From positions 434,001-498,000 of the forward strand of contig NZ_JAXIVS010000004.1 in the NCBI RefSeq assembly GCF_034259325.1: 64,000 nucleotides of DNA. Reading direction: 5' to 3'. The translations under genes and the position numbers were made by a program. Source of the stretch: Hyalangium ruber (GTDB lineage Bacteria > Myxococcota > Myxococcia > Myxococcales > Myxococcaceae). Shown one piece after another: positions 1 to 64,000 of the stretch. How positions within the stretch are numbered: the first letter of the stretch is position 1; the number at the start of each line of letters is the position of its first letter. Under the pieces are notes generated by a model. The model had not been told where the DNA came from, made no database searches, and worked only from the letters and a program-made list of their open reading frames with translations.

Positions 1-107
1 ACGGAGAGACCTGGGTGCTGGCGGAGCCCCGCGTCCAAGCGTTGCGCAAGGCGACGCCGGAGCTGCTCCAGGCGCTCGAGACACCTGCCCCGGCCGCCCC
101 GCACTGA
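1..107 (+). CDS. C-terminal end of an unidentified protein (5' cut by window)
   Basis: Reading frame 3 is open from the window edge to a TGA at 105-107 and encodes about 34 residues ending in an Ala/Pro-rich tail. A segment with a GETWVLAEPRVQALRK start is followed by a leucine-rich stretch, which is plausible coding sequence. Nothing in it identifies a family. It converges on the next gene, whose stop lies 21 nt downstream on the other strand. Confidence 0.5.
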   Translation, partial: GETWVLAEPRVQALRKATPELLQALETPAPAAPH

Positions 108-128
108 GCGGGCGGGGCCCGCCGCGCC

Positions 129-599
129 CTACTTCACGTTGAGGCCACCGGTGGCGCCGAAGTCGGGATCGCTGCCCTTGTAGTACCGGACCGCGTGCTT
201 GACCTCTCGGTAGGCCTTGCGGGCGTCCTGCTCGCTGAGCCCGAGCTTGTCGACCGCATCCTTGATCGCCGCCTTGAGCTTGTCCTTGGAGTCCAGGGTG
301 CTGTCCCCCGCGAGCTTCTTGGCGATGTCATCGAGCGCGCCCGCGAGGGGCTCCAGCGTCTTCGGCAGCGGGCGAGAACCCACGGGGCCCGGCGCGGACT
401 TCGCGCCTCGGTCCGCCTTGCCCGACCGCTCGAAGACATCACCCTCGGCGCGACGGCCCGAGAGCTTGTTCGTCCCGGTCTCGAAGCGATCCGCCCGCTG
501 CGGCTTCTCCTGGCGCTGCGGCGCCGCCTTGGGCTCGACGGTGCTGCGCGGAATGGAAATCCTGAGAGCGGGGGCGGAATCAAGCTTCAGGCGGCTCAT
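129..599 (-). CDS. small hypothetical protein, charged and helix-rich
   Basis: 156 residues, starting at the ATG at 597-599. The first two thirds are basic and low-complexity (Arg/Lys/Pro/Ala). The last third is predicted helical, with regularly spaced Lys/Asp/Leu (for example KDKLKAAIKDAVDKLGLSEQ), and the protein ends in an aromatic motif VRYYKGSDPDF. There is no signal peptide or membrane segment. The frame stays open far upstream, but the extension runs antisense through the kinase gene and is not real. I recognise no family. It is transcribed divergently from the kinase at 786. Confidence 0.6.
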   Translation of the reverse strand: MSRLKLDSAPALRISIPRSTVEPKAAPQRQEKPQRADRFETGTNKLSGRRAEGDVFERSGKADRGAKSAPGPVGSRPLPKTLEPLAGALDDIAKKLAGDSTLDSKDKLKAAIKDAVDKLGLSEQDARKAYREVKHAVRYYKGSDPDFGATGGLNVK

Positions 600-785
600 C
601 GGAAGGCCTCGGCGAAAAGGAGGAAGCGCATCTGAGTTCTCAGTCACCGAGAGCAAAAGTTGCGCTCCGGTTTCGCGTTCCACTCCACCTCCTGGAATTA
701 CGAGGGTTTCCAGCGCCCCGAATCGCTGCCCTCGAACTTGCGATAATTGGGAAGCCTCCCCTTCCCCGGCAGGAAAGACCCTCCC

Positions 786-3461
786 ATGGAGCACCAGCCC
801 CCAGCCCCGCCCAGCCCTGGGCGCCAGCCCCGACGGGGAGAGACCGTGGGGCGCTACCTCATCCTGGAGCGCGTCGGGGAAGGCGGCATGGGCGTCGTGT
901 ACGCGGCGTGGGATCCGGATCTCGGCCGCCGCGTCGCCATCAAGCTGCTGCGCACCGACAAGCAGCAGATCGACGGCCCCACCCGAGGCCAGGCCCGCCT
1001 GCTGCGCGAGGCCCAGGCCATGGCCCGTGTCTCGCACCCCAACGTCATCTCCGTCTATGACGTGGGGACCCTGGACGACAGCGTCTTCGTCGCCATGGAG
1101 TTCGTCGACGGCAACACCCTCAAGAAGTGGCTGAAGGAGAAGCCGCGCTCCTGGAGCGAGGTGCTGGACACCTACCTGGCCGCCGGGCGCGGACTGTCGG
1201 GGGCGCATGCGGTGGGGCTCGTCCACCGCGACTTCAAGCCCGACAACGTGCTGATCGGCAAGGACGGGCGCATCCGCGTCACCGACTTCGGTCTGGCGCG
1301 CCTGGAGAACGACGAGGAGGCCGGGGCCCGCCGCGCCACGCTGCCGGAGATGGCCGCCATTCCAGACGGCGCGGAGCTGGCCCAGCTCACCCAGGACGGC
1401 CTGGTGGTGGGGACCCTCTCGTACATGGCGCCGGAGCAGCGCCGCGGAGCGCCGCCCGACGCGCGCTCGGATCAGTTCAGCTTCTGTGTGGCGCTCTACT
1501 GGGGGCTCTATGGCGTGCGCCCCTTCGATCGGCAGCGCTCGCCCTCGCGGGGCGGGGAGTCCAGTCCGGGCTCCTCCCAGAAGGGCACGCAGCGCGACAG
1601 CCAGCGCACCCTCAACCCCCGTCCCGTCAACGCGGCCACGGGCGCCTTCGAGCCGCCCGAGGACTCGAAGGTGCCGCGGTACCTCTGGCGGGTGCTCATG
1701 CGCGGGCTGGCGCCCGAGCCGGAGAAGCGCTTTGCCTCCATGGAGGCCCTGCTCGCGCAACTGGAGTACCAGCCTCGGAGGACCCGACGGGTGGCCGCGG
1801 CCGCAGCCCTCGTGTTGGCGGCGAGCGCTGGCGGCGGCACCTGGTACGCCCGTCAGGCGGCGCGAAGCCAGGAGCTGCTGTGTACCGGCGCGGAGCAGAA
1901 GCTGGTGGACATCTGGGATGAGCCGAGCCGCCGCCGGGTGACCGAGTCCCTGGTGGCGACCGGCCAGCCTCAGGCGGCGAACGTAGCCACCCAGGTCTCC
2001 AGCATGCTGGATGCGTACGCACGCGGCTGGGTCGAGGCGAGCACCGAGGCCTGCCGCGCCACGCGCCTGCGAGGCGAGCAGACCGAGGCGCTGATGTCCC
2101 TCCGGGTGGTGTGCCTGGAACGGCGCCTCCAGGACTTGAAGGCCGTCACCGGGGTGTTGGCCACGGCGGACGCCGACCTGTTGGGCAAGGCGGCCGATAC
2201 CGTCTCGCTCCTGCCCTCCGTGCGCGGCTGCGAGAACGTGGACGCGCTGAGCCAGGTAGAGCCCGCTCCCGACGCTCCTCAGACGAGGGAGGAGATCGAG
2301 CGCCTCTCCGGCGAGCTGGCGCAGCTCAAGGCACTGACCGACGCGGGCCGATACGAGCAGGGGCTGAAGGTGGCGGAGCCAGCGGTGAAGGCGGCCAGCG
2401 CGCTCGGGTACCGACCTCTGGTGGCGGAGGCGACGCTACGGCACGGCTGGCTGCTCGCGCGCCGCAACGAGCTGGCGCCGGCGGAGCGCCACCTCTTCGA
2501 GGCCCTCAGCACCGCCTTCGCCGCGCGCAGTGACGAGGTGGTGGCCCGCGCGGCGACCATGCTCGTCTTCGTGGTGGGCTTCGACCGGAAGCGCTTCGAC
2601 ACGACGCTGCAGTGGAGCCAGCTGGCGCAGTCCGCGCTGGTGCGCCTGTCCCACCCTCCCGACATAGAGAGCGAGCTGCTCAACAACCTGGGCGTGGCGT
2701 ACCTGCGCCAGAACCGCCAGCCCGAGGCGCTCACGGCCTTCCAGAAGTCGCTCGAGCTGGTCGAGCGCCACCTGGGCCCGGAGCATGCCCGCCGCGCCAA
2801 TGTCCTGGGCAACATCGGCATCGTCCACCGCAAGGAGGGCCGCTTCGCGGAAGCAAGCCGAGCGATCAGCGACGCGCTCGCGCTGCGTGAGCGCCTCAGT
2901 GGCGCCGACCACCCCCTGGCCGCCAACCTCCACTACGCCCTGGCGCAGACCCACCTCAGCCTGAACGACTTCGAGAAGTCCTTGGGCCACGCGCGCCGTG
3001 CGCTGGAGATCAACCTTGCCACCTTCGGCCCCGAGCACCTCCAGGTGGGCGGCACCTACGACGTGGTGGGGGAGGCCTACCTGGGCAAGGGGCAATACCG
3101 GGAGGCCCGGGAGAGCTACCAGAAGGCGCTCGCCATCAAGGAGAAGGCGCTGGGCAAGACGCACGTGGACCTGAGCTACTCGGCGACGGGCCTGGCGCAG
3201 AGCTACCTGAAGCTGAACGAGCCCGCGCGGGCCCTGCCGCTCTTCGAACGAGTCCTCGCGCTCGCCCCACCGGGTCAGCGGGGCGATGCGTACCTGGGAA
3301 TGGCCCAGGCACTGGACACGCGAGGACCCCAGCGCTCACAGGCACTGGAGCGCGCCCGAAAGGCGCGCGCCGAGTACGAACAAGCCAAGGATGCGGAGGG
3401 AGTGGCGAAGGTGGACGCCTGGCTCGCGAAGCACCCAGGCGTCGCCGGCCGGTCCCTTTAG
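786..3461 (+). CDS. Ser/Thr protein kinase with C-terminal TPR repeats
   Basis: 891 residues. Hanks-type kinase domain at about 20-330 with Gly-rich loop GEGGMG (31-36), catalytic Lys 53 in VAIKLL, HRDFKPDN (147-154), DFG (167-169) and APEQ (215-218), so it should be active. One membrane segment (about 335-354) separates the cytoplasmic kinase from a roughly 500-residue C-terminal region of tetratricopeptide repeats, recognisable by repeated LG..Y...G....A and EALTAFQKSLEL-type helices; these probably bind partner proteins. The frame is open upstream to a TTG at 747. I chose the ATG at 786 because AGGAAAG lies 10-16 nt before it and kinases of this type usually begin shortly before the Gly loop. 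A GATAAT -10-like box is at 742-747. Its stop overlaps the convergent lipoprotein gene by 4 nt. Confidence 0.93.
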   Translation: MEHQPPAPPSPGRQPRRGETVGRYLILERVGEGGMGVVYAAWDPDLGRRVAIKLLRTDKQQIDGPTRGQARLLREAQAMARVSHPNVISVYDVGTLDDSVFVAMEFVDGNTLKKWLKEKPRSWSEVLDTYLAAGRGLSGAHAVGLVHRDFKPDNVLIGKDGRIRVTDFGLARLENDEEAGARRATLPEMAAIPDGAELAQLTQDGLVVGTLSYMAPEQRRGAPPDARSDQFSFCVALYWGLYGVRPFDRQRSPSRGGESSPGSSQKGTQRDSQRTLNPRPVNAATGAFEPPEDSKVPRYLWRVLMRGLAPEPEKRFASMEALLAQLEYQPRRTRRVAAAAALVLAASAGGGTWYARQAARSQELLCTGAEQKLVDIWDEPSRRRVTESLVATGQPQAANVATQVSSMLDAYARGWVEASTEACRATRLRGEQTEALMSLRVVCLERRLQDLKAVTGVLATADADLLGKAADTVSLLPSVRGCENVDALSQVEPAPDAPQTREEIERLSGELAQLKALTDAGRYEQGLKVAEPAVKAASALGYRPLVAEATLRHGWLLARRNELAPAERHLFEALSTAFAARSDEVVARAATMLVFVVGFDRKRFDTTLQWSQLAQSALVRLSHPPDIESELLNNLGVAYLRQNRQPEALTAFQKSLELVERHLGPEHARRANVLGNIGIVHRKEGRFAEASRAISDALALRERLSGADHPLAANLHYALAQTHLSLNDFEKSLGHARRALEINLATFGPEHLQVGGTYDVVGEAYLGKGQYREARESYQKALAIKEKALGKTHVDLSYSATGLAQSYLKLNEPARALPLFERVLALAPPGQRGDAYLGMAQALDTRGPQRSQALERARKARAEYEQAKDAEGVAKVDAWLAKHPGVAGRSL

Positions 3462-4561
3462 AGCTTCGAGCGACGGATCGTATTGGAGGGGGAGTCGCTC
3501 GAGCCGCTCACCCAATAGAGCATCGTCCCATCCGTCATGAGCGAGTGGGGACGAATCTCCTCCTCGGAGAAGGTCTTGACCTCACCCCCGGAGAGGGGAA
3601 TCGAGCGAATGGCGCCGCAGATGTAGTTGCTGGCGTCAGGGTCCAGCGTCGTCCCCTCGGTGTGACCCGAGTCCCCGAAGTACACCGTGTCCCCCACCAC
3701 CACGAGACCGTCCACGGGGTCTTCCGTGTAGTTCTTGATGAAGGCGGGCTGCTGCTCACCCTTGCCCACTCTGGACAGGCTCCTGTCCATGTGGAAGACG
3801 AGCCACTCGTCCGTCAGCACGAAGGAGTATGGGCTGATGCCGGTCAGCGCGGCGATCTCCACGGCTCCGCCCGTCTTGGGGACGCGGGAGATCAATGCCT
3901 CACGTCCCGTGGCTGTTGCCCTGGCGGCGACGAAGTACACGTGCGTGGCGTCGACAGCCACGTGCCGCAGCCTGTCGAGGTTCTCCACCAGCGCCACGGG
4001 CGGGCTGCTGCCGTCCTTGGGCATCGACCACACGGCCCCATCGGCCTCGGGAGTCGAGGGATTGCCATTGCGCTGCTGCTGGCTGCTGGTGGAGAAGTAG
4101 ACCCTGTCGCCATCCAAGACGAACGAGAAGACCCGGTCGCGTACCAGGGTCTGGGCCGTGCCTCCTGCCTTGGATACCCGGCGCACCTCCGCGCAGGGCG
4201 GGTCCCCGGGCCGGCTGCACGGCTCCAACCAGTACGCGTGGGTGGCGTCCGCGCTCACCACCGGGAAGGGGAAGATCGGATCCGCCGTGCCCTGGTAGAG
4301 CCGTTGGGGGTCGCCCCCGTCCTTGGCCTTGCGCCAGACCTCCCCGAGTTGCTTGTCCCCATCCTGGGACACGGCCGTCCAATAGACAGCCGCTTCGTCC
4401 ACGGCGATCACCCCAATCTGCCGGGATTGGGCGAAGAACTCTCCCTCGGGCTCACAGGTGTTTTCCCCACAGCCGCCCAGTCCTCCCGCCAACCCCAGGA
4501 GCAATGCCACGGACCAGGTCCAACCGAGCCTCGAGCCACGAACTGCGAAAGTGCTACCCAT
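3458..4561 (-). CDS. lipoprotein with beta-propeller-like repeats
   Basis: 367 residues. The N-terminal signal peptide ends in a lipobox (GGLGGCG), predicting a lipid-anchored envelope protein. The body has repeated units of the type DATHAYWLE, DGDRVYFSTS, DATHVYFVA and GDTVYFGDS, the pattern of DUF5050-like propeller proteins common in myxobacteria. No catalytic motif is visible, so the function is unknown; such proteins usually bind ligands or partners. I start at the ATG at 4561, which has GGAG 5 nt upstream, rather than the GTG at 4567. A perfect 17-bp palindrome lies just upstream, shared with the divergent M19-like gene. Confidence 0.8.
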   Translation of the reverse strand: MGSTFAVRGSRLGWTWSVALLLGLAGGLGGCGENTCEPEGEFFAQSRQIGVIAVDEAAVYWTAVSQDGDKQLGEVWRKAKDGGDPQRLYQGTADPIFPFPVVSADATHAYWLEPCSRPGDPPCAEVRRVSKAGGTAQTLVRDRVFSFVLDGDRVYFSTSSQQQRNGNPSTPEADGAVWSMPKDGSSPPVALVENLDRLRHVAVDATHVYFVAARATATGREALISRVPKTGGAVEIAALTGISPYSFVLTDEWLVFHMDRSLSRVGKGEQQPAFIKNYTEDPVDGLVVVGDTVYFGDSGHTEGTTLDPDASNYICGAIRSIPLSGGEVKTFSEEEIRPHSLMTDGTMLYWVSGSSDSPSNTIRRSKL

Positions 4562-4580
4562 CGTCACTCCATTCCGGCCC

Positions 4581-4597
4581 CTTTACTGACAGTAAAG
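4581..4597. promoter_or_regulatory. 17-bp palindromic operator candidate
   Basis: CTTTACTG-A-CAGTAAAG is a perfect 8+1+8 palindrome, AT-rich against the surrounding GC-rich DNA. It sits in the 91-nt gap between the divergent lipoprotein (start 4561) and the M19-like gene (start 4653). Its size and symmetry fit a TetR- or MarR-type dimer site. No matching regulator gene is adjacent. Confidence 0.55.
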
Positions 4598-4652
4598 CAC
4601 GTCGAAGACGGGAGAGCAGTGAAGATGTGAGGCGTTACAATGCTCGAACGCC

Positions 4653-5783
4653 ATGAACCGTCGCCAATTCCTCGTCTCTGTAGGTGCCGTGGGTGCGGGG
4701 CTTGCCCTTCCCGCTGCCGCGAACACGCCGGCCACTCCATCCCGTCCACTCAAGGCCAGCTCGATCTGGGTCGATGGGCAAGGCGCCCTCGATGGCCTCG
4801 AGCCCGCCGGAGAGGGAAAGCTTGTCCCCACCCAGCGGCTCATCGACGCGATCAAGCAGCGCCGCATCGATCTGATCAGCCTCACCATCGCCGAGGTGGG
4901 CAATGGGCCAAGCCGCTTCCAAGGTGCCGTCGAGTCAATCACCTGGTGGGACCAGCTGATCCAAAGGCACTCGAAGCTGTTCGCCAAGATCGAGAGCGCC
5001 GCCGACATTCGCGCCGCTCGCGAGGCGGGGAAGCTCGGGCTCATCTACAACTTCCAGGACACGACCCCGTTCGAGGCCGATCCGGACAAGGTCGCGACCT
5101 TCGCCACGCTTGGCGTCAAGGTGATGCAGCTCACCTACAACAAGCGAAACATCGCGGGCGACGGATGCCTCGAACGCGCGAACGCGGGGCTCTCCGACTT
5201 CGGGCGCGAGGTGATCGCGAAGATCAACGAGGCGAACGTCCTGCTGGACCTCAGCCATGCCGGGCAGCGGACCATCGCGGAGGGCATCGCCGAGAGCAAG
5301 GCGCCGCTCGCCATCACCCACAGCGGCTGCCGAGCGCTCGTCGACCTCCCGCGCAACGTCCATGATGCCGAGCTGCGGGCGCTGGCGGCCAAGGGCGGCG
5401 TGTTCGGCGTGTACCTGATGCCCTTCATCAAGGCCCAGGGACAGCCAGGGACCGAGGACCTCCAGCGTCACCTCGCCCATGCGGTCAATGTCTGCGGCGA
5501 GGACCACGTCGGCATCGGCACCGACAACCCGCTGATGGGCTACACGATCGACGACAAGATGCGCGAGGAGCACCGAAAGTTCTTCGAGAGTCGCACCAAG
5601 CGGGGCATCGCCGCTCCGGGAGAGACGGCGGACGTCTTCAACCTCGTCGAGGGCTACAACAGCGTGGACCGCTACGACCGGCTCGCGGCGGACCTGCGGG
5701 CTCTGGGCTGGAGCTCCGCGCGGGTCGACAAGGTGCTCGGCGGCAACTTCGTCCGCCTGTTCCGCGAGGTCTGGAAGGCCTAG
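4653..5783 (+). CDS. Tat-exported membrane dipeptidase (M19) homologue with altered metal ligands
   Basis: 376 residues. It starts with a twin-Arg type signal (MNRRQFLVSVGAVGAG), so it is probably exported folded. The fold is that of peptidase M19 (renal dipeptidase), which normally hydrolyses dipeptides with two zinc ions. Conserved parts seen: the two His ligands (LSHAG, H202; THSGCRAL, H223) and HVGIGTDNP near the C-terminus. The usual N-terminal His-x-Asp is replaced by DGQGALDG (41-48), and the bridging Glu is Gln 135 in NFQDTTPF. Activity as a classic dipeptidase is therefore doubtful. A second M19 gene at 61142 keeps all ligands. Probably regulated through the palindrome at 4581-4597. 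Confidence 0.85.
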   Translation: MNRRQFLVSVGAVGAGLALPAAANTPATPSRPLKASSIWVDGQGALDGLEPAGEGKLVPTQRLIDAIKQRRIDLISLTIAEVGNGPSRFQGAVESITWWDQLIQRHSKLFAKIESAADIRAAREAGKLGLIYNFQDTTPFEADPDKVATFATLGVKVMQLTYNKRNIAGDGCLERANAGLSDFGREVIAKINEANVLLDLSHAGQRTIAEGIAESKAPLAITHSGCRALVDLPRNVHDAELRALAAKGGVFGVYLMPFIKAQGQPGTEDLQRHLAHAVNVCGEDHVGIGTDNPLMGYTIDDKMREEHRKFFESRTKRGIAAPGETADVFNLVEGYNSVDRYDRLAADLRALGWSSARVDKVLGGNFVRLFREVWKA

Positions 5784-5804
5784 CCCAGCAGGGCGAGTGG
5801 CCTC

Positions 5805-6419
5805 TTACCCCGTGCCCCTGCCCGCTGGGGCACGGAAGACACTGGCGGGCAGCGCCGCAACGTGGTGAAGCAAGTCGTAGAGGATGCGCGCCGTGGCGCC
5901 CCAGATGACGTGGGTGTTGTAGGTATAGAAGAACACGTCGTACTCCACCTCGCGCACGGTGCGCTTCTCCGTGCGGCGGATGGCGGGGTCCAGCAGCCCG
6001 ACGAGCGGCACCTCGAGGATGAAGGCCACCTCCTCGGCGCTGGGCCGGTACTGCCCATCTCCAGGGATGACGCCCACGAAGGGCTGGATGCGGAACGAGG
6101 TGGTGGTGGGCACCTCGTCCAGCATGCCGAGCACCCGGACCCGCGAGCGGTCGATGCCCAGTTCCTCCTCGGTCTCCCGGAGCGCGGTGTGCAGCGGCGT
6201 GGCGTCCTCGGGGTCCCTGCCGCCTCCCGGGAAGGAGAACTGGTTGGCGTGCGTGCGCAGGTGAGCGGGGCGACGCGTGAAGAGGATGTGCGGCACCCCG
6301 TCGCGCTCGAAGAGCGGAACGAGCACCGCCGACTCCCGCAGCACCAGCCCCGGCAGGTTCAGCGGCCGAGGCGGGTGAGAGGCGATGCGGGCCTCGAGGG
6401 TGTCGAAGAAGGAGTCCAC
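5805..6419 (-). CDS. Nudix hydrolase, CoA pyrophosphatase type
   Basis: 204 residues. The NuCoA signature LFTRRPAHLRTHANQFSFPG is followed by a Nudix box ending in RETEEELGI, the arrangement of NudL/PCD1-type enzymes that cleave CoA and its derivatives to 4'-phosphopantetheine and 3',5'-ADP using Mg2+ or Mn2+. The Nudix Glu seven residues before RE is Ala, as in several members of this subgroup. The start is a GTG at 6419, 1 nt after the stop of uppP, so the two are probably cotranscribed. It converges on the M19-like gene. Confidence 0.88.
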   Translation of the reverse strand: MDSFFDTLEARIASHPPRPLNLPGLVLRESAVLVPLFERDGVPHILFTRRPAHLRTHANQFSFPGGGRDPEDATPLHTALRETEEELGIDRSRVRVLGMLDEVPTTTSFRIQPFVGVIPGDGQYRPSAEEVAFILEVPLVGLLDPAIRRTEKRTVREVEYDVFFYTYNTHVIWGATARILYDLLHHVAALPASVFRAPAGRGTG

Positions 6420-6420
6420 G

Positions 6421-7314
6421 TCAGTCCGTTACCTGCTTCTCTACGGGAGGCTTCAGGGGCTGCTCCGGAGGCGTGAGGTTCTCCACCCCCGAGAGCGGCT
6501 GGAGCACCCCGGCCTGCAGCAGCCCGATCAGCGCCAGGCCCAGCGCCACACGATACACGACGAAGACCATCGTCGACCGGGTGCGAAGATAGCGCAGCAG
6601 CCAGGCGATGGCCGCCCAGCCCGAGCCAAAGGCCACCAGGGTTCCCACCCACAGGGTCAACGCCGAGGGCCGGGTGTCGGCTTCCAGCAGGTGCTTGAGC
6701 TCGAAGACGCCCGCCAGGGTGGTGGCCGGGATGGAGAGCAGGAAGGAGTAGCGCGCCGCGTCCTCGCGCCGCAAGCCGAGCGACAGGGCTCCGGTGAGCG
6801 TGGTGCCCGAGCGCGACGAGCCGGGGATGAGCGCCACGGACTGCCACGCGCCGATGATCAGCGCATCCTTCCAGCCCATGTCGGCCACGGTGCGCTTGTG
6901 CGAGGCGATCCGCTCGACGATGAAGAGGATGATCGCCAGGATGATGAGGCTGGCGGAGATGATGTAGAGCGAGCGCAGCGAGCTCTCGATGTACTTCTTG
7001 AAGGCCAGGCCGCACACGCCGATGGGCAGGGTGCCCACGAGGACGAACCAGGCCAGCCGCGCCTCGAGGGTGGCGAACGGCTGGCGGCGCGCGAGGCCCT
7101 GGAAGAAGGCCACGGTGAGCTTCACCAGGTCGCCTCGGAAGTAGATGAGCACGGCGGCCACGGTGCCCAGCTGGATGACGGCGGAGTAGGCCGCGCCGGG
7201 ATCCTTCCAGCCGAGCAGCTCCGGGACGATGCGCAGGTGCGCGGTGGAGCTGATGGGGAGGAACTCGGTGAGCCCCTGGACCAGCCCGAGGACGATGGCT
7301 TCGATGAGACTCAT
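6421..7314 (-). CDS. uppP: undecaprenyl-diphosphatase UppP/BacA
   Basis: 297 residues, an integral membrane enzyme that dephosphorylates undecaprenyl diphosphate to recycle the lipid carrier for peptidoglycan and O-antigen synthesis. Both signature motifs are present: GLVQGLTEFLPISSTAHL near the N-terminus and PGSSRSGTTLTG in the middle, among about eight hydrophobic segments. I start at the ATG at 7314 (MSLIEAIVLG), which gives the usual family N-terminus; the frame is open 14 codons further. First gene of a two-gene unit with the Nudix hydrolase. Confidence 0.95.
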   Translation of the reverse strand: MSLIEAIVLGLVQGLTEFLPISSTAHLRIVPELLGWKDPGAAYSAVIQLGTVAAVLIYFRGDLVKLTVAFFQGLARRQPFATLEARLAWFVLVGTLPIGVCGLAFKKYIESSLRSLYIISASLIILAIILFIVERIASHKRTVADMGWKDALIIGAWQSVALIPGSSRSGTTLTGALSLGLRREDAARYSFLLSIPATTLAGVFELKHLLEADTRPSALTLWVGTLVAFGSGWAAIAWLLRYLRTRSTMVFVVYRVALGLALIGLLQAGVLQPLSGVENLTPPEQPLKPPVEKQVTD

Positions 7315-7446
7315 AGGAAGAAGCCCGGATGTAAGCCCTTCACCCCCTGCCCGCAAGGCCCATGTCCACCCGGTGGACTGTCCACCCCTGCATACGTCCG
7401 GAGGTGGGCAACCCCCTCGCTAGCGGTAGGCTGCTGTCCGACGCTC

Positions 7447-7917
7447 ATGCCCCCTGCCCCGCCCTGCCCCTGCTCCTCCGGCCTTCGCTACCGCCAGTGC
7501 TGTGCGCCCTACCACCGTGGCGAAGCCGAGCCGCCCGACGCCGAGGCGCTGATGCGCTCGCGCTACAGCGCCTTCGCCCTCAAGGAGGCGGCCTACCTCT
7601 GGAAGACGCTGCACCCGGAGCACCCGGACCGGGCGCGACCGGAGGCCGAGGTGGTGCGAGAGCTGCGCGCCTTCGCGCAGAGCCACCAGTACCCCGGGCT
7701 GGTGGTGATGGACCGCCGACCGGCGGATGCGCACGGCGTGGCGCAGGTGCTCTTCTTCGCCAAGGTGTTCGAGAAGGGCAAGGACCGCTCCTTCGTGGAG
7801 CGCTCGGACTTCCGCCATGACGGGACAGGCTGGCGCTACGTGTCCGGCGTGCCGCGCCTGCCCCGCGAGCTGGCGGGGCCTCCCGAGGCGCTCACGCTGG
7901 CGACTTTTCCCGCGTGA
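7447..7917 (+). CDS. YchJ-like SEC-C motif protein
   Basis: 156 residues. It opens with a SEC-C zinc-binding motif (PCPCSSGLRYRQCCAPYH, four Cys/His ligands), followed by the YchJ-type domain with MRSRYSAFALK and YLWKTLHPEH. Family members (UPF0225) are small cytosolic proteins of unknown function with an NTF2-like fold. The ATG start places the motif at the very N-terminus, as is usual. It is followed by a hairpin terminator at 7923-7943. Confidence 0.88.
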   Translation: MPPAPPCPCSSGLRYRQCCAPYHRGEAEPPDAEALMRSRYSAFALKEAAYLWKTLHPEHPDRARPEAEVVRELRAFAQSHQYPGLVVMDRRPADAHGVAQVLFFAKVFEKGKDRSFVERSDFRHDGTGWRYVSGVPRLPRELAGPPEALTLATFPA

Positions 7918-7950
7918 AAAATCCCCCGTCAGGATTTCGGGGGACATTTC
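7917..7950. terminator. bidirectional terminator between ychJ-like gene and ahcY
   Basis: Stem CCCCCG (7923-7928) and CGGGGG (7938-7943) with a 9-nt loop. It is flanked by AAAAAT on the left and ACATTT on the right. For minus-strand transcripts arriving from ahcY the stem is followed by ATTTTTC, a good intrinsic terminator; for the plus-strand gene it is weaker. Confidence 0.65.
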
Positions 7951-8100
7951 GTCTACTTGGATAGCTGCCCGGCCGAAGAGGCCCTACACGCACTGGACAA
8001 TCGACTCACACTCGATCGCGGTTCGAACCCGCTCCAGACCTTGAAAAGGTCGCCAAAAACCAGCGGCTTCTTCACTCGGGCAGCAACCCTTCCCTTCCTC
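7951..8100. other. non-coding gap with a tRNA T-arm-like fragment
   Basis: No gene fits here. At 8019-8034 a GCGG-TTCGAAC-CCGC arm matches a tRNA T-psi-C arm, and just before it ATCGA-CTCACAC-TCGAT resembles an anticodon arm. There is no variable loop, D arm or matching acceptor strand, so this is at most a relic. A small stem GACCTT/AAGGTC follows at 8036-8050. Confidence 0.3.
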
Positions 8101-9469
<1,369 letters not shown>

Positions 9470-9504
9470 CATTCAAGCCGGAGCGTCGCTCAGGCCGAAG
9501 CTGC

Positions 9505-10686
9505 TTACGAGTTGCCGACCGCCTTCAGGCGCGCCGAACCGCCCAGGGCGTCGACCAGCGCGTCCTTCTTGTCGGTGCGCTCCCAGGTGAACTCCTTCTC
9601 CGAGCGGCCGAAGTGACCGTAGGCGGCCGTCTTCTGGTAGATGGGCCGCAGCAGGTCCAGGGTCTCGATGATGCCGCGCGGACGCAGGTTGAACACGTCG
9701 CGGACCGCATCGGCGATCTTCTCCTCGGACGCCGTGGCGGTGCCGAACGTCTCCACCATCACGCTGACCGGGTCCGCCACGCCGATGGCGTAGGAGACCT
9801 GCACCTCGCAGCGGCGCGCCAGCCCGGCGGCCACCACGTTCTTGGCGATGTAGCGGCCCATGTAGGCAGCCGAGCGGTCCACCTTCGACGGATCCTTGCC
9901 CGAGAAGGCGCCGCCACCGTGACGGCCCATGCCGCCGTAGGTGTCGACGATGATCTTCCGGCCCGTCACGCCCGAGTCGCCCATGGGGCCACCCACCACG
10001 AAGCGGCCCGTGGGGTTGATGAAGAACTTGGTCTTCTTGTCCAGGAGCTTGGCCGGCAGCGCCTTGGCGATGACGTCCTCGCGGATGGCCTCGTGGATCT
10101 TCTTGTTGGAGATGTCCTCCGAGTGCTGCGTGGACACCACCACCGTGTCGATGCGCACCGGGCGGCCATCCTTGTACTGCACGCTGACCTGGCTCTTGCC
10201 GTCCGGGCGGATCCAGTCGTGCTGCTTGCGGCGCACCTCGGCCAGCCGGCGGGTCAGCGCGTGGGCGTAGTGCAGCGGGGCCGGCATCAGCTCCGGCGTC
10301 TCGTCGCAGGCGAAGCCGAACATCATGCCCTGGTCGCCGGCGCCCTGCTCCTTCTTGTTGTCCACGCCGCGCGCGATGTCCTGGCTCTGGCCCTCGATGG
10401 CCACCATGACGCCGCAGGTGTTGCCGTCATAGCCCATGGAGCTATCGGTGTAGCCGATGCGGCAGATGGTGCTGCGGACGATCTTCGGGATGTCCACGTA
10501 ACAGTTCGTCGTCACCTCGCCCGCCACGATGGCGAGGCCCGTCTTGACCAGGGTCTCCACGGCCACGCGGCCCTGCGGATCCTTGGCGAGGATGGCGTCC
10601 AGCACCCCGTCGGAGATCTGATCGGCGATCTTGTCCGGGTGGCCTTCGGTAACGGATTCAGACGTGAACATGAAGTCGGTAGGCAT
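9505..10686 (-). CDS. metK: S-adenosylmethionine synthetase
   Basis: 393 residues, cytosolic. It makes S-adenosylmethionine from methionine and ATP using Mg2+ and K+. Signatures seen: [17 protein letters not shown] at the N-terminus, [13 protein letters not shown], and the P-loop-like [16 protein letters not shown]. The ATG at 10686 is the conserved family start, preceded by GAGAAG. Together with ahcY just downstream it forms two steps of the activated-methyl cycle. I saw no SAM riboswitch in the 219-nt gap upstream. Confidence 0.97.
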
Positions 10687-10905
10687 GTCTTCTCGAAAGT
10701 AGCGGGCAGGCAGGAACCACGAATAGCGCGGCGACACTAGACGTGGGCTCCTTCGAGAGTCAAACCCCGAAAACGCCCGGAGAATTCGCCCCGCGAGCAC
10801 CAGCCGGGCAGGCAGGAGCCGGAAGGCACGGCGTGAATTTTCCGGAGCGCCGCGCGTTCCCCTGGGCTACAGGAAGCCCTCGCTTCCCAAGGAACAAGGA
10901 CTCGT

Positions 10906-11490
10906 ATGAACGCTCGCCTCCGCTCCGTGCCCCTTCTGGCTGCCCTCGTTCTCTCTCTGCCGGCGCTCGCCGCGCCCAACGAGGCAGTCTCCAAGCCCGT
11001 GAAGACCGTCGTCCAGTCCGTGCGCTACAACAAGGACGTGGCCGCTCTCAAGCACTTCGGCGGTGAGCAGCAGGCCCGCTTCCTGCTGGGCGATGCGTGG
11101 GACAAGGGCACCGAGGCGCAGCGCAAGGAGTTCGTCCAGCTCTTCCACAACCTGTTCGCGAAGATCGCCTTCCCCAAGGTCCGCGACAACTTCAAGAACC
11201 TGGCCTCCATCACCTACGAGGACCCCGAGGTGACGGGCGAGGAGGCGAAGGTGGCCTCCACCATCGTCATCGACCACCCGATGAAGAAGCAGGAGCTCAA
11301 GCTCAAGTACAGCCTGGCCAAGGACAAGGCCGGCTGGAAGGTGGTGGACGTGGTGGTGCTCGGCGACTCGATGCTCACCGGCATTCGCGATGATCAGGTC
11401 CGCCCGCTGCTGAAGGATGGCGGCTGGGACGCGCTGCTCGACGCGATGCGCTCCAAGGACAAGGAGCTCGCCTCGGTGCAGATCAAGTAA
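10906..11490 (+). CDS. MlaC/Ttg2D-like phospholipid-binding periplasmic protein
   Basis: 194 residues. Signal peptide ending ALAAP; the mature part matches the MlaC family (tolerance protein Ttg2D): a helical NTF2-like fold with EFVQLFHNLFAKI and conserved strands ending in WKVVDVVVLGDSM. MlaC shuttles phospholipid between outer and inner membrane machinery. The permease, ATPase and MCE genes of a Mla system are not in the window, so the partner is unknown. The RND/MMPL exporter two genes on makes a lipid-transport role for the locus plausible. Confidence 0.82.
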   Translation: MNARLRSVPLLAALVLSLPALAAPNEAVSKPVKTVVQSVRYNKDVAALKHFGGEQQARFLLGDAWDKGTEAQRKEFVQLFHNLFAKIAFPKVRDNFKNLASITYEDPEVTGEEAKVASTIVIDHPMKKQELKLKYSLAKDKAGWKVVDVVVLGDSMLTGIRDDQVRPLLKDGGWDALLDAMRSKDKELASVQIK

Positions 11491-11510
11491 CCTGCCCGTT
11501 CGCTCACCCG

Positions 11511-11582
11511 CCGGGCGCTTCACCAGGGTGGGAGGAGACCGTAGAGCCGTGTAGGCTCCAGTCTCCTCCGCGAAGCGCCCGG
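11511..11582. other. three-tier nested inverted repeat
   Basis: Three coaxial perfect stems are nested in 72 nt: CCGGGCGCTTC (11511-11521) with GAAGCGCCCGG (11572-11582); GGAGGAGAC (11531-11539) with GTCTCCTCC (11561-11569); GAGCC (11544-11548) with GGCTC (11554-11558). It fills most of the gap between two plus-strand genes and ends 4 nt before the next ATG. There is no T-tract, so it is not a standard terminator; it may be a leader structure or a small mobile palindromic repeat. Confidence 0.6.
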
Positions 11583-11586
11583 CCCG

Positions 11587-13761
11587 ATGTCCACCTCTCA
11601 CATCTCCCAGCCTCCCCGCGCACGCAGCGAGCCTTCGGCCCGCGAGGTGGACGCCTTCTGCGTGCGCTATGCCCCGCGCGACCCGGGCCACGCGGCCATC
11701 CGGGCCCTGTGCCGGCTGCTCTACGCTCCTCCCACCGAAGGCTCGTTGGAGGAACGCTTCGCCTGGGTCGAGAGGTGCGTCGCCTGGCTCCGGGAACCTC
11801 GCCCCGTCCATGGCCTGGCCCAGGCCGATGAGCCCGAAGCGCCCGTTGCCCAGGGCCGGCTGGCCCTCTTGGTGCGCGTCCTCGAGGGAGAGTCCGCCAC
11901 GCGGAAGGCGGTGGCACGGCTGGTGGCCTCCGTCGTCTCCGAAGCCCGCGCCCTGAAGCTCTTCGCCCAGGTGGGGCTGCCCGGCCGCCAGGGCTTCTTC
12001 TCCGAGCTGACGGACCGGGTGCTGCGACACCTGCTGCCGACGCCACCCGACCCCGAGCGCCTCTCCGAGTTGCTGCTGCGCCTCTTCCCGGGCCCCACGG
12101 AGCTGGCCTGGCTGGAGTCCCTGCCCACCGCCCTGCTGACACGCCTCTTCGCCATGGTGGGCGAGCCGCAGCACCCCCTGCCGGCGCCCTCGGCCCTGCT
12201 CCGCGCCCACCTGGTGGACGCGCTCATCCTGCTGTCCACCCAGACGGCGGCGCTGGGGCTCGCGGAGGACGTGCGCGACCGCAGCCCGCAGGTGTCCTTC
12301 CGTGCCTCGCCCTTCCTGCGCCTGCGCCGCACGTGCGACAGCGTGCTCGCTCGGGATGCCGGTCCCGACACCCTGCGGGAGCTGAGCGCCTCGCTGGCCG
12401 AGTGCCGACAGGTGGTGACCCTGGTCACCCACCACCTGGAGCAGTCCGGGGTGAGCGTCGATCTCGTCTACCGGCTGGAGCGACTCCGCCGAGGGCTGGA
12501 CCGGATGGACGCCATCGCGCGGGTGCTGGGCACCGCTCGGGGCGAAGCGCGCTGCCGCGAGGGGCTGGCGTTGGTCGTGGACCTGCTGCACCAGGCCTAC
12601 GCGGACCGCTCCGTTCGGCACCTGGCGCGTACCAACCTGCGGCTGCTGGCGCGCAAGGTCATCGAGCGCGCGGGCCACTCGGGCGAGCAGTCCATCACCA
12701 CCACGCGGGCCGAGTTCCACGCCCTGGTGCATTCGGCCGCGGGAGGTGGGCTCGTCTCGGCGCTCATGGCCGCGGTCACCCTCTCCCTGGGCAGCCTCGT
12801 CCTCTCGCCCTTCTTCTCGGGGCTGGCCTACGCCGTCATCTACGTCGGCGGCTTCCTGCTGATGCAGTTGCTGGGCTTCGCCCTCGCCACCAAGCAGCCG
12901 TCCATGACGGCCGCGGCGCTGGCGAGCGCCATCAGCGAGGACTCCCACCCTCAAGGGGGACGGCTGAAGCGGCTGGTGGAGCTCATCCCTCGGATGACGC
13001 GCTCCCAGCTCGCCGCCGCCCTGGGGAACCTGAGCTGCGTGGTGCCCGCCGCCGTGGGCGTGGCCCTGGCGTTCCAGCTCGCCACCGGGCACCCGCTCCT
13101 CTCCCGGGAGCGCGCCCAAGCCCTGGTGGATGCGTTCCACCCGTGGCGCAGCGGCACCCTCCTGTGGGCGGCCTTCACCGGAGTCATTCTCTGGCTCTCC
13201 AGCGTGGGGGCCGGGTGGCTGGAGAACTTCTTCGTCTACCGGCGCATCCCCGAGGCGCTCGCGCACCACCGGGGCCTGCGAAGGTTGCTCGGCGAGCAGG
13301 GGGCACAGCGTCTGGCGGATGGCGCCCTGCGCCACGTGGCGGGCGTGGGAGGCAACGTCTCGCTGGGTCTGCTGCTGGGCGTCGCCCCGGGGATTGGCCG
13401 CCTCTTCGGGCTTCCCCTCCAGGTGCGCCACGTCACCCTCACCGTTGGCGCGCTGTCGGTCGCCGGCTGCACCCTGGGCCCCGATGCGGTGATGAGCCGG
13501 GAGTTCCTGGCCGCCCTCCTGGGGACCGTGGGCGTGGGCATCCTCAACTTCGGCGTCTCCTTTGCCCTGGCCCTGGCCTTGGCCCTGCGCGCTCGGGACG
13601 TCACCCCGCGCGATGGGGTGCTGCTGGCCCGCCTGGTGCTGCGGCGCTGGTGGCGCGAGCCCCGCTCCTTCCTGCTCCCACCTCGCGATGCCGCCCCCAC
13701 CCCGACAGAGGAGGCGTCCTCCGAGGCCTCGGCCCCCCTGGCAGGTGGCCCCGGTACCTGA
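11587..13761 (+). CDS. PF10136-type membrane protein (annotated as site-specific recombinase Gcr)
   Basis: 724 residues. The first half is soluble and helical (VTHHLEQSGVSVDLVYRLER is typical of the family). The second half has several hydrophobic segments, including VSALMAAVTLSLGSLVLSPF and FFSGLAYAVIYVGGFLLMQL. The family is named site-specific recombinase after Neisseria Gcr, but no recombinase catalytic motif is visible and the layout is that of an integral membrane protein. Its true role is unknown. It lies between a MlaC-like and an RND/MMPL gene, so an envelope role is my inference. Confidence 0.75.
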   Translation: MSTSHISQPPRARSEPSAREVDAFCVRYAPRDPGHAAIRALCRLLYAPPTEGSLEERFAWVERCVAWLREPRPVHGLAQADEPEAPVAQGRLALLVRVLEGESATRKAVARLVASVVSEARALKLFAQVGLPGRQGFFSELTDRVLRHLLPTPPDPERLSELLLRLFPGPTELAWLESLPTALLTRLFAMVGEPQHPLPAPSALLRAHLVDALILLSTQTAALGLAEDVRDRSPQVSFRASPFLRLRRTCDSVLARDAGPDTLRELSASLAECRQVVTLVTHHLEQSGVSVDLVYRLERLRRGLDRMDAIARVLGTARGEARCREGLALVVDLLHQAYADRSVRHLARTNLRLLARKVIERAGHSGEQSITTTRAEFHALVHSAAGGGLVSALMAAVTLSLGSLVLSPFFSGLAYAVIYVGGFLLMQLLGFALATKQPSMTAAALASAISEDSHPQGGRLKRLVELIPRMTRSQLAAALGNLSCVVPAAVGVALAFQLATGHPLLSRERAQALVDAFHPWRSGTLLWAAFTGVILWLSSVGAGWLENFFVYRRIPEALAHHRGLRRLLGEQGAQRLADGALRHVAGVGGNVSLGLLLGVAPGIGRLFGLPLQVRHVTLTVGALSVAGCTLGPDAVMSREFLAALLGTVGVGILNFGVSFALALALALRARDVTPRDGVLLARLVLRRWWREPRSFLLPPRDAAPTPTEEASSEASAPLAGGPGT

Positions 13762-13861
13762 GCGGCGGGGCCATTATCCCACCCCCGCCCGCAGCCCCAG
13801 CGGCCGGGCACCCAACCGTTGTCTTTCGAGCGGAGCCGTTTGCCGGTAGGGTCCGTCGGCA

Positions 13862-16468
13862 ATGAGCACCTCGTCCCACCCGCCCAACCGATTCTCGCTC
13901 GCCTATGCCAGCTTCATGGTCCGCAGGCCGGGCGTCGTCCTCCTCGTCATCCTCGCGTTGCTCGCCGCCTCCGTGTGGGGCGCGAGCAAGCTGACCATCA
14001 ACTCGAATCAGCTCGACCTCATCTCGCAAGAGCTGCCCGAGGTGAAAGAGGTCAAGCGCATCATCGACATGGTGGGTGGCAGCGGCTACCTCATGCTCGC
14101 GCTGCGCGGCTCGGACGAGCCCACCCTCAAGCGCGTCGCGGATGACCTTGCCGCGCAGATCCAGGCGGACAAGGAGAACGTCCGTTTCCTTACCTACAAG
14201 CTCCCGGTCGAGTTCGTGCAGGAGAACATGGTCCTCTTCGTCAAGACGGAGGACCTGGCCGAGGGCAAGCGCCGCATCATGGCGTACATGAAGGATCAGC
14301 TGCGCCGCAGCAACCCCTTCTACATCGAGCTGAAGAAGACCGAGCCGGTGAAGCTCGAGCTGCAGGACCTGATCGACAAGTACTCCAGCGTCGGCAAGAA
14401 GAGCATCCGCGACGACTACTACATCTCCCAGGATCGGAAGATGATGATGATGCTCATCAAGCCGATGTGGGACACCAACGAGCTCGGCAAGTCGAAGGCC
14501 TACGTCGAGAAGCTCACCCAGGATCTGGCCGAGTACTCCAAGACGAACGCCGCGGGCGTGAAGCTGGTGGAGGACTACGACTTGATGGGCGACGCGAAGA
14601 CGGTCGCCTACGGCTTCACCGGCTCCTACAAGACGGCGGTCGATGACTCGTACGCCATCGAGGAGTCGCTGGGACCGGTGGCCGTCATCGCCTTCCTGGC
14701 CATCCTGGCCATCACCATCGCCTTCTTCCGCAAGTGGGCTCCCACGGTCATCGTGGTGAGCGGCATGGTGATCGGCACCCTCATCACCATGGGCTTCACC
14801 TACGCCACCGTGGGTGAGCTCAACATGATCACCAGCATCCTCGGCGGAATCCTGATGGGGTTCGGCATCGACTTCGGCATCCACTTCATCTTCCGCACGA
14901 GGCTGGAGCTGGGCGCGGGCAAGCCGTACGACGTGGCCATCCGGGACGCCATCATCAACGCGGGCCGCCCCGCGCTGGTGTCCGCGGTGGTGACGGCCGG
15001 CTCGTTCATGGTGCTGATGGTCAGCGACTTCCGCGGCTTCAGCCAGTTCGGCTTCCTGGCCGGCTGCGGCACGCTCATCCTCGGCTTCACGCTGTTCGCC
15101 TGGAGCCCCGCGCTGCTGGCGCTGGCTGGCCGCATCAACCCCACCCTGCCCCAGCGCCTCATCGGCGTGATGCAGCCCCCGGCGGCCACCAACGCCTCGG
15201 GCAAGGAGGTCCGCTTCCCGCGTCCCCGCCTGCTGCTGGGCGTGAGCACCGTCATCGTCGTGCTGGTGTGCGCCGCCGCCGTGCCGTGGAACAGCTCCGA
15301 TCCGGCCCCTGGCCAGAAGCTCAGCTTCTTCGAGCGCATCCAGCGCGGCGTGGGCTTCAACTACAACACCCGCGCGCTCATCCCCGAGGGCCAGCCCTCG
15401 GTGCGCCTGCAGGACGAGATCAGCGCGCGCTTCCAGATCTCCAGCGACCCCATCGCCGTCTACACGAAGACGCTCGAGGAGGCGAAGCAGGTCTACGAAG
15501 AGCTCACCGGGCACCCGGAGAAGTACAAGTCCATCGACCAGGTGGTGAGCATCTACACCTTCGTCCCGCCGCCGGAGATCGCCAAGGCCAACCGGAAGAT
15601 CCTCGATGAGTGGGAGGAGGAGCTGAAGGAGATCGACGTGGCGGCGCTGCCGCCGGAGATGCAGGAGAAGGCGGCCCTCTTCAAGAAGATGCTGTCGGCC
15701 CAGCCCTTCGACGTCCACGGCGTGCCGGACATCTACGCCAACCAGTTCCGCCACCTGCCCACCACGAAGCCGGAGAACCACGGCTACCTGACGTTCATCT
15801 ACCCCAGCGTGGACCTGTGGGACGGCAAGCTGATGCTCCAGTTCGCCGACGAGACCAGCATCATCAAGACGGCCGACGGCAAGGAGTTCCGGGCCGCCGG
15901 CGCCGCGCAGCTCTACGCGCGGCTGGCGCGCATCGTGCTGGCCGACGGCAAGCTCACCGTGCTGCTCGTGTCGCTGTGGATCCTCGTCATGCACTTCGCC
16001 GACTTCCGCAGCGTGCCGCTGGCGCTCGCCTCGGTGATTCCGCTCACCGTGGGCCTGGCGATGATGCTGGGGTTCATGTCGCTGTTCGATCTGCGGCTGA
16101 ACTTCATGAACATCATCATCCTGCCCATCCTCCTGGGCTTCGGCGTCAGCCACGGTCTGTACCTGCTGCACCGCTTCCTGGAAGGCACCTCTCCGGTGGT
16201 GGCGCTGCGCAGCGTCGGCGCCGCGGTGGCCTCCTCCACCCTCACCGCGGTGGCCGGCTTCGCGGCGCTCCTGGCCGCCAAGCACAACGGCCTGAAGTCC
16301 ATGGGCCTGGTGGCCACCATCGGCCTCTTCACCACGCTGGTGGTGTCCTTCACCGTGCTCGCCGCGGTGATGCAGCTGCTGCACGATCAGCGCGTGCGCA
16401 AGAGCGGGAAGCCTCCCTCGGACCTCGCCTCCCCGGGCGCGACTGACTCCGAGACCAAGGCAGCCTGA
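13862..16468 (+). CDS. RND/MMPL-family membrane transporter
   Basis: 868 residues with duplicated halves. Each has one leading membrane helix, a large periplasmic domain and a cluster of membrane helices; the second helix sets carry GILMGFGIDFGIHFIF and LPILLGFGVSHGLYLLH, the RND helix-4 pattern. It resembles the MMPL/HpnN branch, which moves hydrophobic lipids such as hopanoids out of the inner membrane. The cargo cannot be told from sequence. It begins 100 nt after the PF10136 gene, with no obvious terminator between them. The MlaC-like protein nearby suggests a shared lipid-traffic theme. Confidence 0.88.
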   Translation: MSTSSHPPNRFSLAYASFMVRRPGVVLLVILALLAASVWGASKLTINSNQLDLISQELPEVKEVKRIIDMVGGSGYLMLALRGSDEPTLKRVADDLAAQIQADKENVRFLTYKLPVEFVQENMVLFVKTEDLAEGKRRIMAYMKDQLRRSNPFYIELKKTEPVKLELQDLIDKYSSVGKKSIRDDYYISQDRKMMMMLIKPMWDTNELGKSKAYVEKLTQDLAEYSKTNAAGVKLVEDYDLMGDAKTVAYGFTGSYKTAVDDSYAIEESLGPVAVIAFLAILAITIAFFRKWAPTVIVVSGMVIGTLITMGFTYATVGELNMITSILGGILMGFGIDFGIHFIFRTRLELGAGKPYDVAIRDAIINAGRPALVSAVVTAGSFMVLMVSDFRGFSQFGFLAGCGTLILGFTLFAWSPALLALAGRINPTLPQRLIGVMQPPAATNASGKEVRFPRPRLLLGVSTVIVVLVCAAAVPWNSSDPAPGQKLSFFERIQRGVGFNYNTRALIPEGQPSVRLQDEISARFQISSDPIAVYTKTLEEAKQVYEELTGHPEKYKSIDQVVSIYTFVPPPEIAKANRKILDEWEEELKEIDVAALPPEMQEKAALFKKMLSAQPFDVHGVPDIYANQFRHLPTTKPENHGYLTFIYPSVDLWDGKLMLQFADETSIIKTADGKEFRAAGAAQLYARLARIVLADGKLTVLLVSLWILVMHFADFRSVPLALASVIPLTVGLAMMLGFMSLFDLRLNFMNIIILPILLGFGVSHGLYLLHRFLEGTSPVVALRSVGAAVASSTLTAVAGFAALLAAKHNGLKSMGLVATIGLFTTLVVSFTVLAAVMQLLHDQRVRKSGKPPSDLASPGATDSETKAA

Positions 16469-16490
16469 GCCCTCTCGCCGGGTCTCGCCC

Positions 16491-17594
16491 TTACTCCGCG
16501 AAGGGCGAGGCCATGCGGATGGTCGGCCTCGAGTGTTCGGTCAGCTCGTCGCTCGAAGCGGCGGGCACCTGCCTCGAGGCCTCCTGCGGGCGCTTGTGGG
16601 CGCGCCGCTCTCCAGACACCCGGGTCTCCATGAGCCCCGCGCGCAGCACGGGCGGGGCCGTGAGCACCGGGGTCCGCGGCACCTCCGTGGTGACGCGCGT
16701 GATGAACCGGGCCACCTGTGACTCTCCCACGGGCCTGCCGGTGGTGCGCAGGAACGCCTCCAGATCCGCCTGGAAGGCGCGGCAGTCCGGATAGCGCTGC
16801 TCACGGTCCTTGGCGAGGGCGCGATTGAGCAGCCGCTGGACCGCCGAGGGTAGATCCGGCCGGCGCTTCAGCGCGGGAATGAGCGGCTCGGAGAGGATGG
16901 CTCGGGCCATGCTCGCCTCGGTGGTCGCGTCGAACGGCTTGCGGCCCGTCAGCAGCTCATAGAAGACGACGCCCAGCGCGTACACGTCCACCCGCCGGTC
17001 CAGGTTATTGCCACGCAGCTGCTCGGGCGCCATGTACGAGAGCTTGCCTTTGACGACGCCCGTCTGCGTCCGGTGGACCTGACCGGCCGCCTTGGCGATG
17101 CCGAAGTCCACCACCTTCACCGTGCCCTGGCTCGACAGCAGGATGTTGTCCAGGCTCACGTCCCGGTGGATGAGCTCCCACGGCTTTCGCGTCGCGGGGT
17201 CGCAGAACTCGTGGGCGAAGGCCAGCCCTCCACAGGCCTCGGCGATGATCCACGCGCACAGCTCGGGCGGCAGCGGAATGCCGAGCCCGCTGGCGCTCCG
17301 CACCAGCGCGCGCAGGCTGGGCCCGTCGATGTACTCCATGGCCAGGTAGTAGACGTTCCCGGCCCGGCCCAGATCGAAGATCTGAACGATGTTGGTGTGG
17401 GAGAGCTGCGAGGCCAGCCTCGCCTCGGACAGGAACATCTGCACGAAGGAGGGCTCCTCCGCGAGGTGCGGGAGGATGCGCTTGAGCACCAGGGTCTTCT
17501 CGAAGCCCCCAGGACCGGTGGCCTTGGCGAGGAACAGCTCCGCCATGCCCCCCGTGGCGATCTTTCGGATGAGCTGGTACTTGCCGACTTGCAT
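16491..17594 (-). CDS. Ser/Thr protein kinase
   Basis: 367 residues. Kinase domain near the N-terminus with [11 protein letters not shown] loop, LVLKRI Lys, [11 protein letters not shown] (the S-for-K variant of the catalytic loop common in myxobacteria), DFGIAK and APEQ. A short basic tail of about 90 residues follows, with no membrane segment, so it is cytosolic. I start at the ATG at 17594 (MQVGKYQLI), just before the domain; the frame is open 27 codons further without a better start. It converges on the RND/MMPL gene with a 22-nt gap. Confidence 0.92.
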
Positions 17595-17762
17595 TCCGGA
17601 CAAGCTGATCCGGTTTCGCGAGGGCGCGAGTCCCGCCCAGAGGATCCCCACGCGTGAATGTGCGAGCGCGCACACTCCCGCGAACCTCCGTGTGCCCTAC
17701 TCAGCAGAGCGGGACACGGAGGCCTCGGACTCTCGAAGGCTGAGAAATCGGTCCGTTCGGAC
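17595..17762. other. 168-nt gap with hairpins
   Basis: No gene. A stem CCTCCGTGT(g)CCC / GGGACACGGAGG (17685-17722) and a 12-bp palindrome GTCCGTTCGGAC (17751-17762) lie directly after the DUF885 gene stop. They may end that transcript, but there is no T-run. Confidence 0.4.
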
Positions 17763-19511
17763 TCAGGCCTTCTTGCTCCGGTCGATCCAGGCGTTCACGT
17801 GCGTCTCCAGCACATCGAGCGGCACGGCCCCGTTCTCGAGGACGGCGTCGTGGAAGGCGCGCAGGTCGAACTTCGCGCCCAGCTCACGCTCGGCCTTGGC
17901 GCGCAGCTCGCGAATCTTCAGCTCGCCAATCTTGTAGGCCAGCGCCTGCCCAGGCCAGGTGATGTAGCGGTTGACCTCGGCCTCGATGTTGTGGCGCGAC
18001 AGGGCGGTGTTCTCCAGCATGAAGTCGATGGCCTGCTCACGCGTCCAGCCCTTGGCGTGCATGCCGGTGTCCACCACGAGGCGGCAGGCCCGCCACATCT
18101 CGTACGACAGGCGCCCGAAGTCCTTCTCCGGCGTGTCGTAGAGGCCCATCTCGATGCCCAGGCGCTCCGAGTAGAGCCCCCAGCCCTCGATGAAGGCGGT
18201 GAAGAAGGCCGCGTGTCGGCGGAACTTCGGCAGCTCCAGTTCCTGCTGCAGGGCGAGCTGCTGGTGGTGGCCGGGCACCGCCTCATGCACGGTGAGCGCG
18301 GGCAGCTCGAACAGCGGGCGCTGGTCGAGCTTGCTGGTGTTGACGCGGTAGACGCCAGCACGGCCGGTCTCGGCGGCACCCGCCTCGTAGTAGGCGGTGG
18401 TCGTGCCCTCGGCGATGTCGGCGGGAATCTCCTTCACCGTGTAGGGCAGGCGGGGCAGGCGCCCGAACAGCTTTGGCATCTCGCCGTCGATGCGCTTGGC
18501 CAGGAGCGAGGCCTCCCTCATCAGCTCCTCGCCCGTCTTCGGGTAGTGCTTCGGGTCGGTGCGCAGGTACTGCACATAGGCCTTGCGGTCGCCCTTGAAG
18601 CCAGCGCGCTGGATGACCTGCTCCATCTCGGCGCGGATGCGCGCGACCTCCGAGAGGCCGAGCTGGTGGATCTGCTCGGGCGTCATGTCCGTGGTGGTCA
18701 TCACCCGCACGCGCCAGGCGTAGTAGTCCTTGCCGCCCGGCATCGTGGAGGCCCCCACGGTCTTGCGGCACTTCGGCGCGTACTGCTTCGTATAGAAGGT
18801 CTGGAACTCGCGGTAGGCGGGCACCAACTGGGTGCGGATGATCGTCTGCGCCCGGGTCTTGAGCGCCGTCCAGTCCGCCTCGGAGATGCTCGCCGGCTTC
18901 GTGGCGAAGGGCTGGTAGAACACCGACTGCGTCGGGTCGCTGACGATGTGCGGGGTGATCGTCTTCTCGAAGCCCTCCATCGGAGCACAGGGCTGCACGT
19001 AGCCGCCCTTGAGCGCCTCGCGCGTCACCTCCGTCGACGCCTTGTTGTAGGCCGGATAGGCCTCGAGCCGGGCGAGGTAGCTCTCGTAATCCGCCTTCGT
19101 ATAGAAGGGCAGCATGTCGGGCAGCCGGGCCAGGAAGACGTGCCAGCCGCCCCGGCTGCTGAGCCGCATGGTGCGCTGGCCGAAGCGGTTGCCCTCCACC
19201 TCCTGCGCGAGGTCGCCCCTCAGGACGGTGAGGTTTACCCGGTCGGCCTCGGACAGCTGGCTCTTGTCGAGCTTGTCGAGCCGGGCGATGAACGCCTGCG
19301 CCTCACGCGCCCGCTTGTCCGCCTCCGCGAGCGAGGGGTTCCCCAGTTCACGGTCGTAGTCGCGTACCCCGAGGTCCGTCGCCTGGATGGGGTTGCCCTT
19401 GAGGTGCCAGGCCCAGTGCTCGTCGAGCAGCTTCTGGAAGTCCTCGGTCGGCGTGGCCGCCCACGCCGAGGAGGACAACAGGCCTGCGACAGCCAGCGAC
19501 AGGATTCGCAT
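17763..19511 (-). CDS. DUF885 family exported protein, predicted metallopeptidase
   Basis: 582 residues with a cleavable signal peptide (SSSAWAA). DUF885 proteins share LTVHEAVPGHHQQ and FIEGWGLYSERLG, both present; HEAVPGHH and the downstream Glu-rich helix look like zinc ligands of a gluzincin-like peptidase, but the reaction is not established for most members. The predicted location is periplasmic or outside the cell. GGGAG lies before the ATG at 19511. Divergent from the lipoprotein gene at 19615. Confidence 0.85.
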   Translation of the reverse strand: MRILSLAVAGLLSSSAWAATPTEDFQKLLDEHWAWHLKGNPIQATDLGVRDYDRELGNPSLAEADKRAREAQAFIARLDKLDKSQLSEADRVNLTVLRGDLAQEVEGNRFGQRTMRLSSRGGWHVFLARLPDMLPFYTKADYESYLARLEAYPAYNKASTEVTREALKGGYVQPCAPMEGFEKTITPHIVSDPTQSVFYQPFATKPASISEADWTALKTRAQTIIRTQLVPAYREFQTFYTKQYAPKCRKTVGASTMPGGKDYYAWRVRVMTTTDMTPEQIHQLGLSEVARIRAEMEQVIQRAGFKGDRKAYVQYLRTDPKHYPKTGEELMREASLLAKRIDGEMPKLFGRLPRLPYTVKEIPADIAEGTTTAYYEAGAAETGRAGVYRVNTSKLDQRPLFELPALTVHEAVPGHHQQLALQQELELPKFRRHAAFFTAFIEGWGLYSERLGIEMGLYDTPEKDFGRLSYEMWRACRLVVDTGMHAKGWTREQAIDFMLENTALSRHNIEAEVNRYITWPGQALAYKIGELKIRELRAKAERELGAKFDLRAFHDAVLENGAVPLDVLETHVNAWIDRSKKA

Positions 19512-19614
19512 GTGGATCTCCCAAAAAGTGGGGCCCCGAACACCCTCCGCGGCACTTCATTCCCTTGAGTTCGCGCGCCCACATGGCCTACATGGCCAGG
19601 AGAGGGAGACGACC

Positions 19615-20211
19615 ATGACGAAGCGATTCGCGCTCGTGCTGGGCCTGGCCACGCTCGCCGGCTGCTCCGCGGTGAAGAACAGCACCATCCGCCCCGACTA
19701 TGAGCAGGTGGACAAGCAACGGGTAAAGCGGCTCGTGGTGGTGACGGCACCGCTGCCCGACGGCAAGCAGGCCCTGGGCGACATGTGGAGCCTCATCGCC
19801 CGCCAGTACATCAACCAGAACCGTGACTTCCTGGTGAAGGAGCACATCACCCGCGCCGAGTCCACGGACGACGCCGCCCTCAAGGCGCTGTGCGTCGAGG
19901 GCCTCGAGGGCGTGCTGCTGCTCGACCCGCAGGTGAAGCGCACCGGAGACGGCGCGGACGTGGCGGTGCGGGCGCGGCTGATGCGCTGCGCCGACGGCGA
20001 GAATGTGTGGAGCGCCGAGGCCGCCGGTGGCTGGGACTCGGTGGACGAGAAGTTCCGCGAGCGCACCGCGCAGTACGTGCAGCAGTTCGGTGCCGAGGTG
20101 GAGCCCTACGTCGTCCCCTCCTACAAGCTGCTCCAGGCCACCCTGGACACGCTGCCCAACCCGCAGCTCAACGACCAAGACATCGACGAGAAGATCGAGC
20201 TGGGGGAGTAG
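19615..20211 (+). CDS. lipoprotein of unknown function
   Basis: 198 residues. The lipobox is LATLAGCS (Cys 17). The mature protein has a compact alpha/beta look with VKRLVVVTAPLPDGKQ, IARQYINQNRDF and LEGVLLLDPQVKR, resembling the nucleoside/ligand-binding DUF-type lipoproteins seen in myxobacteria, but I do not recognise a named family. A strong GAGGGAG ribosome site lies before the ATG. The MgtC-like gene starts 6 nt after its stop, so the two are likely an operon. Confidence 0.75.
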   Translation: MTKRFALVLGLATLAGCSAVKNSTIRPDYEQVDKQRVKRLVVVTAPLPDGKQALGDMWSLIARQYINQNRDFLVKEHITRAESTDDAALKALCVEGLEGVLLLDPQVKRTGDGADVAVRARLMRCADGENVWSAEAAGGWDSVDEKFRERTAQYVQQFGAEVEPYVVPSYKLLQATLDTLPNPQLNDQDIDEKIELGE

Positions 20212-20217
20212 TCCTCC

Positions 20218-20724
20218 ATGGACGCCCACATCGTCGCCCTGCGGTTGGGCGTGGCCTTCCTGCTCGGGGGCCTGCTGGGCCTGGAGCGGGAGTTGCGCGG
20301 GCAGAGCGCGGGCCTGCGCACCCACCTGCTCGTGAGCCTGGGCTCGTGCCTCTTCACCCTGGCGAGCATCTACGCCGCCCAGCCGCTGGTGGACGACGTG
20401 CCCGTGGGCACGCGAGCGGACATCACCCGTATCGCCAGTCAGGTGGTGGTGGGCATCGGCTTCCTGGGCGGCGGGGCCATCCTCCGCCACGGCGACTCCA
20501 TCCGAGGGCTCACCACGGCGGCCAACCTGTGGCTCACCGCCTCCATCGGGCTGGCGGCGGGGCTGGGCTTCCTCCACGGCGCCGCCATCACCGGAGGGCT
20601 GGCCCTGCTCGTGCTCGCGGGCCTGCGCCCCGTGGAGCACTTCCTGGCGCGCGTACGCCGAAAGCGCCACATCGCTCGGGACGGGGACACCACCTCCGAG
20701 AAGCCTCCCGAGTCCCAAGGGTGA
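20218..20724 (+). CDS. MgtC/SapB family membrane protein
   Basis: 168 residues with four to five hydrophobic segments. The family core is seen in LLGLERELRGQSAGLRTHLL, IGFLGGGAILR and GLTTAANLWLTASIGLAAG. MgtC proteins modulate the F1Fo ATPase and magnesium or phosphate balance in pathogens; in free-living bacteria the role is less clear. It lacks the C-terminal ACT-like domain of Salmonella MgtC. Its stop lies in a stem GGTGAGCC/GGCTCACC (20720-20742). Confidence 0.88.
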   Translation: MDAHIVALRLGVAFLLGGLLGLERELRGQSAGLRTHLLVSLGSCLFTLASIYAAQPLVDDVPVGTRADITRIASQVVVGIGFLGGGAILRHGDSIRGLTTAANLWLTASIGLAAGLGFLHGAAITGGLALLVLAGLRPVEHFLARVRRKRHIARDGDTTSEKPPESQG

Positions 20725-20742
20725 GCCGCACCAGGGCTCACC
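20720..20742 (+). terminator. hairpin at the end of the mgtC-like gene
   Basis: GGTGAGCC (20720-20727) pairs with GGCTCACC (20735-20742) over a 7-nt loop; the stop codon is inside the left arm. No T-tract follows, so its terminator role is likely but not certain. Confidence 0.5.
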
Positions 20743-20891
20743 GCTTGCTCGCTCGGCGTCCCGGCGAATCCACCCCCTCCCGCTGAGCGCGGCCCTGCGG
20801 CAACATGCCGCGTAGGCCCCGGAGCAGGGCCTTGGTATGCCAGCCTGATCGCGCCCGGTCCCGCCGGGTGCTTCACACCGGAGCCCTTTCC

Positions 20892-21743
20892 ATGCACACC
20901 TCTCTCGGGCGCGCCGCGCTCCTGGCCCTCACCGCCTTGGCTTCCACCGCGTGTGGAGGCGATGACGCGCCGCAGACCGTCCTGCTCTCCTTCAAGCCCA
21001 TGGTGGGCAACCAGGCCTTCGCCTGCGGGCAGACGTACACGGGCCTGGGCACGACGGCGACGCGCTACGAGCCCAAGGACTTCCGCCTCTACGTCCACAA
21101 CGTGCGGCTCGTCTCCACCGGGGGCCAGGAGGTGCCGGTGACGCTCACCGAGAACGGCGACTGGCAGAAGGACGGGCTGGCCCTGCTCGACTTCGAGAAC
21201 AAGGCGGGCCTGTGCTCCAACGGCACCGAGGCCACCAACAACCGCATCATGGGCACGGTGCCCGCCGGCGACTACTCGGGCCTGCGCTTCACGGTGGGCG
21301 TGCCCTTCGCGATGAACCACCAGGATGCCTCCGTCGCGAGCACCCCCCTCAACGTGAGCACCCTCTTCTGGGGCTGGGCCGGGGGCTACAAGTTCATCCG
21401 TCTGGACGGCCGCACCTCCGGCCTGCCCAGCGGGCACAACGTCCACCTGGGCAGCACCGAGTGCCAGACGGCGGGCCCCAACCAGGTCACCTCCTGCCAG
21501 CAGGAGAACCGCTTCGAGGTGGAGCTCGCCGGCTTCGACCCGGAGAAGGCCCAGAACGTGGTGCTGGACGTCGCGACGCTGCTGGCGGGCTCCGACCTGG
21601 ACACCAATCAGGCGAATTCGGCGCCGGGCTGCATGTCCGCCACGAATGACGCGGACTGTGGTCCCATCTTCCAGCGCCTGGGCCTGGCCTTCAATGGCAC
21701 CCAGGCCAACCCGGCCAACCAGACCTTCTTCCGAGTGGAGTAG
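20892..21743 (+). CDS. MbnP-like copper-site protein of the metallo-mystery pair
   Basis: 283 residues. Lipoprotein-type signal (TALASTACG). The mature part carries six Cys (FACGQ, GLCSNG, TECQ, SCQQ, PGCMS, DCGPI) and the family Trp motif FWGWAGGYKFIRLDG. In methanotrophs MbnP binds copper at a site that needs a Trp converted to kynurenine by its diheme partner MbnH. The gene for that partner starts 2 nt after this stop, so the pair is complete here. No methanobactin genes are nearby. A role in copper handling in the envelope is inferred. Confidence 0.85.
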   Translation: MHTSLGRAALLALTALASTACGGDDAPQTVLLSFKPMVGNQAFACGQTYTGLGTTATRYEPKDFRLYVHNVRLVSTGGQEVPVTLTENGDWQKDGLALLDFENKAGLCSNGTEATNNRIMGTVPAGDYSGLRFTVGVPFAMNHQDASVASTPLNVSTLFWGWAGGYKFIRLDGRTSGLPSGHNVHLGSTECQTAGPNQVTSCQQENRFEVELAGFDPEKAQNVVLDVATLLAGSDLDTNQANSAPGCMSATNDADCGPIFQRLGLAFNGTQANPANQTFFRVE

Positions 21744-21745
21744 CG

Positions 21746-22876
21746 ATGAGACGCGGTGTCCTTCAGGCCTGGTGCGCGGGGTGGCTCCTGCTGCTCTGCG
21801 CGGCGTGTGGTGACTCAGGGCCCGAGCCCTACGTGTGGAACCTGCCTCCCGGCTTCCCCGAGCCCGCCGTGCCCGAGGACAACCCCATGAGCACCGCCAA
21901 GGTGGAGCTGGGGCGACACCTCTTCTACGACACGCGGCTGTCGGCCAACGGCACCCAGTCCTGCGCGAGCTGCCACCGCCAGGACAAGGCCTTCACGGAC
22001 ACGCTGCCCACGGCGGTGGGCTCCACGGGCGAGCACCACCGGCGCAACTCCATGTCCCTGGGCAATGTGGCCTATGCCGCCAGCCTCACCTGGGCCAACC
22101 CGGTGGTGCCGGACCTGGAGGCCCAGGCCCTGGTGCCGCTGTTCGGCGAGCACCCCGTGGAATTGGGGCTCGCGGGCCAGGAGGAGGTGCTGCTCCAGCG
22201 GCTGGCCGAGGATGCCCACTACCCGAAGCGCTTCGCCGAGGCCTTCCCCGAGGAGAAGCAGCCCCTCACCATGGCCTCGGTGGTGCGCGCCCTCGCCTCC
22301 TTCGAGCGCACGCTGCTGTCCGGCGGCTCGCCGTATGACCGGTACACCTACCGCGATGAGCTGGAGGCCCTGTCCCTGTCGGCCAAGCGGGGCATGACGC
22401 TCTTCTTCTCCGAGCGCCTGGAGTGCTTCCACTGCCACCAGGGCTTTGCCTTCACGGACTCCGTGAAGCACAAGCTGACCGCCTTCCCGGAGGTCACCTT
22501 CCACAACACCAACCTCTACAACGTGGATGGGCGAGGCACCTACCCGGCCACGGACGAGGGGCTGAAGGAGTTCACCGGCAAGCCCGAGGACACCGGGCGC
22601 TACCGCTCCCCCACCCTGCGCAACATCGCCCTGACGGCGCCGTACATGCACGATGGCTCCATCGCCACGCTCTCCGAGGTGTTGGACCACTACGCGGCCG
22701 GCGGCCGGGCCAGCGCCCAGGGCTCCGCGCCCAGCCCCTACCAGAGCGAGTTCGTGCGCGGCTTCACCCTCACGCCCCAGGAGAGGGAAGACGTGCTCGC
22801 CTTCCTGGAGTCCCTCACCGACACTGAGTTCCTCACGGACCCGCGCTTCTCGGATCCGTTCGCCACCGCGCCATGA
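21746..22876 (+). CDS. MbnH-like diheme enzyme (cytochrome c peroxidase/MauG superfamily)
   Basis: 376 residues. Lipobox LLLLCAACG at the N-terminus and two c-heme motifs, CASCH and CFHCH, in the bacterial cytochrome c peroxidase/MauG fold; PTLRNIALTAPYMHDGSIATL and LPTAVGSTGEHHRRNS are typical. MbnH oxidises a Trp of MbnP to kynurenine; canonical peroxidase activity is an alternative. Maturation needs cytochrome c assembly genes that are not in the window. Located 2 nt after the MbnP-like gene and 11 nt before a small cytochrome, which may be its electron partner. Confidence 0.88.
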   Translation: MRRGVLQAWCAGWLLLLCAACGDSGPEPYVWNLPPGFPEPAVPEDNPMSTAKVELGRHLFYDTRLSANGTQSCASCHRQDKAFTDTLPTAVGSTGEHHRRNSMSLGNVAYAASLTWANPVVPDLEAQALVPLFGEHPVELGLAGQEEVLLQRLAEDAHYPKRFAEAFPEEKQPLTMASVVRALASFERTLLSGGSPYDRYTYRDELEALSLSAKRGMTLFFSERLECFHCHQGFAFTDSVKHKLTAFPEVTFHNTNLYNVDGRGTYPATDEGLKEFTGKPEDTGRYRSPTLRNIALTAPYMHDGSIATLSEVLDHYAAGGRASAQGSAPSPYQSEFVRGFTLTPQEREDVLAFLESLTDTEFLTDPRFSDPFATAP

Positions 22877-22887
22877 GGTAACTCTCC

Positions 22888-23313
22888 ATGCTCCCTCGCT
22901 CGCTGCCGCGTCTCTGCCTGTTCGTCGTCACCGCCACCCTCTGTCTCGGGCACGGAGATGACGGGGGCTGTGGAGGCGGAGGCGAGGAGGAGCATCACCA
23001 TGAAGGGTCCTCGGGGGCGACGTGCCCCTCGGCCGGAGCCCCCACCGCGCAGGACTTCGGCAGTGCCTTCATGGAGCGCTACTGCCTGAGTTGCCACAGC
23101 GCGAGCCTCACCGGCCGCGCGCGTCGGGACGCTCCGGAGGGCATGAACTTCGACACGCTGGAGGAGGTGCGCCGCCAGGCCGCGGCCATCGACTCGCACG
23201 CGGCGGCGGGGCCCAATGGCGTCCACAGCGCCATGCCCCCCGTCTCCACCCCCCAGCCCACGCGCCAGGAGCGCGAGCGGCTGGGACAGTGGCTCGCCTG
23301 CGGCGCCCCCTGA
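22888..23313 (+). CDS. small c-type cytochrome with His/Glu-rich linker
   Basis: 141 residues. Signal peptide, then a Gly-rich and metal-binding-looking stretch (CGGGGEEEHHHEGS), then a single heme motif CLSCHSASL with a likely Met axial ligand downstream in SAMPPVST. It closes a three-gene operon with the MbnP/MbnH-like pair. It could carry electrons or hydrogen peroxide equivalents for the diheme enzyme; this is inferred from position. Confidence 0.8.
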   Translation: MLPRSLPRLCLFVVTATLCLGHGDDGGCGGGGEEEHHHEGSSGATCPSAGAPTAQDFGSAFMERYCLSCHSASLTGRARRDAPEGMNFDTLEEVRRQAAAIDSHAAAGPNGVHSAMPPVSTPQPTRQERERLGQWLACGAP

Positions 23314-23332
23314 GCTCAGGGGGCGCGGGCAC

Positions 23333-25099
23333 TCAGGGCTCCGAGGAGATGAAGCGCCGGTCCATCTCCGTGCGGATGTAGCGCTCGATCTCCTCCGCCG
23401 TCGTCAACTGCATGGCGTTGTTGAGCAGCTCCGCGGCCTCCGAGCGGCTCGAGCGCCGCAGGATGTTCTTCACCACCGGGATCTGCCCCGACGTCATCGA
23501 CAGCTCGTCGAACCCCATCGCCAGCAGCACCAGCGAGTAGATGGGGTCTCCGGCCATCTCTCCGCACATGGACACGGGGATGCCCGCCGACTTCGCCGCC
23601 GAGACGATGTTCTGCAGCGAGCGCAGTACCGAGAGGTGCAGTGGCTTGTAGAGGTAGGCCACGTCCCGGTTCTGGCGGTCGATCGCCAGCGTGTACTGGA
23701 TGAGGTCGTTCGTCCCCACCGAGAAGAAATCCGCCTCCTGCGCCAGCCGGTCCGCGATGAGCGCCGCGCTCGGCGTCTCCACCATGATGCCCACCGGGAA
23801 GCGCTTGCCCAGCGGCACTCCCGCCCGGCTCAGCTCGGTGCGGCACGACTCCAGCTCGGCGCGCGCCTCGCGCAGCTCGCTCATGCCGCAGATCAGCGGG
23901 AACATCAGCCGCAGGTTGCCGTGGGCGCTCGCCCTCAGCAGGGCTCGGAGCTGCGCCCGGAACAGGTCCCGGTGCGAGAGGCAGTAGCGGATGGCTCGCA
24001 GGCCCATGGCCGGGTTGGGCTCGCGCTCGTGCTTCACCTTGCCCGGCACCTTGTCGCCGCCCAGGTCCAGCGTGCGGATGGTGACGGGCCGCCCGCCCAT
24101 CGCCTCCAGCACCTGCTTGTAAGCCCGGTAGTGCTCCTCCTCCGAGGGCACCGTCTTGCGGTCCAGGAACATGAACTCGGTGCGGTATAGGCCGATGCCC
24201 TCCGCCCCGTGCGCCAGCAGCGAGGGGATCTCCTCCAGGAACTCCATGTTCCCGTTGAGCCGGATGCGGTAGCCCTCCGTGCTCACCGCCGGCAGGTCCT
24301 TGGTACGCAGCGCGAGCTCCTCGCTCTGCTGCTGCACCCGCTGCGCCTCGCGGAACAGGGCGATCTGCTCCGGCGTCGGGTTCACCAGGATGACGCCGCT
24401 GGAGCCATCCAGCGCCACCAGGTCCCCCGGGGAGATCTGCTCGCTGGCCTTGCCCGCACCCACCACGGCGGGCATCTCCCGGGCTCGGGCGACGATGGCC
24501 GTGTGGCTCGTCTGCCCTCCCAGGTCGGTGATGAAGCCGGCCACCCGCCCGCTGCGCACCATCATCGCCGCGTCCGCGGGCGACAAATCGTGCGCCACCA
24601 CGATGGCCTCCTCCGGAATCTCCACCTCCTCATCGACCGCCTGCCCCATGAGGTTGCGCACCACACGGTCGGCCACGTACTCCACGTCCGAGCGCCGCTC
24701 GCGGAAGTACTCGTCCGGGATGTTGTCGAACAGGTGCTTGAGCTTGCGCGCCACCCGCCGCACCGCCCACTCGGCGTTGATGCGGTCCTGGACGATGAGC
24801 CGGTCCACCTCGTCCACCAGCATCGGGTCGTGCAACATCAGCCGATGCGCCTCGAGGATGAGCGCGTGGTCATGCCCCTCGGTGCGCGCAATCTGCTCCT
24901 TGAGCTCGGCCAATTGCTCGTCGGACTTCTCCAGGGCGGAGCGCATCCTGGCGCGCTCGGGCTCCACCTCCGCCTCAGCCAGCCGCAGCTTGGGGGTGCG
25001 CACCCGCTTGCGGTCCAGGATGAAGGCATGGCCTACCGAGACACCCGGGGAGGCGCCAATGCCCTTCAAGCTCGTGGTGGGAGTGGCCTGCGTGCTCAC
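23333..25099 (-). CDS. ptsI: PTS Enzyme I (phosphoenolpyruvate-protein phosphotransferase)
   Basis: 588 residues, cytosolic. It takes phosphate from phosphoenolpyruvate onto a His and passes it to HPr. Active His 199 is in DLGGQTSHTAIVAR; the C-terminal PEP-binding barrel has LYRTEFMFLDR, RTLDLGGDK and MCGEMAGDP. I chose the GTG at 25099, which follows AGGAGGG and gives a normal family N-terminus (LKGIGASPG); the open frame reaches further upstream inside HPr. It starts 25 nt after the HPr stop and is the last gene of the PTS operon. Confidence 0.95.
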   Translation of the reverse strand: MSTQATPTTSLKGIGASPGVSVGHAFILDRKRVRTPKLRLAEAEVEPERARMRSALEKSDEQLAELKEQIARTEGHDHALILEAHRLMLHDPMLVDEVDRLIVQDRINAEWAVRRVARKLKHLFDNIPDEYFRERRSDVEYVADRVVRNLMGQAVDEEVEIPEEAIVVAHDLSPADAAMMVRSGRVAGFITDLGGQTSHTAIVARAREMPAVVGAGKASEQISPGDLVALDGSSGVILVNPTPEQIALFREAQRVQQQSEELALRTKDLPAVSTEGYRIRLNGNMEFLEEIPSLLAHGAEGIGLYRTEFMFLDRKTVPSEEEHYRAYKQVLEAMGGRPVTIRTLDLGGDKVPGKVKHEREPNPAMGLRAIRYCLSHRDLFRAQLRALLRASAHGNLRLMFPLICGMSELREARAELESCRTELSRAGVPLGKRFPVGIMVETPSAALIADRLAQEADFFSVGTNDLIQYTLAIDRQNRDVAYLYKPLHLSVLRSLQNIVSAAKSAGIPVSMCGEMAGDPIYSLVLLAMGFDELSMTSGQIPVVKNILRRSSRSEAAELLNNAMQLTTAEEIERYIRTEMDRRFISSEP

Positions 25100-25124
25100 G
25101 GTTGCTCGTTCACCCTCCTGAAGC

Positions 25125-25403
25125 CTACTGCCCCTCGCCGAAGCGGTCGGCGATGAGTTTTCGAATTTCCTCGAGGCACGCCGCCGCGTCATCCCCCTTG
25201 CAGGTGAGTTTCACGTGGGTGCCCTGCCCCGCCGCCAACATCAACACCCCCATGATGGACTTGGCGTTGGCCTTCTGTCCCTGGTGCTCGATGAGCGTCT
25301 CGCACTTGAAGCGGTTGGCCACCTTGACGAGCTGCGCGGCCGCGCGGGCATGGAGCCCCAACGCGTTGATGATTTCGAACGTGCCTTCAACGACGTTAGC
25401 CAT
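25125..25403 (-). CDS. ptsH: phosphocarrier protein HPr
   Basis: 92 residues. Phosphoacceptor His 18 in NALGLHARAAA and the regulatory Ser 49 in AKSIMGVLML are both present, so it can be phosphorylated by Enzyme I and also by HPr kinase, whose gene is at 38377. It lies between the IID gene and ptsI. Confidence 0.96.
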   Translation of the reverse strand: MANVVEGTFEIINALGLHARAAAQLVKVANRFKCETLIEHQGQKANAKSIMGVLMLAAGQGTHVKLTCKGDDAAACLEEIRKLIADRFGEGQ

Positions 25404-25418
25404 GTGAGGTTCCAGTCC

Positions 25419-25435
25419 CCTTTCTCAAAGAAAGG
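25419..25435 (-). other. intercistronic hairpin between IID and HPr genes
   Basis: CCTTTCT/AGAAAGG stem with a 3-nt loop overlaps the IID stop codon. It may be a partial terminator or an RNA-processing stem that sets HPr and Enzyme I levels apart from the IIABCD part. Confidence 0.4.
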
Positions 25436-26189
25436 CCCCCGCCGCACACGCCAGCCCCGCGGCAAGGTACAGCACGACGTAGTTGGGCACCCGCTGTTGA
25501 ACGAGAATGTAGGACACGACGCCCAGTGCCAGACATCCGGCGACCAGCCAGGGGGCATGGTTGCCTCCGGCCGTGCGTCCCAGGTCCACCGCCAGCCATG
25601 CGGCCAGGCCCCCGGCGGAGGCCGCCGCCACCGAGCGCAGCCGCGCCCCCCGGGTGGGCAGGTTGGCCCGAGCCACCGCCTCCACCAGCCGGTCTCCCAG
25701 CACCAGCCCCATGAAGAAGAGGCGGGCGCGCAACGTGAGGTGGACGAGGTTGTAGAGGAACAGGAAGAGCAGCGCGGCCCAGGCGTGCAGCACGGGCACC
25801 GAGGCGGCGCACACCGCGCCCACCGCCGGCTTGAGCGACAGCCAGAAGAAGCCGTCCCCCAGCGCGGCCAGCGGCCCCATGAGCGCGGCCTTGAAGGCCA
25901 CCACCTTGTCGGGAGGCTCCTCGCCCCGGGCGATGCGCTGCTCGTGGTAGAGCACCCCGCCAAGAATGGCGGCCGCCACGTACGGGTGGGTGTTGAAGAA
26001 GACGAGGTGCCGGCGCACCGCCGCCTCCTGGTCCGCCTTCTCCGGGTAGAGCCGCTCCAGCGCGGGGAAGAGGCTGTAGGCCAACCCCAGGTTCTGCATG
26101 CCCTTGGGGTTCCACGAGGCCTGCAGGAAGAGCGAGCGCAGGAAGACCCGCAGCAGCACCCCTCGGCTCAAGGGCTCGGCGGGGCTCAC
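25425..26189 (-). CDS. PTS mannose-family IID component
   Basis: 254 residues. Membrane protein of the mannose/fructose/sorbose permease family, recognised by SLFLQASWNPKGMQNLG, NTHPYVAAAILG and LMGPLAALGDGFFW. With IIC it forms the channel for sugar uptake. The GTG start at 26189 overlaps the IIC stop (GTGA), so translation is coupled. It is slightly shorter than typical IID. The substrate cannot be told. Confidence 0.92.
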   Translation of the reverse strand: MSPAEPLSRGVLLRVFLRSLFLQASWNPKGMQNLGLAYSLFPALERLYPEKADQEAAVRRHLVFFNTHPYVAAAILGGVLYHEQRIARGEEPPDKVVAFKAALMGPLAALGDGFFWLSLKPAVGAVCAASVPVLHAWAALLFLFLYNLVHLTLRARLFFMGLVLGDRLVEAVARANLPTRGARLRSVAAASAGGLAAWLAVDLGRTAGGNHAPWLVAGCLALGVVSYILVQQRVPNYVVLYLAAGLACAAGAFL

Positions 26190-26902
26190 CGGCGATCTCC
26201 ATAAACGAAGAGGATGACCGCCAGCGTGACGACCGCGGCGCCCAGGCCCGCATACAAAGGAGCGCGCTTGGCGTGGCTGCCCTGGGCCGCCAGCGCCGCC
26301 GCCACCGAGGCCATGGCCGGAAACGCCCACGCCAGCCCTCGCAGCAGGTCCAGCGGCAGGTGCTCCAGCCACGGCCCGAGGAAGAAGCCCAGCAGGGCGC
26401 AGGCGGCCGACACCGCCCCGTAGACGACGAAGTGGGGCCACATGCCCCACAGGTTCTGCCGCACGGCACGCGTGAGGTTGCCCGCCTCGGCCGAGGCCAG
26501 CGCCACCCGGGCCAGCCGCGCCATGTAGCCTTCCAGCATCCGGTCCCCCACGCGGCCCAACCGGCCCAGGGGGATGAAGAGCAGCACGGCGATGGACCAG
26601 AGCGCCTGCGTGGAGCCCCCACCCGTGGCCGCCGCCATGGTGGCCGCCGCCGCCGCGGTGCCCGTGGCCGAGACCGTGTCGTTCTCCGGCAGCGAGGCGC
26701 CCAGGTTGGCGGTGCCCAGGTAGAACAGCTCCAGCAGCAAGCCCACGTAGAGGCCGGCGCGCACATCGCCCAGGAGCGCGCCCATGACGGTGGCGGACAC
26801 CAGCGGGCGCGAGAGCATGGCCTGCAGGAACGCCTTGCGCTCCACCGCCACCACGCCGCCCCAGAGCCCCGCGAGCAGCACCTGGGTCCAGGCCACGCTC
26901 AC
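26186..26902 (-). CDS. PTS mannose-family IIC component
   Basis: 238 residues with about seven hydrophobic segments. Family features include LLAGLWGGVVAVERKAFLQA and LLLELFYLGTANLGASLPEN. It forms the membrane translocator together with IID. GTG start at 26902, 4 nt after the IIB stop. In delta-proteobacteria these genes may serve regulation more than sugar import; no catabolic genes surround them here. Confidence 0.92.
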   Translation of the reverse strand: MSVAWTQVLLAGLWGGVVAVERKAFLQAMLSRPLVSATVMGALLGDVRAGLYVGLLLELFYLGTANLGASLPENDTVSATGTAAAAATMAAATGGGSTQALWSIAVLLFIPLGRLGRVGDRMLEGYMARLARVALASAEAGNLTRAVRQNLWGMWPHFVVYGAVSAACALLGFFLGPWLEHLPLDLLRGLAWAFPAMASVAAALAAQGSHAKRAPLYAGLGAAVVTLAVILFVYGDRR

Positions 26903-26906
26903 GCGC

Positions 26907-27392
26907 TCAGCCTCCCTTGGTCCAGCGCTCGGACAGCTCTCCCAGCTCTACCGCCTTCTCGGAAGGCACGGCGCGCGCCTCTACTCGGACGCCCTTGTCC
27001 GCCAGCCCCTGCAGCGCCTGCAGCTCCGCCTCCGCCAGGAAGACGGACGGGGACACCTGCCGCCTTCCGGCGCCGAAGTGAACGTTGCCCAGGTTCAGGT
27101 GTTCCAGCGTCAGCCCGTGCGCGAAGGCGAAGGGCACCGAGGCCACGTCCCGGAGCAGCACCAGCGTGCGCACCGCGTCCTTGGACACGGCCGCGAAGTC
27201 CACCTGGGCCAGGGGGAGGATCTGCACCTCGATGGCGCTCTGCACGGCCAGCGCCATGGCGGCGCGGATGAGGGGGCTCGAAGCCGCCTCGTCATCGGCC
27301 ACGACGACGCGCTGCACCTTCAGGTGTGGAAGCCAGGCCTCGACGACCTGACCGTGGATGAGGCGGTTGTCGACGCGGACCAGGGTGATCAC
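26907..27392 (-). CDS. PTS mannose-family IIB component
   Basis: 161 residues, cytosolic. The phospho-His is His 13 in VDNRLIHGQVVEAW, the classic IIB-Man site, followed by a Rossmann-like fold. It receives phosphate from IIA. GTG start at 27392, 33 nt after the IIA stop. Residues NLGNVHFGAG near the middle match the family. Confidence 0.94.
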   Translation of the reverse strand: MITLVRVDNRLIHGQVVEAWLPHLKVQRVVVADDEAASSPLIRAAMALAVQSAIEVQILPLAQVDFAAVSKDAVRTLVLLRDVASVPFAFAHGLTLEHLNLGNVHFGAGRRQVSPSVFLAEAELQALQGLADKGVRVEARAVPSEKAVELGELSERWTKGG

Positions 27393-27425
27393 AGCAGCCT
27401 CGAATCGCCCACCCAGGGCATGCCG

Positions 27426-27848
27426 TCAAGTTCGCGGCGACTGTTGAGCTTCGCGAAGCAGAGCGGAGGCGCAGGTGATGTTGCGCTGACCGTACGAGGC
27501 CAGCAGGTTGGCCATCTCCGGCAGCGGCAAGTGCTCGTCGCGCAGGGAGTTCGCCTTGAGGATCATCGGAAGGTTGACGCCCGCCAGCACCTCGAGGTTG
27601 CCGCGCTGGCACATCATCAACGATTCCTTACAGGGAGTGCCGCCGAAGAGGTCGGCCATGACGATGACACCTTCCCCGTCATCGACCTTGGCCACCGCCT
27701 GCTTCATCTTGACGCGCAGGTCCTCGACGGACGTGCCCGGCTCGATGTTGCAAGTAGCGACCGCGGGCAACTTGCCCACAATCTGCTCGGCGGTGGCAAC
27801 CAGCTCTTCCGCCAGACGCCCGTGAGATGCGACGACGAGGCCGACCAT
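27426..27848 (-). CDS. PTS mannose-family IIA component
   Basis: 140 residues, cytosolic. The phospho-His is His 9 in VVASHGRLAEEL; MADLFGGTPCKESL is also typical of ManX-like IIA. I start at the ATG at 27848, which has GAGGAG 5 nt upstream, not the GTG two codons earlier. It is the first gene of the operon IIA-IIB-IIC-IID-HPr-Enzyme I, and its leader holds a repeated 12-mer. Confidence 0.95.
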   Translation of the reverse strand: MVGLVVASHGRLAEELVATAEQIVGKLPAVATCNIEPGTSVEDLRVKMKQAVAKVDDGEGVIVMADLFGGTPCKESLMMCQRGNLEVLAGVNLPMILKANSLRDEHLPLPEMANLLASYGQRNITCASALLREAQQSPRT

Positions 27849-28151
27849 ATTCACTCCTCACCACCCCCCGAGGCTTGCGTCCTACGCCTGAATGCTACGA
27901 CGTGCAACCCCGGTGAAAGGTTCCGCGCCCTTCGACCTGCTCCAGCCTACCCTCTTATCTTGAAAGGTAAGACTGCCCTCGGTTCCGCGCCCACTATTCC
28001 CAGGCCGGTAAGGCAAGGCGCCGTCGCCCACCGGACGGGGAAGCATCCCACAAGCCTCCCACAAGAGTGAGATGCCAGGCCAGGGCTGTAGATGCACCCC
28101 GAGGCCGATTTTCTGGCCCACACGCGGCGTTTGGCTGGAGGGCAGGCGGCC
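27849..28151 (-). promoter_or_regulatory. leader region of the PTS operon with direct repeats
   Basis: This 303-nt gap has no gene. The 12-mer GGTTCCGCGCCC occurs at 27919-27930 and again at 27981-27992. Between the copies is a stem CTTATCT/AGGTAAG (27954-27971, one G-U pair on the RNA). The repeats could be regulator sites upstream of the IIA gene; I found no clear -35/-10 or sigma-54 element. Confidence 0.35.
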
Positions 28152-29072
28152 TTACGGCACCACGAGCCGGGCCCGCTGCGCCGCGGGGCGGATGTGGGCG
28201 GTGGCCCCCGCGTTGAAGGCCAGGAAGTCTTCTTCGACCCCATCGCTGAAGATGACGCCCCCGGAGGGCATGCGCGACTCGACCACCAGGGAGTGCTCGG
28301 CGGTGACGAATCCGTTGATCAGCTCCGCGGAGGAGTGACGGCTGAGGAAGGGCTCGCGCACGACGAAGGCCAGGCGCGGGTCCTCCCACTGCATGCTCCA
28401 GGTATTGCCGGGGGCGCCGCCCGTCCTCTCGGTGAGGCGCCGGACCAGGGTGAAGACGGAGGAGAGCCATCCGCTGGAGCCCGCTCCCGTGGAGACGAGC
28501 AGGCCGCTGGAGGACTGGACCTCGGCCGCGCCCTCGAAGCGCAGCCGGTAGCGGGCCGACACGTGCGTGCGCGCCCCCAGGAACAGGTCGTTGAAGGCCA
28601 GCAGCCGCTGCCCGTCCGCCAGCGCCGCCTCGGCGAGCGTCACCTCGCGCACCCGGGCCTTGGCCTCCAGCGTCCGCCGCACCGCCGCGTGGGCCTCTCC
28701 CACCTTGAAGGGCAGCAGCACCCCGTCGAAGCGGGAGGGGTCCGGGTTGACGCCCACCAGGGGCTGGCTTCCCACGTACTTGGCCACGTTGGCCACCAGC
28801 CCGTCCTGCCCCACCGCCACCACCAGCTCCTTGCCGGTGAAGAGAAAGGTGGGCACCAGCGCACGGTCCACCTGCTGCACGGGCAGCCCCAGCCCCAGCT
28901 CGCCGTGGAGCGCGTCGAGCGCACGGCGGTAGGTGTCGTCCTCGCGCGCGTAGTCCTCGAAGTCCTGCCCGGCGTGCTCCAGGTAGAAGCGCGCCTGGGC
29001 TCGGGTGTTCAGCCGCTCCACCAGCTCCGCCAGCCGCGTCTTGCGGGTGACGAGGACGATTTTCTCGAACAT
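28152..29072 (-). CDS. NAD-kinase-like protein
   Basis: 306 residues. It resembles ATP-NAD kinases: a VVAVGQDGLVANVAKYV segment at the place of the GGDG loop (here GQDG), then NDLFLGARTHVSARYRL and SSGLLVSTGAGSSGWLSSV, matching the NAD-site and Gly-rich loops. The Gly-to-Gln change in the GGDG motif and a Trp after the second loop set it apart from housekeeping NadK, so the substrate may differ. The ATG at 29072 lies 7 nt after the SPFH gene stop, so the two are likely cotranscribed. Confidence 0.75.
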   Translation of the reverse strand: MFEKIVLVTRKTRLAELVERLNTRAQARFYLEHAGQDFEDYAREDDTYRRALDALHGELGLGLPVQQVDRALVPTFLFTGKELVVAVGQDGLVANVAKYVGSQPLVGVNPDPSRFDGVLLPFKVGEAHAAVRRTLEAKARVREVTLAEAALADGQRLLAFNDLFLGARTHVSARYRLRFEGAAEVQSSSGLLVSTGAGSSGWLSSVFTLVRRLTERTGGAPGNTWSMQWEDPRLAFVVREPFLSRHSSAELINGFVTAEHSLVVESRMPSGGVIFSDGVEEDFLAFNAGATAHIRPAAQRARLVVP

Positions 29073-29079
29073 GGCGCCC

Positions 29080-30075
29080 TCACCTGCCGCCCTTGCCGTG
29101 GCGAGGCTCAGCATGCTCGCGCGTGGAGGGGCCCAACAGTCCGCTCAGCAGCTCGGGCGACATGTTCAGCTCGCCGATCTTCTGCGCGTTCTCGGCCATC
29201 TCCCGGAAGGCCAGGGCGATGTTGAGCTTGGGGTCGTTGCCGCCGCCACCCGCCGCCATCAGCGTCTTCCAGTCCACGTTACGCACCGGCGCCAGCACCT
29301 TCTCCAGCGCGTAGGCGCGCGCGTCGGCCGCCTGCTTCTCGTTCTGGCTCCAGCGCTCCATGAGCGCCGAGCGCTGCTCCTCCACGGCGATGTCGGCGGC
29401 CATCTGCGCCTCGCGGATCTGCCGCCGCTTCTCCTCCACCGCCAGCTCCGTGGACAGCTCGCTCTCCTTGATGCGGCGCTCCTGCTCCACCGCGGCGTTG
29501 CGGCGGCTGTAGATGGCCTCGTCCGCGCGGCGCTGCAGCCCCTCGCGCGCCTCGGCCTCCAGCGCCCGCGCCATCTCTGGCGTGGGCCGCACCGACAGGA
29601 GCGAGAAGCCCATCACCTCCACGCCCAGCAGGCGCACTGCCTCGGAGGCCCCCAGCGCAGCGAGTACCTGCCCCTCCACCACGTCCGCGCGCCCCAGCAC
29701 CTCGCGCAGCCCCATGCCCTGCACCACCGTGCGCGCGCGCACCTGCGCCACCTGCACCAGGCGCTCCTCCAGCTTCTCCGGGTCGTTGGAGAGGTAACGG
29801 CCCGAGGGGGTGATGGAGTAGTCCAGCAGCGAGGCCAGCCGCTTCGGATCCGCCACTCGGTAGGTGAGCTGGCCCTGCAGCGTCACCGCCTGGAAGTCCT
29901 GGGTGATTTCGTTGAAGGCGAAGGGGACGTCCGCGCTCGCCAGCGGCACCCCCACCAACGTCGTCGTCGCCGCCCAATAGAAGAACGACAGCCCTGGCCC
30001 CTCCCGCTTCACCCGCCCGTCCTGGAACTGGATGACGTACGTCGTTGGCGCTGCCTTGATGTACCGGATGGGCAT
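29080..30075 (-). CDS. SPFH/Band 7 domain protein
   Basis: 331 residues. SPFH core at about 25-190, then a Glu/Arg/Ala-rich coiled coil (about 190-265, RRIKESELSTELAVEEKRRQ) and a C-terminal tail. Stomatin/prohibitin-like proteins form oligomeric rings at membranes. No N-terminal hydrophobic anchor is strong here. Start ATG 30075 has AAGGGAGGGG before it. The gene is headed by a striking double inverted repeat that overlaps a possible promoter. Confidence 0.85.
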   Translation of the reverse strand: MPIRYIKAAPTTYVIQFQDGRVKREGPGLSFFYWAATTTLVGVPLASADVPFAFNEITQDFQAVTLQGQLTYRVADPKRLASLLDYSITPSGRYLSNDPEKLEERLVQVAQVRARTVVQGMGLREVLGRADVVEGQVLAALGASEAVRLLGVEVMGFSLLSVRPTPEMARALEAEAREGLQRRADEAIYSRRNAAVEQERRIKESELSTELAVEEKRRQIREAQMAADIAVEEQRSALMERWSQNEKQAADARAYALEKVLAPVRNVDWKTLMAAGGGGNDPKLNIALAFREMAENAQKIGELNMSPELLSGLLGPSTREHAEPRHGKGGR

Positions 30076-30088
30076 GGCCCCTCCCTTA

Positions 30089-30129
30089 TCGTGTATTAAC
30101 GACACCATCTTAGTGTCGAAATTACACGA
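30089..30129 (-). promoter_or_regulatory. nested palindrome overlapping promoter of SPFH operon
   Basis: Two inverted-repeat pairs share one centre: TCGTGTA (30089-30095) with TACACGA (30123-30129), and CGACAC (30100-30105) with GTGTCG (30113-30118), each arm separated by 4 nt, with a 7-nt centre. On the minus strand TTTCGA and TAATAC are spaced 17 bp within it, a plausible promoter. The layout suggests a repressor or activator site of two dimers. Confidence 0.55.
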
Positions 30130-30169
30130 CCGCAACAGGAAGGGTGACCTACACGTCCTTACTTACGAC

Positions 30170-31666
30170 TTACGGGTCGAGCGTCAGCTTGAAGGGCTCG
30201 CGCTGAACCTTCGCCAGGCAGGAGGTGTCGAGGGCCTTGGCCGAGGGCTGGCGAATGAAGCCGGTCATCAGTTGCATCACACACTGGAGCGCGGACTCCT
30301 GGAGGCCATGGCCCGCGAACGGCACCGTGACGCTCTTGGCCCCGGGGAGGATGCCCACCGCTCGCTCGGCCCAGCGGGGCGGGGTGGCAGGGTCCCACTG
30401 CCCGGTCACGAGCAATACCGGAGCGCTCTCCTTCAGCGGCGCATCGAAGTCCGTCGGCAGCTCCCCGCGCGGCCAGTGCTTGCACGCCCGGAGTTGCTGC
30501 CGGACCCGTCCGTCCCCCAGGAGCGTTCCGGCCGTCGCGCCCGGCACATCCTCCTCGCGAATGCGCCAGACATCCTCCGTGCAGGTCTGGGAGAAGAAGG
30601 CCCCCTCCCCCATCGACGCGAAGTCCTTGCGGCTCTCGTAGGCGAGCTTCGCCAGCGGCGCGAAGTCGCCCTCCCGCGCACGCCGCACGAGAGCGGGGAT
30701 CAGCACCGCGCGATTGGGGGAGTAGAGCAGGCCGCGGACCGTCTGGCCGAAGAGGTCGCGCGAGAAGCGCACCGTCGTGGTCTTTCCATCCGGCAGGGTC
30801 AGCGGCGCCTGGACTGGAGCGCTGTCGAGGCGCGCGATGAGCGCGGTGATGTCCGCACGGAGCGCGGGCGTGGCGGCAGCGCACTCCTTGTCGGCCGCAC
30901 ACGCGGCGATCCACGCGGAGAGCGCATCCTCCGTATCGCGCGCGAACGGCAGCGGGGTCGACATGAAGGGAGGCACGACCCCATGCAACACGGCCGCGTG
31001 GACCTGCGCGGAGTAACGCCGCAGATACGCAATCGCCGTCCGCGTACCGTAAGACCCGGCGACCAGGGTCACCTTCGGAGAGCCCAGGGCGCTGCGCACC
31101 GCCTCGAGGTCATCCGCCGCGTACGTCGAGGTGTAGCGGGTGAGATCCGCGCGCGGCTCCAGCTCTCGGCGGCACCGCTCGACTCCAGCGAGGGGGAAGT
31201 AGTCGCCGAGGTACGACTGCGGATCTCCCGACTCGAAGAGCTCACAGTCGAGCGGCGCCGATTCGCCAGTGCCGCGAGGATCCACGAACACCAGGTCCCA
31301 CTCACCTCGCAGGCCGGCGAAGTCCTGGCTCATCCAGGAGGCCGCGTCTCGCGCGGCCTGGCCCGGTCCTCCCGGCAGGTAGAGCACGGCGCCCGTGGCC
31401 GGTGCCGTGCCGCTCGCGCGCAGGCGCAAGATGCTCAGCTGGAGCGACCGTCCCCCCGGCTGCGCCGGGTTCTCCGGCACCGCGAGGGTGCCACACTCGG
31501 CCTCCTGGGGCGCCCAGGAGACGTTGCAGGGACGGAACGCCACACTGGCCTGGGCTCCAGGACCCGGCACCGCCTCGTCGCGCACTATGGGAGCTTCTCG
31601 CCTCGCACAGCTCGACAGGAGCGTCGCCGCACAGAGTGCCGCGAACCTCTTCGCAGTAGGGCTCAT
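30170..31666 (-). CDS. secreted alpha/beta hydrolase, TAP-like peptidase family
   Basis: 498 residues. Lipobox LLSSCAR gives a lipoprotein. Alpha/beta hydrolase fold with oxyanion GGPGQ, nucleophile Ser in VAGSYGTRTA, Asp in VTGQWDPATPP and His in FAGHGLQES, so the triad is complete. The C-terminus is the TAP-like domain seen in Streptomyces tripeptidyl and prolyl aminopeptidases (family S33). A peptidase acting on short peptides outside the cell is likely. Expression probably runs from a promoter with TATAAT embedded in a palindrome at 31683-31699. Confidence 0.87.
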   Translation of the reverse strand: MSPTAKRFAALCAATLLSSCARREAPIVRDEAVPGPGAQASVAFRPCNVSWAPQEAECGTLAVPENPAQPGGRSLQLSILRLRASGTAPATGAVLYLPGGPGQAARDAASWMSQDFAGLRGEWDLVFVDPRGTGESAPLDCELFESGDPQSYLGDYFPLAGVERCRRELEPRADLTRYTSTYAADDLEAVRSALGSPKVTLVAGSYGTRTAIAYLRRYSAQVHAAVLHGVVPPFMSTPLPFARDTEDALSAWIAACAADKECAAATPALRADITALIARLDSAPVQAPLTLPDGKTTTVRFSRDLFGQTVRGLLYSPNRAVLIPALVRRAREGDFAPLAKLAYESRKDFASMGEGAFFSQTCTEDVWRIREEDVPGATAGTLLGDGRVRQQLRACKHWPRGELPTDFDAPLKESAPVLLVTGQWDPATPPRWAERAVGILPGAKSVTVPFAGHGLQESALQCVMQLMTGFIRQPSAKALDTSCLAKVQREPFKLTLDP

Positions 31667-31682
31667 GACCCCATGGTAGGCA

Positions 31683-31699
31683 TTTCTACATTATAGAAA
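31683..31699 (-). promoter_or_regulatory. 17-bp palindrome containing a TATAAT box
   Basis: TTTCTA-CATTA-TAGAAA is a perfect 6+5+6 palindrome 17 nt upstream of the alpha/beta hydrolase start. On the minus strand it contains a perfect TATAAT. No good -35 lies 17 bp upstream, so an activator or a repressor probably binds here. Confidence 0.5.
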
Positions 31700-31732
31700 C
31701 CACCCAAAACGCCGCTCCCGTGCGCTGGGCGA

Positions 31733-32794
31733 CTACCACCGCCCGCTGCTGCCTCGGCCCGAGGAGGAACCCCCACTGCTCCTGCTGGAGCTGCCGAAGG
31801 AGCTTCGGCTGCTGCTGCTGGAGCTCCGATTGGAGGAGCTCTTTCGGGGGATGCTCCGGGTGTACTTGTTCTCGTAGTTGCAGTGCGCGCAGCGCTCCGT
31901 CACCTCGGCCGTCCCGGAGCTGTGCTCGGTGGCGCTCACGAGCGTGCGCGAGGTGGTCTTCAGCGTCTTGGCCCGGCAGCTCCCGCACTTCGAGAACTGG
32001 GTGAAGATGGCCCCGTAGCGCAGCTTCTCCGTGTGGCCGCACCCCTCGCACAGCCACACGTCGTAGTCCACGCTGCCCAGCGACTCCTCCAGCCGCTCGG
32101 CGGCCGTCAGGTGCGCGTTGTCCGCGCGCTCGTCCAGCTTCACCATCTGTGTCGCGCAGCCGGCGCACTTGCGAGGCCGCCGCCGCAGCCACGCCCGCCC
32201 CGCCAGGCCGGTGAGCCCCAACGCGCCTGCCCCTCCGAGTCCCCAGGGGAACGCATCCCCCGAGGAGGACGTAGCAGACCCGGCGACATAGCTGTTCTGG
32301 TACGAGGAGGACGGGCTCGACACCGCCGAGCCGCTCAGCACGCGGCGGCTCAGCTCCTCGGCTCCGCTCACGATGGCACCCCGCGCGTCACCCCGGCTGA
32401 AGCCGGGGATGATGGTGTTCGACATGATGGCGTCCGTCCGGGAGGTCACCGAGCCGGGGTAGCCATCACCCACGACGATCTCCGCGGCGCGGTCGCTCAG
32501 CGCCACCAGGAACAGGACTCCTCGGTTGCGGCTGCCCAAGTCCACCCTCAGGTGGTTGAAGAGCCGTGTCGTGAAGTCGCGGGGGTCCTGTCCATCCAGG
32601 TTGTCCAGCACCACCACCACCAGCTCGCCGTTGCCGTGGCTCACGGCATCGATCCGCGCGATGTCGCTCTCGGACAGCGTCCCCGTCAGATCCAGCACCT
32701 GGTGGCCCGGACGGGGATCCGGCACGAAGTCCACGTTGAGCGCGAGCGCCGCCGGGGAGACGAGGAGCAACAGCGACAGGAGGAGACGGGGCAT
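31733..32794 (-). CDS. TPM-domain protein with zinc-ribbon-like region and Ser-rich tail
   Basis: 353 residues. Signal peptide, then a TPM domain (about 25-165; GELVVVVLDNLDG and NRGVLFLVALSDRAAEIVVGDGY), the fold of Psb32/YgcG-type proteins. A hydrophobic segment (GGAGALGLTGLAGRAWL) follows, then four CxxC pairs (CAGC, CEGC, CGSC, CAHC), suggesting two zinc ribbons. The last 45 residues are almost all Ser, Gly and Arg. TPM with zinc ribbons occurs in several bacterial membrane proteins; the function is unknown. Confidence 0.82.
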   Translation of the reverse strand: MPRLLLSLLLLVSPAALALNVDFVPDPRPGHQVLDLTGTLSESDIARIDAVSHGNGELVVVVLDNLDGQDPRDFTTRLFNHLRVDLGSRNRGVLFLVALSDRAAEIVVGDGYPGSVTSRTDAIMSNTIIPGFSRGDARGAIVSGAEELSRRVLSGSAVSSPSSSYQNSYVAGSATSSSGDAFPWGLGGAGALGLTGLAGRAWLRRRPRKCAGCATQMVKLDERADNAHLTAAERLEESLGSVDYDVWLCEGCGHTEKLRYGAIFTQFSKCGSCRAKTLKTTSRTLVSATEHSSGTAEVTERCAHCNYENKYTRSIPRKSSSNRSSSSSSRSSFGSSSRSSGGSSSGRGSSGRW

Positions 32795-32820
32795 GTCCCC
32801 ATCCTATCGCGACGGAGAGG

Positions 32821-33372
32821 TCACCACTCGACGCCGACGGCGAGGGCCAGGTCCGGAAACCCCTCGGAGTCCGGTCCCAGGGCGCCGAAGCCTTTGCTCG
32901 GCCCGTCCTCGCCCCGATACCAGAAGAAGGAGGGCCCCGCCCCCACCTCGGCGAAGATCCCGTGTCCTTTCTGCTTCCAGTCGCCGGGCTCCCACCGGAA
33001 GCGCCACCCCACCGTCAGCGACAGGACCGTCAACGAATCGCTCGGCTCGAACTCCAGAAGGTGGGTGCCGTGAAGCGAGAAGACAGGCCCTCGGTCGCCC
33101 GATGGGTACCACCGGAGGCCCCCACCCACGACCGGCACGTTGGGCATGCCGAAGGTGAGAAACCCGGCGACCTGTTCCCGCCGGACCTGGAGCTGTACTC
33201 CGAGCAACCCGTACGCGTGGCCGACGCCCACCCCCGCCCCAATGCCCCAGCGGGAGGGGGGCTCTTCGCGGGGCACCTCGGTAGCCCAAGCAGTGACGGA
33301 ACTTCCCAGACACCCGAGGAGCCCCAGGCGTACCCCCAAGGCACCCCACCTCAGCGTGGCGAGTCGTGACAT
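32821..33372 (-). CDS. outer-membrane-like hypothetical protein
   Basis: 183 residues. Signal peptide, then alternating Gly-rich strands (WGIGAGVGVGHAYGLLGVQ, FAEVGAGPSFFWYRGE) ending in Trp, typical of a small outer-membrane beta-barrel. No family recognised. I start at the ATG at 33372 (MSRLATLRW) so that the signal peptide is near the N-terminus; a start 16 codons upstream is possible. Confidence 0.6.
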   Translation of the reverse strand: MSRLATLRWGALGVRLGLLGCLGSSVTAWATEVPREEPPSRWGIGAGVGVGHAYGLLGVQLQVRREQVAGFLTFGMPNVPVVGGGLRWYPSGDRGPVFSLHGTHLLEFEPSDSLTVLSLTVGWRFRWEPGDWKQKGHGIFAEVGAGPSFFWYRGEDGPSKGFGALGPDSEGFPDLALAVGVEW

Positions 33373-33477
33373 GGCCCTGCGCCTGAGCAAGCGCCGCGCC
33401 AGCGTGCCTTCCTGCGGCACAGGCGCACAGAGCCGCTGCTCACCTGCGACAGGCGTGTCACGGTGCTCGGAAAATCC

Positions 33478-35073
33478 CTAGGTGCGGTAGCGCGTCACCA
33501 TGTCGGTGAGCTTGCGCGAGACATCCTCGAGCGCCACCGCCGCGCCCTTCGTCGTGTCGAGCTGCCGCTCCGTGTCCTCCATCATCGTGGACAGCTCGTT
33601 CACCGCCTCGAAGATGAGCCCGATGCCCGCGTCCTGCTGGCTCACCGCCAGGGCGATCTGCCGCACCGCCAGCGCGTTGCCCCGGATGATGGCTGAAATC
33701 TCTCGCAGGCTCTCGCCCGTGGCGCGCACCTGATCCAAGCCCAGCTGCATCCGCTCCGCGCCCTTCTGCGTAATCGTCACCGTCTCCGTCACCGAGTGGC
33801 CCACCGTGTCGAGCAGCTCCCGCACCCGCACCGTGGCCTGGATGGACCGGTCCGCCAGCGAGCGGATCTCCCGCGCCACCACCCCGAAACCCTTGCCGTG
33901 CTCACCGCTGCGCGCCGCCTCGATGGCGGCGTTGAGCGCCAGCACGTTGGACTGGTCCGCCAGGTCCTTCACCGTCCGGGTGATGTTGCCGATCTGCTGC
34001 GTGCTCTCGCCCAGGTGGCGGATGCGCTCGGCGATCTGCCGCACCTGGTCCTGCAGCTCCGCCATGCCGTTCACGCTCGAGGCGATGGAGGCCTCTCCCT
34101 CCCGACCCAGCGCGTCGGCGCGCTCCACCACCTTGAGCACGGCGTCGGCCCGCTGGGCGGCCATGGCGGAGGTCTGCCGCAGCTCCTCCGCCGTCACCCG
34201 CGTCTGCTGGAGCGCCATCGCCTGGGTGCCCACCGTGGCCTGCTGCCGCTCAGCCGAGAATCGCATATGTGTGGCCGACTCGCTCAGCGTGCCGCTCGAG
34301 GAGCGCAGCTCCTGATGGATGAGGCGCAGGCGCTCCACCATCTCGCGGAAGGCACCCGCCAGCTGCCCCACCTCGTCGCCGGAGCGCACCGGCACCACGA
34401 GCGTCAGGTCTCCGTCCTGGCTGATGTCGCGCGTCACCCGCGTCAGCTCCCGCAGGGGCCGCACGAGCGAGCGCCGCAACCCGAAGGCCAGGAGCAGCGC
34501 CACGGTGATGCAGCCCATCACCCCGACTCCGAAGATGCGCGCTCCCCAGCGGAAGTTCAGTCGCAGTTCCTGGAACGAGGAGCGCACGCGGGTCGCCTCC
34601 TGCTGGGACATGCGCTCCAAGAGTTGCTCCAGCTCGCGGGTCTGGTTGTGGAAGCGCGAGGCGATGCCCTGCGCCTCCTCTGGCTGGGGCTCGGCGGCGG
34701 CCGCGACGAGCGCCCGGCCCAGCCGCATGGCCTCGGCGAAGCGCTGCTCCAGCGCCTCCAGCCGCTCCTCCGGGTAGCCCTGCTCTTTCAGCGCGCCGAG
34801 CGAGTCGGCGAAGCTCTCCTCCAGCACGGCCAGCCGGTCCGAGGCATCGGGCGTGCTTCCCTCGAAGGCCGAGGCCAGCAGCACCGTGGTCTGCTGATGC
34901 ACGGTGCGCAGCTTGAAGAGCGCCATGGCCACGGCGAAGGAGCGCTCCAGCGAGGACTCCACCTCGCGGGCAAGCCGGTTGGACGAGGCGATGTGCGCGC
35001 CCCCCAGGATGGCGAACGCCACCACGAGCAGTCCGAAGGACACATATACGCGCTGGCCGATGCTGGCCTTCAT
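33478..35073 (-). CDS. methyl-accepting chemotaxis protein
   Basis: 531 residues. Two membrane segments ([18 protein letters not shown] near the N-terminus and [17 protein letters not shown] at about 190) enclose a helical periplasmic sensor of about 150 residues rich in Glu and Gln. HAMP follows ([15 protein letters not shown]), then the signalling domain with the hairpin tip [20 protein letters not shown]. No CheB/CheR tether motif at the C-terminus. No che genes nearby, so it is an orphan receptor. I start at the ATG at 35073, right before the first membrane helix. Confidence 0.92.
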
Positions 35074-35275
35074 CCAGTCCCCAGCGTCCACCGAATGAGG
35101 GACCCGATGCAATAGGTAGGCTCATTTTTGCCGCGCGCGGCTGGTTGCCCGTACAGCCTGTCCGCCCCGCCTCCGAGGGGACCGTGGCCGTCGTGTCGCG
35201 CGACGGGACGTGCTACGTAGTCCTGTCACGCTCTTATGGCCACCCACGGGTGCGCCGGGTCAGGATGGGCACGTC

Positions 35276-35926
35276 ATGGCTGCGCCCACCAACGAGGAGC
35301 ACGTCCGGCAGGTGTACGGGGAGATTGCCCCCGCCTATGAGGTTCTTTTCCCCGCCCTCCATCGGTACGGAGACAGGGTCGAGCGTTTCCTCGCGGAGGC
35401 GGTGGCGCCTGGCTGCCGGGTGCTGGACGTGGGGTGTGGCACCGGGCTGCTGACCCGAGGGCTGGCGGACTCCGTGGAGGTGGTGGGGTTGGATCTGTCC
35501 CCGGAGATGCTCGAGCTGGCGCGACAGGGACGGCCCTCGGGCACGTGGCGGGTACACAGCTACCACGAGCCCCTTCCGCCCGAGTTGGGGCGCTTCGACG
35601 TGGTGCTGGCCATTGGCTGCCTGGACTTCTGTGAGGATCTGCGCCGGGTACTGGGCCACTTCAGCACCGCGATGAAGCCTGGTGCGAGGATGCTCTTCAC
35701 CGTGCTCGAGCGCCGCCCGGGGCTCGAGGGGCATGAGGCGCCTCGCAGACAGGTGCAGACGGCGGGGCCTGAGGTGTGGCTCTCCTTCCCCTCTTTCGAG
35801 GAGACGGCCCTGGCGCTCACGGCGGCGGGGCTGCTGCCGCTGGGCTACACCCACGCCCCGGGCTGGGTACACCTCACCGAGCAGCGGACGATGTACTTCG
35901 GCTGGTGGGATGTGGCGCGGCGCTGA
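35276..35926 (+). CDS. class I SAM-dependent methyltransferase
   Basis: 216 residues. SAM-binding motif VLDVGCGTGLLTRGL, acidic loop GLDLSPEMLELAR and LAIGCLDFCEDL match a class I small-molecule methyltransferase of the ubiE/UbiG-like type. Substrate unknown. I start at the ATG at 35276 (MAAPTNEEHV), with an AGGA 12 nt upstream. The stop codon is inside the first half-unit of a 36-bp repeat array. Confidence 0.85.
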   Translation: MAAPTNEEHVRQVYGEIAPAYEVLFPALHRYGDRVERFLAEAVAPGCRVLDVGCGTGLLTRGLADSVEVVGLDLSPEMLELARQGRPSGTWRVHSYHEPLPPELGRFDVVLAIGCLDFCEDLRRVLGHFSTAMKPGARMLFTVLERRPGLEGHEAPRRQVQTAGPEVWLSFPSFEETALALTAAGLLPLGYTHAPGWVHLTEQRTMYFGWWDVARR

Positions 35927-36072
35927 GCCCTGCCGCTCAGTGCTCACCGGTGAGCACTGAGCCCTCTGCTGGTCAGTGCTCACCGGTGAGCACCGAGCCC
36001 TCTGCTGACCAGTGCTCACCGGTGAGCTGACGTGCCAAGACAGGTGCATGCTCACCTACCCATGAGATAGGT
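35905..36072. repeat. 36-bp-period array of palindromes upstream of a kinase gene
   Basis: The palindrome TGCTCACCGGTGAGCA starts at 35941 and 35977, a near copy at 36013 (last base differs), and a half copy TGCTCACC at 36049: exactly 36 bp apart each time. The spacer GAGCCCTCTGCTGRYCAG is also conserved, and its first degenerate copy (GAGCCCTGCCGCTCAG) covers the stop of the methyltransferase gene. The kinase start lies 29 nt after the last unit. The array is too short and spacers too alike for CRISPR. It looks like stacked operator sites. Confidence 0.7.
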
Positions 36073-36100
36073 TGGCACTCCTACCCTGGAGGCCCTCCGC

Positions 36101-37486
36101 ATGTCCTCTGCGCCTGACGCGCATCCCCCTGCTCACCCCCAGGAAATGTGTATCGGCTCCTGGCGGGTGCTCGAATATGTGGGCGAGGGAAGCTATGGCG
36201 TGGTGTACCGCGTCGAGCCCGCCGAGGAGCGCCCTTCCGGTATCTGCGCGCTGAAGCTGGCCCTCCACCCGGGCGATGAACGCTTCGCACGCGAGCAGGC
36301 GTTGCTCTCGCGGCTCGACCATCCGAATGTGCCAGGGCTGCGTGGGGCGGGGGAGTGGATTGACGCGCAGGGCAAGCGGTTCCCCTACCTCGTGCTGCAA
36401 TGGGTGGAAGGCTCACCGCTCTATGAGTGGGTACCCCACGGCAAGCTTACCTCACGCCAGGCGCTGCGCCTGCTGGCCCAGGTAGCACGAGCGCTCCAGG
36501 CCACCCACGCGTACGGCGTTCACCGGGACGTGAAGGGTGACAACATCCGGGTACACGCGGACGGCCATGCCGTCCTGCTCGACTTTGGAGCCTGCTGGTA
36601 CCCGGGTGCCCGCCCCCTCACGGGTTCCACCCTTCCCCCGGGCACCGAGCCCTACCGCAGCCCTCAATTGCTGCGCTTCCGCTGCCAGTTACGCCGAGGC
36701 CTCGAGGCCCACTACACCTCGCGCCCGGAGGATGACATCTATGCTCTGGGGGTCATGGCCTACCGCCTCGTGACAGAACGCTACCCACCGCCTCGCACCG
36801 ACCCGGATTGCTTGGATGATCCGGAGCGTTCACGCCCCGCGAGGCTGTTGGCCCCGAGTGACTGGGCAACAGTGGCCCCGGTGCTGGACCGCCTCATCCT
36901 GCGCATGCTCTCTGACGCGCCCGAGGCTCGCGGCACCGCCGGGCAGCTGGCCCAAGAGATGGAGGAAGCCGCGGCGAGCTCGGCTCCAGCGTTGGACAGG
37001 CCCATTGCGCCGGCCCCGTGCCAGCTGAAGACCGAGCGAGCCAGCCGCCCGGGTCCCCCTCGCGAGTGGACTCCGCTCCTGCGCCCTCTGTTGCTCGTAG
37101 CGCTTCTTGGGATGGGGGTGGTCCTCGCCTCACGCCCCTCGCCGCGTCTCGTGGCCCCCTTTCATGAGCCCAGCGAGGAACCTCCCGAGACAAGCCGGGA
37201 TGGGGGCAGCGTGGCCCTGGGAAGCGCGGCCATCGCCTCCGCGCTGCCCGGCGGGGTCGGCCCCGTCGAGCTCCGCGCGGTGAGCCTCGACATGCCCAGC
37301 GGTCCGATAAAGGGGCAGAAGCGTGCCCCATGCGAACCTCGTGGACTGGTGGAGATCAACGGGGGTTGCTGGATCCGCGCGGAAGACTTCAAACCTCCGT
37401 GCGAGAAGGACTGGTACGAGTGGAAGGGCAGTTGCTATTGGCCGCAGATGGCTCGTGGGCGTCTGCCGACATCCGATGAGCAGTGA
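36101..37486 (+). CDS. Ser/Thr protein kinase with membrane anchor and Cys-rich tail
   Basis: 461 residues. Kinase domain (about 20-290) with VGEGSYGVVYRV loop, ALKLAL Lys, VHRDVKGDNI and LDFGAC. A membrane helix (about 328-346, LLLVALLGMGVVLAS) leads to an extracytoplasmic tail with four Cys in pairs (PCEPRGLVEINGGCW and PPCEKDWYEWKGSCYW), a tail shared by several myxobacterial kinases, perhaps for ligand sensing. Its promoter region is the palindrome array, so strong regulation is likely. Confidence 0.9.
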   Translation: MSSAPDAHPPAHPQEMCIGSWRVLEYVGEGSYGVVYRVEPAEERPSGICALKLALHPGDERFAREQALLSRLDHPNVPGLRGAGEWIDAQGKRFPYLVLQWVEGSPLYEWVPHGKLTSRQALRLLAQVARALQATHAYGVHRDVKGDNIRVHADGHAVLLDFGACWYPGARPLTGSTLPPGTEPYRSPQLLRFRCQLRRGLEAHYTSRPEDDIYALGVMAYRLVTERYPPPRTDPDCLDDPERSRPARLLAPSDWATVAPVLDRLILRMLSDAPEARGTAGQLAQEMEEAAASSAPALDRPIAPAPCQLKTERASRPGPPREWTPLLRPLLLVALLGMGVVLASRPSPRLVAPFHEPSEEPPETSRDGGSVALGSAAIASALPGGVGPVELRAVSLDMPSGPIKGQKRAPCEPRGLVEINGGCWIRAEDFKPPCEKDWYEWKGSCYWPQMARGRLPTSDEQ

Positions 37487-37516
37487 GCTTCAGGGCCTGT
37501 GCGAAGAGCCCGGAGG

Positions 37517-38376
37517 CTACTCCTTCTCGATGTCGCGGTCCCACAGCTGGATGCGCGGAATCTCTTGCTGGAGCCTCCGCGTCAGCTCGGCCGCGATGGC
37601 CACCGAGCGGTGCTTGCCGCCCGTACACCCCAGCGCCACCGTCAGGTACGCCTTGCCCTCCTTCTGGTAGCGCGGGAACAGGAAGCGGCAGAGGTCCACC
37701 ACCTTCTCCAGGAACTGCTGCGTCTCCTCGCGCTCCAGCACGTACGCCGCCACCCTCGGGTTCTTCCCCGTGAGCCCCTTCAGGTCCGGCACGAAGTAGG
37801 GGTTGGGCAGGAACCGCACGTCCAGCACCAGGTCCGCCTGCGGCGGCACCCCGTGCCGGTAGCCGAATGACATCACCGACAGCGAGGGCCCCGCCGCCGG
37901 TTCCGGGCTGAAGCGCGCCTGCACCATGCGCTTCAAGTCGTGGACGTTCAGCGCCGATGAGTCGATGACCTGGTCGGCCAGCTCCCGCAAGTCGCGCAGC
38001 TCCTCGCGCTCGGCGGTGATGCCATCCGCCACCGTGCCCGAGGGCGCCAGCGGGTGGCGGCGCCGCGTCTCGCTGAAGCGGCGGATGAGGCTGTCATCGC
38101 TCGAGTCCAGGAAGAGCACCTCCACCTGGTGCCCGGCGCGGCGCACCTCGTCCAGCACCCGGGGCGCCTCCTTGAGGAAGATGCCCTCGCGCACGTCCAC
38201 CACGAGCGCCATCCGCTCGATCTGCCCGCTGCCGGCCAGCTCCGTCAGCTTCGGCAACAACAGCACCGGCAGGTTGTCGATGCAGAAGAAGCCCGAATCC
38301 TCCAACGCCCGAATGGCCGTGGACTTACCCGAGCCGGACATGCCGGTGATGATCACGATGTGCTTGGCGGGGGCGC

Positions 38377-38380
<4 letters not shown>
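37517..38380 (-). CDS. rapZ: RNase adapter protein RapZ
   Basis: 287 residues. Walker [10 protein letters not shown] at 13-21 and the conserved C-terminal half ([36 protein letters not shown]). In enterobacteria RapZ binds UDP-GlcNAc precursor and steers the sRNA GlmZ; elsewhere its role is less clear. GTG start overlaps the hprK stop (GTGA). The hprK-rapZ order is common in proteobacterial nitrogen/PTS clusters. Confidence 0.95.
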
Positions 38381-39351
<971 letters not shown>

Positions 39352-39399
39352 CGTCAGGAAGTGGATATCACCCGGCGGACCGTTTGAAATGTTCACGAC

Positions 39400-40869
39400 G
39401 TGCAGCCCTCCCCCGCCCCCCCTCCCCACGTCCCTGTCGAGCCCCCGCTGGCGCAGGGTCTGCTGCTGATCGCGCTTGCCGTGGGGGCCGTCCTCCGGGT
39501 ACGGCTGGCCCTCACGGACGACGGGCTGTACTGGCCGGATGAGATCTACCAGAGCCTGGAGCCTGCGCACCGTCTCGTCTTCGGTTACGGGCTCGTTGCC
39601 TGGGAGTTCATCGACGGGGCACGCAACTGGGCCCTGCCCGGGCTGGTGGCCGGGCTGATGGGGCTGGCGCGCGGGCTGGGGCTGGACTCGCCCGCTGGCT
39701 ACCTGGGCTTCGTCAAGACGGCCTTCGCGCTGCTGGGCACCGCCACCGCCTGGGGCAGCTTCCGGCTGGCCCGGACGTATGGCGCCTCCCCGCTCGCCGC
39801 GGCCACGGGCGCCTCGCTGCTGGCCCTGGCCGCCGTGCCCCTCTACTTCGCCCCCCGCGCCATGAGCGAGAACGCCTCCGCCCTTCCGGTGGTGCTCGGG
39901 TTGGCGCTGGCGCTGCGCCCCGGGGCCTCGCGGCGGGCCCTGGTCCTGGGTGCCTCGCTGCTGGGGCTGGCCGTGCTGCTGCGCCTGCAGAGCAGCGTCT
40001 TCTGCGTGGGGCTGCTCGCGGTGCTCGCGGCACGACGGCGGTGGCGCGAGGTGGGCGTGGCGCTCGGCGTGCTCGCCGTGTGGGCTGTCCTCTTCGGGCT
40101 GCTGGACCGGCTCACCTGGGGCCGGTGGTTCCACTCGGCCATCGTGTACCTGGACTTCAATGTCCTGAAGCAGGGCGGCAGCGCCTGGGGCACCGCGCCC
40201 TTCAGCTACTACGGCCGGGTTCTCTTCGGCGGGATGCGCGGCGTCACGGTGGTGGTGGTGACGCTCGGGCTGCTCGCGCTGCGCCGGGCTCCAGGCCTGA
40301 CGGCGATGGCGGCCTCCTTCTTCCTGCTCCATGCGCTCCAGCCGCACAAGGAGCTGCGCTTCCTGGTTCCTGTCTTTCCCCTGTTCACCGCGCTGGCGGG
40401 CGTGGGGATGGGGGTAGCGCTGGACCAGCTGACGTTGCCCCGCCTGCGCGCCGGGCTCGCCCTGCTGGTGGTGGGCGTGGGCGCCTTCTCCGCCCTCCGC
40501 TCGGGGAGCCTCACCTTCGGGGACCTGGGGCAGTACGAGGACGCCAAGCCCCGGGCGAGCGCCTATGACGACTCGGGCCCCGTCAACCGGCTGCTGATGG
40601 TGGCCGGGCAGCGCGAGGACACGTGCGGCCTCAAGCTCGAGGCCGTACACCTCGCCTGGAGCGGGGGCTACAGCTACTTCCACCGCCGCGTCCCCCTGTA
40701 CCCGCACTTCGGGCCAGATCGCGGCTCGGGCCTCTTCAATTACGTCATCACCCACGCCTCCCAGGGCTTCGGGGGCGAGGTGGTGGCGCAAGAAGGGGAC
40801 ACCCTGCTGCTGCGGTTGCCGGTGCGCGCCTGTGCGCCCGACCCCGGCTACAGCTGGCGATTGCCGTGA
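39400..40869 (+). CDS. Alg9-like mannosyltransferase family membrane protein
   Basis: 489 residues with about nine hydrophobic segments. YWPDEIYQSLEPAHRLVFGY near the N-terminus and LQPHKELRFLVPVFPLF are the hallmarks of the GT22 (Alg9/PIG-B) family: an Asp-Glu pair facing the outside for catalysis and the HKExRF motif. Such enzymes move sugars from polyprenyl-phosphate donors. The acceptor is unknown. GTG start at 39400. Confidence 0.8.
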   Translation: MQPSPAPPPHVPVEPPLAQGLLLIALAVGAVLRVRLALTDDGLYWPDEIYQSLEPAHRLVFGYGLVAWEFIDGARNWALPGLVAGLMGLARGLGLDSPAGYLGFVKTAFALLGTATAWGSFRLARTYGASPLAAATGASLLALAAVPLYFAPRAMSENASALPVVLGLALALRPGASRRALVLGASLLGLAVLLRLQSSVFCVGLLAVLAARRRWREVGVALGVLAVWAVLFGLLDRLTWGRWFHSAIVYLDFNVLKQGGSAWGTAPFSYYGRVLFGGMRGVTVVVVTLGLLALRRAPGLTAMAASFFLLHALQPHKELRFLVPVFPLFTALAGVGMGVALDQLTLPRLRAGLALLVVGVGAFSALRSGSLTFGDLGQYEDAKPRASAYDDSGPVNRLLMVAGQREDTCGLKLEAVHLAWSGGYSYFHRRVPLYPHFGPDRGSGLFNYVITHASQGFGGEVVAQEGDTLLLRLPVRACAPDPGYSWRLP

Positions 40870-40929
40870 GCCAACGCTTGCACGCGCGAAGCCGTTCCCA
40901 GCCGCGCCGTGGGTTGCTAAGCCCTCCTC

Positions 40930-41274
40930 ATGTCCAACTGCCTGTTCTGCAAGATTCGCGACGGTCAGATTCCCGCCAAAGTCGTCTATCGGGATGAGGT
41001 GTGCATGGCCTTCGAGGACATCAACCCTCAGGCCCCCACGCACGTGCTCTTCATTCCTCTGCGGCACATCGCCACGGTGAACGACATCACCCAGGAAGAC
41101 CGCGAGACGGTGGGCCACCTCTATACCGCGGCCGCCAAGCTGGCCCGCGAGCGCGGCCACGCCGAGCGCGGCTACCGCCTGGTGATGAACTGCAACGAGG
41201 ACGCCGGGCAGACGGTGTTCCACATCCACCTGCACCTGGTCGCCGGCCGTCCGATGAAGTGGCCGCCGGGGTAG
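40930..41274 (+). CDS. HIT family protein
   Basis: 114 residues. The HIT motif HIHLHLVAG near the C-terminus with CLFCKI and FEDINPQAPTHVL, so it is an HINT-type nucleotide phosphoramidase that hydrolyses AMP-lysine and similar compounds. 60 nt after the glycosyltransferase gene. Confidence 0.93.
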   Translation: MSNCLFCKIRDGQIPAKVVYRDEVCMAFEDINPQAPTHVLFIPLRHIATVNDITQEDRETVGHLYTAAAKLARERGHAERGYRLVMNCNEDAGQTVFHIHLHLVAGRPMKWPPG

Positions 41275-41284
41275 GCGCGAGGCC

Positions 41285-42145
41285 TCAGGTGCCGCAGCGC
41301 AGTTCCTTCGATGCGGGCTGACGCGGCGCCTGGAGTTGCTCGCCGCGCGTGGACCTCGGCAGCGCCAGCAGCAGCGGCTCGGACGCCGAGGGCACGCGCA
41401 GGTTCCACGTCTCCGTGAACGAGACACCTGGCGCGCGCCCCTCCACCGTATAGAGGCCTGGTGCCAGGCCCTCGACGTGGAAGCGGCCCGCCGCGTCGCT
41501 CGTCACCGTCACCTGCTCCTCGGCCGGCGCGTCCGCTCGCGTCTCCTGCTCCCATGCGCTCACGTGAGGCGTCAGCGTCAGCTCGGCCCGAGACAGCGGC
41601 GCGCCCGTGCCCTGGGCCACGGTGAGCCCGGAGAGCGACACCGCTTCCTCCAGCTTCAGGTGTACCGGTGTCCGGTTCCCGTCCAACGGGTGTACCAGCT
41701 CGCGCCACGTGGGCGCGAAGCCCTCCGCCCGCGCCACCACCAGATAGGCTCCGGCACGCGCTGGCATCAGCAGCCGCCCGTCATTTCCTGGAGCCCCCGC
41801 CGCCGCCATCCGCCAGTCCACCCGCCCCGTCTCCGGCACCCTGCCTCCACGCCGGTAGAGGCGCACCTGCGCACGCCCCGCGGGCCGCCCCCGGGCCGTC
41901 ACCCGGAGCTCCAGCAGCCCGTCCGCCTCGCTGGCCGACTCGCCCACGGGCAGCGTTCGGGTCTCGTCCGCGGAGAACGCCAAGGCCTCGCCAGGCTCCT
42001 GGCCCTCCCCAGCACCGCCTACCACCGAGCGCTCATGCAGCTCGACCTGGTCGACCGTCCGCTCCGCGGCCCGGCCGTACAACGCCAGCCCCACGGCGGC
42101 GGCCACCACCGCCAGCACCAACGCCCCTCCCAGGTGTCCTCGCAT
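41285..42145 (-). CDS. carboxypeptidase-regulatory-like domain protein
   Basis: 286 residues with a membrane anchor at the N-terminus (ALVLAVVAAAVGLAL). Two prealbumin-like units follow: one around LELRVTARGRPAGRAQVRLY and one around SLSGLTVAQGTGAPLSRAEL with the closing VEGLAPGLYTVEGRAPG. Members of this class in myxobacteria are often over 900 residues, so this is a short form. It is probably exposed at the cell surface; function unknown. Confidence 0.7.
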   Translation of the reverse strand: MRGHLGGALVLAVVAAAVGLALYGRAAERTVDQVELHERSVVGGAGEGQEPGEALAFSADETRTLPVGESASEADGLLELRVTARGRPAGRAQVRLYRRGGRVPETGRVDWRMAAAGAPGNDGRLLMPARAGAYLVVARAEGFAPTWRELVHPLDGNRTPVHLKLEEAVSLSGLTVAQGTGAPLSRAELTLTPHVSAWEQETRADAPAEEQVTVTSDAAGRFHVEGLAPGLYTVEGRAPGVSFTETWNLRVPSASEPLLLALPRSTRGEQLQAPRQPASKELRCGT

Positions 42146-42338
42146 GCCCACTGCCTTCAGTCCCTTCCTCGCCTCCGCCAGCGGCCTCCAGGCCCACGGC
42201 CGCCTCGGGCTTGCGCCGAGACGCTCCCATCAGGCCTCTCTGGGACCTTTTTGACCAGCAACAATATGGCACAAACCCGCCTTCCTCCGGGGAGACCCTC
42301 AAGGGCCTTTCCGCCCGTCCGCCCCTCGACCCGTGGCC
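42146..42338 (-). other. 193-nt gap upstream of the carboxypeptidase-regulatory-like gene
   Basis: No gene. A short AT-rich patch (42248-42277) is the likely promoter region of the downstream gene. TGGCAC at 42267 resembles a sigma-54 -24 element but the -12 GC is one base out of register. Confidence 0.4.
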
Positions 42339-44387
42339 CTAGCGGCGCAGTTCGGTGACGCCGAACGCGTGCGTGGGCAAGGAGGCTCCGCGGCGCCCCT
42401 GGAGGAAGCCCTCCAGCCCCAGGCGCGTCACCACGCCCACCCGCGCCCCATCCTCCACCGCCAGTACCCCCGTGGCCTGCAAGTCCAGGGTCGCCAGCGC
42501 CTCGGACACGGGCGCATCCGCCGGGAGCACGGGTCCCGCATCCATTAATACCTGCACCGTGGCCCCCTCCCCCGCCTGGCGCAGGCGCTCGCCCAGCGCG
42601 CTCGCCACCACCACGCCGAGCAGCTTGCCCGCCGCGTCCCGCACCGGCAGCGCCGTCGCCTTCGAGGAGAGCAGGCGCGCACGCAGCGCCTCCGCCGGCA
42701 TCTCCGGGAGCACCGGCTCCTCCCAGACGACCAGGGCGCGCACCGGCGAGCGGCGCAGCACCAGGCCCTCCTCCTTCGTGCGCGCCGCCCTCCGCTCCAC
42801 CAACACGTGGCAGAGCGCCGAGGCCAGCGTACACGTCACCATCAGCGGCAGGATGATGGCGTAGTTACCGCTCAGCTCGTACACCATCATCATCCCCGTG
42901 AGCGGTCCGCGCGTCATCGCCGCCACCGCCCCGCCCATGCCCACCATGGCGTAGGCCCCGCTGGGCGCCGTGACTCCCGGCAACATCGCGTGCAGCACCT
43001 CGCCGAAGGCCCCGCCCGCCATCGCGCCAATGACTGTCACCGGGAAGAACGTCCCCCCCGAGCCTCCCGAGCCCAGCGTCAGCGCGGTGGCCGTCAGCTT
43101 GAGCACGCACCCCGAGGCCAGGAGCGCCAGCGACAGCCCACGCACCAGCGCGTCGTTGGCGAACTCGTGCCCCGTGCCCCACACCACCGGGTGGGCCAGC
43201 GCCAGGATTCCCACCAGCAGCCCTCCGAGCGCCGCCCGCACCGGCAACGGCTGCTGCCCCAGCAGCTCCGAGAGCCGCCCGGGCCGCCGGCCCTGGAAGA
43301 ACTCCTCCACGCCGTGCAACGCCTGGATGAACGTGTACGCCAGGCCGCCGCACACCAGCCCGAGCAGCCCGTAGAAGACCACCTCCCAGCCGCTCACCAT
43401 CGTGTACGCCACGCGCTCGAGCATCGCCGCGCTGCCCATCACGCCTCGCCCCACCATGGTGGCGGTGACGCTGGCGAGGATGATGGGAGAGAAGACGCGC
43501 AGCTGGAACTCGCGCAGGAGGATCTCCATCGCGAAGATGGCGCCGGCCACTGGCGCATTGAACGAGGCGGCGATGCCCGCGCCCGCGCCGCTCGCCATCA
43601 GGATGGCCAGCTCCCGCTGGGTGAAGCCCAGGGTGCGCCCCACCTCGGAGCCGAAGGCCGCGCCGCCGTAGACGATGGGCCCCTCGCGCCCCGCCGAGCC
43701 ACCCGTGCCAATCGTCACCGCCGAGGCCAGGAGCTTGAGCAACCCATCCCGCGCCGGCAGTCGCCCCTGGCGCTCCACCGCGTTCACCACCTCCGGCACG
43801 CCGTGGCCGTGCGTCTCCGGCCTGTCGCGCAGGAGCCGCCCCACCATGGCGCCGCCCAGCGTCGGCAGCAGCAGCACGAACCAGGGCGGCAAGTGCTCCA
43901 GGCTGCGGCTCGCGCCGGGCGCGTGGCCCAGCATCGAGTTCACCGCCGCCAGCCCCACCAGCGGGTAGTAGAGCGACAGCGCTCCCAGCACCAGCAGCGC
44001 CAGCACCTCCAGGCGGCGCCGAACCACCTCCCGACCATCGCCGGGCTCGATGAGGCGAGCCAGCCCCAGCGCCGCCAACCCCAGGGGAACCCCGACGATG
44101 ATGAACTCGAAGTGCCAGCGCGCCTCCGTGAGCGCCTCGGACAGGAGCAGCCGCGCCTCCGAGCCAGGCCGGAAGGCCTCCACCAACAGCGGGAAGCCGA
44201 GGCTCAGCCCCCGGACGAGCGCGATGAGGTTGGCGAAGAGCCCGGCGGCCAGGCCGCTGTAGACCCCCACCACCGCGCCCGCCACGGGGAGCACCGAGGG
44301 TCCTGGCAACCGCAGTTGCTGGATTGCCGCCAACAGCCGCCGCACCGCGTCCCGCTGCCAGGCGCGCAGCTTCGAGGAAACCGACAT
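42339..44387 (-). CDS. ClC-family chloride channel or Cl-/H+ exchanger with CBS domains
   Basis: 682 residues. ClC core with GTGGSAGREGPIVYGG, GSGGSGGTFFP and NAPVAGAIFAMEI, covering most selectivity loops. The C-terminal region (about 545-680) holds two CBS domains. The extracellular-gate Glu is present in GREGP. Bacterial ClC proteins are mainly exchangers for acid tolerance; CBS domains bind nucleotides. GACAC-ACC-GTGTC, a short palindrome, lies just upstream (44401-44413). Confidence 0.92.
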   Translation of the reverse strand: MSVSSKLRAWQRDAVRRLLAAIQQLRLPGPSVLPVAGAVVGVYSGLAAGLFANLIALVRGLSLGFPLLVEAFRPGSEARLLLSEALTEARWHFEFIIVGVPLGLAALGLARLIEPGDGREVVRRRLEVLALLVLGALSLYYPLVGLAAVNSMLGHAPGASRSLEHLPPWFVLLLPTLGGAMVGRLLRDRPETHGHGVPEVVNAVERQGRLPARDGLLKLLASAVTIGTGGSAGREGPIVYGGAAFGSEVGRTLGFTQRELAILMASGAGAGIAASFNAPVAGAIFAMEILLREFQLRVFSPIILASVTATMVGRGVMGSAAMLERVAYTMVSGWEVVFYGLLGLVCGGLAYTFIQALHGVEEFFQGRRPGRLSELLGQQPLPVRAALGGLLVGILALAHPVVWGTGHEFANDALVRGLSLALLASGCVLKLTATALTLGSGGSGGTFFPVTVIGAMAGGAFGEVLHAMLPGVTAPSGAYAMVGMGGAVAAMTRGPLTGMMMVYELSGNYAIILPLMVTCTLASALCHVLVERRAARTKEEGLVLRRSPVRALVVWEEPVLPEMPAEALRARLLSSKATALPVRDAAGKLLGVVVASALGERLRQAGEGATVQVLMDAGPVLPADAPVSEALATLDLQATGVLAVEDGARVGVVTRLGLEGFLQGRRGASLPTHAFGVTELRR

Positions 44388-44565
44388 GGGCGTTCAGCAT
44401 GACACACCGTGTCGGAGAGGACAGGCCGGACTTCGGCCCACCCCGGGGAACGTCGGGCGGTGGACCCAGCAGCCAGCCGACCGAGCCCTTGCCCTCGGGT
44501 GGTCGCCTCCACCTCCGTCCCTACCTTCGTTCAGAGGCAGCACCACCCTGGATGAGGAGGATGGG

Positions 44566-44997
44566 ATGAAGGGCTTGTTGCGAGGCATGGTGGCGGTGGG
44601 ATTGCTCGCGGGCGGCGTGCTCGGCGTCGGCTGCGGGGACATGGGCCAATCCGAGGGCTCGAACACCCAGACTCCCATCAACCAGGCCAACAAATCTCCG
44701 GCCGCCGAGGCCTCGCGGCCCGCCGGGGCACAGCTGCCGCAGGCGCCCGGCGACACCGAGGACACCTGGCGCGAGCGCCCCGGGCACTCCCAGACCCCGA
44801 AGCTGTTCAGTGAGGACCTCCCCGGCCAGGAGCGTGAGGTCTCCATGGGCGGAGGCACCGCCGCGCCCGCGCAGCAGGAGCCCCCGGTGAGCCCGGCCTA
44901 TGGAGGCTCCGGTACCACCGAGCTGCCTCGGGAGGAGCTGGGGCTGGGGCTGGCCGACAGCTACCAGGGCGCGGCCACCCCGCGGCAGGAGCGCTAG
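44566..44997 (+). CDS. small lipoprotein of unknown function
   Basis: 143 residues. Lipobox GVLGVGCGD. The rest is a flexible, Pro/Gln/Thr-rich chain with several GG pairs and no recognisable fold. A perfect AGGAGG lies 5 nt before the ATG, so the start is firm. Its stop shares the bases CTAG with the stop of the ABC ATPase gene on the other strand. Confidence 0.65.
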   Translation: MKGLLRGMVAVGLLAGGVLGVGCGDMGQSEGSNTQTPINQANKSPAAEASRPAGAQLPQAPGDTEDTWRERPGHSQTPKLFSEDLPGQEREVSMGGGTAAPAQQEPPVSPAYGGSGTTELPREELGLGLADSYQGAATPRQER

Positions 44998-45770
44998 CGG
45001 GCCCGGGGCGCGAAGAGGCGCGCTCCGGAAGGGGCCAGCGCCATCTCCATGGGCAGGCCGTAGAGGGCCTCGAGCCGCTCACGTTCCAGCACCGTGTCCA
45101 CGGGCCCCTGCGCCAGCGCGCGGCCATCGCGCAGCAGCAGCACGTGGGTGGCGAAGGCAGCGGCGAGGTTGACGTCATGCAGCACCGCCACCGCGCCCAG
45201 GCCGGAGTCCACCCGCGCGCGCACCCGGGCGAGCGCCCCCACCTGGTGGGCCACGTCGAGAAACGCCGTGGGCTCGTCCAACAGGAGCAGCGCCGGCTCC
45301 TGCACCAGCCCGCGCGCCAGCAGCAACATCCGCCGCTCGCCGCCCGACAGCTCCTCGCCCGGCCGGTCCGCCAGGTACGCCACGCCCAGCTCCTCCAGCA
45401 CCGCGCGCGCCAGCGCCACGTCCCGCTCGGAGGTGAGCCCCCACAGCCCCAGGTGCGGGCTGCGACCCATCAACACCAGCTCCAGGCCGCTGAAGCCCTC
45501 CGCCGGCTCGAAGGTCTGAGGCACCCATGCCACGCGTCGGGCCAGCTCCCGCGCGTCCCATCGCGCGCGCTCCCGCCCCAGCAGCCGCACCGTGCCGCGC
45601 GTCCACGGCAGCATGCCCAGCACCCCACGCAGGAGCGTGCTCTTGCCCGTGCCATTGGGGCCGAGCACCGCCCACAGCTCGTGGGCGCGCACCGTGAGGT
45701 CCACGCCCTGGAGCACCGGCGCCGCGCCATAGCCGGCCAAGAGGCCCTGGGTGTCGAGGAGCGCTTCCAC
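44994..45770 (-). CDS. ABC transporter ATP-binding protein, probably BtuD
   Basis: 258 residues. Walker A GPNGTGKST, signature LSGGERRMLLLARGL, Walker B LLLLDEPTAFLD and switch His in VLHDVNLA. It belongs to the FecE/BtuD class that energises siderophore and B12 uptake. The only matching permease and binding protein in the window are btuC and btuF at 54690-56626, so this is their likely partner though 9 kb away. GTG start 4 nt after the kinase gene stop, so it is probably cotranscribed with the kinase. Confidence 0.85.
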   Translation of the reverse strand: MEALLDTQGLLAGYGAAPVLQGVDLTVRAHELWAVLGPNGTGKSTLLRGVLGMLPWTRGTVRLLGRERARWDARELARRVAWVPQTFEPAEGFSGLELVLMGRSPHLGLWGLTSERDVALARAVLEELGVAYLADRPGEELSGGERRMLLLARGLVQEPALLLLDEPTAFLDVAHQVGALARVRARVDSGLGAVAVLHDVNLAAAFATHVLLLRDGRALAQGPVDTVLERERLEALYGLPMEMALAPSGARLFAPRAR

Positions 45771-45774
45771 CGGC

Positions 45775-48700
45775 CTACGGAGAGCCCGTCGCGGTCTGGA
45801 TGTCCTTGCGCAGCTTCTTCACCCGGCCGAGCACCTCTTTGTCACCCGAGTCCCCGACCTGCTCCACGTCATTCTGCAGCGTCTCGTAGCGCTTGCAGAG
45901 AATGCCAATCTTGGGGCTCTCGCACGACTGGACCTCGGTGAGCTTCTGGAAGGCCCGGCTCGCCAGTCCCCACTCCTTCTGCAGCTCGCTGGCTTCCTTG
46001 CGCGCCGGCTTCTTCGAGGGGCGCGCGGGTGCCTTCTTGGACGAGGGGGCCGATGTCGGCGAGGCCATCAGGGGGACGAGCATCTCGTCCTCCATCATGG
46101 GCTCCTCGGCCTCGGGCGTTTCAGCACCGGGCGTCGCGGCCTCCGCCACCGCGGGCGCCTGCGCGCCGCCAGGCGTGGGAGCCGCTTCAGCCCCGGGCGC
46201 CGAGGCACCCGCCCCGGGAACCGGAGTCAGCGGCGAGCGCCCAAGCGCCGACTTCGGCGGTGGGTTCACCGGCACCGGCTTGAAGTTCAGCAGGGGCTTG
46301 AGGTGGGGGAACGCCATCGCCATGGCCCCACCCGTGATGCCCAGCACCAGGACCGTCACCAGGAGCCATCCCCAGGAGCGCTTCTTGGCGGGCGCGGCCT
46401 TCTGCGGGCGCTTGGTGTCGTCGCGGTGGATGCGGCGCGTGTTCTCGCCCGGCCGGGTGGGAATCGGCGTCTTCCGGGTGTCCTCGCGTGGATCCCTTGC
46501 CTCCAGCCCGTCCTCCTCGGGAGCTGGCGCGGGAGCGGACTCGGGCTCCACCGCGCGTACCGGACCGCTTCGAGGCGAGGTGCCTCCCCGAGTCACTGGC
46601 GCCATCCCCGGAGAGGACAGGCGCGGACGGCGCGCGTTCTTCGGGCGCGACACCCCGGAGGACTCCTCCAGCGTGCCTCCCACGATGATTGGATCCGGCG
46701 CATCCGGGACAGGCGGAGCGCTCAGGGCGGCCTCATCGAGCATGACGCGCGGCTGCGTGTCCTCGGGGATGGCCGGGTTGGCGGCCATCTGGTAGCTCGG
46801 ATGCGTGTCATCCATGCCCGGCCGGTTGGAGCCCGTCGGAGGCAGGGTGTCGCTCGGGAGCAGCTGCAGCAGGGCCTCCGCGGAGAGGGGCGCCGCGCTC
46901 CCGGCCTCGGCCAGCGCCGCGCGGGAGGCGGAGACGCGGCCGGACTCGCGCACGGGCGGCAGGGTATCCATGGCCGAGGTGGAGGTCCGCGGCCCCTCGG
47001 GAGGAGGCGCGCTCCGAGCCTCCGAGGCCTCCCGCTGCGAGGGCGCCTGCGTGGGAGCGGAGAACCAGGCCGGTGGCGGAGGCGCGGCCGGGGCGGGCGT
47101 GGGCTCGGGAACGAAGGGCGTGGGAATCTGGATCGTCGGCGCGTTGGCGCGAACGGTGTCCGTGCTCCGGGGCTCGGGAGTCAGCGCGCTGGCGGGTACT
47201 GGAGGAGGCGCCGCCTGCCGTGGCGGCTCCGGGGGCCGGGGCGCGCTGGCGGCCGGGGGTGGCGCGGGGGGGCGCGCGCTGGGGCTGGCCGCCGGGGGAG
47301 CCGCGCGCGGAGCTTCCAGGGACCGGGGAAGCTGCGGGCTGGTGACCGCCGGGGGAGGAACCCCGGGCGGGATGGCGGCCGCCGGCACGAGCGGAATCGG
47401 CACCTCCACCGTCAGCGCCTGGGAGCGCGACGCGGACGCGGCCACGGCCACGGCCAAGGGCACCGGCGGCGGGGGGCGCTCGGGAGCCTCGGGGCGCATC
47501 TCCACGGAGGCGGTATCGGTCGTGAGGGAGGTGGCGGACAACGCGGGCCGCGAGCGGGACCGGGGTACCTCGAGCGCCTCGACGGAGGCCGCGGGGCGCG
47601 TCTCCTCCAGCGGCACACCGGGCCGGGTATCGCCCTCGTTCACCGGGCTGCCGTCACGGCCGCGCGGCGTGGGCTGGAACGAGAGCGGCTCGACGGGCCC
47701 ATCCAGCTTGATGGTACGCGGGGGCAGCAGGGGCTTGGGGAGCCGCCCCGCCGGGTCCGTGGACTCCTCGGAGCGCGAGGACTCCTCGTTGCCCGCGCGC
47801 GGCACGTCCTTGAGCTGCGCCAGCATCTTGCGCTCGCTCTGGTACTCGGCGGAGAACAGGTCGCGCATGAAGCGGGTGACGCTCTCGGGCCCCGCGCTCG
47901 GGTCGATCTCCAGCAAGCAGCTCTGCAGCCTGCCCCGGAACTCCTCGGCCGTCTGGAAGCGCTGCCCCGGCTCCACCGCCAGCGCCTTCATCACCAATTG
48001 CGCCACCGCCGGCGGAGTCATCGGCTCCACTTCGCTCAGCGGGGTGATGCGCGGGTTGGCCACCACGGACATCAGGTCGCCGGCGTGGACGCTGTCGAAG
48101 GGGTTCTTGCCGGAGATGAGCTCGTAGAGGCACAGCCCCACCGCGTACAGGTCGCTGCGGCGGTCCACCTGCTGGTGGCGCGCCTGCTCCGGCGACATGT
48201 AGAGGAACTTGCCCAGGATGATGCTCGGGTTGGTCTTCGCCGCAGACAGCCGGCTCTTGGCCAGCCCGAAGTCGATGACCTTCACCTCCCCCTCATAGGA
48301 GATGAGGATGTTCTGCGGGGAGATGTCCCGGTGGACGAGGTGGATCTCCTTCTCGTCGTCGTCGCGCTTGCGGTGCGCGTACGCCAGGGCGTCCAGCACC
48401 CGCGCCATCACGAACAGGATGAAGGTGAGCGGCAGCGGCATCTGCCGGTCCCGCACCCGCCCGGCCACCTTGCGCAGGTCCTTGCCGTCCACGTACTCGA
48501 GGGCCATGTACGCCTCGCCCTCGTGCAGCCCCATGTCCAGCACCTGCGCGATGGAGCCGTGGCTGAGCTTCACCAGCGTGCGCGCCTCGCCCACGAAGCG
48601 GTCGACGAACTCCGTATCCTCGGCCAGCTGCGGGAGGATCTTCTTGATGACGCACAGCTTCTCGAAGCCCTGCGCGCCCTCCAGCCGTGCCAGGTAGATC

Positions 48701-48801
48701 TCCCCCATGCCCCCCGTGGCGAGGTGGGACAGGAGCGTGTACCGGCCGAACGGTTGCGGCCGGAAGGGACGCAGCCGGGCTGATGGCGAGGAAGAGGTCA
48801 T
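45775..48801 (-). CDS. large Ser/Thr protein kinase with Pro-rich linker
   Basis: 1008 residues. Kinase domain about 15-290 with ATGGMGEIYLA loop, VHRDISPQNILI, DFGLAK and SPEQ. A 450-residue Pro/Ala-rich linker follows, then one membrane helix (WLLVTVLVLGITGGAMAMAF) and an extracytoplasmic region ending in a helical part with two Cys (CESPKIGILCKR). It could sense an envelope signal. The btuD-like gene lies 4 nt downstream. Confidence 0.9.
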   Translation of the reverse strand: MTSSSPSARLRPFRPQPFGRYTLLSHLATGGMGEIYLARLEGAQGFEKLCVIKKILPQLAEDTEFVDRFVGEARTLVKLSHGSIAQVLDMGLHEGEAYMALEYVDGKDLRKVAGRVRDRQMPLPLTFILFVMARVLDALAYAHRKRDDDEKEIHLVHRDISPQNILISYEGEVKVIDFGLAKSRLSAAKTNPSIILGKFLYMSPEQARHQQVDRRSDLYAVGLCLYELISGKNPFDSVHAGDLMSVVANPRITPLSEVEPMTPPAVAQLVMKALAVEPGQRFQTAEEFRGRLQSCLLEIDPSAGPESVTRFMRDLFSAEYQSERKMLAQLKDVPRAGNEESSRSEESTDPAGRLPKPLLPPRTIKLDGPVEPLSFQPTPRGRDGSPVNEGDTRPGVPLEETRPAASVEALEVPRSRSRPALSATSLTTDTASVEMRPEAPERPPPPVPLAVAVAASASRSQALTVEVPIPLVPAAAIPPGVPPPAVTSPQLPRSLEAPRAAPPAASPSARPPAPPPAASAPRPPEPPRQAAPPPVPASALTPEPRSTDTVRANAPTIQIPTPFVPEPTPAPAAPPPPAWFSAPTQAPSQREASEARSAPPPEGPRTSTSAMDTLPPVRESGRVSASRAALAEAGSAAPLSAEALLQLLPSDTLPPTGSNRPGMDDTHPSYQMAANPAIPEDTQPRVMLDEAALSAPPVPDAPDPIIVGGTLEESSGVSRPKNARRPRLSSPGMAPVTRGGTSPRSGPVRAVEPESAPAPAPEEDGLEARDPREDTRKTPIPTRPGENTRRIHRDDTKRPQKAAPAKKRSWGWLLVTVLVLGITGGAMAMAFPHLKPLLNFKPVPVNPPPKSALGRSPLTPVPGAGASAPGAEAAPTPGGAQAPAVAEAATPGAETPEAEEPMMEDEMLVPLMASPTSAPSSKKAPARPSKKPARKEASELQKEWGLASRAFQKLTEVQSCESPKIGILCKRYETLQNDVEQVGDSGDKEVLGRVKKLRKDIQTATGSP

Positions 48802-48898
48802 TCGGTCTGGGAGCCCAAGAACCTCGCATTCAAGCCGGTTCGGGCCTACCTCTTCAACCGGTCAACCGGACGAAGGCGTCCAGATGGCCGATCCCACC

Positions 48899-50602
48899 CT
48901 ACTTGACTACGCCGGGGTTGGTGAGCTGGGGGATGTCCTCCTCCAGCACTTCGAAGGCCGCCATCTTCTCCTTGGGGGCCCGCAAGAGGCGCTCTCCCAG
49001 GGGCATGACGTCGAAGCGGGCCCCCACGGAGGCCAGCGTCTTGCCCGTAATCAGCACCTGGCCAGGGGCGGCGGTGGCCGCCAGCCACGCGGCCACGGGC
49101 ATCCCCTCGCCCACGGCGGTCAGGTCCAGGCGCGGCTCGAGGCCGATCATCCCCACCAGCGCCTTGGTGGTGTGGATGCCGATGCGCAGCTCGCACCGCT
49201 CGTCCGGGGGCCGGCGGGACATGGCCCGCTCCCAGTCCGCCTGGATCGCCAGCCCCGCCCGCACCGCACGCACCGCGTCATCCGGCTTGCCGTAGGGCAC
49301 GCCGAACAGGGCGCGCACGGACTCGCCGATGAACGTCTCCACCGAGCCCTCGAAGCTGAAGAGCAGCCCGCCCATCTTCTGGTGGAAGTCATTGAGGACG
49401 GCCGTGGCGCGCACCGGGCCCAGGCGTGCGCTCAGCGCCCCGAAGCCCGCCAGCTCCGCGTGCAGCACCGTGAGAGGCCGCTCCTCCAGCCCCGGCAGCC
49501 GGCCTCCGGCACGCTGGGCCTCGCCGGCGCGGCGCTCGGCCACCTCCGGCGCGTGGAAGCGCTCCAGGGTGCGGCGAAGGCCCGTGCTGGCCCCACCCCC
49601 GCCGCTGCTCTCCTTGTTCGAGAAGCGCTGCAGCCCGCTGGCCACCAGGTGCGCCACGGCGGTGCAGGCGTCGAGCATGATCTCCAGCGTCGTCTCCCCT
49701 TCGGCCGGGGTGTTGACGTAGAGCACGCCCGAGAAGGGCGCCTCGCGGCCGATGGGGATGCACAGCACCCGGTCCACGCCGTAGAGGATGACGCTCTCGC
49801 GGCCAGCGAAGCGGCGGTCATCGCGCACGTCTCCCACGGCCAGCGCGCTGCCCTGGCGCAGGGCCTCCTCGACGATGGCGTCCGAGACGGGCACCTCGCC
49901 CTTGGCGAGCTTGCCCCGGTGGCGCACGGCGGCGGGCACGAACACCCCGCTGGAGTGGCGCAGGAGCACCACCGCCGTGGTGGCCTCGGTGCGCTCGATG
50001 ACCCGGTCCATGGAGGACTCGAGGAACGACGTGAGCGTCTCGGCGGTGGCCAGCGCCTCGGCGGTGCGGAACAGCAGCACCAGCGTCTCGTAGGAGGCCT
50101 TCGGAGAGGCGCTGCTTGGCGACAGGGGCGAGGGGCCGGACTGGGCGTCGTCGAACGGGACGGGCGCGAAGTTGTCCAGCGCCCGCAGCACGTCCAGGTC
50201 CTTCACGTTCTTGGCGAGGATGACGGAAGGGCTGACGTCCTCCCCGTGGCCGAAGCGGCGCACGCCACCCGCGCCCAGGTCCACCATCTCCGTGGCGGCG
50301 CTCTCCACGGTGTGCGGCTGGCGGATGGCCAGGGAGTTCTCCCCCAGGGAGACGGTGTCTCCGGGAGTCAGCTCGCGGCTGCCCTGCAGGGGGATGCCGT
50401 TGACCCGGCTGCCGTTGCGGCTGCCCAGGTCCTCGATGCGCAGCGAGTCGCCCTCCACGAGCAGCCGGGCGTGCTTGCGGGAGACGAGGTCGCCTCCCAG
50501 CACGATGTCGTTCTCATCCGCCCGGCCAAGGCTGGTGGCTCCTTCAGGTAAATCGTAAGGAGTGTCGAAGTAGCCTGGGCCGTTGATGATGATCTGCCAC
50601 AT
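48899..50602 (-). CDS. FHA-GAF-pseudo-adenylate-cyclase protein
   Basis: 567 residues. FHA at about 20-95 (SLGRADENDIVL, VSRKHARL, GSRNGSRVNG), GAF at about 170-330, and a class III cyclase fold at about 375-550. The cyclase has lost key residues: the first metal Asp is Glu (HAELAGFG), the second is Glu (FIGESVRALFG), the substrate Lys is Thr, and the Asn/Arg pair of NVASR is replaced (PVAAW). It is probably not catalytic and may act as a signal-responsive partner. A paralogue at 53061 keeps all residues. 108 nt separate it from the SIR2-CHAT gene upstream. Confidence 0.85.
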   Translation of the reverse strand: MWQIIINGPGYFDTPYDLPEGATSLGRADENDIVLGGDLVSRKHARLLVEGDSLRIEDLGSRNGSRVNGIPLQGSRELTPGDTVSLGENSLAIRQPHTVESAATEMVDLGAGGVRRFGHGEDVSPSVILAKNVKDLDVLRALDNFAPVPFDDAQSGPSPLSPSSASPKASYETLVLLFRTAEALATAETLTSFLESSMDRVIERTEATTAVVLLRHSSGVFVPAAVRHRGKLAKGEVPVSDAIVEEALRQGSALAVGDVRDDRRFAGRESVILYGVDRVLCIPIGREAPFSGVLYVNTPAEGETTLEIMLDACTAVAHLVASGLQRFSNKESSGGGGASTGLRRTLERFHAPEVAERRAGEAQRAGGRLPGLEERPLTVLHAELAGFGALSARLGPVRATAVLNDFHQKMGGLLFSFEGSVETFIGESVRALFGVPYGKPDDAVRAVRAGLAIQADWERAMSRRPPDERCELRIGIHTTKALVGMIGLEPRLDLTAVGEGMPVAAWLAATAAPGQVLITGKTLASVGARFDVMPLGERLLRAPKEKMAAFEVLEEDIPQLTNPGVVK

Positions 50603-50710
50603 CGCAAGCCAGAGATTACACGACCCGCTGTGCTTCCGAGGAAGTTCTACGTAACGGGCGCCGTGATTTCACGCGCCCGTGGGGTGTGCTCCTCTCGCAC
50701 CGCGTCATTC

Positions 50711-52927
50711 CTAACCCTCGTCGTCCCCCGCGGCGGGGAAGGACAACGCTCCGTCTCCGCTGAGGACGTACTGGCGGGCCGTGGGGTCCTCGGGGAACTT
50801 CTGGAGCGTCTCCACCCGCGCGCGGCGGACGGCGTCGGCGATGGGCAAGCGCAGCAAGAGGTCGCGGTGCAGCGCGGCCATGAAGGCCGTGCCCGCCTCG
50901 GCGCTCGGCATGTCGAAGGCCCCCACGAAGGCGCCCACGCCCACCTGGGTCGCCAGGTCCATGAAGCCCTCGCGCCCCTCGAAGAGGGAAACCCGGGAGT
51001 TCGGCACGGGCAGCCGCTGGTAGCCCCTCGCTCCGGCGTGTACGCCGAACGCATGGGGGACAAAGGCCGAGGAGGGGGCGTTCACGACCAGGAAGGGCAG
51101 CTGGCCCCGGTCGAGGACCGAGCGGAGGGCGCCCGAGGACAGCTCCATGGCCCCGGGAAGCTCCAGGTAGAGCTCGCCGTCCACCTGACCCACGCCTCCT
51201 GTGTAGTGCAGGAGGTCCGGCAGCTCCCGGTCCAGCTCCGCCATGACGCGGTTGAACATCGCGTCCTCTCCTCGCAGCACCGTGCAGGAGATCCCCAGCG
51301 AACGCCCGTACAGGCGAGCGAGCGCGTCAATCTCTTGCCGCGCGCCGCCACTGGTCGACCCACCTCCCTCGATGAGGAGGACGCGGGGGGAGGAGCGAAC
51401 CCGTGGAGTTCCCCGCGCCTGACGCGCGACGCCCACCGGAGCACGCACCACCTTCCTCGCCAGGGCCACGGGCGCGTCCCGAAGCGGGAGCAACTCCCAG
51501 GGGAAGCGCGCCAGCTCCGGAGCGCCATGCAGCACGAGCGGCGCCTGCGGTGAGACGCTGGGAGCGCCCAGCGCCTCGAGCACGGGGCCCGGCAGGTACT
51601 TCGCGAAGAGCTTGGGGACGTGGGTGTAGAGCCAGGCGTGAGACTTCGCGCCCTCTTCCAGTGCCCGCTTCAGGGACAGCCACAGGTCCTCGGTCAATGC
51701 CGAGGGCGCGACGCCCTGCACCGTGGACTCCGGCTTGCCCTGGATCAGCCGGAGCTGGAGCCTGCCTTCCGCGGACTCGAGGAACAGGTGCTGCGGCTCG
51801 ATGGAGGCAGCGGTCCGGGTCGCGGCGGGCTGGGGCACCGCGGGAGCGGCCTGGGGCACGGGCCCGGCGGAAAGAGTGGCCTCGTCCTCCGTGCTCTCCT
51901 CGGAGGGGTGGGAGACGCCCAGCGGCTCGAGCAGCCGGGACAGGAGACCGCCGGGGGATTGCGGTACGGGGCTCGGAGCTCGTGCCGGAACCCTGGAGTC
52001 GCTGGGGTGCGGCGCGGGGATGGGAGGCGCCACGGGAGCGGCCATGTTCTGCGGCACCACCTTCATCTGCGCAGGGGACTCCACAGCGACCGGCTTGGGA
52101 GTCACCGCGTCCTTCAAGGCCCGCAGGAAGAGGGGCACCTCCTCGTGCTTCCCACTCGTATAGGGGATGACCCGGATGCGCGCCGTGCGCCAGAGCACGT
52201 CTCGCTCCACCGGGCCCAGGTCCGTCATCAGCGCGTAGCGCTCGGGGACATAGCCCCGGAAGTGCGTGAGCTGTCGGTCCATCAGCAAGCGGAAGTCCGG
52301 ATCCGACAGCGAGTAGCCCACGAAGAACAGGGCCTTGGTGAGCAGCAGGCCCGTGAAGACCTCGTTGAAGGCGGGGTTGGCGTGGATGATTTCGCTGTAG
52401 TCGCGCGAGGTGAGCACCACCGTCTCGGGCCGGTCGATGTCGCCGTGCGCCTTGAGGATGAACGGCCCACCGTTGAAGAGCAGCCCGCCCAGCGCCTCGG
52501 TGTCCTTGTGGGTGAGCGTCTTGGGATAGGCGCCCTTCTCGGCCGCGTACGCCCGCTCCAGCAGCTTGTCGTAGTTGGTCGTCACCCAGGCACTGAAGGG
52601 CAGCTGCATCAGCGTCTGATGCACTGCCGGTAGCGCCTCCTTGTCGCCGCGCAGCTTGTCGGTGAGGAACTGGTGGTAGGCCGCGCCCAGCTCCTCCTTG
52701 CAGAAGTCGGCCACCTCCAGGAGCTTGCCTTGCTCCACGAGCCTCTGGAGCTCCGCCTGATGGGTCTCCCCCTCTGGCAGCGCGGCGACCATGTCGTCGA
52801 CGACCTCCAGCAGCAGCTTGCGCCAAGTGGGCAGCCCCGCCGCGGACGACAGGCCCGCGCCGACGAACACCACGCACCGGCCCTGCTGGATGTAGCGGAC
52901 GAGCAACCCGGGAGGCTTGGGAGTCAT
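50711..52927 (-). CDS. SIR2-family domain fused to a degenerate CHAT-like domain
   Basis: 738 residues, no signal peptide or membrane helix. The N-terminal part (about 8-270) is a SIR2_2-type NAD-binding domain: VGAGLSSAAG (22-31), TTNYDKLLE (116-124), His 161 in KAHGDID and FVGYSLSDPDFRLL (202-215). A Pro-rich linker (275-380) joins a C-terminal region with CHAT-like features: FPWELLPL (475-482), LLHYTGG (572-578), VVNAPSS (614-620) and ADAVRRARVETLQ near the end. The CHAT His of GHG and the Cys of NAC are Gly and Pro, so protease activity is doubtful. SIR2 NADases serve antiphage defence; a defence role is inferred. The ATG at 52927 was chosen although no clear SD precedes it; an in-frame GTG lies 7 codons upstream. 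Confidence 0.78.
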   Translation of the reverse strand: MTPKPPGLLVRYIQQGRCVVFVGAGLSSAAGLPTWRKLLLEVVDDMVAALPEGETHQAELQRLVEQGKLLEVADFCKEELGAAYHQFLTDKLRGDKEALPAVHQTLMQLPFSAWVTTNYDKLLERAYAAEKGAYPKTLTHKDTEALGGLLFNGGPFILKAHGDIDRPETVVLTSRDYSEIIHANPAFNEVFTGLLLTKALFFVGYSLSDPDFRLLMDRQLTHFRGYVPERYALMTDLGPVERDVLWRTARIRVIPYTSGKHEEVPLFLRALKDAVTPKPVAVESPAQMKVVPQNMAAPVAPPIPAPHPSDSRVPARAPSPVPQSPGGLLSRLLEPLGVSHPSEESTEDEATLSAGPVPQAAPAVPQPAATRTAASIEPQHLFLESAEGRLQLRLIQGKPESTVQGVAPSALTEDLWLSLKRALEEGAKSHAWLYTHVPKLFAKYLPGPVLEALGAPSVSPQAPLVLHGAPELARFPWELLPLRDAPVALARKVVRAPVGVARQARGTPRVRSSPRVLLIEGGGSTSGGARQEIDALARLYGRSLGISCTVLRGEDAMFNRVMAELDRELPDLLHYTGGVGQVDGELYLELPGAMELSSGALRSVLDRGQLPFLVVNAPSSAFVPHAFGVHAGARGYQRLPVPNSRVSLFEGREGFMDLATQVGVGAFVGAFDMPSAEAGTAFMAALHRDLLLRLPIADAVRRARVETLQKFPEDPTARQYVLSGDGALSFPAAGDDEG

Positions 52928-53060
52928 ATAAGGATAACGATCGACCACCGGACGCCTGCTTGCCAACCACGCTCCCACACTTCGTGCGCGAACCTGGCCG
53001 GAGGGCCCTGGCACAGGGTCACGGCGCTTGGGCAGAATGAGGCAACCCAGGAGGGTCTCC

Positions 53061-54680
53061 GTGCCGGTGCTGCAGCTCATCATGAACCCCGGACTGTCCG
53101 ACGAGCAGGTCTTCCCCCTCGGCCCGGGCAGCACGCTCATCGGCCGAGACCCGGAGAACCAGGTCTCCATCCTCCACAAGAGCCTGTCGCGCCATCACGC
53201 CCGGCTCGAGACCTCCCATGGCAAGGTGGTCCTGACCGACCTGGACAGCAAGAACGGCACCTTCATCCGCGGCACCCGCGTGAAAGCGAGCTGCGAGCTG
53301 CAGCCCGGCGACACCTTCACCTGTGGGGCGGTCCACTTCCGACTCGTGGCCCAGAGCGTGGAGCAAGTGGTCAACCCCACGATGACCCACACCGCCCCCA
53401 CGCTCTCGCAGGTGAGCATGCAGGAGCTGCTGGGCGGCCTGGGCCTGGAGGGCTCGCGCACCTCGGCGCTCAAGCTCAGCGCCCTGGCCGAGGCCGAGCG
53501 CGGGCGGGACAAGCTGCAGATCCTCCTCAAGGTCAGCCAGCTGCTCTCCTCGCCGGGCACCATCGACAGCCTGATGGAGCGCTCGCTGAACCTGGTGTTC
53601 CAGATCCTTGAGGTGGACCGGGCGGTCATCCTCCTGGTGGAGCCGCGCACAGGGGCGCTGCTGCCTCGGGTGACGCGGACCTCGGAGGAGGTCAAGAGCC
53701 CCGGGCAAATCTACAGCAAGCACATCGTCAACTACGTGCAGCAGCACGGCGTGGCGGCGCTGTTCTCCGACGCGCGGCTGGACCCTCGGCTGGAGACGTC
53801 CGAGTCCGTCATGCAGCAGTCCATCTACGCGGCCATGTGCGCGCCGCTCAAGGTGCGCGACGAGCTGCTGGGCGTGCTCTACGTGGACAACCTGCGAATT
53901 CCAGAGCGCTTCTCCCAGGAGGACCTCGAGTTCCTGTCCTCCTTCGCCAATCAGGTGGCCATCGCCCTGGAGAACTCGATGCTCTACCGGCGCATCGAGC
54001 AGGAGGCCGTCGTCCGCAGCAACTACCAGCGCTTCTTCCCGCCCAGCGCCCTCAAGCGGCTGGAGCAGTCCTCCTCGGGCATGGTGCTAGGCGCGAGAGA
54101 GACGGAGGTCACCACCCTCTTCTCGGACATCGCCGGCTTCACGCAGATGTCCTCGCGGATGCGGCCCATCGAAGTGGTGGACATGCTCAACGAGTACTTC
54201 CCCGTCATGGCGGACATCGTGTTCGAGCAGGAGGGGACGCTCGAGAAGTACATCGGCGATGCGCTGATGGCCATCTGGGGCGCGCCGTTCTCGCACCCGG
54301 ATGACGCGGACCGCGCGCTGTGGGCGGCGGTGCGGATGCAGCAGGAACTGGTACCGCTCAACGAGCGCCGGCGCGCCCGCCAGCAGGAGGAGATCCGGGT
54401 CCACATCGGCCTGAACACCGGCCCGGTGGCGGCGGGCAACATCGGCTCCAACCGCTTCCTGCAGTACGCCACCATCGGCGACACCACCAACGTGGCCAGC
54501 CGGGTGTGCAGCGCCGCCCAGTCGGGCGAGGTCCTCATCACCCAGAGCACCTATGACCGGCTGGTGGAGCGGCAGCGCTGGAAGCTGGAGCTGCTGCCCC
54601 CCGTCCAGGTCAAGGGCAAGGACGCGCCCCTGACGCTCTACCGGGTGGACTGGCGCGACATGAAGGCGCCAGGAACCTGA
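53061..54680 (+). CDS. FHA-GAF-class III adenylate cyclase
   Basis: 539 residues. FHA domain (about 20-90; GSTLIGRDPENQV, LSRHHARL, DSKNGTFIRG), GAF domain (about 165-320), and a full class III cyclase: metal Asp in LFSDIAGFT and IGDALMAIWG, adenine-selecting Lys in LEKYIGD and Asp in TIGDTTN, Asn/Arg in NVASRV. It should make cyclic AMP. The start is the GTG at 53061, which has AGGAGG 6 nt upstream; the ATG at 53037 lacks this. Divergent from the SIR2-CHAT gene, with a 133-nt gap. Confidence 0.92.
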   Translation: MPVLQLIMNPGLSDEQVFPLGPGSTLIGRDPENQVSILHKSLSRHHARLETSHGKVVLTDLDSKNGTFIRGTRVKASCELQPGDTFTCGAVHFRLVAQSVEQVVNPTMTHTAPTLSQVSMQELLGGLGLEGSRTSALKLSALAEAERGRDKLQILLKVSQLLSSPGTIDSLMERSLNLVFQILEVDRAVILLVEPRTGALLPRVTRTSEEVKSPGQIYSKHIVNYVQQHGVAALFSDARLDPRLETSESVMQQSIYAAMCAPLKVRDELLGVLYVDNLRIPERFSQEDLEFLSSFANQVAIALENSMLYRRIEQEAVVRSNYQRFFPPSALKRLEQSSSGMVLGARETEVTTLFSDIAGFTQMSSRMRPIEVVDMLNEYFPVMADIVFEQEGTLEKYIGDALMAIWGAPFSHPDDADRALWAAVRMQQELVPLNERRRARQQEEIRVHIGLNTGPVAAGNIGSNRFLQYATIGDTTNVASRVCSAAQSGEVLITQSTYDRLVERQRWKLELLPPVQVKGKDAPLTLYRVDWRDMKAPGT

Positions 54681-54689
54681 GCAGTCCCC

Positions 54690-55766
54690 TCACGCCCCCA
54701 GGGTGCGCCCACGCCGGGACAGGAGCGCCAGGAAGAGCGGCCCTCCGAGCAGCGCGGTGATGACACCGACAGGAGGCTCGGCGCCGACGAGGGCGAAGGA
54801 CAGGCGCGCCAGCAGGTCCGCCAGCACCAGGAACGCGGCGCCGCCCAGGGCGGACAGGGGCACCAGCAGGCGCTGGTCAGGCCCGAAGGCCAGCCGCAGC
54901 AGGTGCGGGACGATGAGGCCCACGAAGCCGATGAGTCCGGTGAGGGCCACGGCCCCCGCGACGCTGGCGCTGGTGGCCAGCAGCAACAGGCGCCGCGTGC
55001 GCGCCACGGGGACGCCCAGGGCCGCCGCGTCCTCGTCCCCGAGCGTCATGAGGTTCAGCCGTCCAGAGAGCGCGACCATCACCGCCAGCGCCCCACCCTG
55101 CAGCAGCGCGGCGAGCCCGAGCGTGGCGCCGCGCTCGTAGCCCAGCGCTCCGGCGAGCCAGTAGAGGATCTCCCCCAGGCGGTCCGGGTCCGACAGCGTC
55201 TTGACGAGGGTGATGGCGGCGGAGGCGAAGGCGTTGAAGACGACGCCGGTGAGCAGCGCGGCGTAAGGAGCGCGGCTGGAGTGCCCTCGGCTCGCGGCGA
55301 GCACGAAGAGCACGGAGGCCCCAGCTCCGACGAAGGCCAGCAGCGCGGGCGCGGACAGGCGCTCCAGGCCGCCCAGGAGGCTGGGAGCCACCTGCCCCAC
55401 GGTGGCCAAGCCGAGCGCCAGTGCGAGCGTCGCCCCCAGGGCCGCGCCGCCGGAGACTCCGAGCACGAACGGATCCGCGAGCGGGTTGCGCAGCAGCCCT
55501 TGCAAGGTGGCGCCCGAGGCCGCGAGCCCCGCACCGACGATGACGCCCAGCAGCGCGCGGGGCAGGCGCAGGGACCAGAAGATGACGGCGTCGGTGGACT
55601 GAGGGTCTCCGAGTGCGGCGGTCAGGGAGATGGGCTGCTCGCCAAAGCGCACGGCGATGGCGAAGGCGACGACCATCAGCGCCAGACCCGAGACGCACAG
55701 GCCCAGCACGCGCGAGGCGCGCAGCCTCCGGCCCAGGCCTGGCGACTGTCCCACCGAGAGGTTCAC
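54690..55766 (-). CDS. btuC: vitamin B12 ABC transporter permease BtuC
   Basis: 358 residues with about ten membrane helices. Typical FecCD/BtuC features: LRLPRALLGVIVGAGLAASG, GLLRNPLADPFVLGVSGGAA and LTGLIGFVGLIVPHLLRL. It carries cobalamin across the inner membrane with an ATPase, likely at 44994. GTG start overlaps the btuF stop by 4 nt. The cobalamin riboswitch at the head of the operon supports B12 over siderophore as substrate. Confidence 0.9.
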   Translation of the reverse strand: MNLSVGQSPGLGRRLRASRVLGLCVSGLALMVVAFAIAVRFGEQPISLTAALGDPQSTDAVIFWSLRLPRALLGVIVGAGLAASGATLQGLLRNPLADPFVLGVSGGAALGATLALALGLATVGQVAPSLLGGLERLSAPALLAFVGAGASVLFVLAASRGHSSRAPYAALLTGVVFNAFASAAITLVKTLSDPDRLGEILYWLAGALGYERGATLGLAALLQGGALAVMVALSGRLNLMTLGDEDAAALGVPVARTRRLLLLATSASVAGAVALTGLIGFVGLIVPHLLRLAFGPDQRLLVPLSALGGAAFLVLADLLARLSFALVGAEPPVGVITALLGGPLFLALLSRRGRTLGA

Positions 55767-56626
55767 TTGGGCATGTCCGGATGGAGCAGACCGAACAGCT
55801 CCTCCAGCCCCTTGCCCAACGAGGGCCCTGGCTGAAGCAGCGCGAACGAGGGCACCTCCACCCAGCGCGCGGAGGCCAGCCCGGAGAGGTTCCGGAGCTT
55901 CTCCTTGCCTACGTCCACGTCGGCCGCGTCCACCACCACATCCGGCCGGGCCCGCACGGCACGCTCCACGGAATAGACGGGGTAGGCCGAGCCGCTGTCG
56001 GCCGCGACGTTGACGGCGCCCGCGTCCCGCAGCAGCTCGTCGGCGAAGGAGCCGGGCCCAGCAACAACGAGCGGCTCGAAGCCGTAGACGAGCAACACCC
56101 GGGGAGTGGGCCGCTTCTTGGCCGCCTCCCGGATGCGCGTGCGCGTGGCCTCGATGCGCGAGACGAAGGCCTCGGCCTCCTTCGCGCGCCCCAGCGCCGT
56201 GCCCACCGCGCGCAGGGCGGCGAGCGTGTCGGCCACGGTGTGCAGCGGCAACAGGAGCACGGGTACGCCCAGCTCCGCCATGCGCTCCACGGGCCGCTGG
56301 TTGCCCGGGCCCGGCTGCACGAGCACGAGGTCCGGCTTGAGGGCGATGACGGCCTCCACGGATGGGTCCACGAAGCCACCCACGCGAGGCAGGGCCGCCA
56401 CGGCCTTGTCCTCATCGAAGCGGGACACGCCCACGAGCGTGTCCCCGGCGCCCATGGCGAGCACCATCTCCGTGAGGGAGGGAGCCAGCGTCACCACCCG
56501 CCGCACCTTCCCCTCGCGCTTGGGCCCCAGGAGGCGAGGCCCGCGTTGGGAGTCGGCCGCGTGCGCCGCGCGGGACAGGCCCAGCACGGCGAGCAGAAGC
56601 AGCGAGGCGATGCGCATCATCCACAT
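55763..56626 (-). CDS. btuF: periplasmic cobalamin-binding protein BtuF
   Basis: 287 residues. Signal peptide, then the BtuF/FhuD-like fold: RRVVTLAPSLTEMVLAMGAGDTLVGV, ALKPDLVLVQPG and YSVERAVRARPDVVVDAADVD. It captures cobalamin after BtuB and delivers it to BtuC. ATG at 56626 is preceded by AGGAGG; that site overlaps the stop codon of the propeller lipoprotein gene, 9 nt before the start, so the genes are tightly linked. Confidence 0.9.
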   Translation of the reverse strand: MWMMRIASLLLLAVLGLSRAAHAADSQRGPRLLGPKREGKVRRVVTLAPSLTEMVLAMGAGDTLVGVSRFDEDKAVAALPRVGGFVDPSVEAVIALKPDLVLVQPGPGNQRPVERMAELGVPVLLLPLHTVADTLAALRAVGTALGRAKEAEAFVSRIEATRTRIREAAKKRPTPRVLLVYGFEPLVVAGPGSFADELLRDAGAVNVAADSGSAYPVYSVERAVRARPDVVVDAADVDVGKEKLRNLSGLASARWVEVPSFALLQPGPSLGKGLEELFGLLHPDMPK

Positions 56627-56635
56627 GGAGACCTC

Positions 56636-58249
56636 CTACGGAATGGCGACGATATCTCCAACGAGGGAGAAGCCCGAGGAGCGCTGGCACGCGAGGATGG
56701 GCGGCTGGGAGCCCGTGCCCAGGCCCCGCCGCTCGATGAGCTGGTTGCCGGAGACCTCGACGACGAAGACGCGGCCCGCGGTGCTGTCGCCCAGGTAGGC
56801 GCGGTTGCCCACCACGGTGAAGCGGCTGATGGACGGCGGCGGGCAGGTGTCCCCGCTCCCCTCCGGGCAGGCGAGCGGATAGGTGGCCACCACCGCATCC
56901 TGCGCATCGAGCAGCACCAGACCGCCCTTCTCCACGGCCACCACGCGGGTGAAGGTGCCGTCATAGACGACCCGGCCGGAGCAGCTCACCAGCAGCTTGT
57001 CTCCCACGGGAGCGAGCCACCCCGGGTTGAGGCAGTCATCCCCCAGCGACAGGTACCGCACCTCCCGGCTCTGCGGGTCGATGCGGGCCACGAGCCCGGG
57101 GCCACCCGGGGAGAAGACGTTCGGGTCCAGGTTGTTGAGGGCGGTGTACAGCTTGCCGCCGTGCGCGACGATGCCCGAGGGCGAGGGGATGGGACTGCTG
57201 CCGGGGAAGGGCCGGAGCTCCTCGCCCGTGGGGAGCTGAATGAACGGGATGCTCAGCGCGGGCTCGAGCGGGTTGGCCAGATTCACGCGCGCCACCTTGC
57301 CGCCGGCGGACGTGTCTCCGCCCAGGTTGCCATAGAGCGAGACCCACAGGTCCGTGCCGAGCTTCGCCATGGCGAACGGGTTGGTGTTGGCGCCGAAGTC
57401 CACGCTGGCCACGGGCTGCAGCTGCAGCCCCTGCGGGAAGCGGGTGCCATCGGTGAGCGTCCCTGGCTCCGCCTGGCGCCGGAACACCAGGAGCGTGTTG
57501 CTCAGGGAGTTGATGACATAGACGTAGGGGTCATCCACGAGCATTTGGTTGGGCGCATCTCCCGTGGCCGGCGCGCCGGGCAGCGCCGCGTAGTCCACCA
57601 GCTTGGCCTCGCGCACCCGCTTGGCGGCGTCGAGCACCAGCAGCACGTCCTGCATGCGCGCCACCGACTGGGGCAGCTCGCCAATGGCCACGTTGGGGCC
57701 CTTGATGTCCGCGCCGGCCTGGAGCCCCACCACCTGGCCGGTGTTGAAGCAGGCGGCGACGATGTCATAGGTACACACGCCGTCGTGGCAGCTCTTCGCG
57801 TCCCCGCAGGCGTTGCCGCAGGCGCCGCAGTTGCTGGCGCTCGTCATCAGGTTCACGCACGCATTCCCGCAGCGCGTGGCACCCTCGGAGCAGTTCACCC
57901 GGCACTGGCCCGCCTCACACACGTTGCCCGGCCCGCAGGCGATGCCGCAGCTGCCGCAGTTGAGCGGGTCCGACGCGGTGGTGACGCACTGCCCTCCACA
58001 CGTTATCGCGCCGTCGCGACACTCGCAGTTGCCCTCCACGCACACCTGCCCCCGGCCGCACGCGGCGCCACAGGCGCCACAGTGGAGCGTCGCGCTGCGC
58101 GTGTCCTGGCAGGTATCGAAGCAGCTCGTGAGGCCTTCGCCACAGTCGGCGCCTGTCTCCGGACAGCCGCTCAGCAGCAATCCGAGGGCCGCCACCGTCA
58201 CTGCCAACCACCGGGGAGCCACGTGCTCCCTGCTCACATCCATGCTCAT
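56636..58249 (-). CDS. Cys-rich beta-propeller lipoprotein coupled to btuB
   Basis: 537 residues. Lipobox LLLSGCP (Cys 29). Residues about 30-175 hold repeated Cys units (LNCGSCGIACGPGNVC, SNCGACGNAC) like those of myxobacterial surface proteins. Residues about 180-537 form a YncE-like beta-propeller (DDPYVYVINSLSNTLLVF, GTDLWVSLYGN, VAHGGKLYTALNNLD, VGNRAYLGDSTAGRVFVV). The ATG overlaps the btuB stop (ATGA), so it is coupled to the receptor. In Bacteroides the propeller lipoprotein BtuG caps BtuB and binds B12 very tightly; a similar job here is my inference. I see no B12-ligand signature. Confidence 0.78.
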   Translation of the reverse strand: MSMDVSREHVAPRWLAVTVAALGLLLSGCPETGADCGEGLTSCFDTCQDTRSATLHCGACGAACGRGQVCVEGNCECRDGAITCGGQCVTTASDPLNCGSCGIACGPGNVCEAGQCRVNCSEGATRCGNACVNLMTSASNCGACGNACGDAKSCHDGVCTYDIVAACFNTGQVVGLQAGADIKGPNVAIGELPQSVARMQDVLLVLDAAKRVREAKLVDYAALPGAPATGDAPNQMLVDDPYVYVINSLSNTLLVFRRQAEPGTLTDGTRFPQGLQLQPVASVDFGANTNPFAMAKLGTDLWVSLYGNLGGDTSAGGKVARVNLANPLEPALSIPFIQLPTGEELRPFPGSSPIPSPSGIVAHGGKLYTALNNLDPNVFSPGGPGLVARIDPQSREVRYLSLGDDCLNPGWLAPVGDKLLVSCSGRVVYDGTFTRVVAVEKGGLVLLDAQDAVVATYPLACPEGSGDTCPPPSISRFTVVGNRAYLGDSTAGRVFVVEVSGNQLIERRGLGTGSQPPILACQRSSGFSLVGDIVAIP

Positions 58250-60225
58250 GGTGAATCCGTTCTGGGTTTTGGGGGTGTGGGGGGAGGGCCGCCGAACGCC
58301 GCCGCCAGCGTCACGTAGGCGGAGCGGCCCGGGAGGGGGTAGCCGTCGAGGTCCTCGGCGTGCGCGTCGAAGACATTCTTCAGCTCCACCGAGAGGGTCA
58401 GCTCGGGAGCGCGCCCGAAGCTGCTGGAGAGGCCGGCGTGGACGAACGTGCGTCCCGGAAGCTCCGCCTCCTCCGTGCGATTGACGTACTGGACCGACTG
58501 CGCCATCACCTCCACGCGCCCGGTGAGCCAGCGCGGGCCGCCGGACATGCGCGCGCTCAGCTTGTGGCGCGGCCGGTACGGCAGCTCCTTGAGGTAGTAG
58601 CGCGGGTCGTCCCGAAGGTTGCGCGAGACCAGCAGGGTGTAGCTCAGCGCCCCGGCCACCCACGGGTATGGACGCCACTCGCCCTCGGCCTCCAGCCCGG
58701 CCACGCTCGCGGCGGCGAAGTTGTAGGGCTTGGCGGCGAAGGGCGGGAACAGCTCGTAGGCGATGAGGTCCTCGTAGAGGCTGTAGAAGCCGCCCACGGA
58801 GGCCAGGGAGCGCTCCGTGCGGTGGACCACCGCCACGTCCGCGTACAGCACCCGCTCCGGGCGCAGCGCGGCATTGGGCAGCAGCAGCCCCTGGCGGATG
58901 TACAGCTCCAGGAAGGAGGGCGCGCGGTGCGACTGCCCCGCATTGGCGCGCAGCTCCAGGCCCGCTGGCAGCGTCAGCGTGGCGCCCACCTTCGGAGACA
59001 GCAGCGTGTATGAACCCGCGCGCTCCACACGCAGCGACGGCGCGAGGAGCAGCCGCCCTCCGGCGAGCACCAGCTCGTCCATCACCATGATGCTGGCCTG
59101 CCCCCGGCTCGGGCGAGTGGTGCCCACCGTGGCCTCCTCCACTCCAGAGACGTCCTCGCCCGACACGGTCAGCACCGCCGACACGCCGTGCCACCCTCCC
59201 AGCAGCGTGCGCGCCTCCAGCTCCACGCCTCCCACGCGCTGCGCCTGGGTGCCCTGGAGCGCCTGCGGACCGTTGGACAGGCTGAGGCGATCTCTCCGGA
59301 ACCAGGCACGCGCGGAGCCGCGCACCGAGCCCAGCTCACCCATGAGTCGCACGCTGGCCGAGCCCCGCCCGTTGCCCTGCCGCGCGTCGGGAATGGGGTT
59401 GGTCGCGGTGCCCGCCAGTCCCCGCTCGTCCAGGGACAGCTCGCCCAGCACGTCCACCTCGAAGTGCTCCCCTAGGGGGTGCCGCAGCCGCAGCATCCCG
59501 CCCGCTCCCCGCGCGTCGTTGTTCGTCCGGCGGCGCTCCTCGAGCGCATCTCCCGGCAGCGCGGGGCTCGTGTCGAAGAGGAAGGGAAAGTCTCCCGAGG
59601 AGCGTCCTCCGTGGAGCAGCACCAGCCCCTCGCCGCCCAGCACCGGGCCCGTCGCCGACAGCCACCCGAGCGCCGTGTCCCAGCTGCCGTAGGTGGCCTC
59701 TCCCGCCACACGGGCCGCCGCGTCAGGGCGCCGGGTGATGACGTTCACCACGCCGCCCAGCCCGCCCGAGCCGTAGCGCGCACCCACGCCGCCGCGCAGC
59801 ACCTCGAAGCGCTCCACCAACGCCAGCGGGACGCGCGAGAGGTCGGCGATTCCACCCGCGCCGTTGAGGGGAATGCCATCCAGCAGGACCAGGGTCCCGT
59901 TGGAGGAGGCCCCGCGCACCACCAGGTTCTTGCTCTGGCCGTAGCCGCCGCTGTCCTGCACCACCACGCCCGCGGAGGTGGAGAGCACCTCGGCGGCGTC
60001 CTTCGCCGCCCCACCGAAGTCGGCCGTCTCGATGACGGTGAGCGCACCGCTGGGGTCGCGCTGGCTCGCCGCGTCCGGAGGCTCCGGGGCCGCGGTCTCG
60101 CGAACCTCCACGGTGGGGACGGTGAAGACCTCACCCTCTGGCGCCGGAGCCTCTTCGGCCCGCGCCAGTCCGCCCATCATGAGCGCCAGGCACAAGCCCG
60201 GCGCGGCGAGGAATGACCGCCCCAT
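58246..60225 (-). CDS. btuB: TonB-dependent cobalamin receptor BtuB
   Basis: 659 residues. Signal peptide, TonB-box-like TVPTVEVRETA, plug domain with LVVRGASSNGTLVLLDGIPL and LVERFEVLRGGVGARYGSG, then a 22-strand-type barrel ending in an aromatic-bounded final strand AYVTLAAAFGG. It takes cobalamin across the outer membrane with energy from TonB. The ATG at 60225 sits behind GGAAGG and a riboswitch. The stop overlaps the next gene start. Confidence 0.93.
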   Translation of the reverse strand: MGRSFLAAPGLCLALMMGGLARAEEAPAPEGEVFTVPTVEVRETAAPEPPDAASQRDPSGALTVIETADFGGAAKDAAEVLSTSAGVVVQDSGGYGQSKNLVVRGASSNGTLVLLDGIPLNGAGGIADLSRVPLALVERFEVLRGGVGARYGSGGLGGVVNVITRRPDAAARVAGEATYGSWDTALGWLSATGPVLGGEGLVLLHGGRSSGDFPFLFDTSPALPGDALEERRRTNNDARGAGGMLRLRHPLGEHFEVDVLGELSLDERGLAGTATNPIPDARQGNGRGSASVRLMGELGSVRGSARAWFRRDRLSLSNGPQALQGTQAQRVGGVELEARTLLGGWHGVSAVLTVSGEDVSGVEEATVGTTRPSRGQASIMVMDELVLAGGRLLLAPSLRVERAGSYTLLSPKVGATLTLPAGLELRANAGQSHRAPSFLELYIRQGLLLPNAALRPERVLYADVAVVHRTERSLASVGGFYSLYEDLIAYELFPPFAAKPYNFAAASVAGLEAEGEWRPYPWVAGALSYTLLVSRNLRDDPRYYLKELPYRPRHKLSARMSGGPRWLTGRVEVMAQSVQYVNRTEEAELPGRTFVHAGLSSSFGRAPELTLSVELKNVFDAHAEDLDGYPLPGRSAYVTLAAAFGGPPPTPPKPRTDSP

Positions 60226-60240
60226 GCTCCGCCTTCCGCT

Positions 60241-60284
60241 CTCTCCATCGAAGAGAGAAGGCCAGCCGGCGTCCTTATAAGGAC
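60241..60284 (-). promoter_or_regulatory. expression platform of the cobalamin riboswitch
   Basis: Between the B12 box and the btuB start lie GTCCTTATAAGGAC, a perfect 14-bp palindrome (60271-60284), and a CTCTC/GAGAG stem (60241-60257) just upstream of the ribosome site. There is no T-run, so control is more likely by masking the ribosome site than by termination. Confidence 0.5.
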
Positions 60285-60290
60285 GACCGA

Positions 60291-60502
60291 ACCTCTGGGC
60301 AGGTCTCCTGGCTCATGGGCTCCGGCATGAGGGCGCACGCTGCGCCTCTCCGGAAGGAGCCCTCTCCCTTCCCCCGGAGCACCGCTCCAGAGTGGGAACT
60401 GCCGAGGACCCCGGCCCTGACCGACAGGGCTGCCCACTCACAGTGGCGGGACCGCGCCGGACTTCCACCGGCTTCCCTCTTGCGTGCCCGACGTGGGCAC
60501 CC
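60291..60502 (-). promoter_or_regulatory. cobalamin riboswitch upstream of btuB
   Basis: On the minus strand the B12 box reads GAGCCAGGAGACCTGCCC (60297-60314). Also present are CCGGTGGAAGTCCGG (60457-60471), GTCCCGCCACTGTGA (60438-60452) and GGTGCCC (60495-60501), the conserved core of the AdoCbl/cobalamin class. Cobalamin binding should repress btuB and the genes behind it. The core begins only 16 nt after the stop of the FHA gene. Confidence 0.95.
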
Positions 60503-60510
60503 AAAGGCGG

Positions 60511-60525
60511 GCCCCTTCTAGGGGC
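60511..60525 (-). terminator. short hairpin at the stop of the FHA gene
   Basis: GCCCCT-AGA-AGGGGC contains the stop codon TAG of the FHA gene. A 6-bp stem and no T-tract make it weak; it separates the FHA gene from the riboswitch. Confidence 0.35.
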
Positions 60526-61054
60526 TCACACCGCGTGCGTCAAGCGCGCCCCGAGGCATCATCGCGCGGGCGTGGACGTACTGCTCGAAGGCGGATGCTT
60601 GAAGGAAGGCCACCTCCACGCCTCCGAAGCGCAGCGCGGCGCGCTCGAACAACGGCATGGGCCGGCCGGGGACGATGATCACCCCGGCGAGGAAGGTGCC
60701 GTTGTGGCTCTCGGCATCCACCACGTGCCAGGTGCCGGTGTGTGGCTCCTGACGGAAGAAGGCGTGGGTGCGCGAGACGGTAGCGTCCTCGATGACGAGA
60801 TCATTGTCGGGACCGCGACCCAGGGTGAGGTCCAGACCACCGGGAGTGCGCCTGCGCAGCTCGAACACGAGGGGCTCGACGGTGGTGGGCCTGCGGAGCC
60901 GGGTATTGGGCACCGTGGAGTCGATGAAGCCCAGGTGGGGATCCGGCCGATGGGGCGGTGACTCCCACACCAGCACCGGCCAGGAGACGGCGCGCAGGAC
61001 CGTCTCTCGATCATAGAGAAGCTGCGAGGCCAGAACGGAGAACCTGAGCGCCAC
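60518..61054 (-). CDS. FHA-domain protein
   Basis: 178 residues. FHA core at about 75-140: LTLGRGPDNDLVIEDATVSR, HAFF and AESHNGTFLAG, so it should bind phosphothreonine peptides. The N-terminal 70 residues are unfamiliar. No signal peptide. It may serve one of the Ser/Thr kinases. Followed closely by the cobalamin riboswitch, though no functional link is evident. Confidence 0.85.
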   Translation of the reverse strand: MALRFSVLASQLLYDRETVLRAVSWPVLVWESPPHRPDPHLGFIDSTVPNTRLRRPTTVEPLVFELRRRTPGGLDLTLGRGPDNDLVIEDATVSRTHAFFRQEPHTGTWHVVDAESHNGTFLAGVIIVPGRPMPLFERAALRFGGVEVAFLQASAFEQYVHARAMMPRGALDARGVSP

Positions 61055-61132
61055 GACGCCACCCTCCCGTGCTCGAAATCAGTGCCGGAAGCTGCGCACG
61101 CCCCTCGGCCCTGACCAGTCCCCCCCGAGAGT

Positions 61133-61146
61133 GTGGACTCTTCAAC
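61133..61146. repeat. left copy of 14-bp inverted repeat around the M19 gene
   Basis: GTGGACTCTTCAAC; its reverse complement occurs at 62408-62421, just upstream of the same gene. The left copy overlaps the stop codon. Confidence 0.5.
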
Positions 61147-62362
61147 GCGGTGGGGGCGCGGCGCGCAGCTCGCGGCTGACGCGCTCGGCCTCTCGGAAGA
61201 CGCGAAGGAGGTTGCCGCCGAGGATCTTGTGGACCTGCTCCGGGGAGTAGCCGCGCGCGAGCAGCGCCTCGGTGATGCGCGGCAGATCGGCGACGGAGTC
61301 GATGCCCTCGGGCGTGGAGGACACGCCATCGAAGTCCGAGCCCAACCCCACGTGGTCCACGCCGGCCACCTTGGCGACATGGTCGATGTGATCAATGAGC
61401 GCCTCGAGGGGTGGGCGCTCGAGCTTGCTGGACCACTGCCGCTCGGTGGCCATGTCGATGACCGGGAGCGGACCCGCGCCCTTCTTGAGCCGGGCCTTCT
61501 GCGCGGCGAGGGCGGCCTTGCGCTCCGCGTTCTGGGCGTCCTGGGCCTTGCGGAACGCGTCATCGATGAAGGCGGAGAAGAAGTTCACCATCACGACGCC
61601 CTTGTTGGCGGCCACCGCGCGCAGCATGTCGTCGGTCATGTTGCGCGGGCTCTGGGTGAGCGCGCGGGCGGACGAGTGGGAGGCGATGACGGGCGCGCGG
61701 GTCACCTTCAGCGTGTCGAAGAAGGTCTCGTCGGACACGTGGGAGATGTCCACGAGCATTCCGAGGCGGTTCATCTCGCGGACGACCTCCTCGCCGAACG
61801 GGCTCAGCCCGCCGTGGTGCTTCACCTTGCGGTCCTGGATGTCGCCGGAGGAGTCGGCCCACTCGTTCGTGTTGCTCCAGGTGAGGGTCATGTACCGGGC
61901 GCCGAGCCGGTAGAAGTCGCGCAGCAGGCCGAGGTCGTTCTCGATGACGTGGCCGCCCTCGATGCCCATGAGCGAGGCGAGCTTCTTCGGCTGGCTGGCG
62001 CGAGCGTCGATGATGTCCTGGGCGGACAGCGCGAGCACCATCTGATCCGGGTGACGTTCGATCTGCATCAGGACGGCATCGATGAGGCGCAGGGCCCGGT
62101 GGGCATAGCGGCCCTGGTTCGCGGCGGGGTCCACCCAGATGGAGAAGAAGACGGCGCCGAGGTTGCCGGCGCGGGCCTTGCCGAGGTCCACGTGCCCCTC
62201 GGTGACGGGCGTGTCGGAGCCGAGGTCGAAGCCCTCGTCCAGAAGACGCAGGGGCGTGTCCATGTGGCCATCGATGATCAGGGCCGACTCATGAACGGCG
62301 CGGGCCTCTGACGCGGGAGCGCCCGCGAGCAGGAGGGCGGTGAGAAGGGCGGGGCTCAACAA
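61142..62362 (-). CDS. exported membrane dipeptidase (peptidase M19)
   Basis: 406 residues. Signal peptide (LLTALLLAGAPASEA). All M19 zinc ligands are present: HxD in IIDGHMDTP, bridging Glu in GIEGGHVIE, and His in DISHVSD and SHSSARAL; DHVGLGSDFDG closes the site. It should hydrolyse dipeptides in the periplasm. The start is a TTG at 62362, with AAGGAG 6 nt upstream and no ATG available. A 14-bp inverted repeat flanks the gene (61133-61146 and 62408-62421). Confidence 0.92.
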   Translation of the reverse strand: MLSPALLTALLLAGAPASEARAVHESALIIDGHMDTPLRLLDEGFDLGSDTPVTEGHVDLGKARAGNLGAVFFSIWVDPAANQGRYAHRALRLIDAVLMQIERHPDQMVLALSAQDIIDARASQPKKLASLMGIEGGHVIENDLGLLRDFYRLGARYMTLTWSNTNEWADSSGDIQDRKVKHHGGLSPFGEEVVREMNRLGMLVDISHVSDETFFDTLKVTRAPVIASHSSARALTQSPRNMTDDMLRAVAANKGVVMVNFFSAFIDDAFRKAQDAQNAERKAALAAQKARLKKGAGPLPVIDMATERQWSSKLERPPLEALIDHIDHVAKVAGVDHVGLGSDFDGVSSTPEGIDSVADLPRITEALLARGYSPEQVHKILGGNLLRVFREAERVSRELRAAPPPR

Positions 62363-62407
62363 GCAGGACTCCTTCGAGGGTTGCGCGGCCTCCGATCTAT
62401 CTCACAG

Positions 62408-62433
62408 GTTGAAGAGTCCACGGCGGTGGACTC
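62408..62433. repeat. right copy of the inverted repeat, with local palindrome
   Basis: GTTGAAGAGTCCAC (62408-62421) is the inverse of 61133-61146. Within it GAGTCCAC-GGCG-GTGGACTC (62414-62433) forms an 8-bp palindrome in the gap between the M19 gene and the divergent small gene, a possible operator. Confidence 0.5.
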
Positions 62434-62587
62434 CCTTCGCACGAGCGTGGACGGGCTCCCGGTCTGCTCCGAGGGAAAGACCGTTGGCACGGCGCCTGCT
62501 CCAGGCGCGAGGGACCTCAGGCGGTCGAAGCCGGTGAGGCACCTCGCCGTGGTGGCGAGGGAGAGTGTGAAGGAGCGAGGTAGGAAG

Positions 62588-62839
62588 ATGCTGACGGCAG
62601 GAAAGCGGTTGGCGGTGTTCTCCATTCGGGAGGGCAAGGGCGGGAGCATCTGGGTGCGGGCGGGGAGCGCCTTCGTGAACAAGGACGGCTCGCTGAACGT
62701 GCTGCTGGACGTGCTGCCCTTGGACGGGAAGCTGCACGTGCGCGAGGCGGCGGAGAAGCGCGACGGGGTGCAGGCGGGGGGCGGGCGCTACACCGCCGAG
62801 GCGGGGCTGGAGTCGGAGCTCGTGGGAGGCCACTCGTGA
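62588..62839 (+). CDS. small conserved protein upstream of comEA-like gene
   Basis: 83 residues. Core SIREGKGGSIWVRAGSAFVN followed by DGSLNVLLDVLPLDGKLHVR, a compact beta-rich pattern I have seen in small bacterial proteins but cannot name. No signal peptide. GAGGTAGGAAG precedes the ATG. The stop overlaps the start of the ComEA-like gene (GTGA), so the two are translationally coupled. Confidence 0.65.
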   Translation: MLTAGKRLAVFSIREGKGGSIWVRAGSAFVNKDGSLNVLLDVLPLDGKLHVREAAEKRDGVQAGGGRYTAEAGLESELVGGHS

Positions 62840-63204
62840 GCGCGCGTGCGGTGATGGTGGCGTGGGGGATGGTGCTCGGGCTGGTGCTGCTGAGCCCTGG
62901 GGTGGCGGAAGCGGGCCGAGGCCGCACGCAGTACTCGGGCGTGGTGAACCTGAACGAGGCCTCCGAGAAGGAGCTGGATCAACTGCCGGGCGTGGGGCTG
63001 AAGGCAGCCGAGAGCATCCTCGCCCACCGGCAGAAGCGGCCCTTCCAGCGCATCGAGGAGTTGGTGAAGGTGAAGGGCTTCGGGAAGAAGAAGGTGGAGA
63101 AGCTCAAGCCGTACCTGACCCTGACGGGACCCACGACCCTGAAGGCGGAGAAGCCCGACAACGCCTCGGACAAGCCGAAGAAGAAGCGGAAGTCGAGGCA
63201 CTGA
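62836..63204 (+). CDS. ComEA-like helix-hairpin-helix DNA-binding protein
   Basis: 122 residues. Signal peptide (LVLLSPGVAEAG), then two helix-hairpin-helix motifs: LNEASEKELDQLPGVGLKAA and ELVKVKGFGKKKVEKLKPY. The C-terminus is a Lys-rich tail (KPKKKRKSRH). ComEA proteins bind incoming double-stranded DNA in the periplasm during natural transformation; whether that happens here is unknown. GTG start overlaps the previous stop. Confidence 0.88.
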   Translation: MSARAVMVAWGMVLGLVLLSPGVAEAGRGRTQYSGVVNLNEASEKELDQLPGVGLKAAESILAHRQKRPFQRIEELVKVKGFGKKKVEKLKPYLTLTGPTTLKAEKPDNASDKPKKKRKSRH

Positions 63205-63218
63205 GCTCATGGCGAGCA

Positions 63219-63251
63219 GGCCGCTCCGGTGACATCCTGGCCGGAGCGGCC
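63219..63251 (+). terminator. hairpin after the comEA-like gene
   Basis: GGCCGCTCCGG pairs perfectly with CCGGAGCGGCC over an 11-nt loop, 14 nt after the stop. No T-run follows. Confidence 0.5.
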
Positions 63252-63449
63252 CCATGGCTACGTCGGATTTTCCAAGGAATCCAGGGCATTACCTCACATC
63301 CAAGACACACTGCGTCATGACTTGGGGACCCAGCGCGGAGGTTTCCAACGTCCCAGGTCGTCTGATTGGTTGCTCCACGGCTTGCCCTTCATGGCAAGTC
63401 GGTCGATGTTCTCGGTGAGTCCGAGGTCAGTCCGCGCTAGAACCTCGTG
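63252..63449. other. lower-GC gap before the marR-like gene
   Basis: No confident gene. Base composition is less GC-rich than the neighbours. A minus-strand frame (63315 to about 63445) reads as plausible protein (GKPWSNQSDDLGRWKPPRW) but has no start or wider context; it may be a gene remnant. Confidence 0.3.
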
Positions 63450-64000
63450 ATGGGCGACACGGAGGCGGAGTTGAAGGAAACGGAATCCACCAAGGAGCTG
63501 GATGAGGGCATCGAGCCAGCACTGGCCACGCAGGACAAACCGCGCGGCCCTCAGCTCGGAGAGGTCCTCGACTTCATGCGGCTCCTGTGGGCCGTGGACC
63601 ATGGCCTCCAGTCCACCTCCAAGCGGATGGAGTCGAGCCTGGGAGTCACCGGTCCGCAGCGGCTGGTGCTCCGATTGGTAGGACGCTTCCCGGGAATCAC
63701 CGCCGGCACGCTCGCGCAGATCCTCCACGTCCACCCCAGCACGCTGACCGGAGTGCTCAAGCGGCTGGAGAAGCGCGGCCTGCTCGAGCGCAAGGCCGAT
63801 CCACTCGACGGGCGCAAGGCGCTCTTCGCCCTCACCGATGCGGGACGAGAGCTCGATGTGCCCTCCACGGGAACGGTGGAGTCGGCTGTCCAGCGCGTGC
63901 TCTCGAAGATGACCCGGGCGCGCATCCTCCATACCCAGGACGTCCTCACCGCGCTCGCCGAGGAATTGGGCGGTAACCCCACCTCGGCCGACCCCTCGGC
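63450..64000 (+). CDS. MarR-family transcriptional regulator (3' end cut by window)
   Basis: At least 183 residues, with no stop before the window end. Winged-helix core: VTGPQRLVLRLVGRFPGITA, HPSTLTGVLKRLEKRGLLER and KADPLDGRKALFALTDAG, the MarR recognition helix and wing. A 45-residue acidic N-terminal extension precedes it. It probably represses a nearby or own promoter in response to a small ligand. ATG at 63450; an in-frame GTG lies one codon before. Confidence 0.88.
   Translation, partial: MGDTEAELKETESTKELDEGIEPALATQDKPRGPQLGEVLDFMRLLWAVDHGLQSTSKRMESSLGVTGPQRLVLRLVGRFPGITAGTLAQILHVHPSTLTGVLKRLEKRGLLERKADPLDGRKALFALTDAGRELDVPSTGTVESAVQRVLSKMTRARILHTQDVLTALAEELGGNPTSADPS

Follow-up and report, generated by a model that had tools for sequence, protein, structure and literature searches.

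In the available sections of the literature, SIR2 and CHAT are tabulated as separate defense domains, and ThsA and DSR2 are described as acting against phage (PMC10952713); SIR2 is also listed among exchangeable effectors (PMC8195603), and Nudix and Macro domains have been linked to NAD conflict systems (PMC7159879). The combination of CHAT with TIR in a single protein chain has been described (PMC10907252). Bacterial caspase folds that have lost catalysis are on record as well: about 70% of the effector-position caspase domains in certain ternary conflict systems are inactive, for which a dominant-negative or peptide-binding role was proposed (PMC7159879), and pseudo-orthocaspases have been described (PMC6426788).

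The locus presented here, from the myxobacterium Hyalangium ruber, shares with the latter two groups a bacterial caspase fold without catalysis. In contrast to it, those proteins are either effectors linked to vWA or p20 orthocaspases whose dyad positions carry Tyr/Ser, and the available sections of both sources make no mention of SIR2-CHAT (PMC7159879; PMC6426788). Likewise, a search of the open-licence PMC literature for a SIR2-pseudoCHAT fusion, under its name or through its two domains, returned no paper that names it in the text available. The fusion is real, rare and conserved, and its dead protease is maintained.

Gene and Domain Organization

The window, i.e., the whole stretch of DNA that was analyzed, comprises 64,000 nucleotides (positions 434,001-498,000 of the forward strand of contig NZ_JAXIVS010000004.1, assembly GCF_034259325.1) of the 10.77 Mb H. 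ruber genome, here G000. On its minus strand, an open reading frame at 50711..52927, with an ATG start at 52927 and the stop at 50711, is translated into a protein of 738 aa, and the start is shared across the six myxobacterial members in the alignment. An earlier note on this DNA had proposed a one-gene SIR2/CHAT fusion; its motifs GAGLSS, TTNYD, HGD, FPWELLPL, LLHYTGG and AVRRAR are all found in this translation, and the same fusion, as a single frame, recurs in homologues. The protein begins with a SIR2_2 NADase-type domain (residues 1-275; 52103..52927, minus strand), delimited by Pfam, PDB sequence matches, fold matches, conservation and a cysteine survey. A Pro/Ala-rich linker follows (residues 276-377; 51797..52102, minus strand), recognized from the alignment, low pLDDT and dN/dS, which varies in length and is poorly conserved across the family. 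The remainder (residues 378-738; 50714..51796, minus strand) consists of a beta-strand/helical lead-in and the pseudo-CHAT domain, based on Pfam, the AF2 model and its fold match.

The SIR2 half is assigned with ease: Pfam places SIR2_2 at residues 114-254 with 96.8 bits (E 1.6e-27; cut-off 24.5), and the other family members score 89.8-102.6 bits. N118, D120 and H161 are kept in 11 of 11 aligned members, and N118 and H161 align with active-site residues of ThsA and KomC. In a PDB sequence search, the nearest solved relatives are three NADases that act against phage, namely ThsA (E 1.7e-22), KomC and DSR2, and the predicted full-length fold matches DSR2, KomC and ThsA. Both the Pfam score and the conserved catalytic residues bear out the NADase-type reading of this half, and the intact active-site residues, together with the ThsA, KomC and DSR2 relatives, predict that it hydrolyzes NAD+. 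Zinc-ribbon CxxC pairs are a feature of sirtuin deacylases; no CxxC was detected in the SIR2 half of any of the 11 members in the cysteine survey, and a sirtuin deacylase was rejected on these grounds.

Compared with ThsA, DSR1, DSR2 and KomC, the fusion has in common a SIR2_2-type domain near the N-terminus, the catalytic residues and the predicted fold, whereas its C-terminus is a pseudo-CHAT domain and Pfam finds no SLOG or other known sensor. Where Thoeris ThsA carries a C-terminal SLOG, Pfam and the fold indicate CHAT in the fusion, and the PADLOC match to ThsA ends at residue 235. With 46.5 (Dsr2) and 38.1 bits, the fusion also stays below the NCBIfam equivalog cut-off of 1400 for DSR1/DSR2.

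A CHAT Fold Without Its Catalytic Pair

The CHAT model (PF12770) scores 26.7 bits for the whole H. ruber protein and 29.4 bits for its C-terminal half alone, which is weak though above the curated Pfam cut-off of 24, and four of the other five myxobacterial copies fall under the cut-off (37.5, 20.9, 20.2, 15.8 and 15.8 bits). All six proteobacterial fusions reach 65.3-69.2 bits, and the CHAT call for the H. ruber protein draws mainly on these homologues and on the predicted fold, and less on its own Pfam score. The AF2 model of the C-terminal half (mean pLDDT 67.4; like the full-length model, built on just 8 sequences) matches SAVED-CHAT 8tl0 with Z 21.2 over 181 residues at an rmsd of 2.2, and the other fold matches listed include Csx29 (Z 14.8), separases (Z about 15), RgpB and the anti-sigma factor DdvA. 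No paper on the DdvA structure was found in the open-licence PMC literature, and DdvA remains a lead. As modeled, the C-terminal half has a caspase/CHAT fold. A chance or mis-called CHAT domain is ruled out by the homologues at 65-69 bits and by the fold, and with an HMM search of both halves, the check once proposed for it, the CHAT assignment held.

The earlier note had further claimed that the catalytic pair is lost, which the alignment confirms: in the H. ruber protein, the position of the CHAT catalytic His is occupied by Gly578 (codon 51194..51196, minus strand) and that of the Cys by Pro618 (codon 51074..51076, minus strand), where the intact-dyad CHATs compared have HYAGH or HFAGH, plus NACES. 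The protein has only three cysteines (18, 76 and 548), none of them at the nucleophile position, and the catalytic Cys is missing in all 12 family members (11 aligned, the twelfth read by eye). It is replaced by Pro in all six myxobacterial and by His in all six proteobacterial copies, whereas the catalytic His is kept in the proteobacterial copies and replaced by G, D, Q, F, D and D in the six myxobacterial ones. In the cysteine survey, no Cys of the CHAT half was shared by every member, which rules out a hidden alternative Cys nucleophile. The family has the caspase/CHAT fold of the CHAT proteases (SAVED-CHAT, Csx29/TPR-CHAT) and separases, but differs from them in lacking the Cys throughout and, in the myxobacterial copies, also the His.

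Elsewhere, the H. ruber genome holds ten CHAT matches above the Pfam cut-off (L001-L008 plus two that have no locus), found by a search whose sensitivity was such that the SIR2-pseudoCHAT gene itself is not among them.

Distribution and Ancestry of the Family

The family comprises at least 12 full-length proteins, six of them myxobacterial (H. ruber included), one from Bradyrhizobium and five from Ca. Accumulibacter, and the open frame is intact in every one. A search with the C-terminal half across 96 genomes of the same family found matches in six including H. ruber, all SIR2-fused, and 147 genomes of the class hold no further carrier. A collection scan with two myxobacterial SIR2 peptide patterns, a query that distant fusions with other SIR2 sequence would escape, added Bradyrhizobium sp. 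21 and four of the Ca. Accumulibacter members; a search of the Accumulibacter family gave the fifth. The fusion occurs in 1 of 391 genomes of the Bradyrhizobium family, and the Accumulibacter-family search yielded three full-length copies among 297. When the Bradyrhizobium CHAT half was searched against 195 genomes of the myxobacterial phylum, nine matched, and the six SIR2-pseudoCHATs took the best six places; the lower ranks went to LCAT-CHAT proteins of the same carriers or of other genomes, a cyclase-CHAT protein and one more CHAT. A tree was built from 27 CHAT domains, selected from those encountered; in it, all 11 pseudo-CHATs group together with support of 100/99, and the program flags long branches. 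The dead CHATs are a single clade. The fusion is thus genuine, as first read, but with at least 12 members it is not an isolated oddity.

The earlier statement that SIR2 effectors and CHAT proteases usually occur as separate proteins proved too strong, given a second, apparently independent combination in a myxobacterium. In G027, a protein of at least 1281 aa that reaches the contig end (L206:8461-12303) carries SIR2_2 and then CHAT in one chain, as the present family does, but, unlike the latter, has an intact dyad (HFTGHG, SCYS) with AAA and TPR following. Since its CHAT domain scores only 12.8 bits against the pseudo-CHAT profile, this protein probably stems from a separate fusion event. 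In other myxobacteria, SIR2_2 is fused to WD40 repeats (two proteins) or a protein kinase (one protein; L010:1504-3798, L024:1-2322 and L026:304-3780), and a protein of G036 (L204:4939-7413) joins a class III cyclase, labeled by eye, to a following CHAT domain (HFAGH, NAC).

A Putative NAD-Depleting Effector Under the Proposed Control of a Dead Protease

The explanation that we favor, with a probability of roughly one half, is a self-contained, NAD-depleting SIR2 effector that is held and triggered by its non-catalytic CHAT module. The pseudo-CHAT domain would no longer cut but bind, be it to a peptide, to a partner protein or to a second CHAT, and, when bound, would either keep the SIR2 domain off or assemble it until a trigger arrives. 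The trigger, be it a partner CHAT or a peptide, would lift the block, and the released SIR2 domain would hydrolyze NAD+, so that growth stops or the cell dies. The dead protease is probably a switch rather than a pair of scissors, since this rare pairing recurs in three distant bacterial groups. A sensor, as first suggested, is one of two or three roles that the pseudo-CHAT domain may have; another would be to serve an active CHAT protease as its partner or decoy. KomC, like ThsA and DSR2, acts against phage, which is a lead for phage infection as the putative trigger, but not a test of it.

The patchy distribution of the family and its presence at two different loci inside one genus would fit an accessory effector. 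Several observations count against the favored explanation. The full-length AF2 model has a mean pLDDT of 60, too low for a contact between the SIR2 and CHAT domains to be read, and among viral contigs 63 stretches fit the search pattern, none of which is a relative of the CHAT half. In addition, the neighbors of the myxobacterial fusions are signaling and transport genes. An association with defense islands, once suspected, was not recovered: PADLOC recognized no defense system within about 10 kb (61 of 121 neighbor genes; first 25 of 86 families matched), and its matches, judging from the family names, seem to reflect generic homology, with the kinase matched to PD-T4-6, the cyclase to PycC and the ABC gene to AriA. 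On plasmids, the search for CHAT-half relatives gave one weak CHAT match only, and on plasmids and phages no place covered 80% of the whole protein, the matches listed being SIR2-only.

Gene Neighborhoods and Alternative Explanations

The neighborhoods of the fusion, for which genes at the fetched loci were called with a custom GC3 script that mis-called some frames, differ between the three groups. In all five Accumulibacter loci, the gene order is DUF2721-like (a label that we assume for the first gene), NUDIX, TIR-like/Macro, SIR2-pseudoCHAT and MCP (the last by Pfam), with a gap of 14-15 nt to the SIR2 gene in the four loci measured; the TIR-like and Macro calls are under the Pfam cut-off (19.6 vs. 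24.7 and 18.6 vs. 22). As NUDIX and TIR-like/Macro domains are tied to NAD/ADP-ribose, this context counts in favor of a NADase effector.

In Bradyrhizobium, a co-directional gene 78 nt upstream of the fusion encodes 1,065 aa with abhydrolase/LCAT, M17_N and CHAT domains, in which the CHAT dyad is intact (His in HYAGHAFF, Cys in FFNACES) and M17_N presumably represents a macro-like fold. This neighbor is the starting point for a rather doubtful alternative, a two-protein, caspase-like cascade in which the dead CHAT pairs with, or is cut by, a lipase-like/macro-like/active CHAT protease; proteolysis or docking would then start the loss of NAD, whose ADP-ribose product may be read by the macro-like domain. 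The LCAT-CHAT class also ranks top among the CHATs scored with the dead-CHAT profile (86.9, 76.5 and 69.6 bits), the myxobacterial LCAT-CHATs reaching 34-42 bits, a further intact-dyad CHAT (L115) 31.0 bits and the other scored CHATs of G000 at most 14.6 bits, with eight of the ten CHAT matches of that genome having a locus and being included. Moreover, of 96 genomes, G087, G088 and G089 alone have a full-length orthologue of the G000 LCAT-CHAT at 74-77% identity and with an intact dyad, and it is in these four genomes, G000 included, that the fusion occupies the FHA locus described below. This co-occurrence is only suggestive, since four related genomes may share LCAT-CHAT by descent. Against a cascade, the two genes are unlinked in the myxobacteria, the fusion occurs in G085 and G086 with no such LCAT-CHAT orthologue, the Accumulibacter loci have no such neighbor, and the adjacency was seen once, in a bacterial family where a single genome has the fusion. 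More distant LCAT-CHATs also occur in fusion-free genomes, and one group of these scores no better than unrelated CHATs. At 12 further myxobacterial loci, no dead CHAT was found beside an LCAT-CHAT gene, the rest of the scores being near zero. Abhydrolase-CHAT proteins with an intact dyad, related to the Bradyrhizobium neighbor, occur in four myxobacteria (L119:9654-13058, L120:9878-13270, L121:8860-12237 and L122:9505-12927).

A housekeeping or developmental regulator, which would be part of an FHA/GAF-cyclase/kinase signaling block and tune NAD or ADP-ribose signaling in myxobacterial development rather than act in defense, is another alternative that we regard as unlikely. It is suggested by the FHA locus: in H. 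ruber, G087, G088 and G089, i.e., four of the six myxobacterial carriers, the fusion lies on the same strand 108-111 nt upstream of an FHA-GAF-cyclase gene followed by a Ser/Thr kinase gene, a block that is conserved in the genus. In H. ruber, the FHA-GAF-class III cyclase gene (48899..50602, minus strand) lies 108 nt downstream of the fusion and the Ser/Thr protein kinase gene (45775..48801, minus strand) comes next in the same direction, both identified by Pfam and synteny. However, the block is intact without the fusion in all four genomes searched (G085, G086, G014 and G029), in G085 and G086 the fusion adjoins a peptide-transport operon instead, with the block elsewhere, and the proteobacterial homologues have other neighbors. 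The cyclase and the kinase are at most candidate parts of a fusion system, to judge from gene order. A clean empty site was sought in the same four genomes and rejected, as the flank beyond the block differs too; because permease, binding-protein and TonB-receptor genes are also missing there, simple insertion is not demonstrable. In the H. ruber window, a second FHA-GAF-cyclase gene (53028-54680) is divergent from the fusion, and no close copy of it was found next to the fusion homologues of G087, G088 and G089.

For seven pairs, dN/dS was 0.03-0.40 in the SIR2 half, 0.47-1.81 in the linker and 0.16-0.43 in the CHAT half (Nei-Gojobori, which is rough at these distances), and the purifying selection on both halves that was expected if the dead CHAT has a role is thus observed. 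The CHAT half is conserved, yet changes at a higher rate than the SIR2 half, a pattern that sensors and partners would often show. A decaying fusion, in which the CHAT half is a functionless, degenerate remnant, could draw on this faster change and on the four different residues at the His position of the six myxobacterial copies, but it is very improbable, since purifying selection on both domains, with dN/dS of the CHAT half well below 1 in every pair in contrast to the linker, indicates a maintained pseudoprotease, and the open frames and the Cys-less state are common to all 12 members in two phyla.

Significance for Bacterial Pseudo-Caspases

A self-contained SIR2 effector with a regulatory pseudo-CHAT domain, the reading preferred here, touches on a question that extends beyond myxobacteria. 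Pseudo-caspases control cell death in animals, where cFLIP pairs with caspase-8, while the role of bacterial pseudo-caspases is, to our knowledge, mostly conjecture. By analogy, a SIR2-fused dead CHAT that docks with an active lipase-macro-CHAT protease would represent a bacterial version of the cFLIP/caspase-8 principle, an attractive but tentative and rather improbable notion for a pair whose genes are neighbors in Bradyrhizobium but lie apart in four myxobacteria. If true, proteolytic signaling, perhaps with ADP-ribose read via macro domains, would be wired to death by NAD depletion. In the family described here, a dead CHAT is covalently joined to an enzyme that is predicted to cause NAD loss and growth arrest, both of them easily measured; natural variants differ in the extent of dyad loss, and Bradyrhizobium adds an active-looking CHAT neighbor. 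Together, these features make the function of a bacterial pseudo-caspase directly testable.

Follow-up and report, generated by a model that had tools for sequence, protein, structure and literature searches.

In Bacteroides, vitamin B12 is captured at the cell surface by the lipoproteins BtuG1, BtuG2 and BtuG3 (PDB 8blw, 8bmx, 8ptf and 3dsm; PMC6143338, PMC10404256). The lid formed by these proteins sits on the receptor BtuB and holds cobalamin in the central face of its disc, and the linker between the lipidated Cys and the propeller follows one of the extracellular loops of BtuB and has been proposed as the hinge of the lid (PMC10404256). With family membership defined by BLASTP against Bt BtuG1-3 (E below 1e-10), a search of human gut genomes yielded no BtuG homologues beyond Bacteroidetes, and the lipoprotein export signal that follows the Cys is reported as confined to the same phylum (PMC6143338). 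XusB of Bacteroides (PDB 9hqk; PMC13142918), a siderophore-binding propeller lipoprotein, likewise acts with a TonB-dependent transporter.

The locus described here lies in a window of 64,000 nucleotides of Hyalangium ruber DNA (the window being the whole stretch that was analysed). It resembles the BtuG loci in encoding a lipidated seven-bladed YVTN-type propeller, predicted as such, whose gene lies directly beside btuB in an operon with a cobalamin riboswitch. It differs in belonging to Myxococcota, whereas BtuG is a protein of the phylum Bacteroidetes; the lipoprotein lacks the Bacteroidetes export signal (CPETG follows the lipid Cys), and its binding of cobalamin is a prediction. No matching papers were found in the collection of open-licence papers that was searched.

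Operon and cobalamin riboswitch

The features of the locus, all on the minus strand, are as follows.

60281..60519, minus strand: cobalamin riboswitch aptamer, 5′ of btuB (Rfam RF00174, 61.7 bits, E 7.6e-13)
58246..60225, minus strand: btuB, TonB-dependent outer-membrane receptor, 659 aa (Pfam Plug and TonB_dep_Rec)
58246..58249, minus strand: ATGA, overlap of the btuB stop and the propeller gene start, a site of translational coupling (from the sequence; recurs in most related loci)
56636..58249, minus strand: propeller lipoprotein gene, 537 aa (P0001), type A permutation
58166..58249, minus strand: lipoprotein signal peptide, residues 1-28, with lipobox LSGC and Cys29 (from the sequence; lipobox in nearly all relatives)
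57773..58165, minus strand: lipid Cys29 and Cys-rich stalk of three 8-Cys STIG1-like modules, residues 29-159 (Pfam STIG1, NCBIfam NF041328)
56639..57772, minus strand: predicted seven-bladed beta-propeller, residues 160-537 (AlphaFold2 (AF2), Foldseek, VIA)
55763..56626, minus strand: btuF, periplasmic B12-binding protein (Peripla_BP_2, E 9.9e-32)
54690..55766, minus strand: btuC, inner-membrane permease, GTG start (FecCD, E 4.3e-77)

The order riboswitch, btuB, propeller lipoprotein gene, btuF and btuC had been proposed in an initial annotation made from the sequence alone, and the RF00174 match, the Pfam families and the gene order agree with it, although the aptamer ends 17 nt past the end coordinate given there. 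Both junctions of the propeller gene were also read correctly in that annotation: the ATG at 58249 and the TGA of btuB share the ATGA in a 4-nt overlap, and the TAG stop codon (56636-56638) runs on as TAGGAGG, the ribosome site of btuF (ATG 56626). The overlap between btuF and btuC is also 4 nt, and no btuD adjoins btuC in the window operon. Since none of the window BtuB, BtuF and BtuC reached the equivalog cut-offs for Btu proteins (BtuB scored 128.5 bits against TIGR01779, for which 599.7 is required), these names were assigned from the riboswitch, the gene order and a PDB search with a 33-sequence receptor profile, in which the best match was E. coli BtuB (E 7e-46; Bacteroides BtuB1, 7e-32).

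Parts and predicted fold of the lipoprotein

The lipobox and Cys29, together with the STIG1-like part, bear out the earlier description of a lipidated, Cys-rich protein. The Cys-rich part matched Pfam STIG1 at 48.9 bits and NCBIfam NF041328 ('MXAN_6577-like') at 141 bits (cut-off, 100); these families cover and name the stalk only, and their descriptions mention neither propeller nor B12. Relatives of the same layout contain 25 Cys residues, corresponding to one lipid Cys and three modules of eight, and a few relatives contain one or five modules.

In the propeller part (about 378 residues), a Pfam search with the single sequence gave no propeller family above cut-off, and a phmmer search of PDB with the window protein listed no BtuG with an E of 1 or less and nothing significant for the propeller. 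The propeller is therefore recognised only by profiles and structure. AlphaFold2 models, which were shallow (five sequences each) with blade 2 poorly modelled, were obtained for the propeller alone (pTM 0.76, mean pLDDT 69) and for the full mature lipoprotein (mean pLDDT 64). The strand order points to seven blades, with the C-terminal strand closing the first. The propeller fold claimed in the initial annotation is supported both by AlphaFold2 and by profiles.

The same annotation had likened the protein to BtuG. BtuG was indeed the top Foldseek match of both models (1.5e-11 for the full mature protein; 2.3e-10, 8ptf, for the propeller alone), but generic propellers tie with it in VIA structural alignment (Z 25.2 for 1l0q, a YVTN propeller, against 23.6 for BtuG1; BtuG chains, 21.2-23.6), so that the fold is clear and BtuG is not singled out by structure alone. 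Loops on the face expected to bind the ligand were only slightly more conserved than the others (a difference as large arose in 161 of 5000 shuffles); this test is weak, and no ligand site is claimed.

Linkage to btuB across Myxococcota

In the nearest relatives the propeller gene directly follows btuB and is commonly followed by btuF and btuC; most of these relatives share the 4-nt ATGA overlap, and nearly all have a lipobox. In 29 of 37 genomes a cobalamin riboswitch lies immediately 5′ of btuB, some 2 kb ahead of the propeller gene. Among 30 loci picked across Myxococcota by the BtuB profile alone, a propeller ORF lies immediately downstream of btuB in 29; in a larger set across the phylum, most of whose loci were picked by the propeller first, the count was 82 of 83 btuB loci, the sole exception being L122. 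The linkage of btuB and propeller, which the initial annotation had expected to be conserved, is thus neither local nor due to chance, and is present in almost every Myxococcota family tested.

Circular permutation of the propeller

Circular permutation of the propeller was unexpected and goes beyond the initial annotation. In distant Myxococcota, searches with the propeller profile returned two pieces in swapped order within one gene between btuB and btuF. Profiles were rotated through all positions and then scored against each protein. Type A controls scored best unrotated (cut 0), five proteins at a cut of about 120-168 (type B), two at cut 240 (type C) and five at cut 48-60 (type D), with single alignments of nearly full model length and rotation gains of 17-48 bits for types B, C and D. 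On a model with a common register the chain starts form these four groups, the chain ends lying at blade 1 in type A (the window protein), near the 4/5 border in type B, near the 5/6 border in type C and beside blade 2 in type D; the propellers of far families (profile E about 1e-6 to 1e-17) stand outside this class assignment. Riboswitches are found 5′ of btuB in types A, B, C and D alike.

An artefact of register caused by look-alike blades was ruled out, since the type A controls score highest unrotated and the other types peak elsewhere by the margins given, and it is also contradicted by blastp between close relatives, which gives two strong segments with their order exchanged. The clearest such case is family f3, in which the type B proteins L101 and L103, without a stalk, align with the stalked type A proteins L065 and L070 as two exchanged segments, each with 38-51% identity (E 1e-31 to 1e-47). 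The origin of these type B genes by gene swap was likewise ruled out: after each other, L101 and L103 are most closely related to L065 and L070, the type A members of f3 named above.

Mapped on the BtuB tree, the four types require five changes or more, and a topology that unites all type B loci in a single clade was rejected (AU p 0.0003). Provided that btuB and the propeller gene travelled together, these two results indicate that permutation has recurred.

Permutation type was also compared with the presence of the Cys stalk. A stalk was present in all 52 type A proteins checked (degenerate in L099) and in none of 16 proteins of type B, C or D, counts that include near relatives and are not independent. 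Within the A/B pair of family f3, stalk and permutation change together.

Relation to BtuG

Against PDB, the type A propeller profile matched 1l0q at 7e-10 and BtuG1 at 0.001, the latter among other propellers. A profile built from the stalkless lipoproteins of type D matched, at E < 0.01, only 1l0q and three entries of BtuG1 (3.4e-6 to 2e-5), and 1l0q alone scored better than these.

For comparison of blade order, residues 41-203 of BtuG1 were taken from HMMER alignments, so that the comparison covers the N-terminal side of BtuG1. When this segment was aligned with the window family by hhalign, the best register scored 39.7 and the next 30.0 (45.7 against 17-20 in global alignment), and the landmarks of BtuG1 and the window family match blade by blade (GD..N before the strand, GxVARxD, and GKLYV followed by GPG). 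BtuG1 aligned locally with the profile of type D almost equally well in its first and second best registers (34.2 and 33.8); the argument for a shared register is for this reason based on type A.

BtuG and the Myxococcota proteins accordingly share the same blade order in the part compared, and the stalkless type D is of the same size as BtuG with apparently the same chain start (N-terminal side compared). They differ in that type A bears a stalk of Cys modules and in that the chain ends of types A, B and C are shifted. From these sequence comparisons, the Myxococcota lids and BtuG probably descend from a common lid; the case falls short of proof because the repeats are common to all YVTN propellers. 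The initial annotation had regarded the fusion of Cys repeats and propeller as a separate solution to the task of BtuG. This is not favoured: given the blade order shared with BtuG1 and the occurrence, in related families, of a stalkless form as large as BtuG, the fusion appears to be derived from a lid common to both groups.

Proposed function and alternative explanations

By analogy with BtuG, the propeller lipoprotein is probably a surface B12-capture lid on BtuB. The lipoprotein would be held in the outer membrane by its lipid and exposed on the outside of the cell; there the disc would cap BtuB, bind the corrinoid in its central face and pass it to BtuB; BtuF and BtuC, together with an ATPase encoded elsewhere, would complete the import.

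Many outer-membrane lipoproteins of Gram-negative bacteria face the periplasm by default, as lipoproteins outside Bacteroidota often do, and E. coli YncE, whose gene adjoins that of the receptor YncD, is a periplasmic propeller. The window lipoprotein might likewise lie under BtuB on the inner leaflet and relay the corrinoid from BtuB to BtuF. In most loci the gene is flanked by btuB and btuF, which is consistent with such a relay, the disulfide-rich modules fit the periplasm as well as the surface, and YncE is also a structural match in VIA. The closest specific likeness is nevertheless to the surface-exposed BtuG, and a stalk of such length, like an anchor that can change its place, is easier to understand for a lid that must reach round the barrel, which makes a periplasmic relay rather unlikely. 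YncE with the receptor YncD/PqqU (3vgz, 'PQQ-dependent catabolism-associated') shares with the present system a seven-bladed YVTN propeller and a TonB-dependent receptor, but YncE is not known to be a lipoprotein lid, its substrate context is another, and it was matched more weakly by the type A propeller profile (E 0.07).

A lid for another ligand, such as a siderophore or haem, that is merely co-regulated with B12 uptake has a precedent in XusB, also a propeller lipoprotein with a TonB-dependent transporter. The fold match to XusB is weaker (Foldseek rank 50), and the present gene family is accompanied by the cobalamin riboswitch and btuF/btuC in types A, B, C and D, for which reason a siderophore role of the XusB type was set aside; with a receptor profile closest to E. 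coli BtuB, a different ligand appears extremely improbable. It also seems very improbable that the lipoprotein is a passenger without a role in transport, retained by chance or for some other surface function. YVTN-type propellers are common and serve many unrelated roles, but the gene was found in 29 of the 30 btuB loci chosen blind to the propeller, in many families and through recurrent permutations.

If the protein is the surface lid proposed above, it may be hinged as in Bacteroides, with the anchor fixed at a different point of the rim in each type; in Myxococcota the chain ends have moved round the disc, and the anchor would have moved with them. Type D, with a short linker and the size of BtuG, is the simplest form. 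In type A the anchor would be at the neighbouring blade and carry the disulfide-rich stalk, whose likely role is to bridge the added gap from anchor to disc. There is perhaps an even chance that the lipid-anchored hinge has been shifted round a receptor-bound disc by repeated permutation, with the disulfide stalk gained or lost in step so that the disc is kept on BtuB. If this is true, the four types would form a natural series showing that the B12 transporter requires the propeller face and not the chain ends.

Significance

BtuG had been called a Bacteroidetes-only protein and attributed to competition in the gut. If a lid that looks homologous accompanies btuB throughout Myxococcota, B12 uptake under a propeller cap would be much more widespread. 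The permutations also show that circular permutation has recurred within orthologous gene neighbourhoods, including the A/B pair inside family f3. Four permutations of one lid at one operon position amount to a natural experiment in which the disc is kept and the anchor is moved, and they make the hinge model of lid opening in BtuB-BtuG directly testable.

Propeller forms and copies at btuB loci

Within family f3, the btuB-linked propeller was present both as the stalked type A and as a stalkless, circularly permuted type B. The type B proteins of two loci were compared with the type A proteins of loci L065 and L070, and were matched at 38-51% identity in two pieces whose order was swapped.

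L101:1501-4532, f3 type B locus
L103:1444-4706, f3 type B locus

Among 83 btuB loci, only L122 (G075:C268) had no recognisable propeller 3' of btuB, within about 540 nt of downstream sequence. At L071:164-4469 (G033:C176), btuB was flanked by propeller genes on both sides, two in all. At L067:6025-8738 (G010:C79), btuC came immediately after a second propeller gene, one with a stalk, and no btuB lay on the stretch examined; on a different contig of this genome (L050), a propeller gene was linked to btuB.

Sequences downstream of the propeller gene

In the window, btuC (54690-55766) was not followed by an ATP-binding btuD gene, and its ATPase must be encoded elsewhere or shared. Two genes downstream of the operon overlapped at the 5' ends of their reading frames.

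50711-53179, minus strand, SIR2-like and CHAT-domain protein
53028-54680, plus strand, FHA-GAF-adenylate cyclase

In two other genomes, an extra cobalamin riboswitch was located approximately 90-130 nt 3' of the propeller gene, and the genes beyond it may therefore be under a separate switch of their own.

G028:C1:11409000-11409220, extra cobalamin riboswitch
G030:C6:231428-231655, extra cobalamin riboswitch
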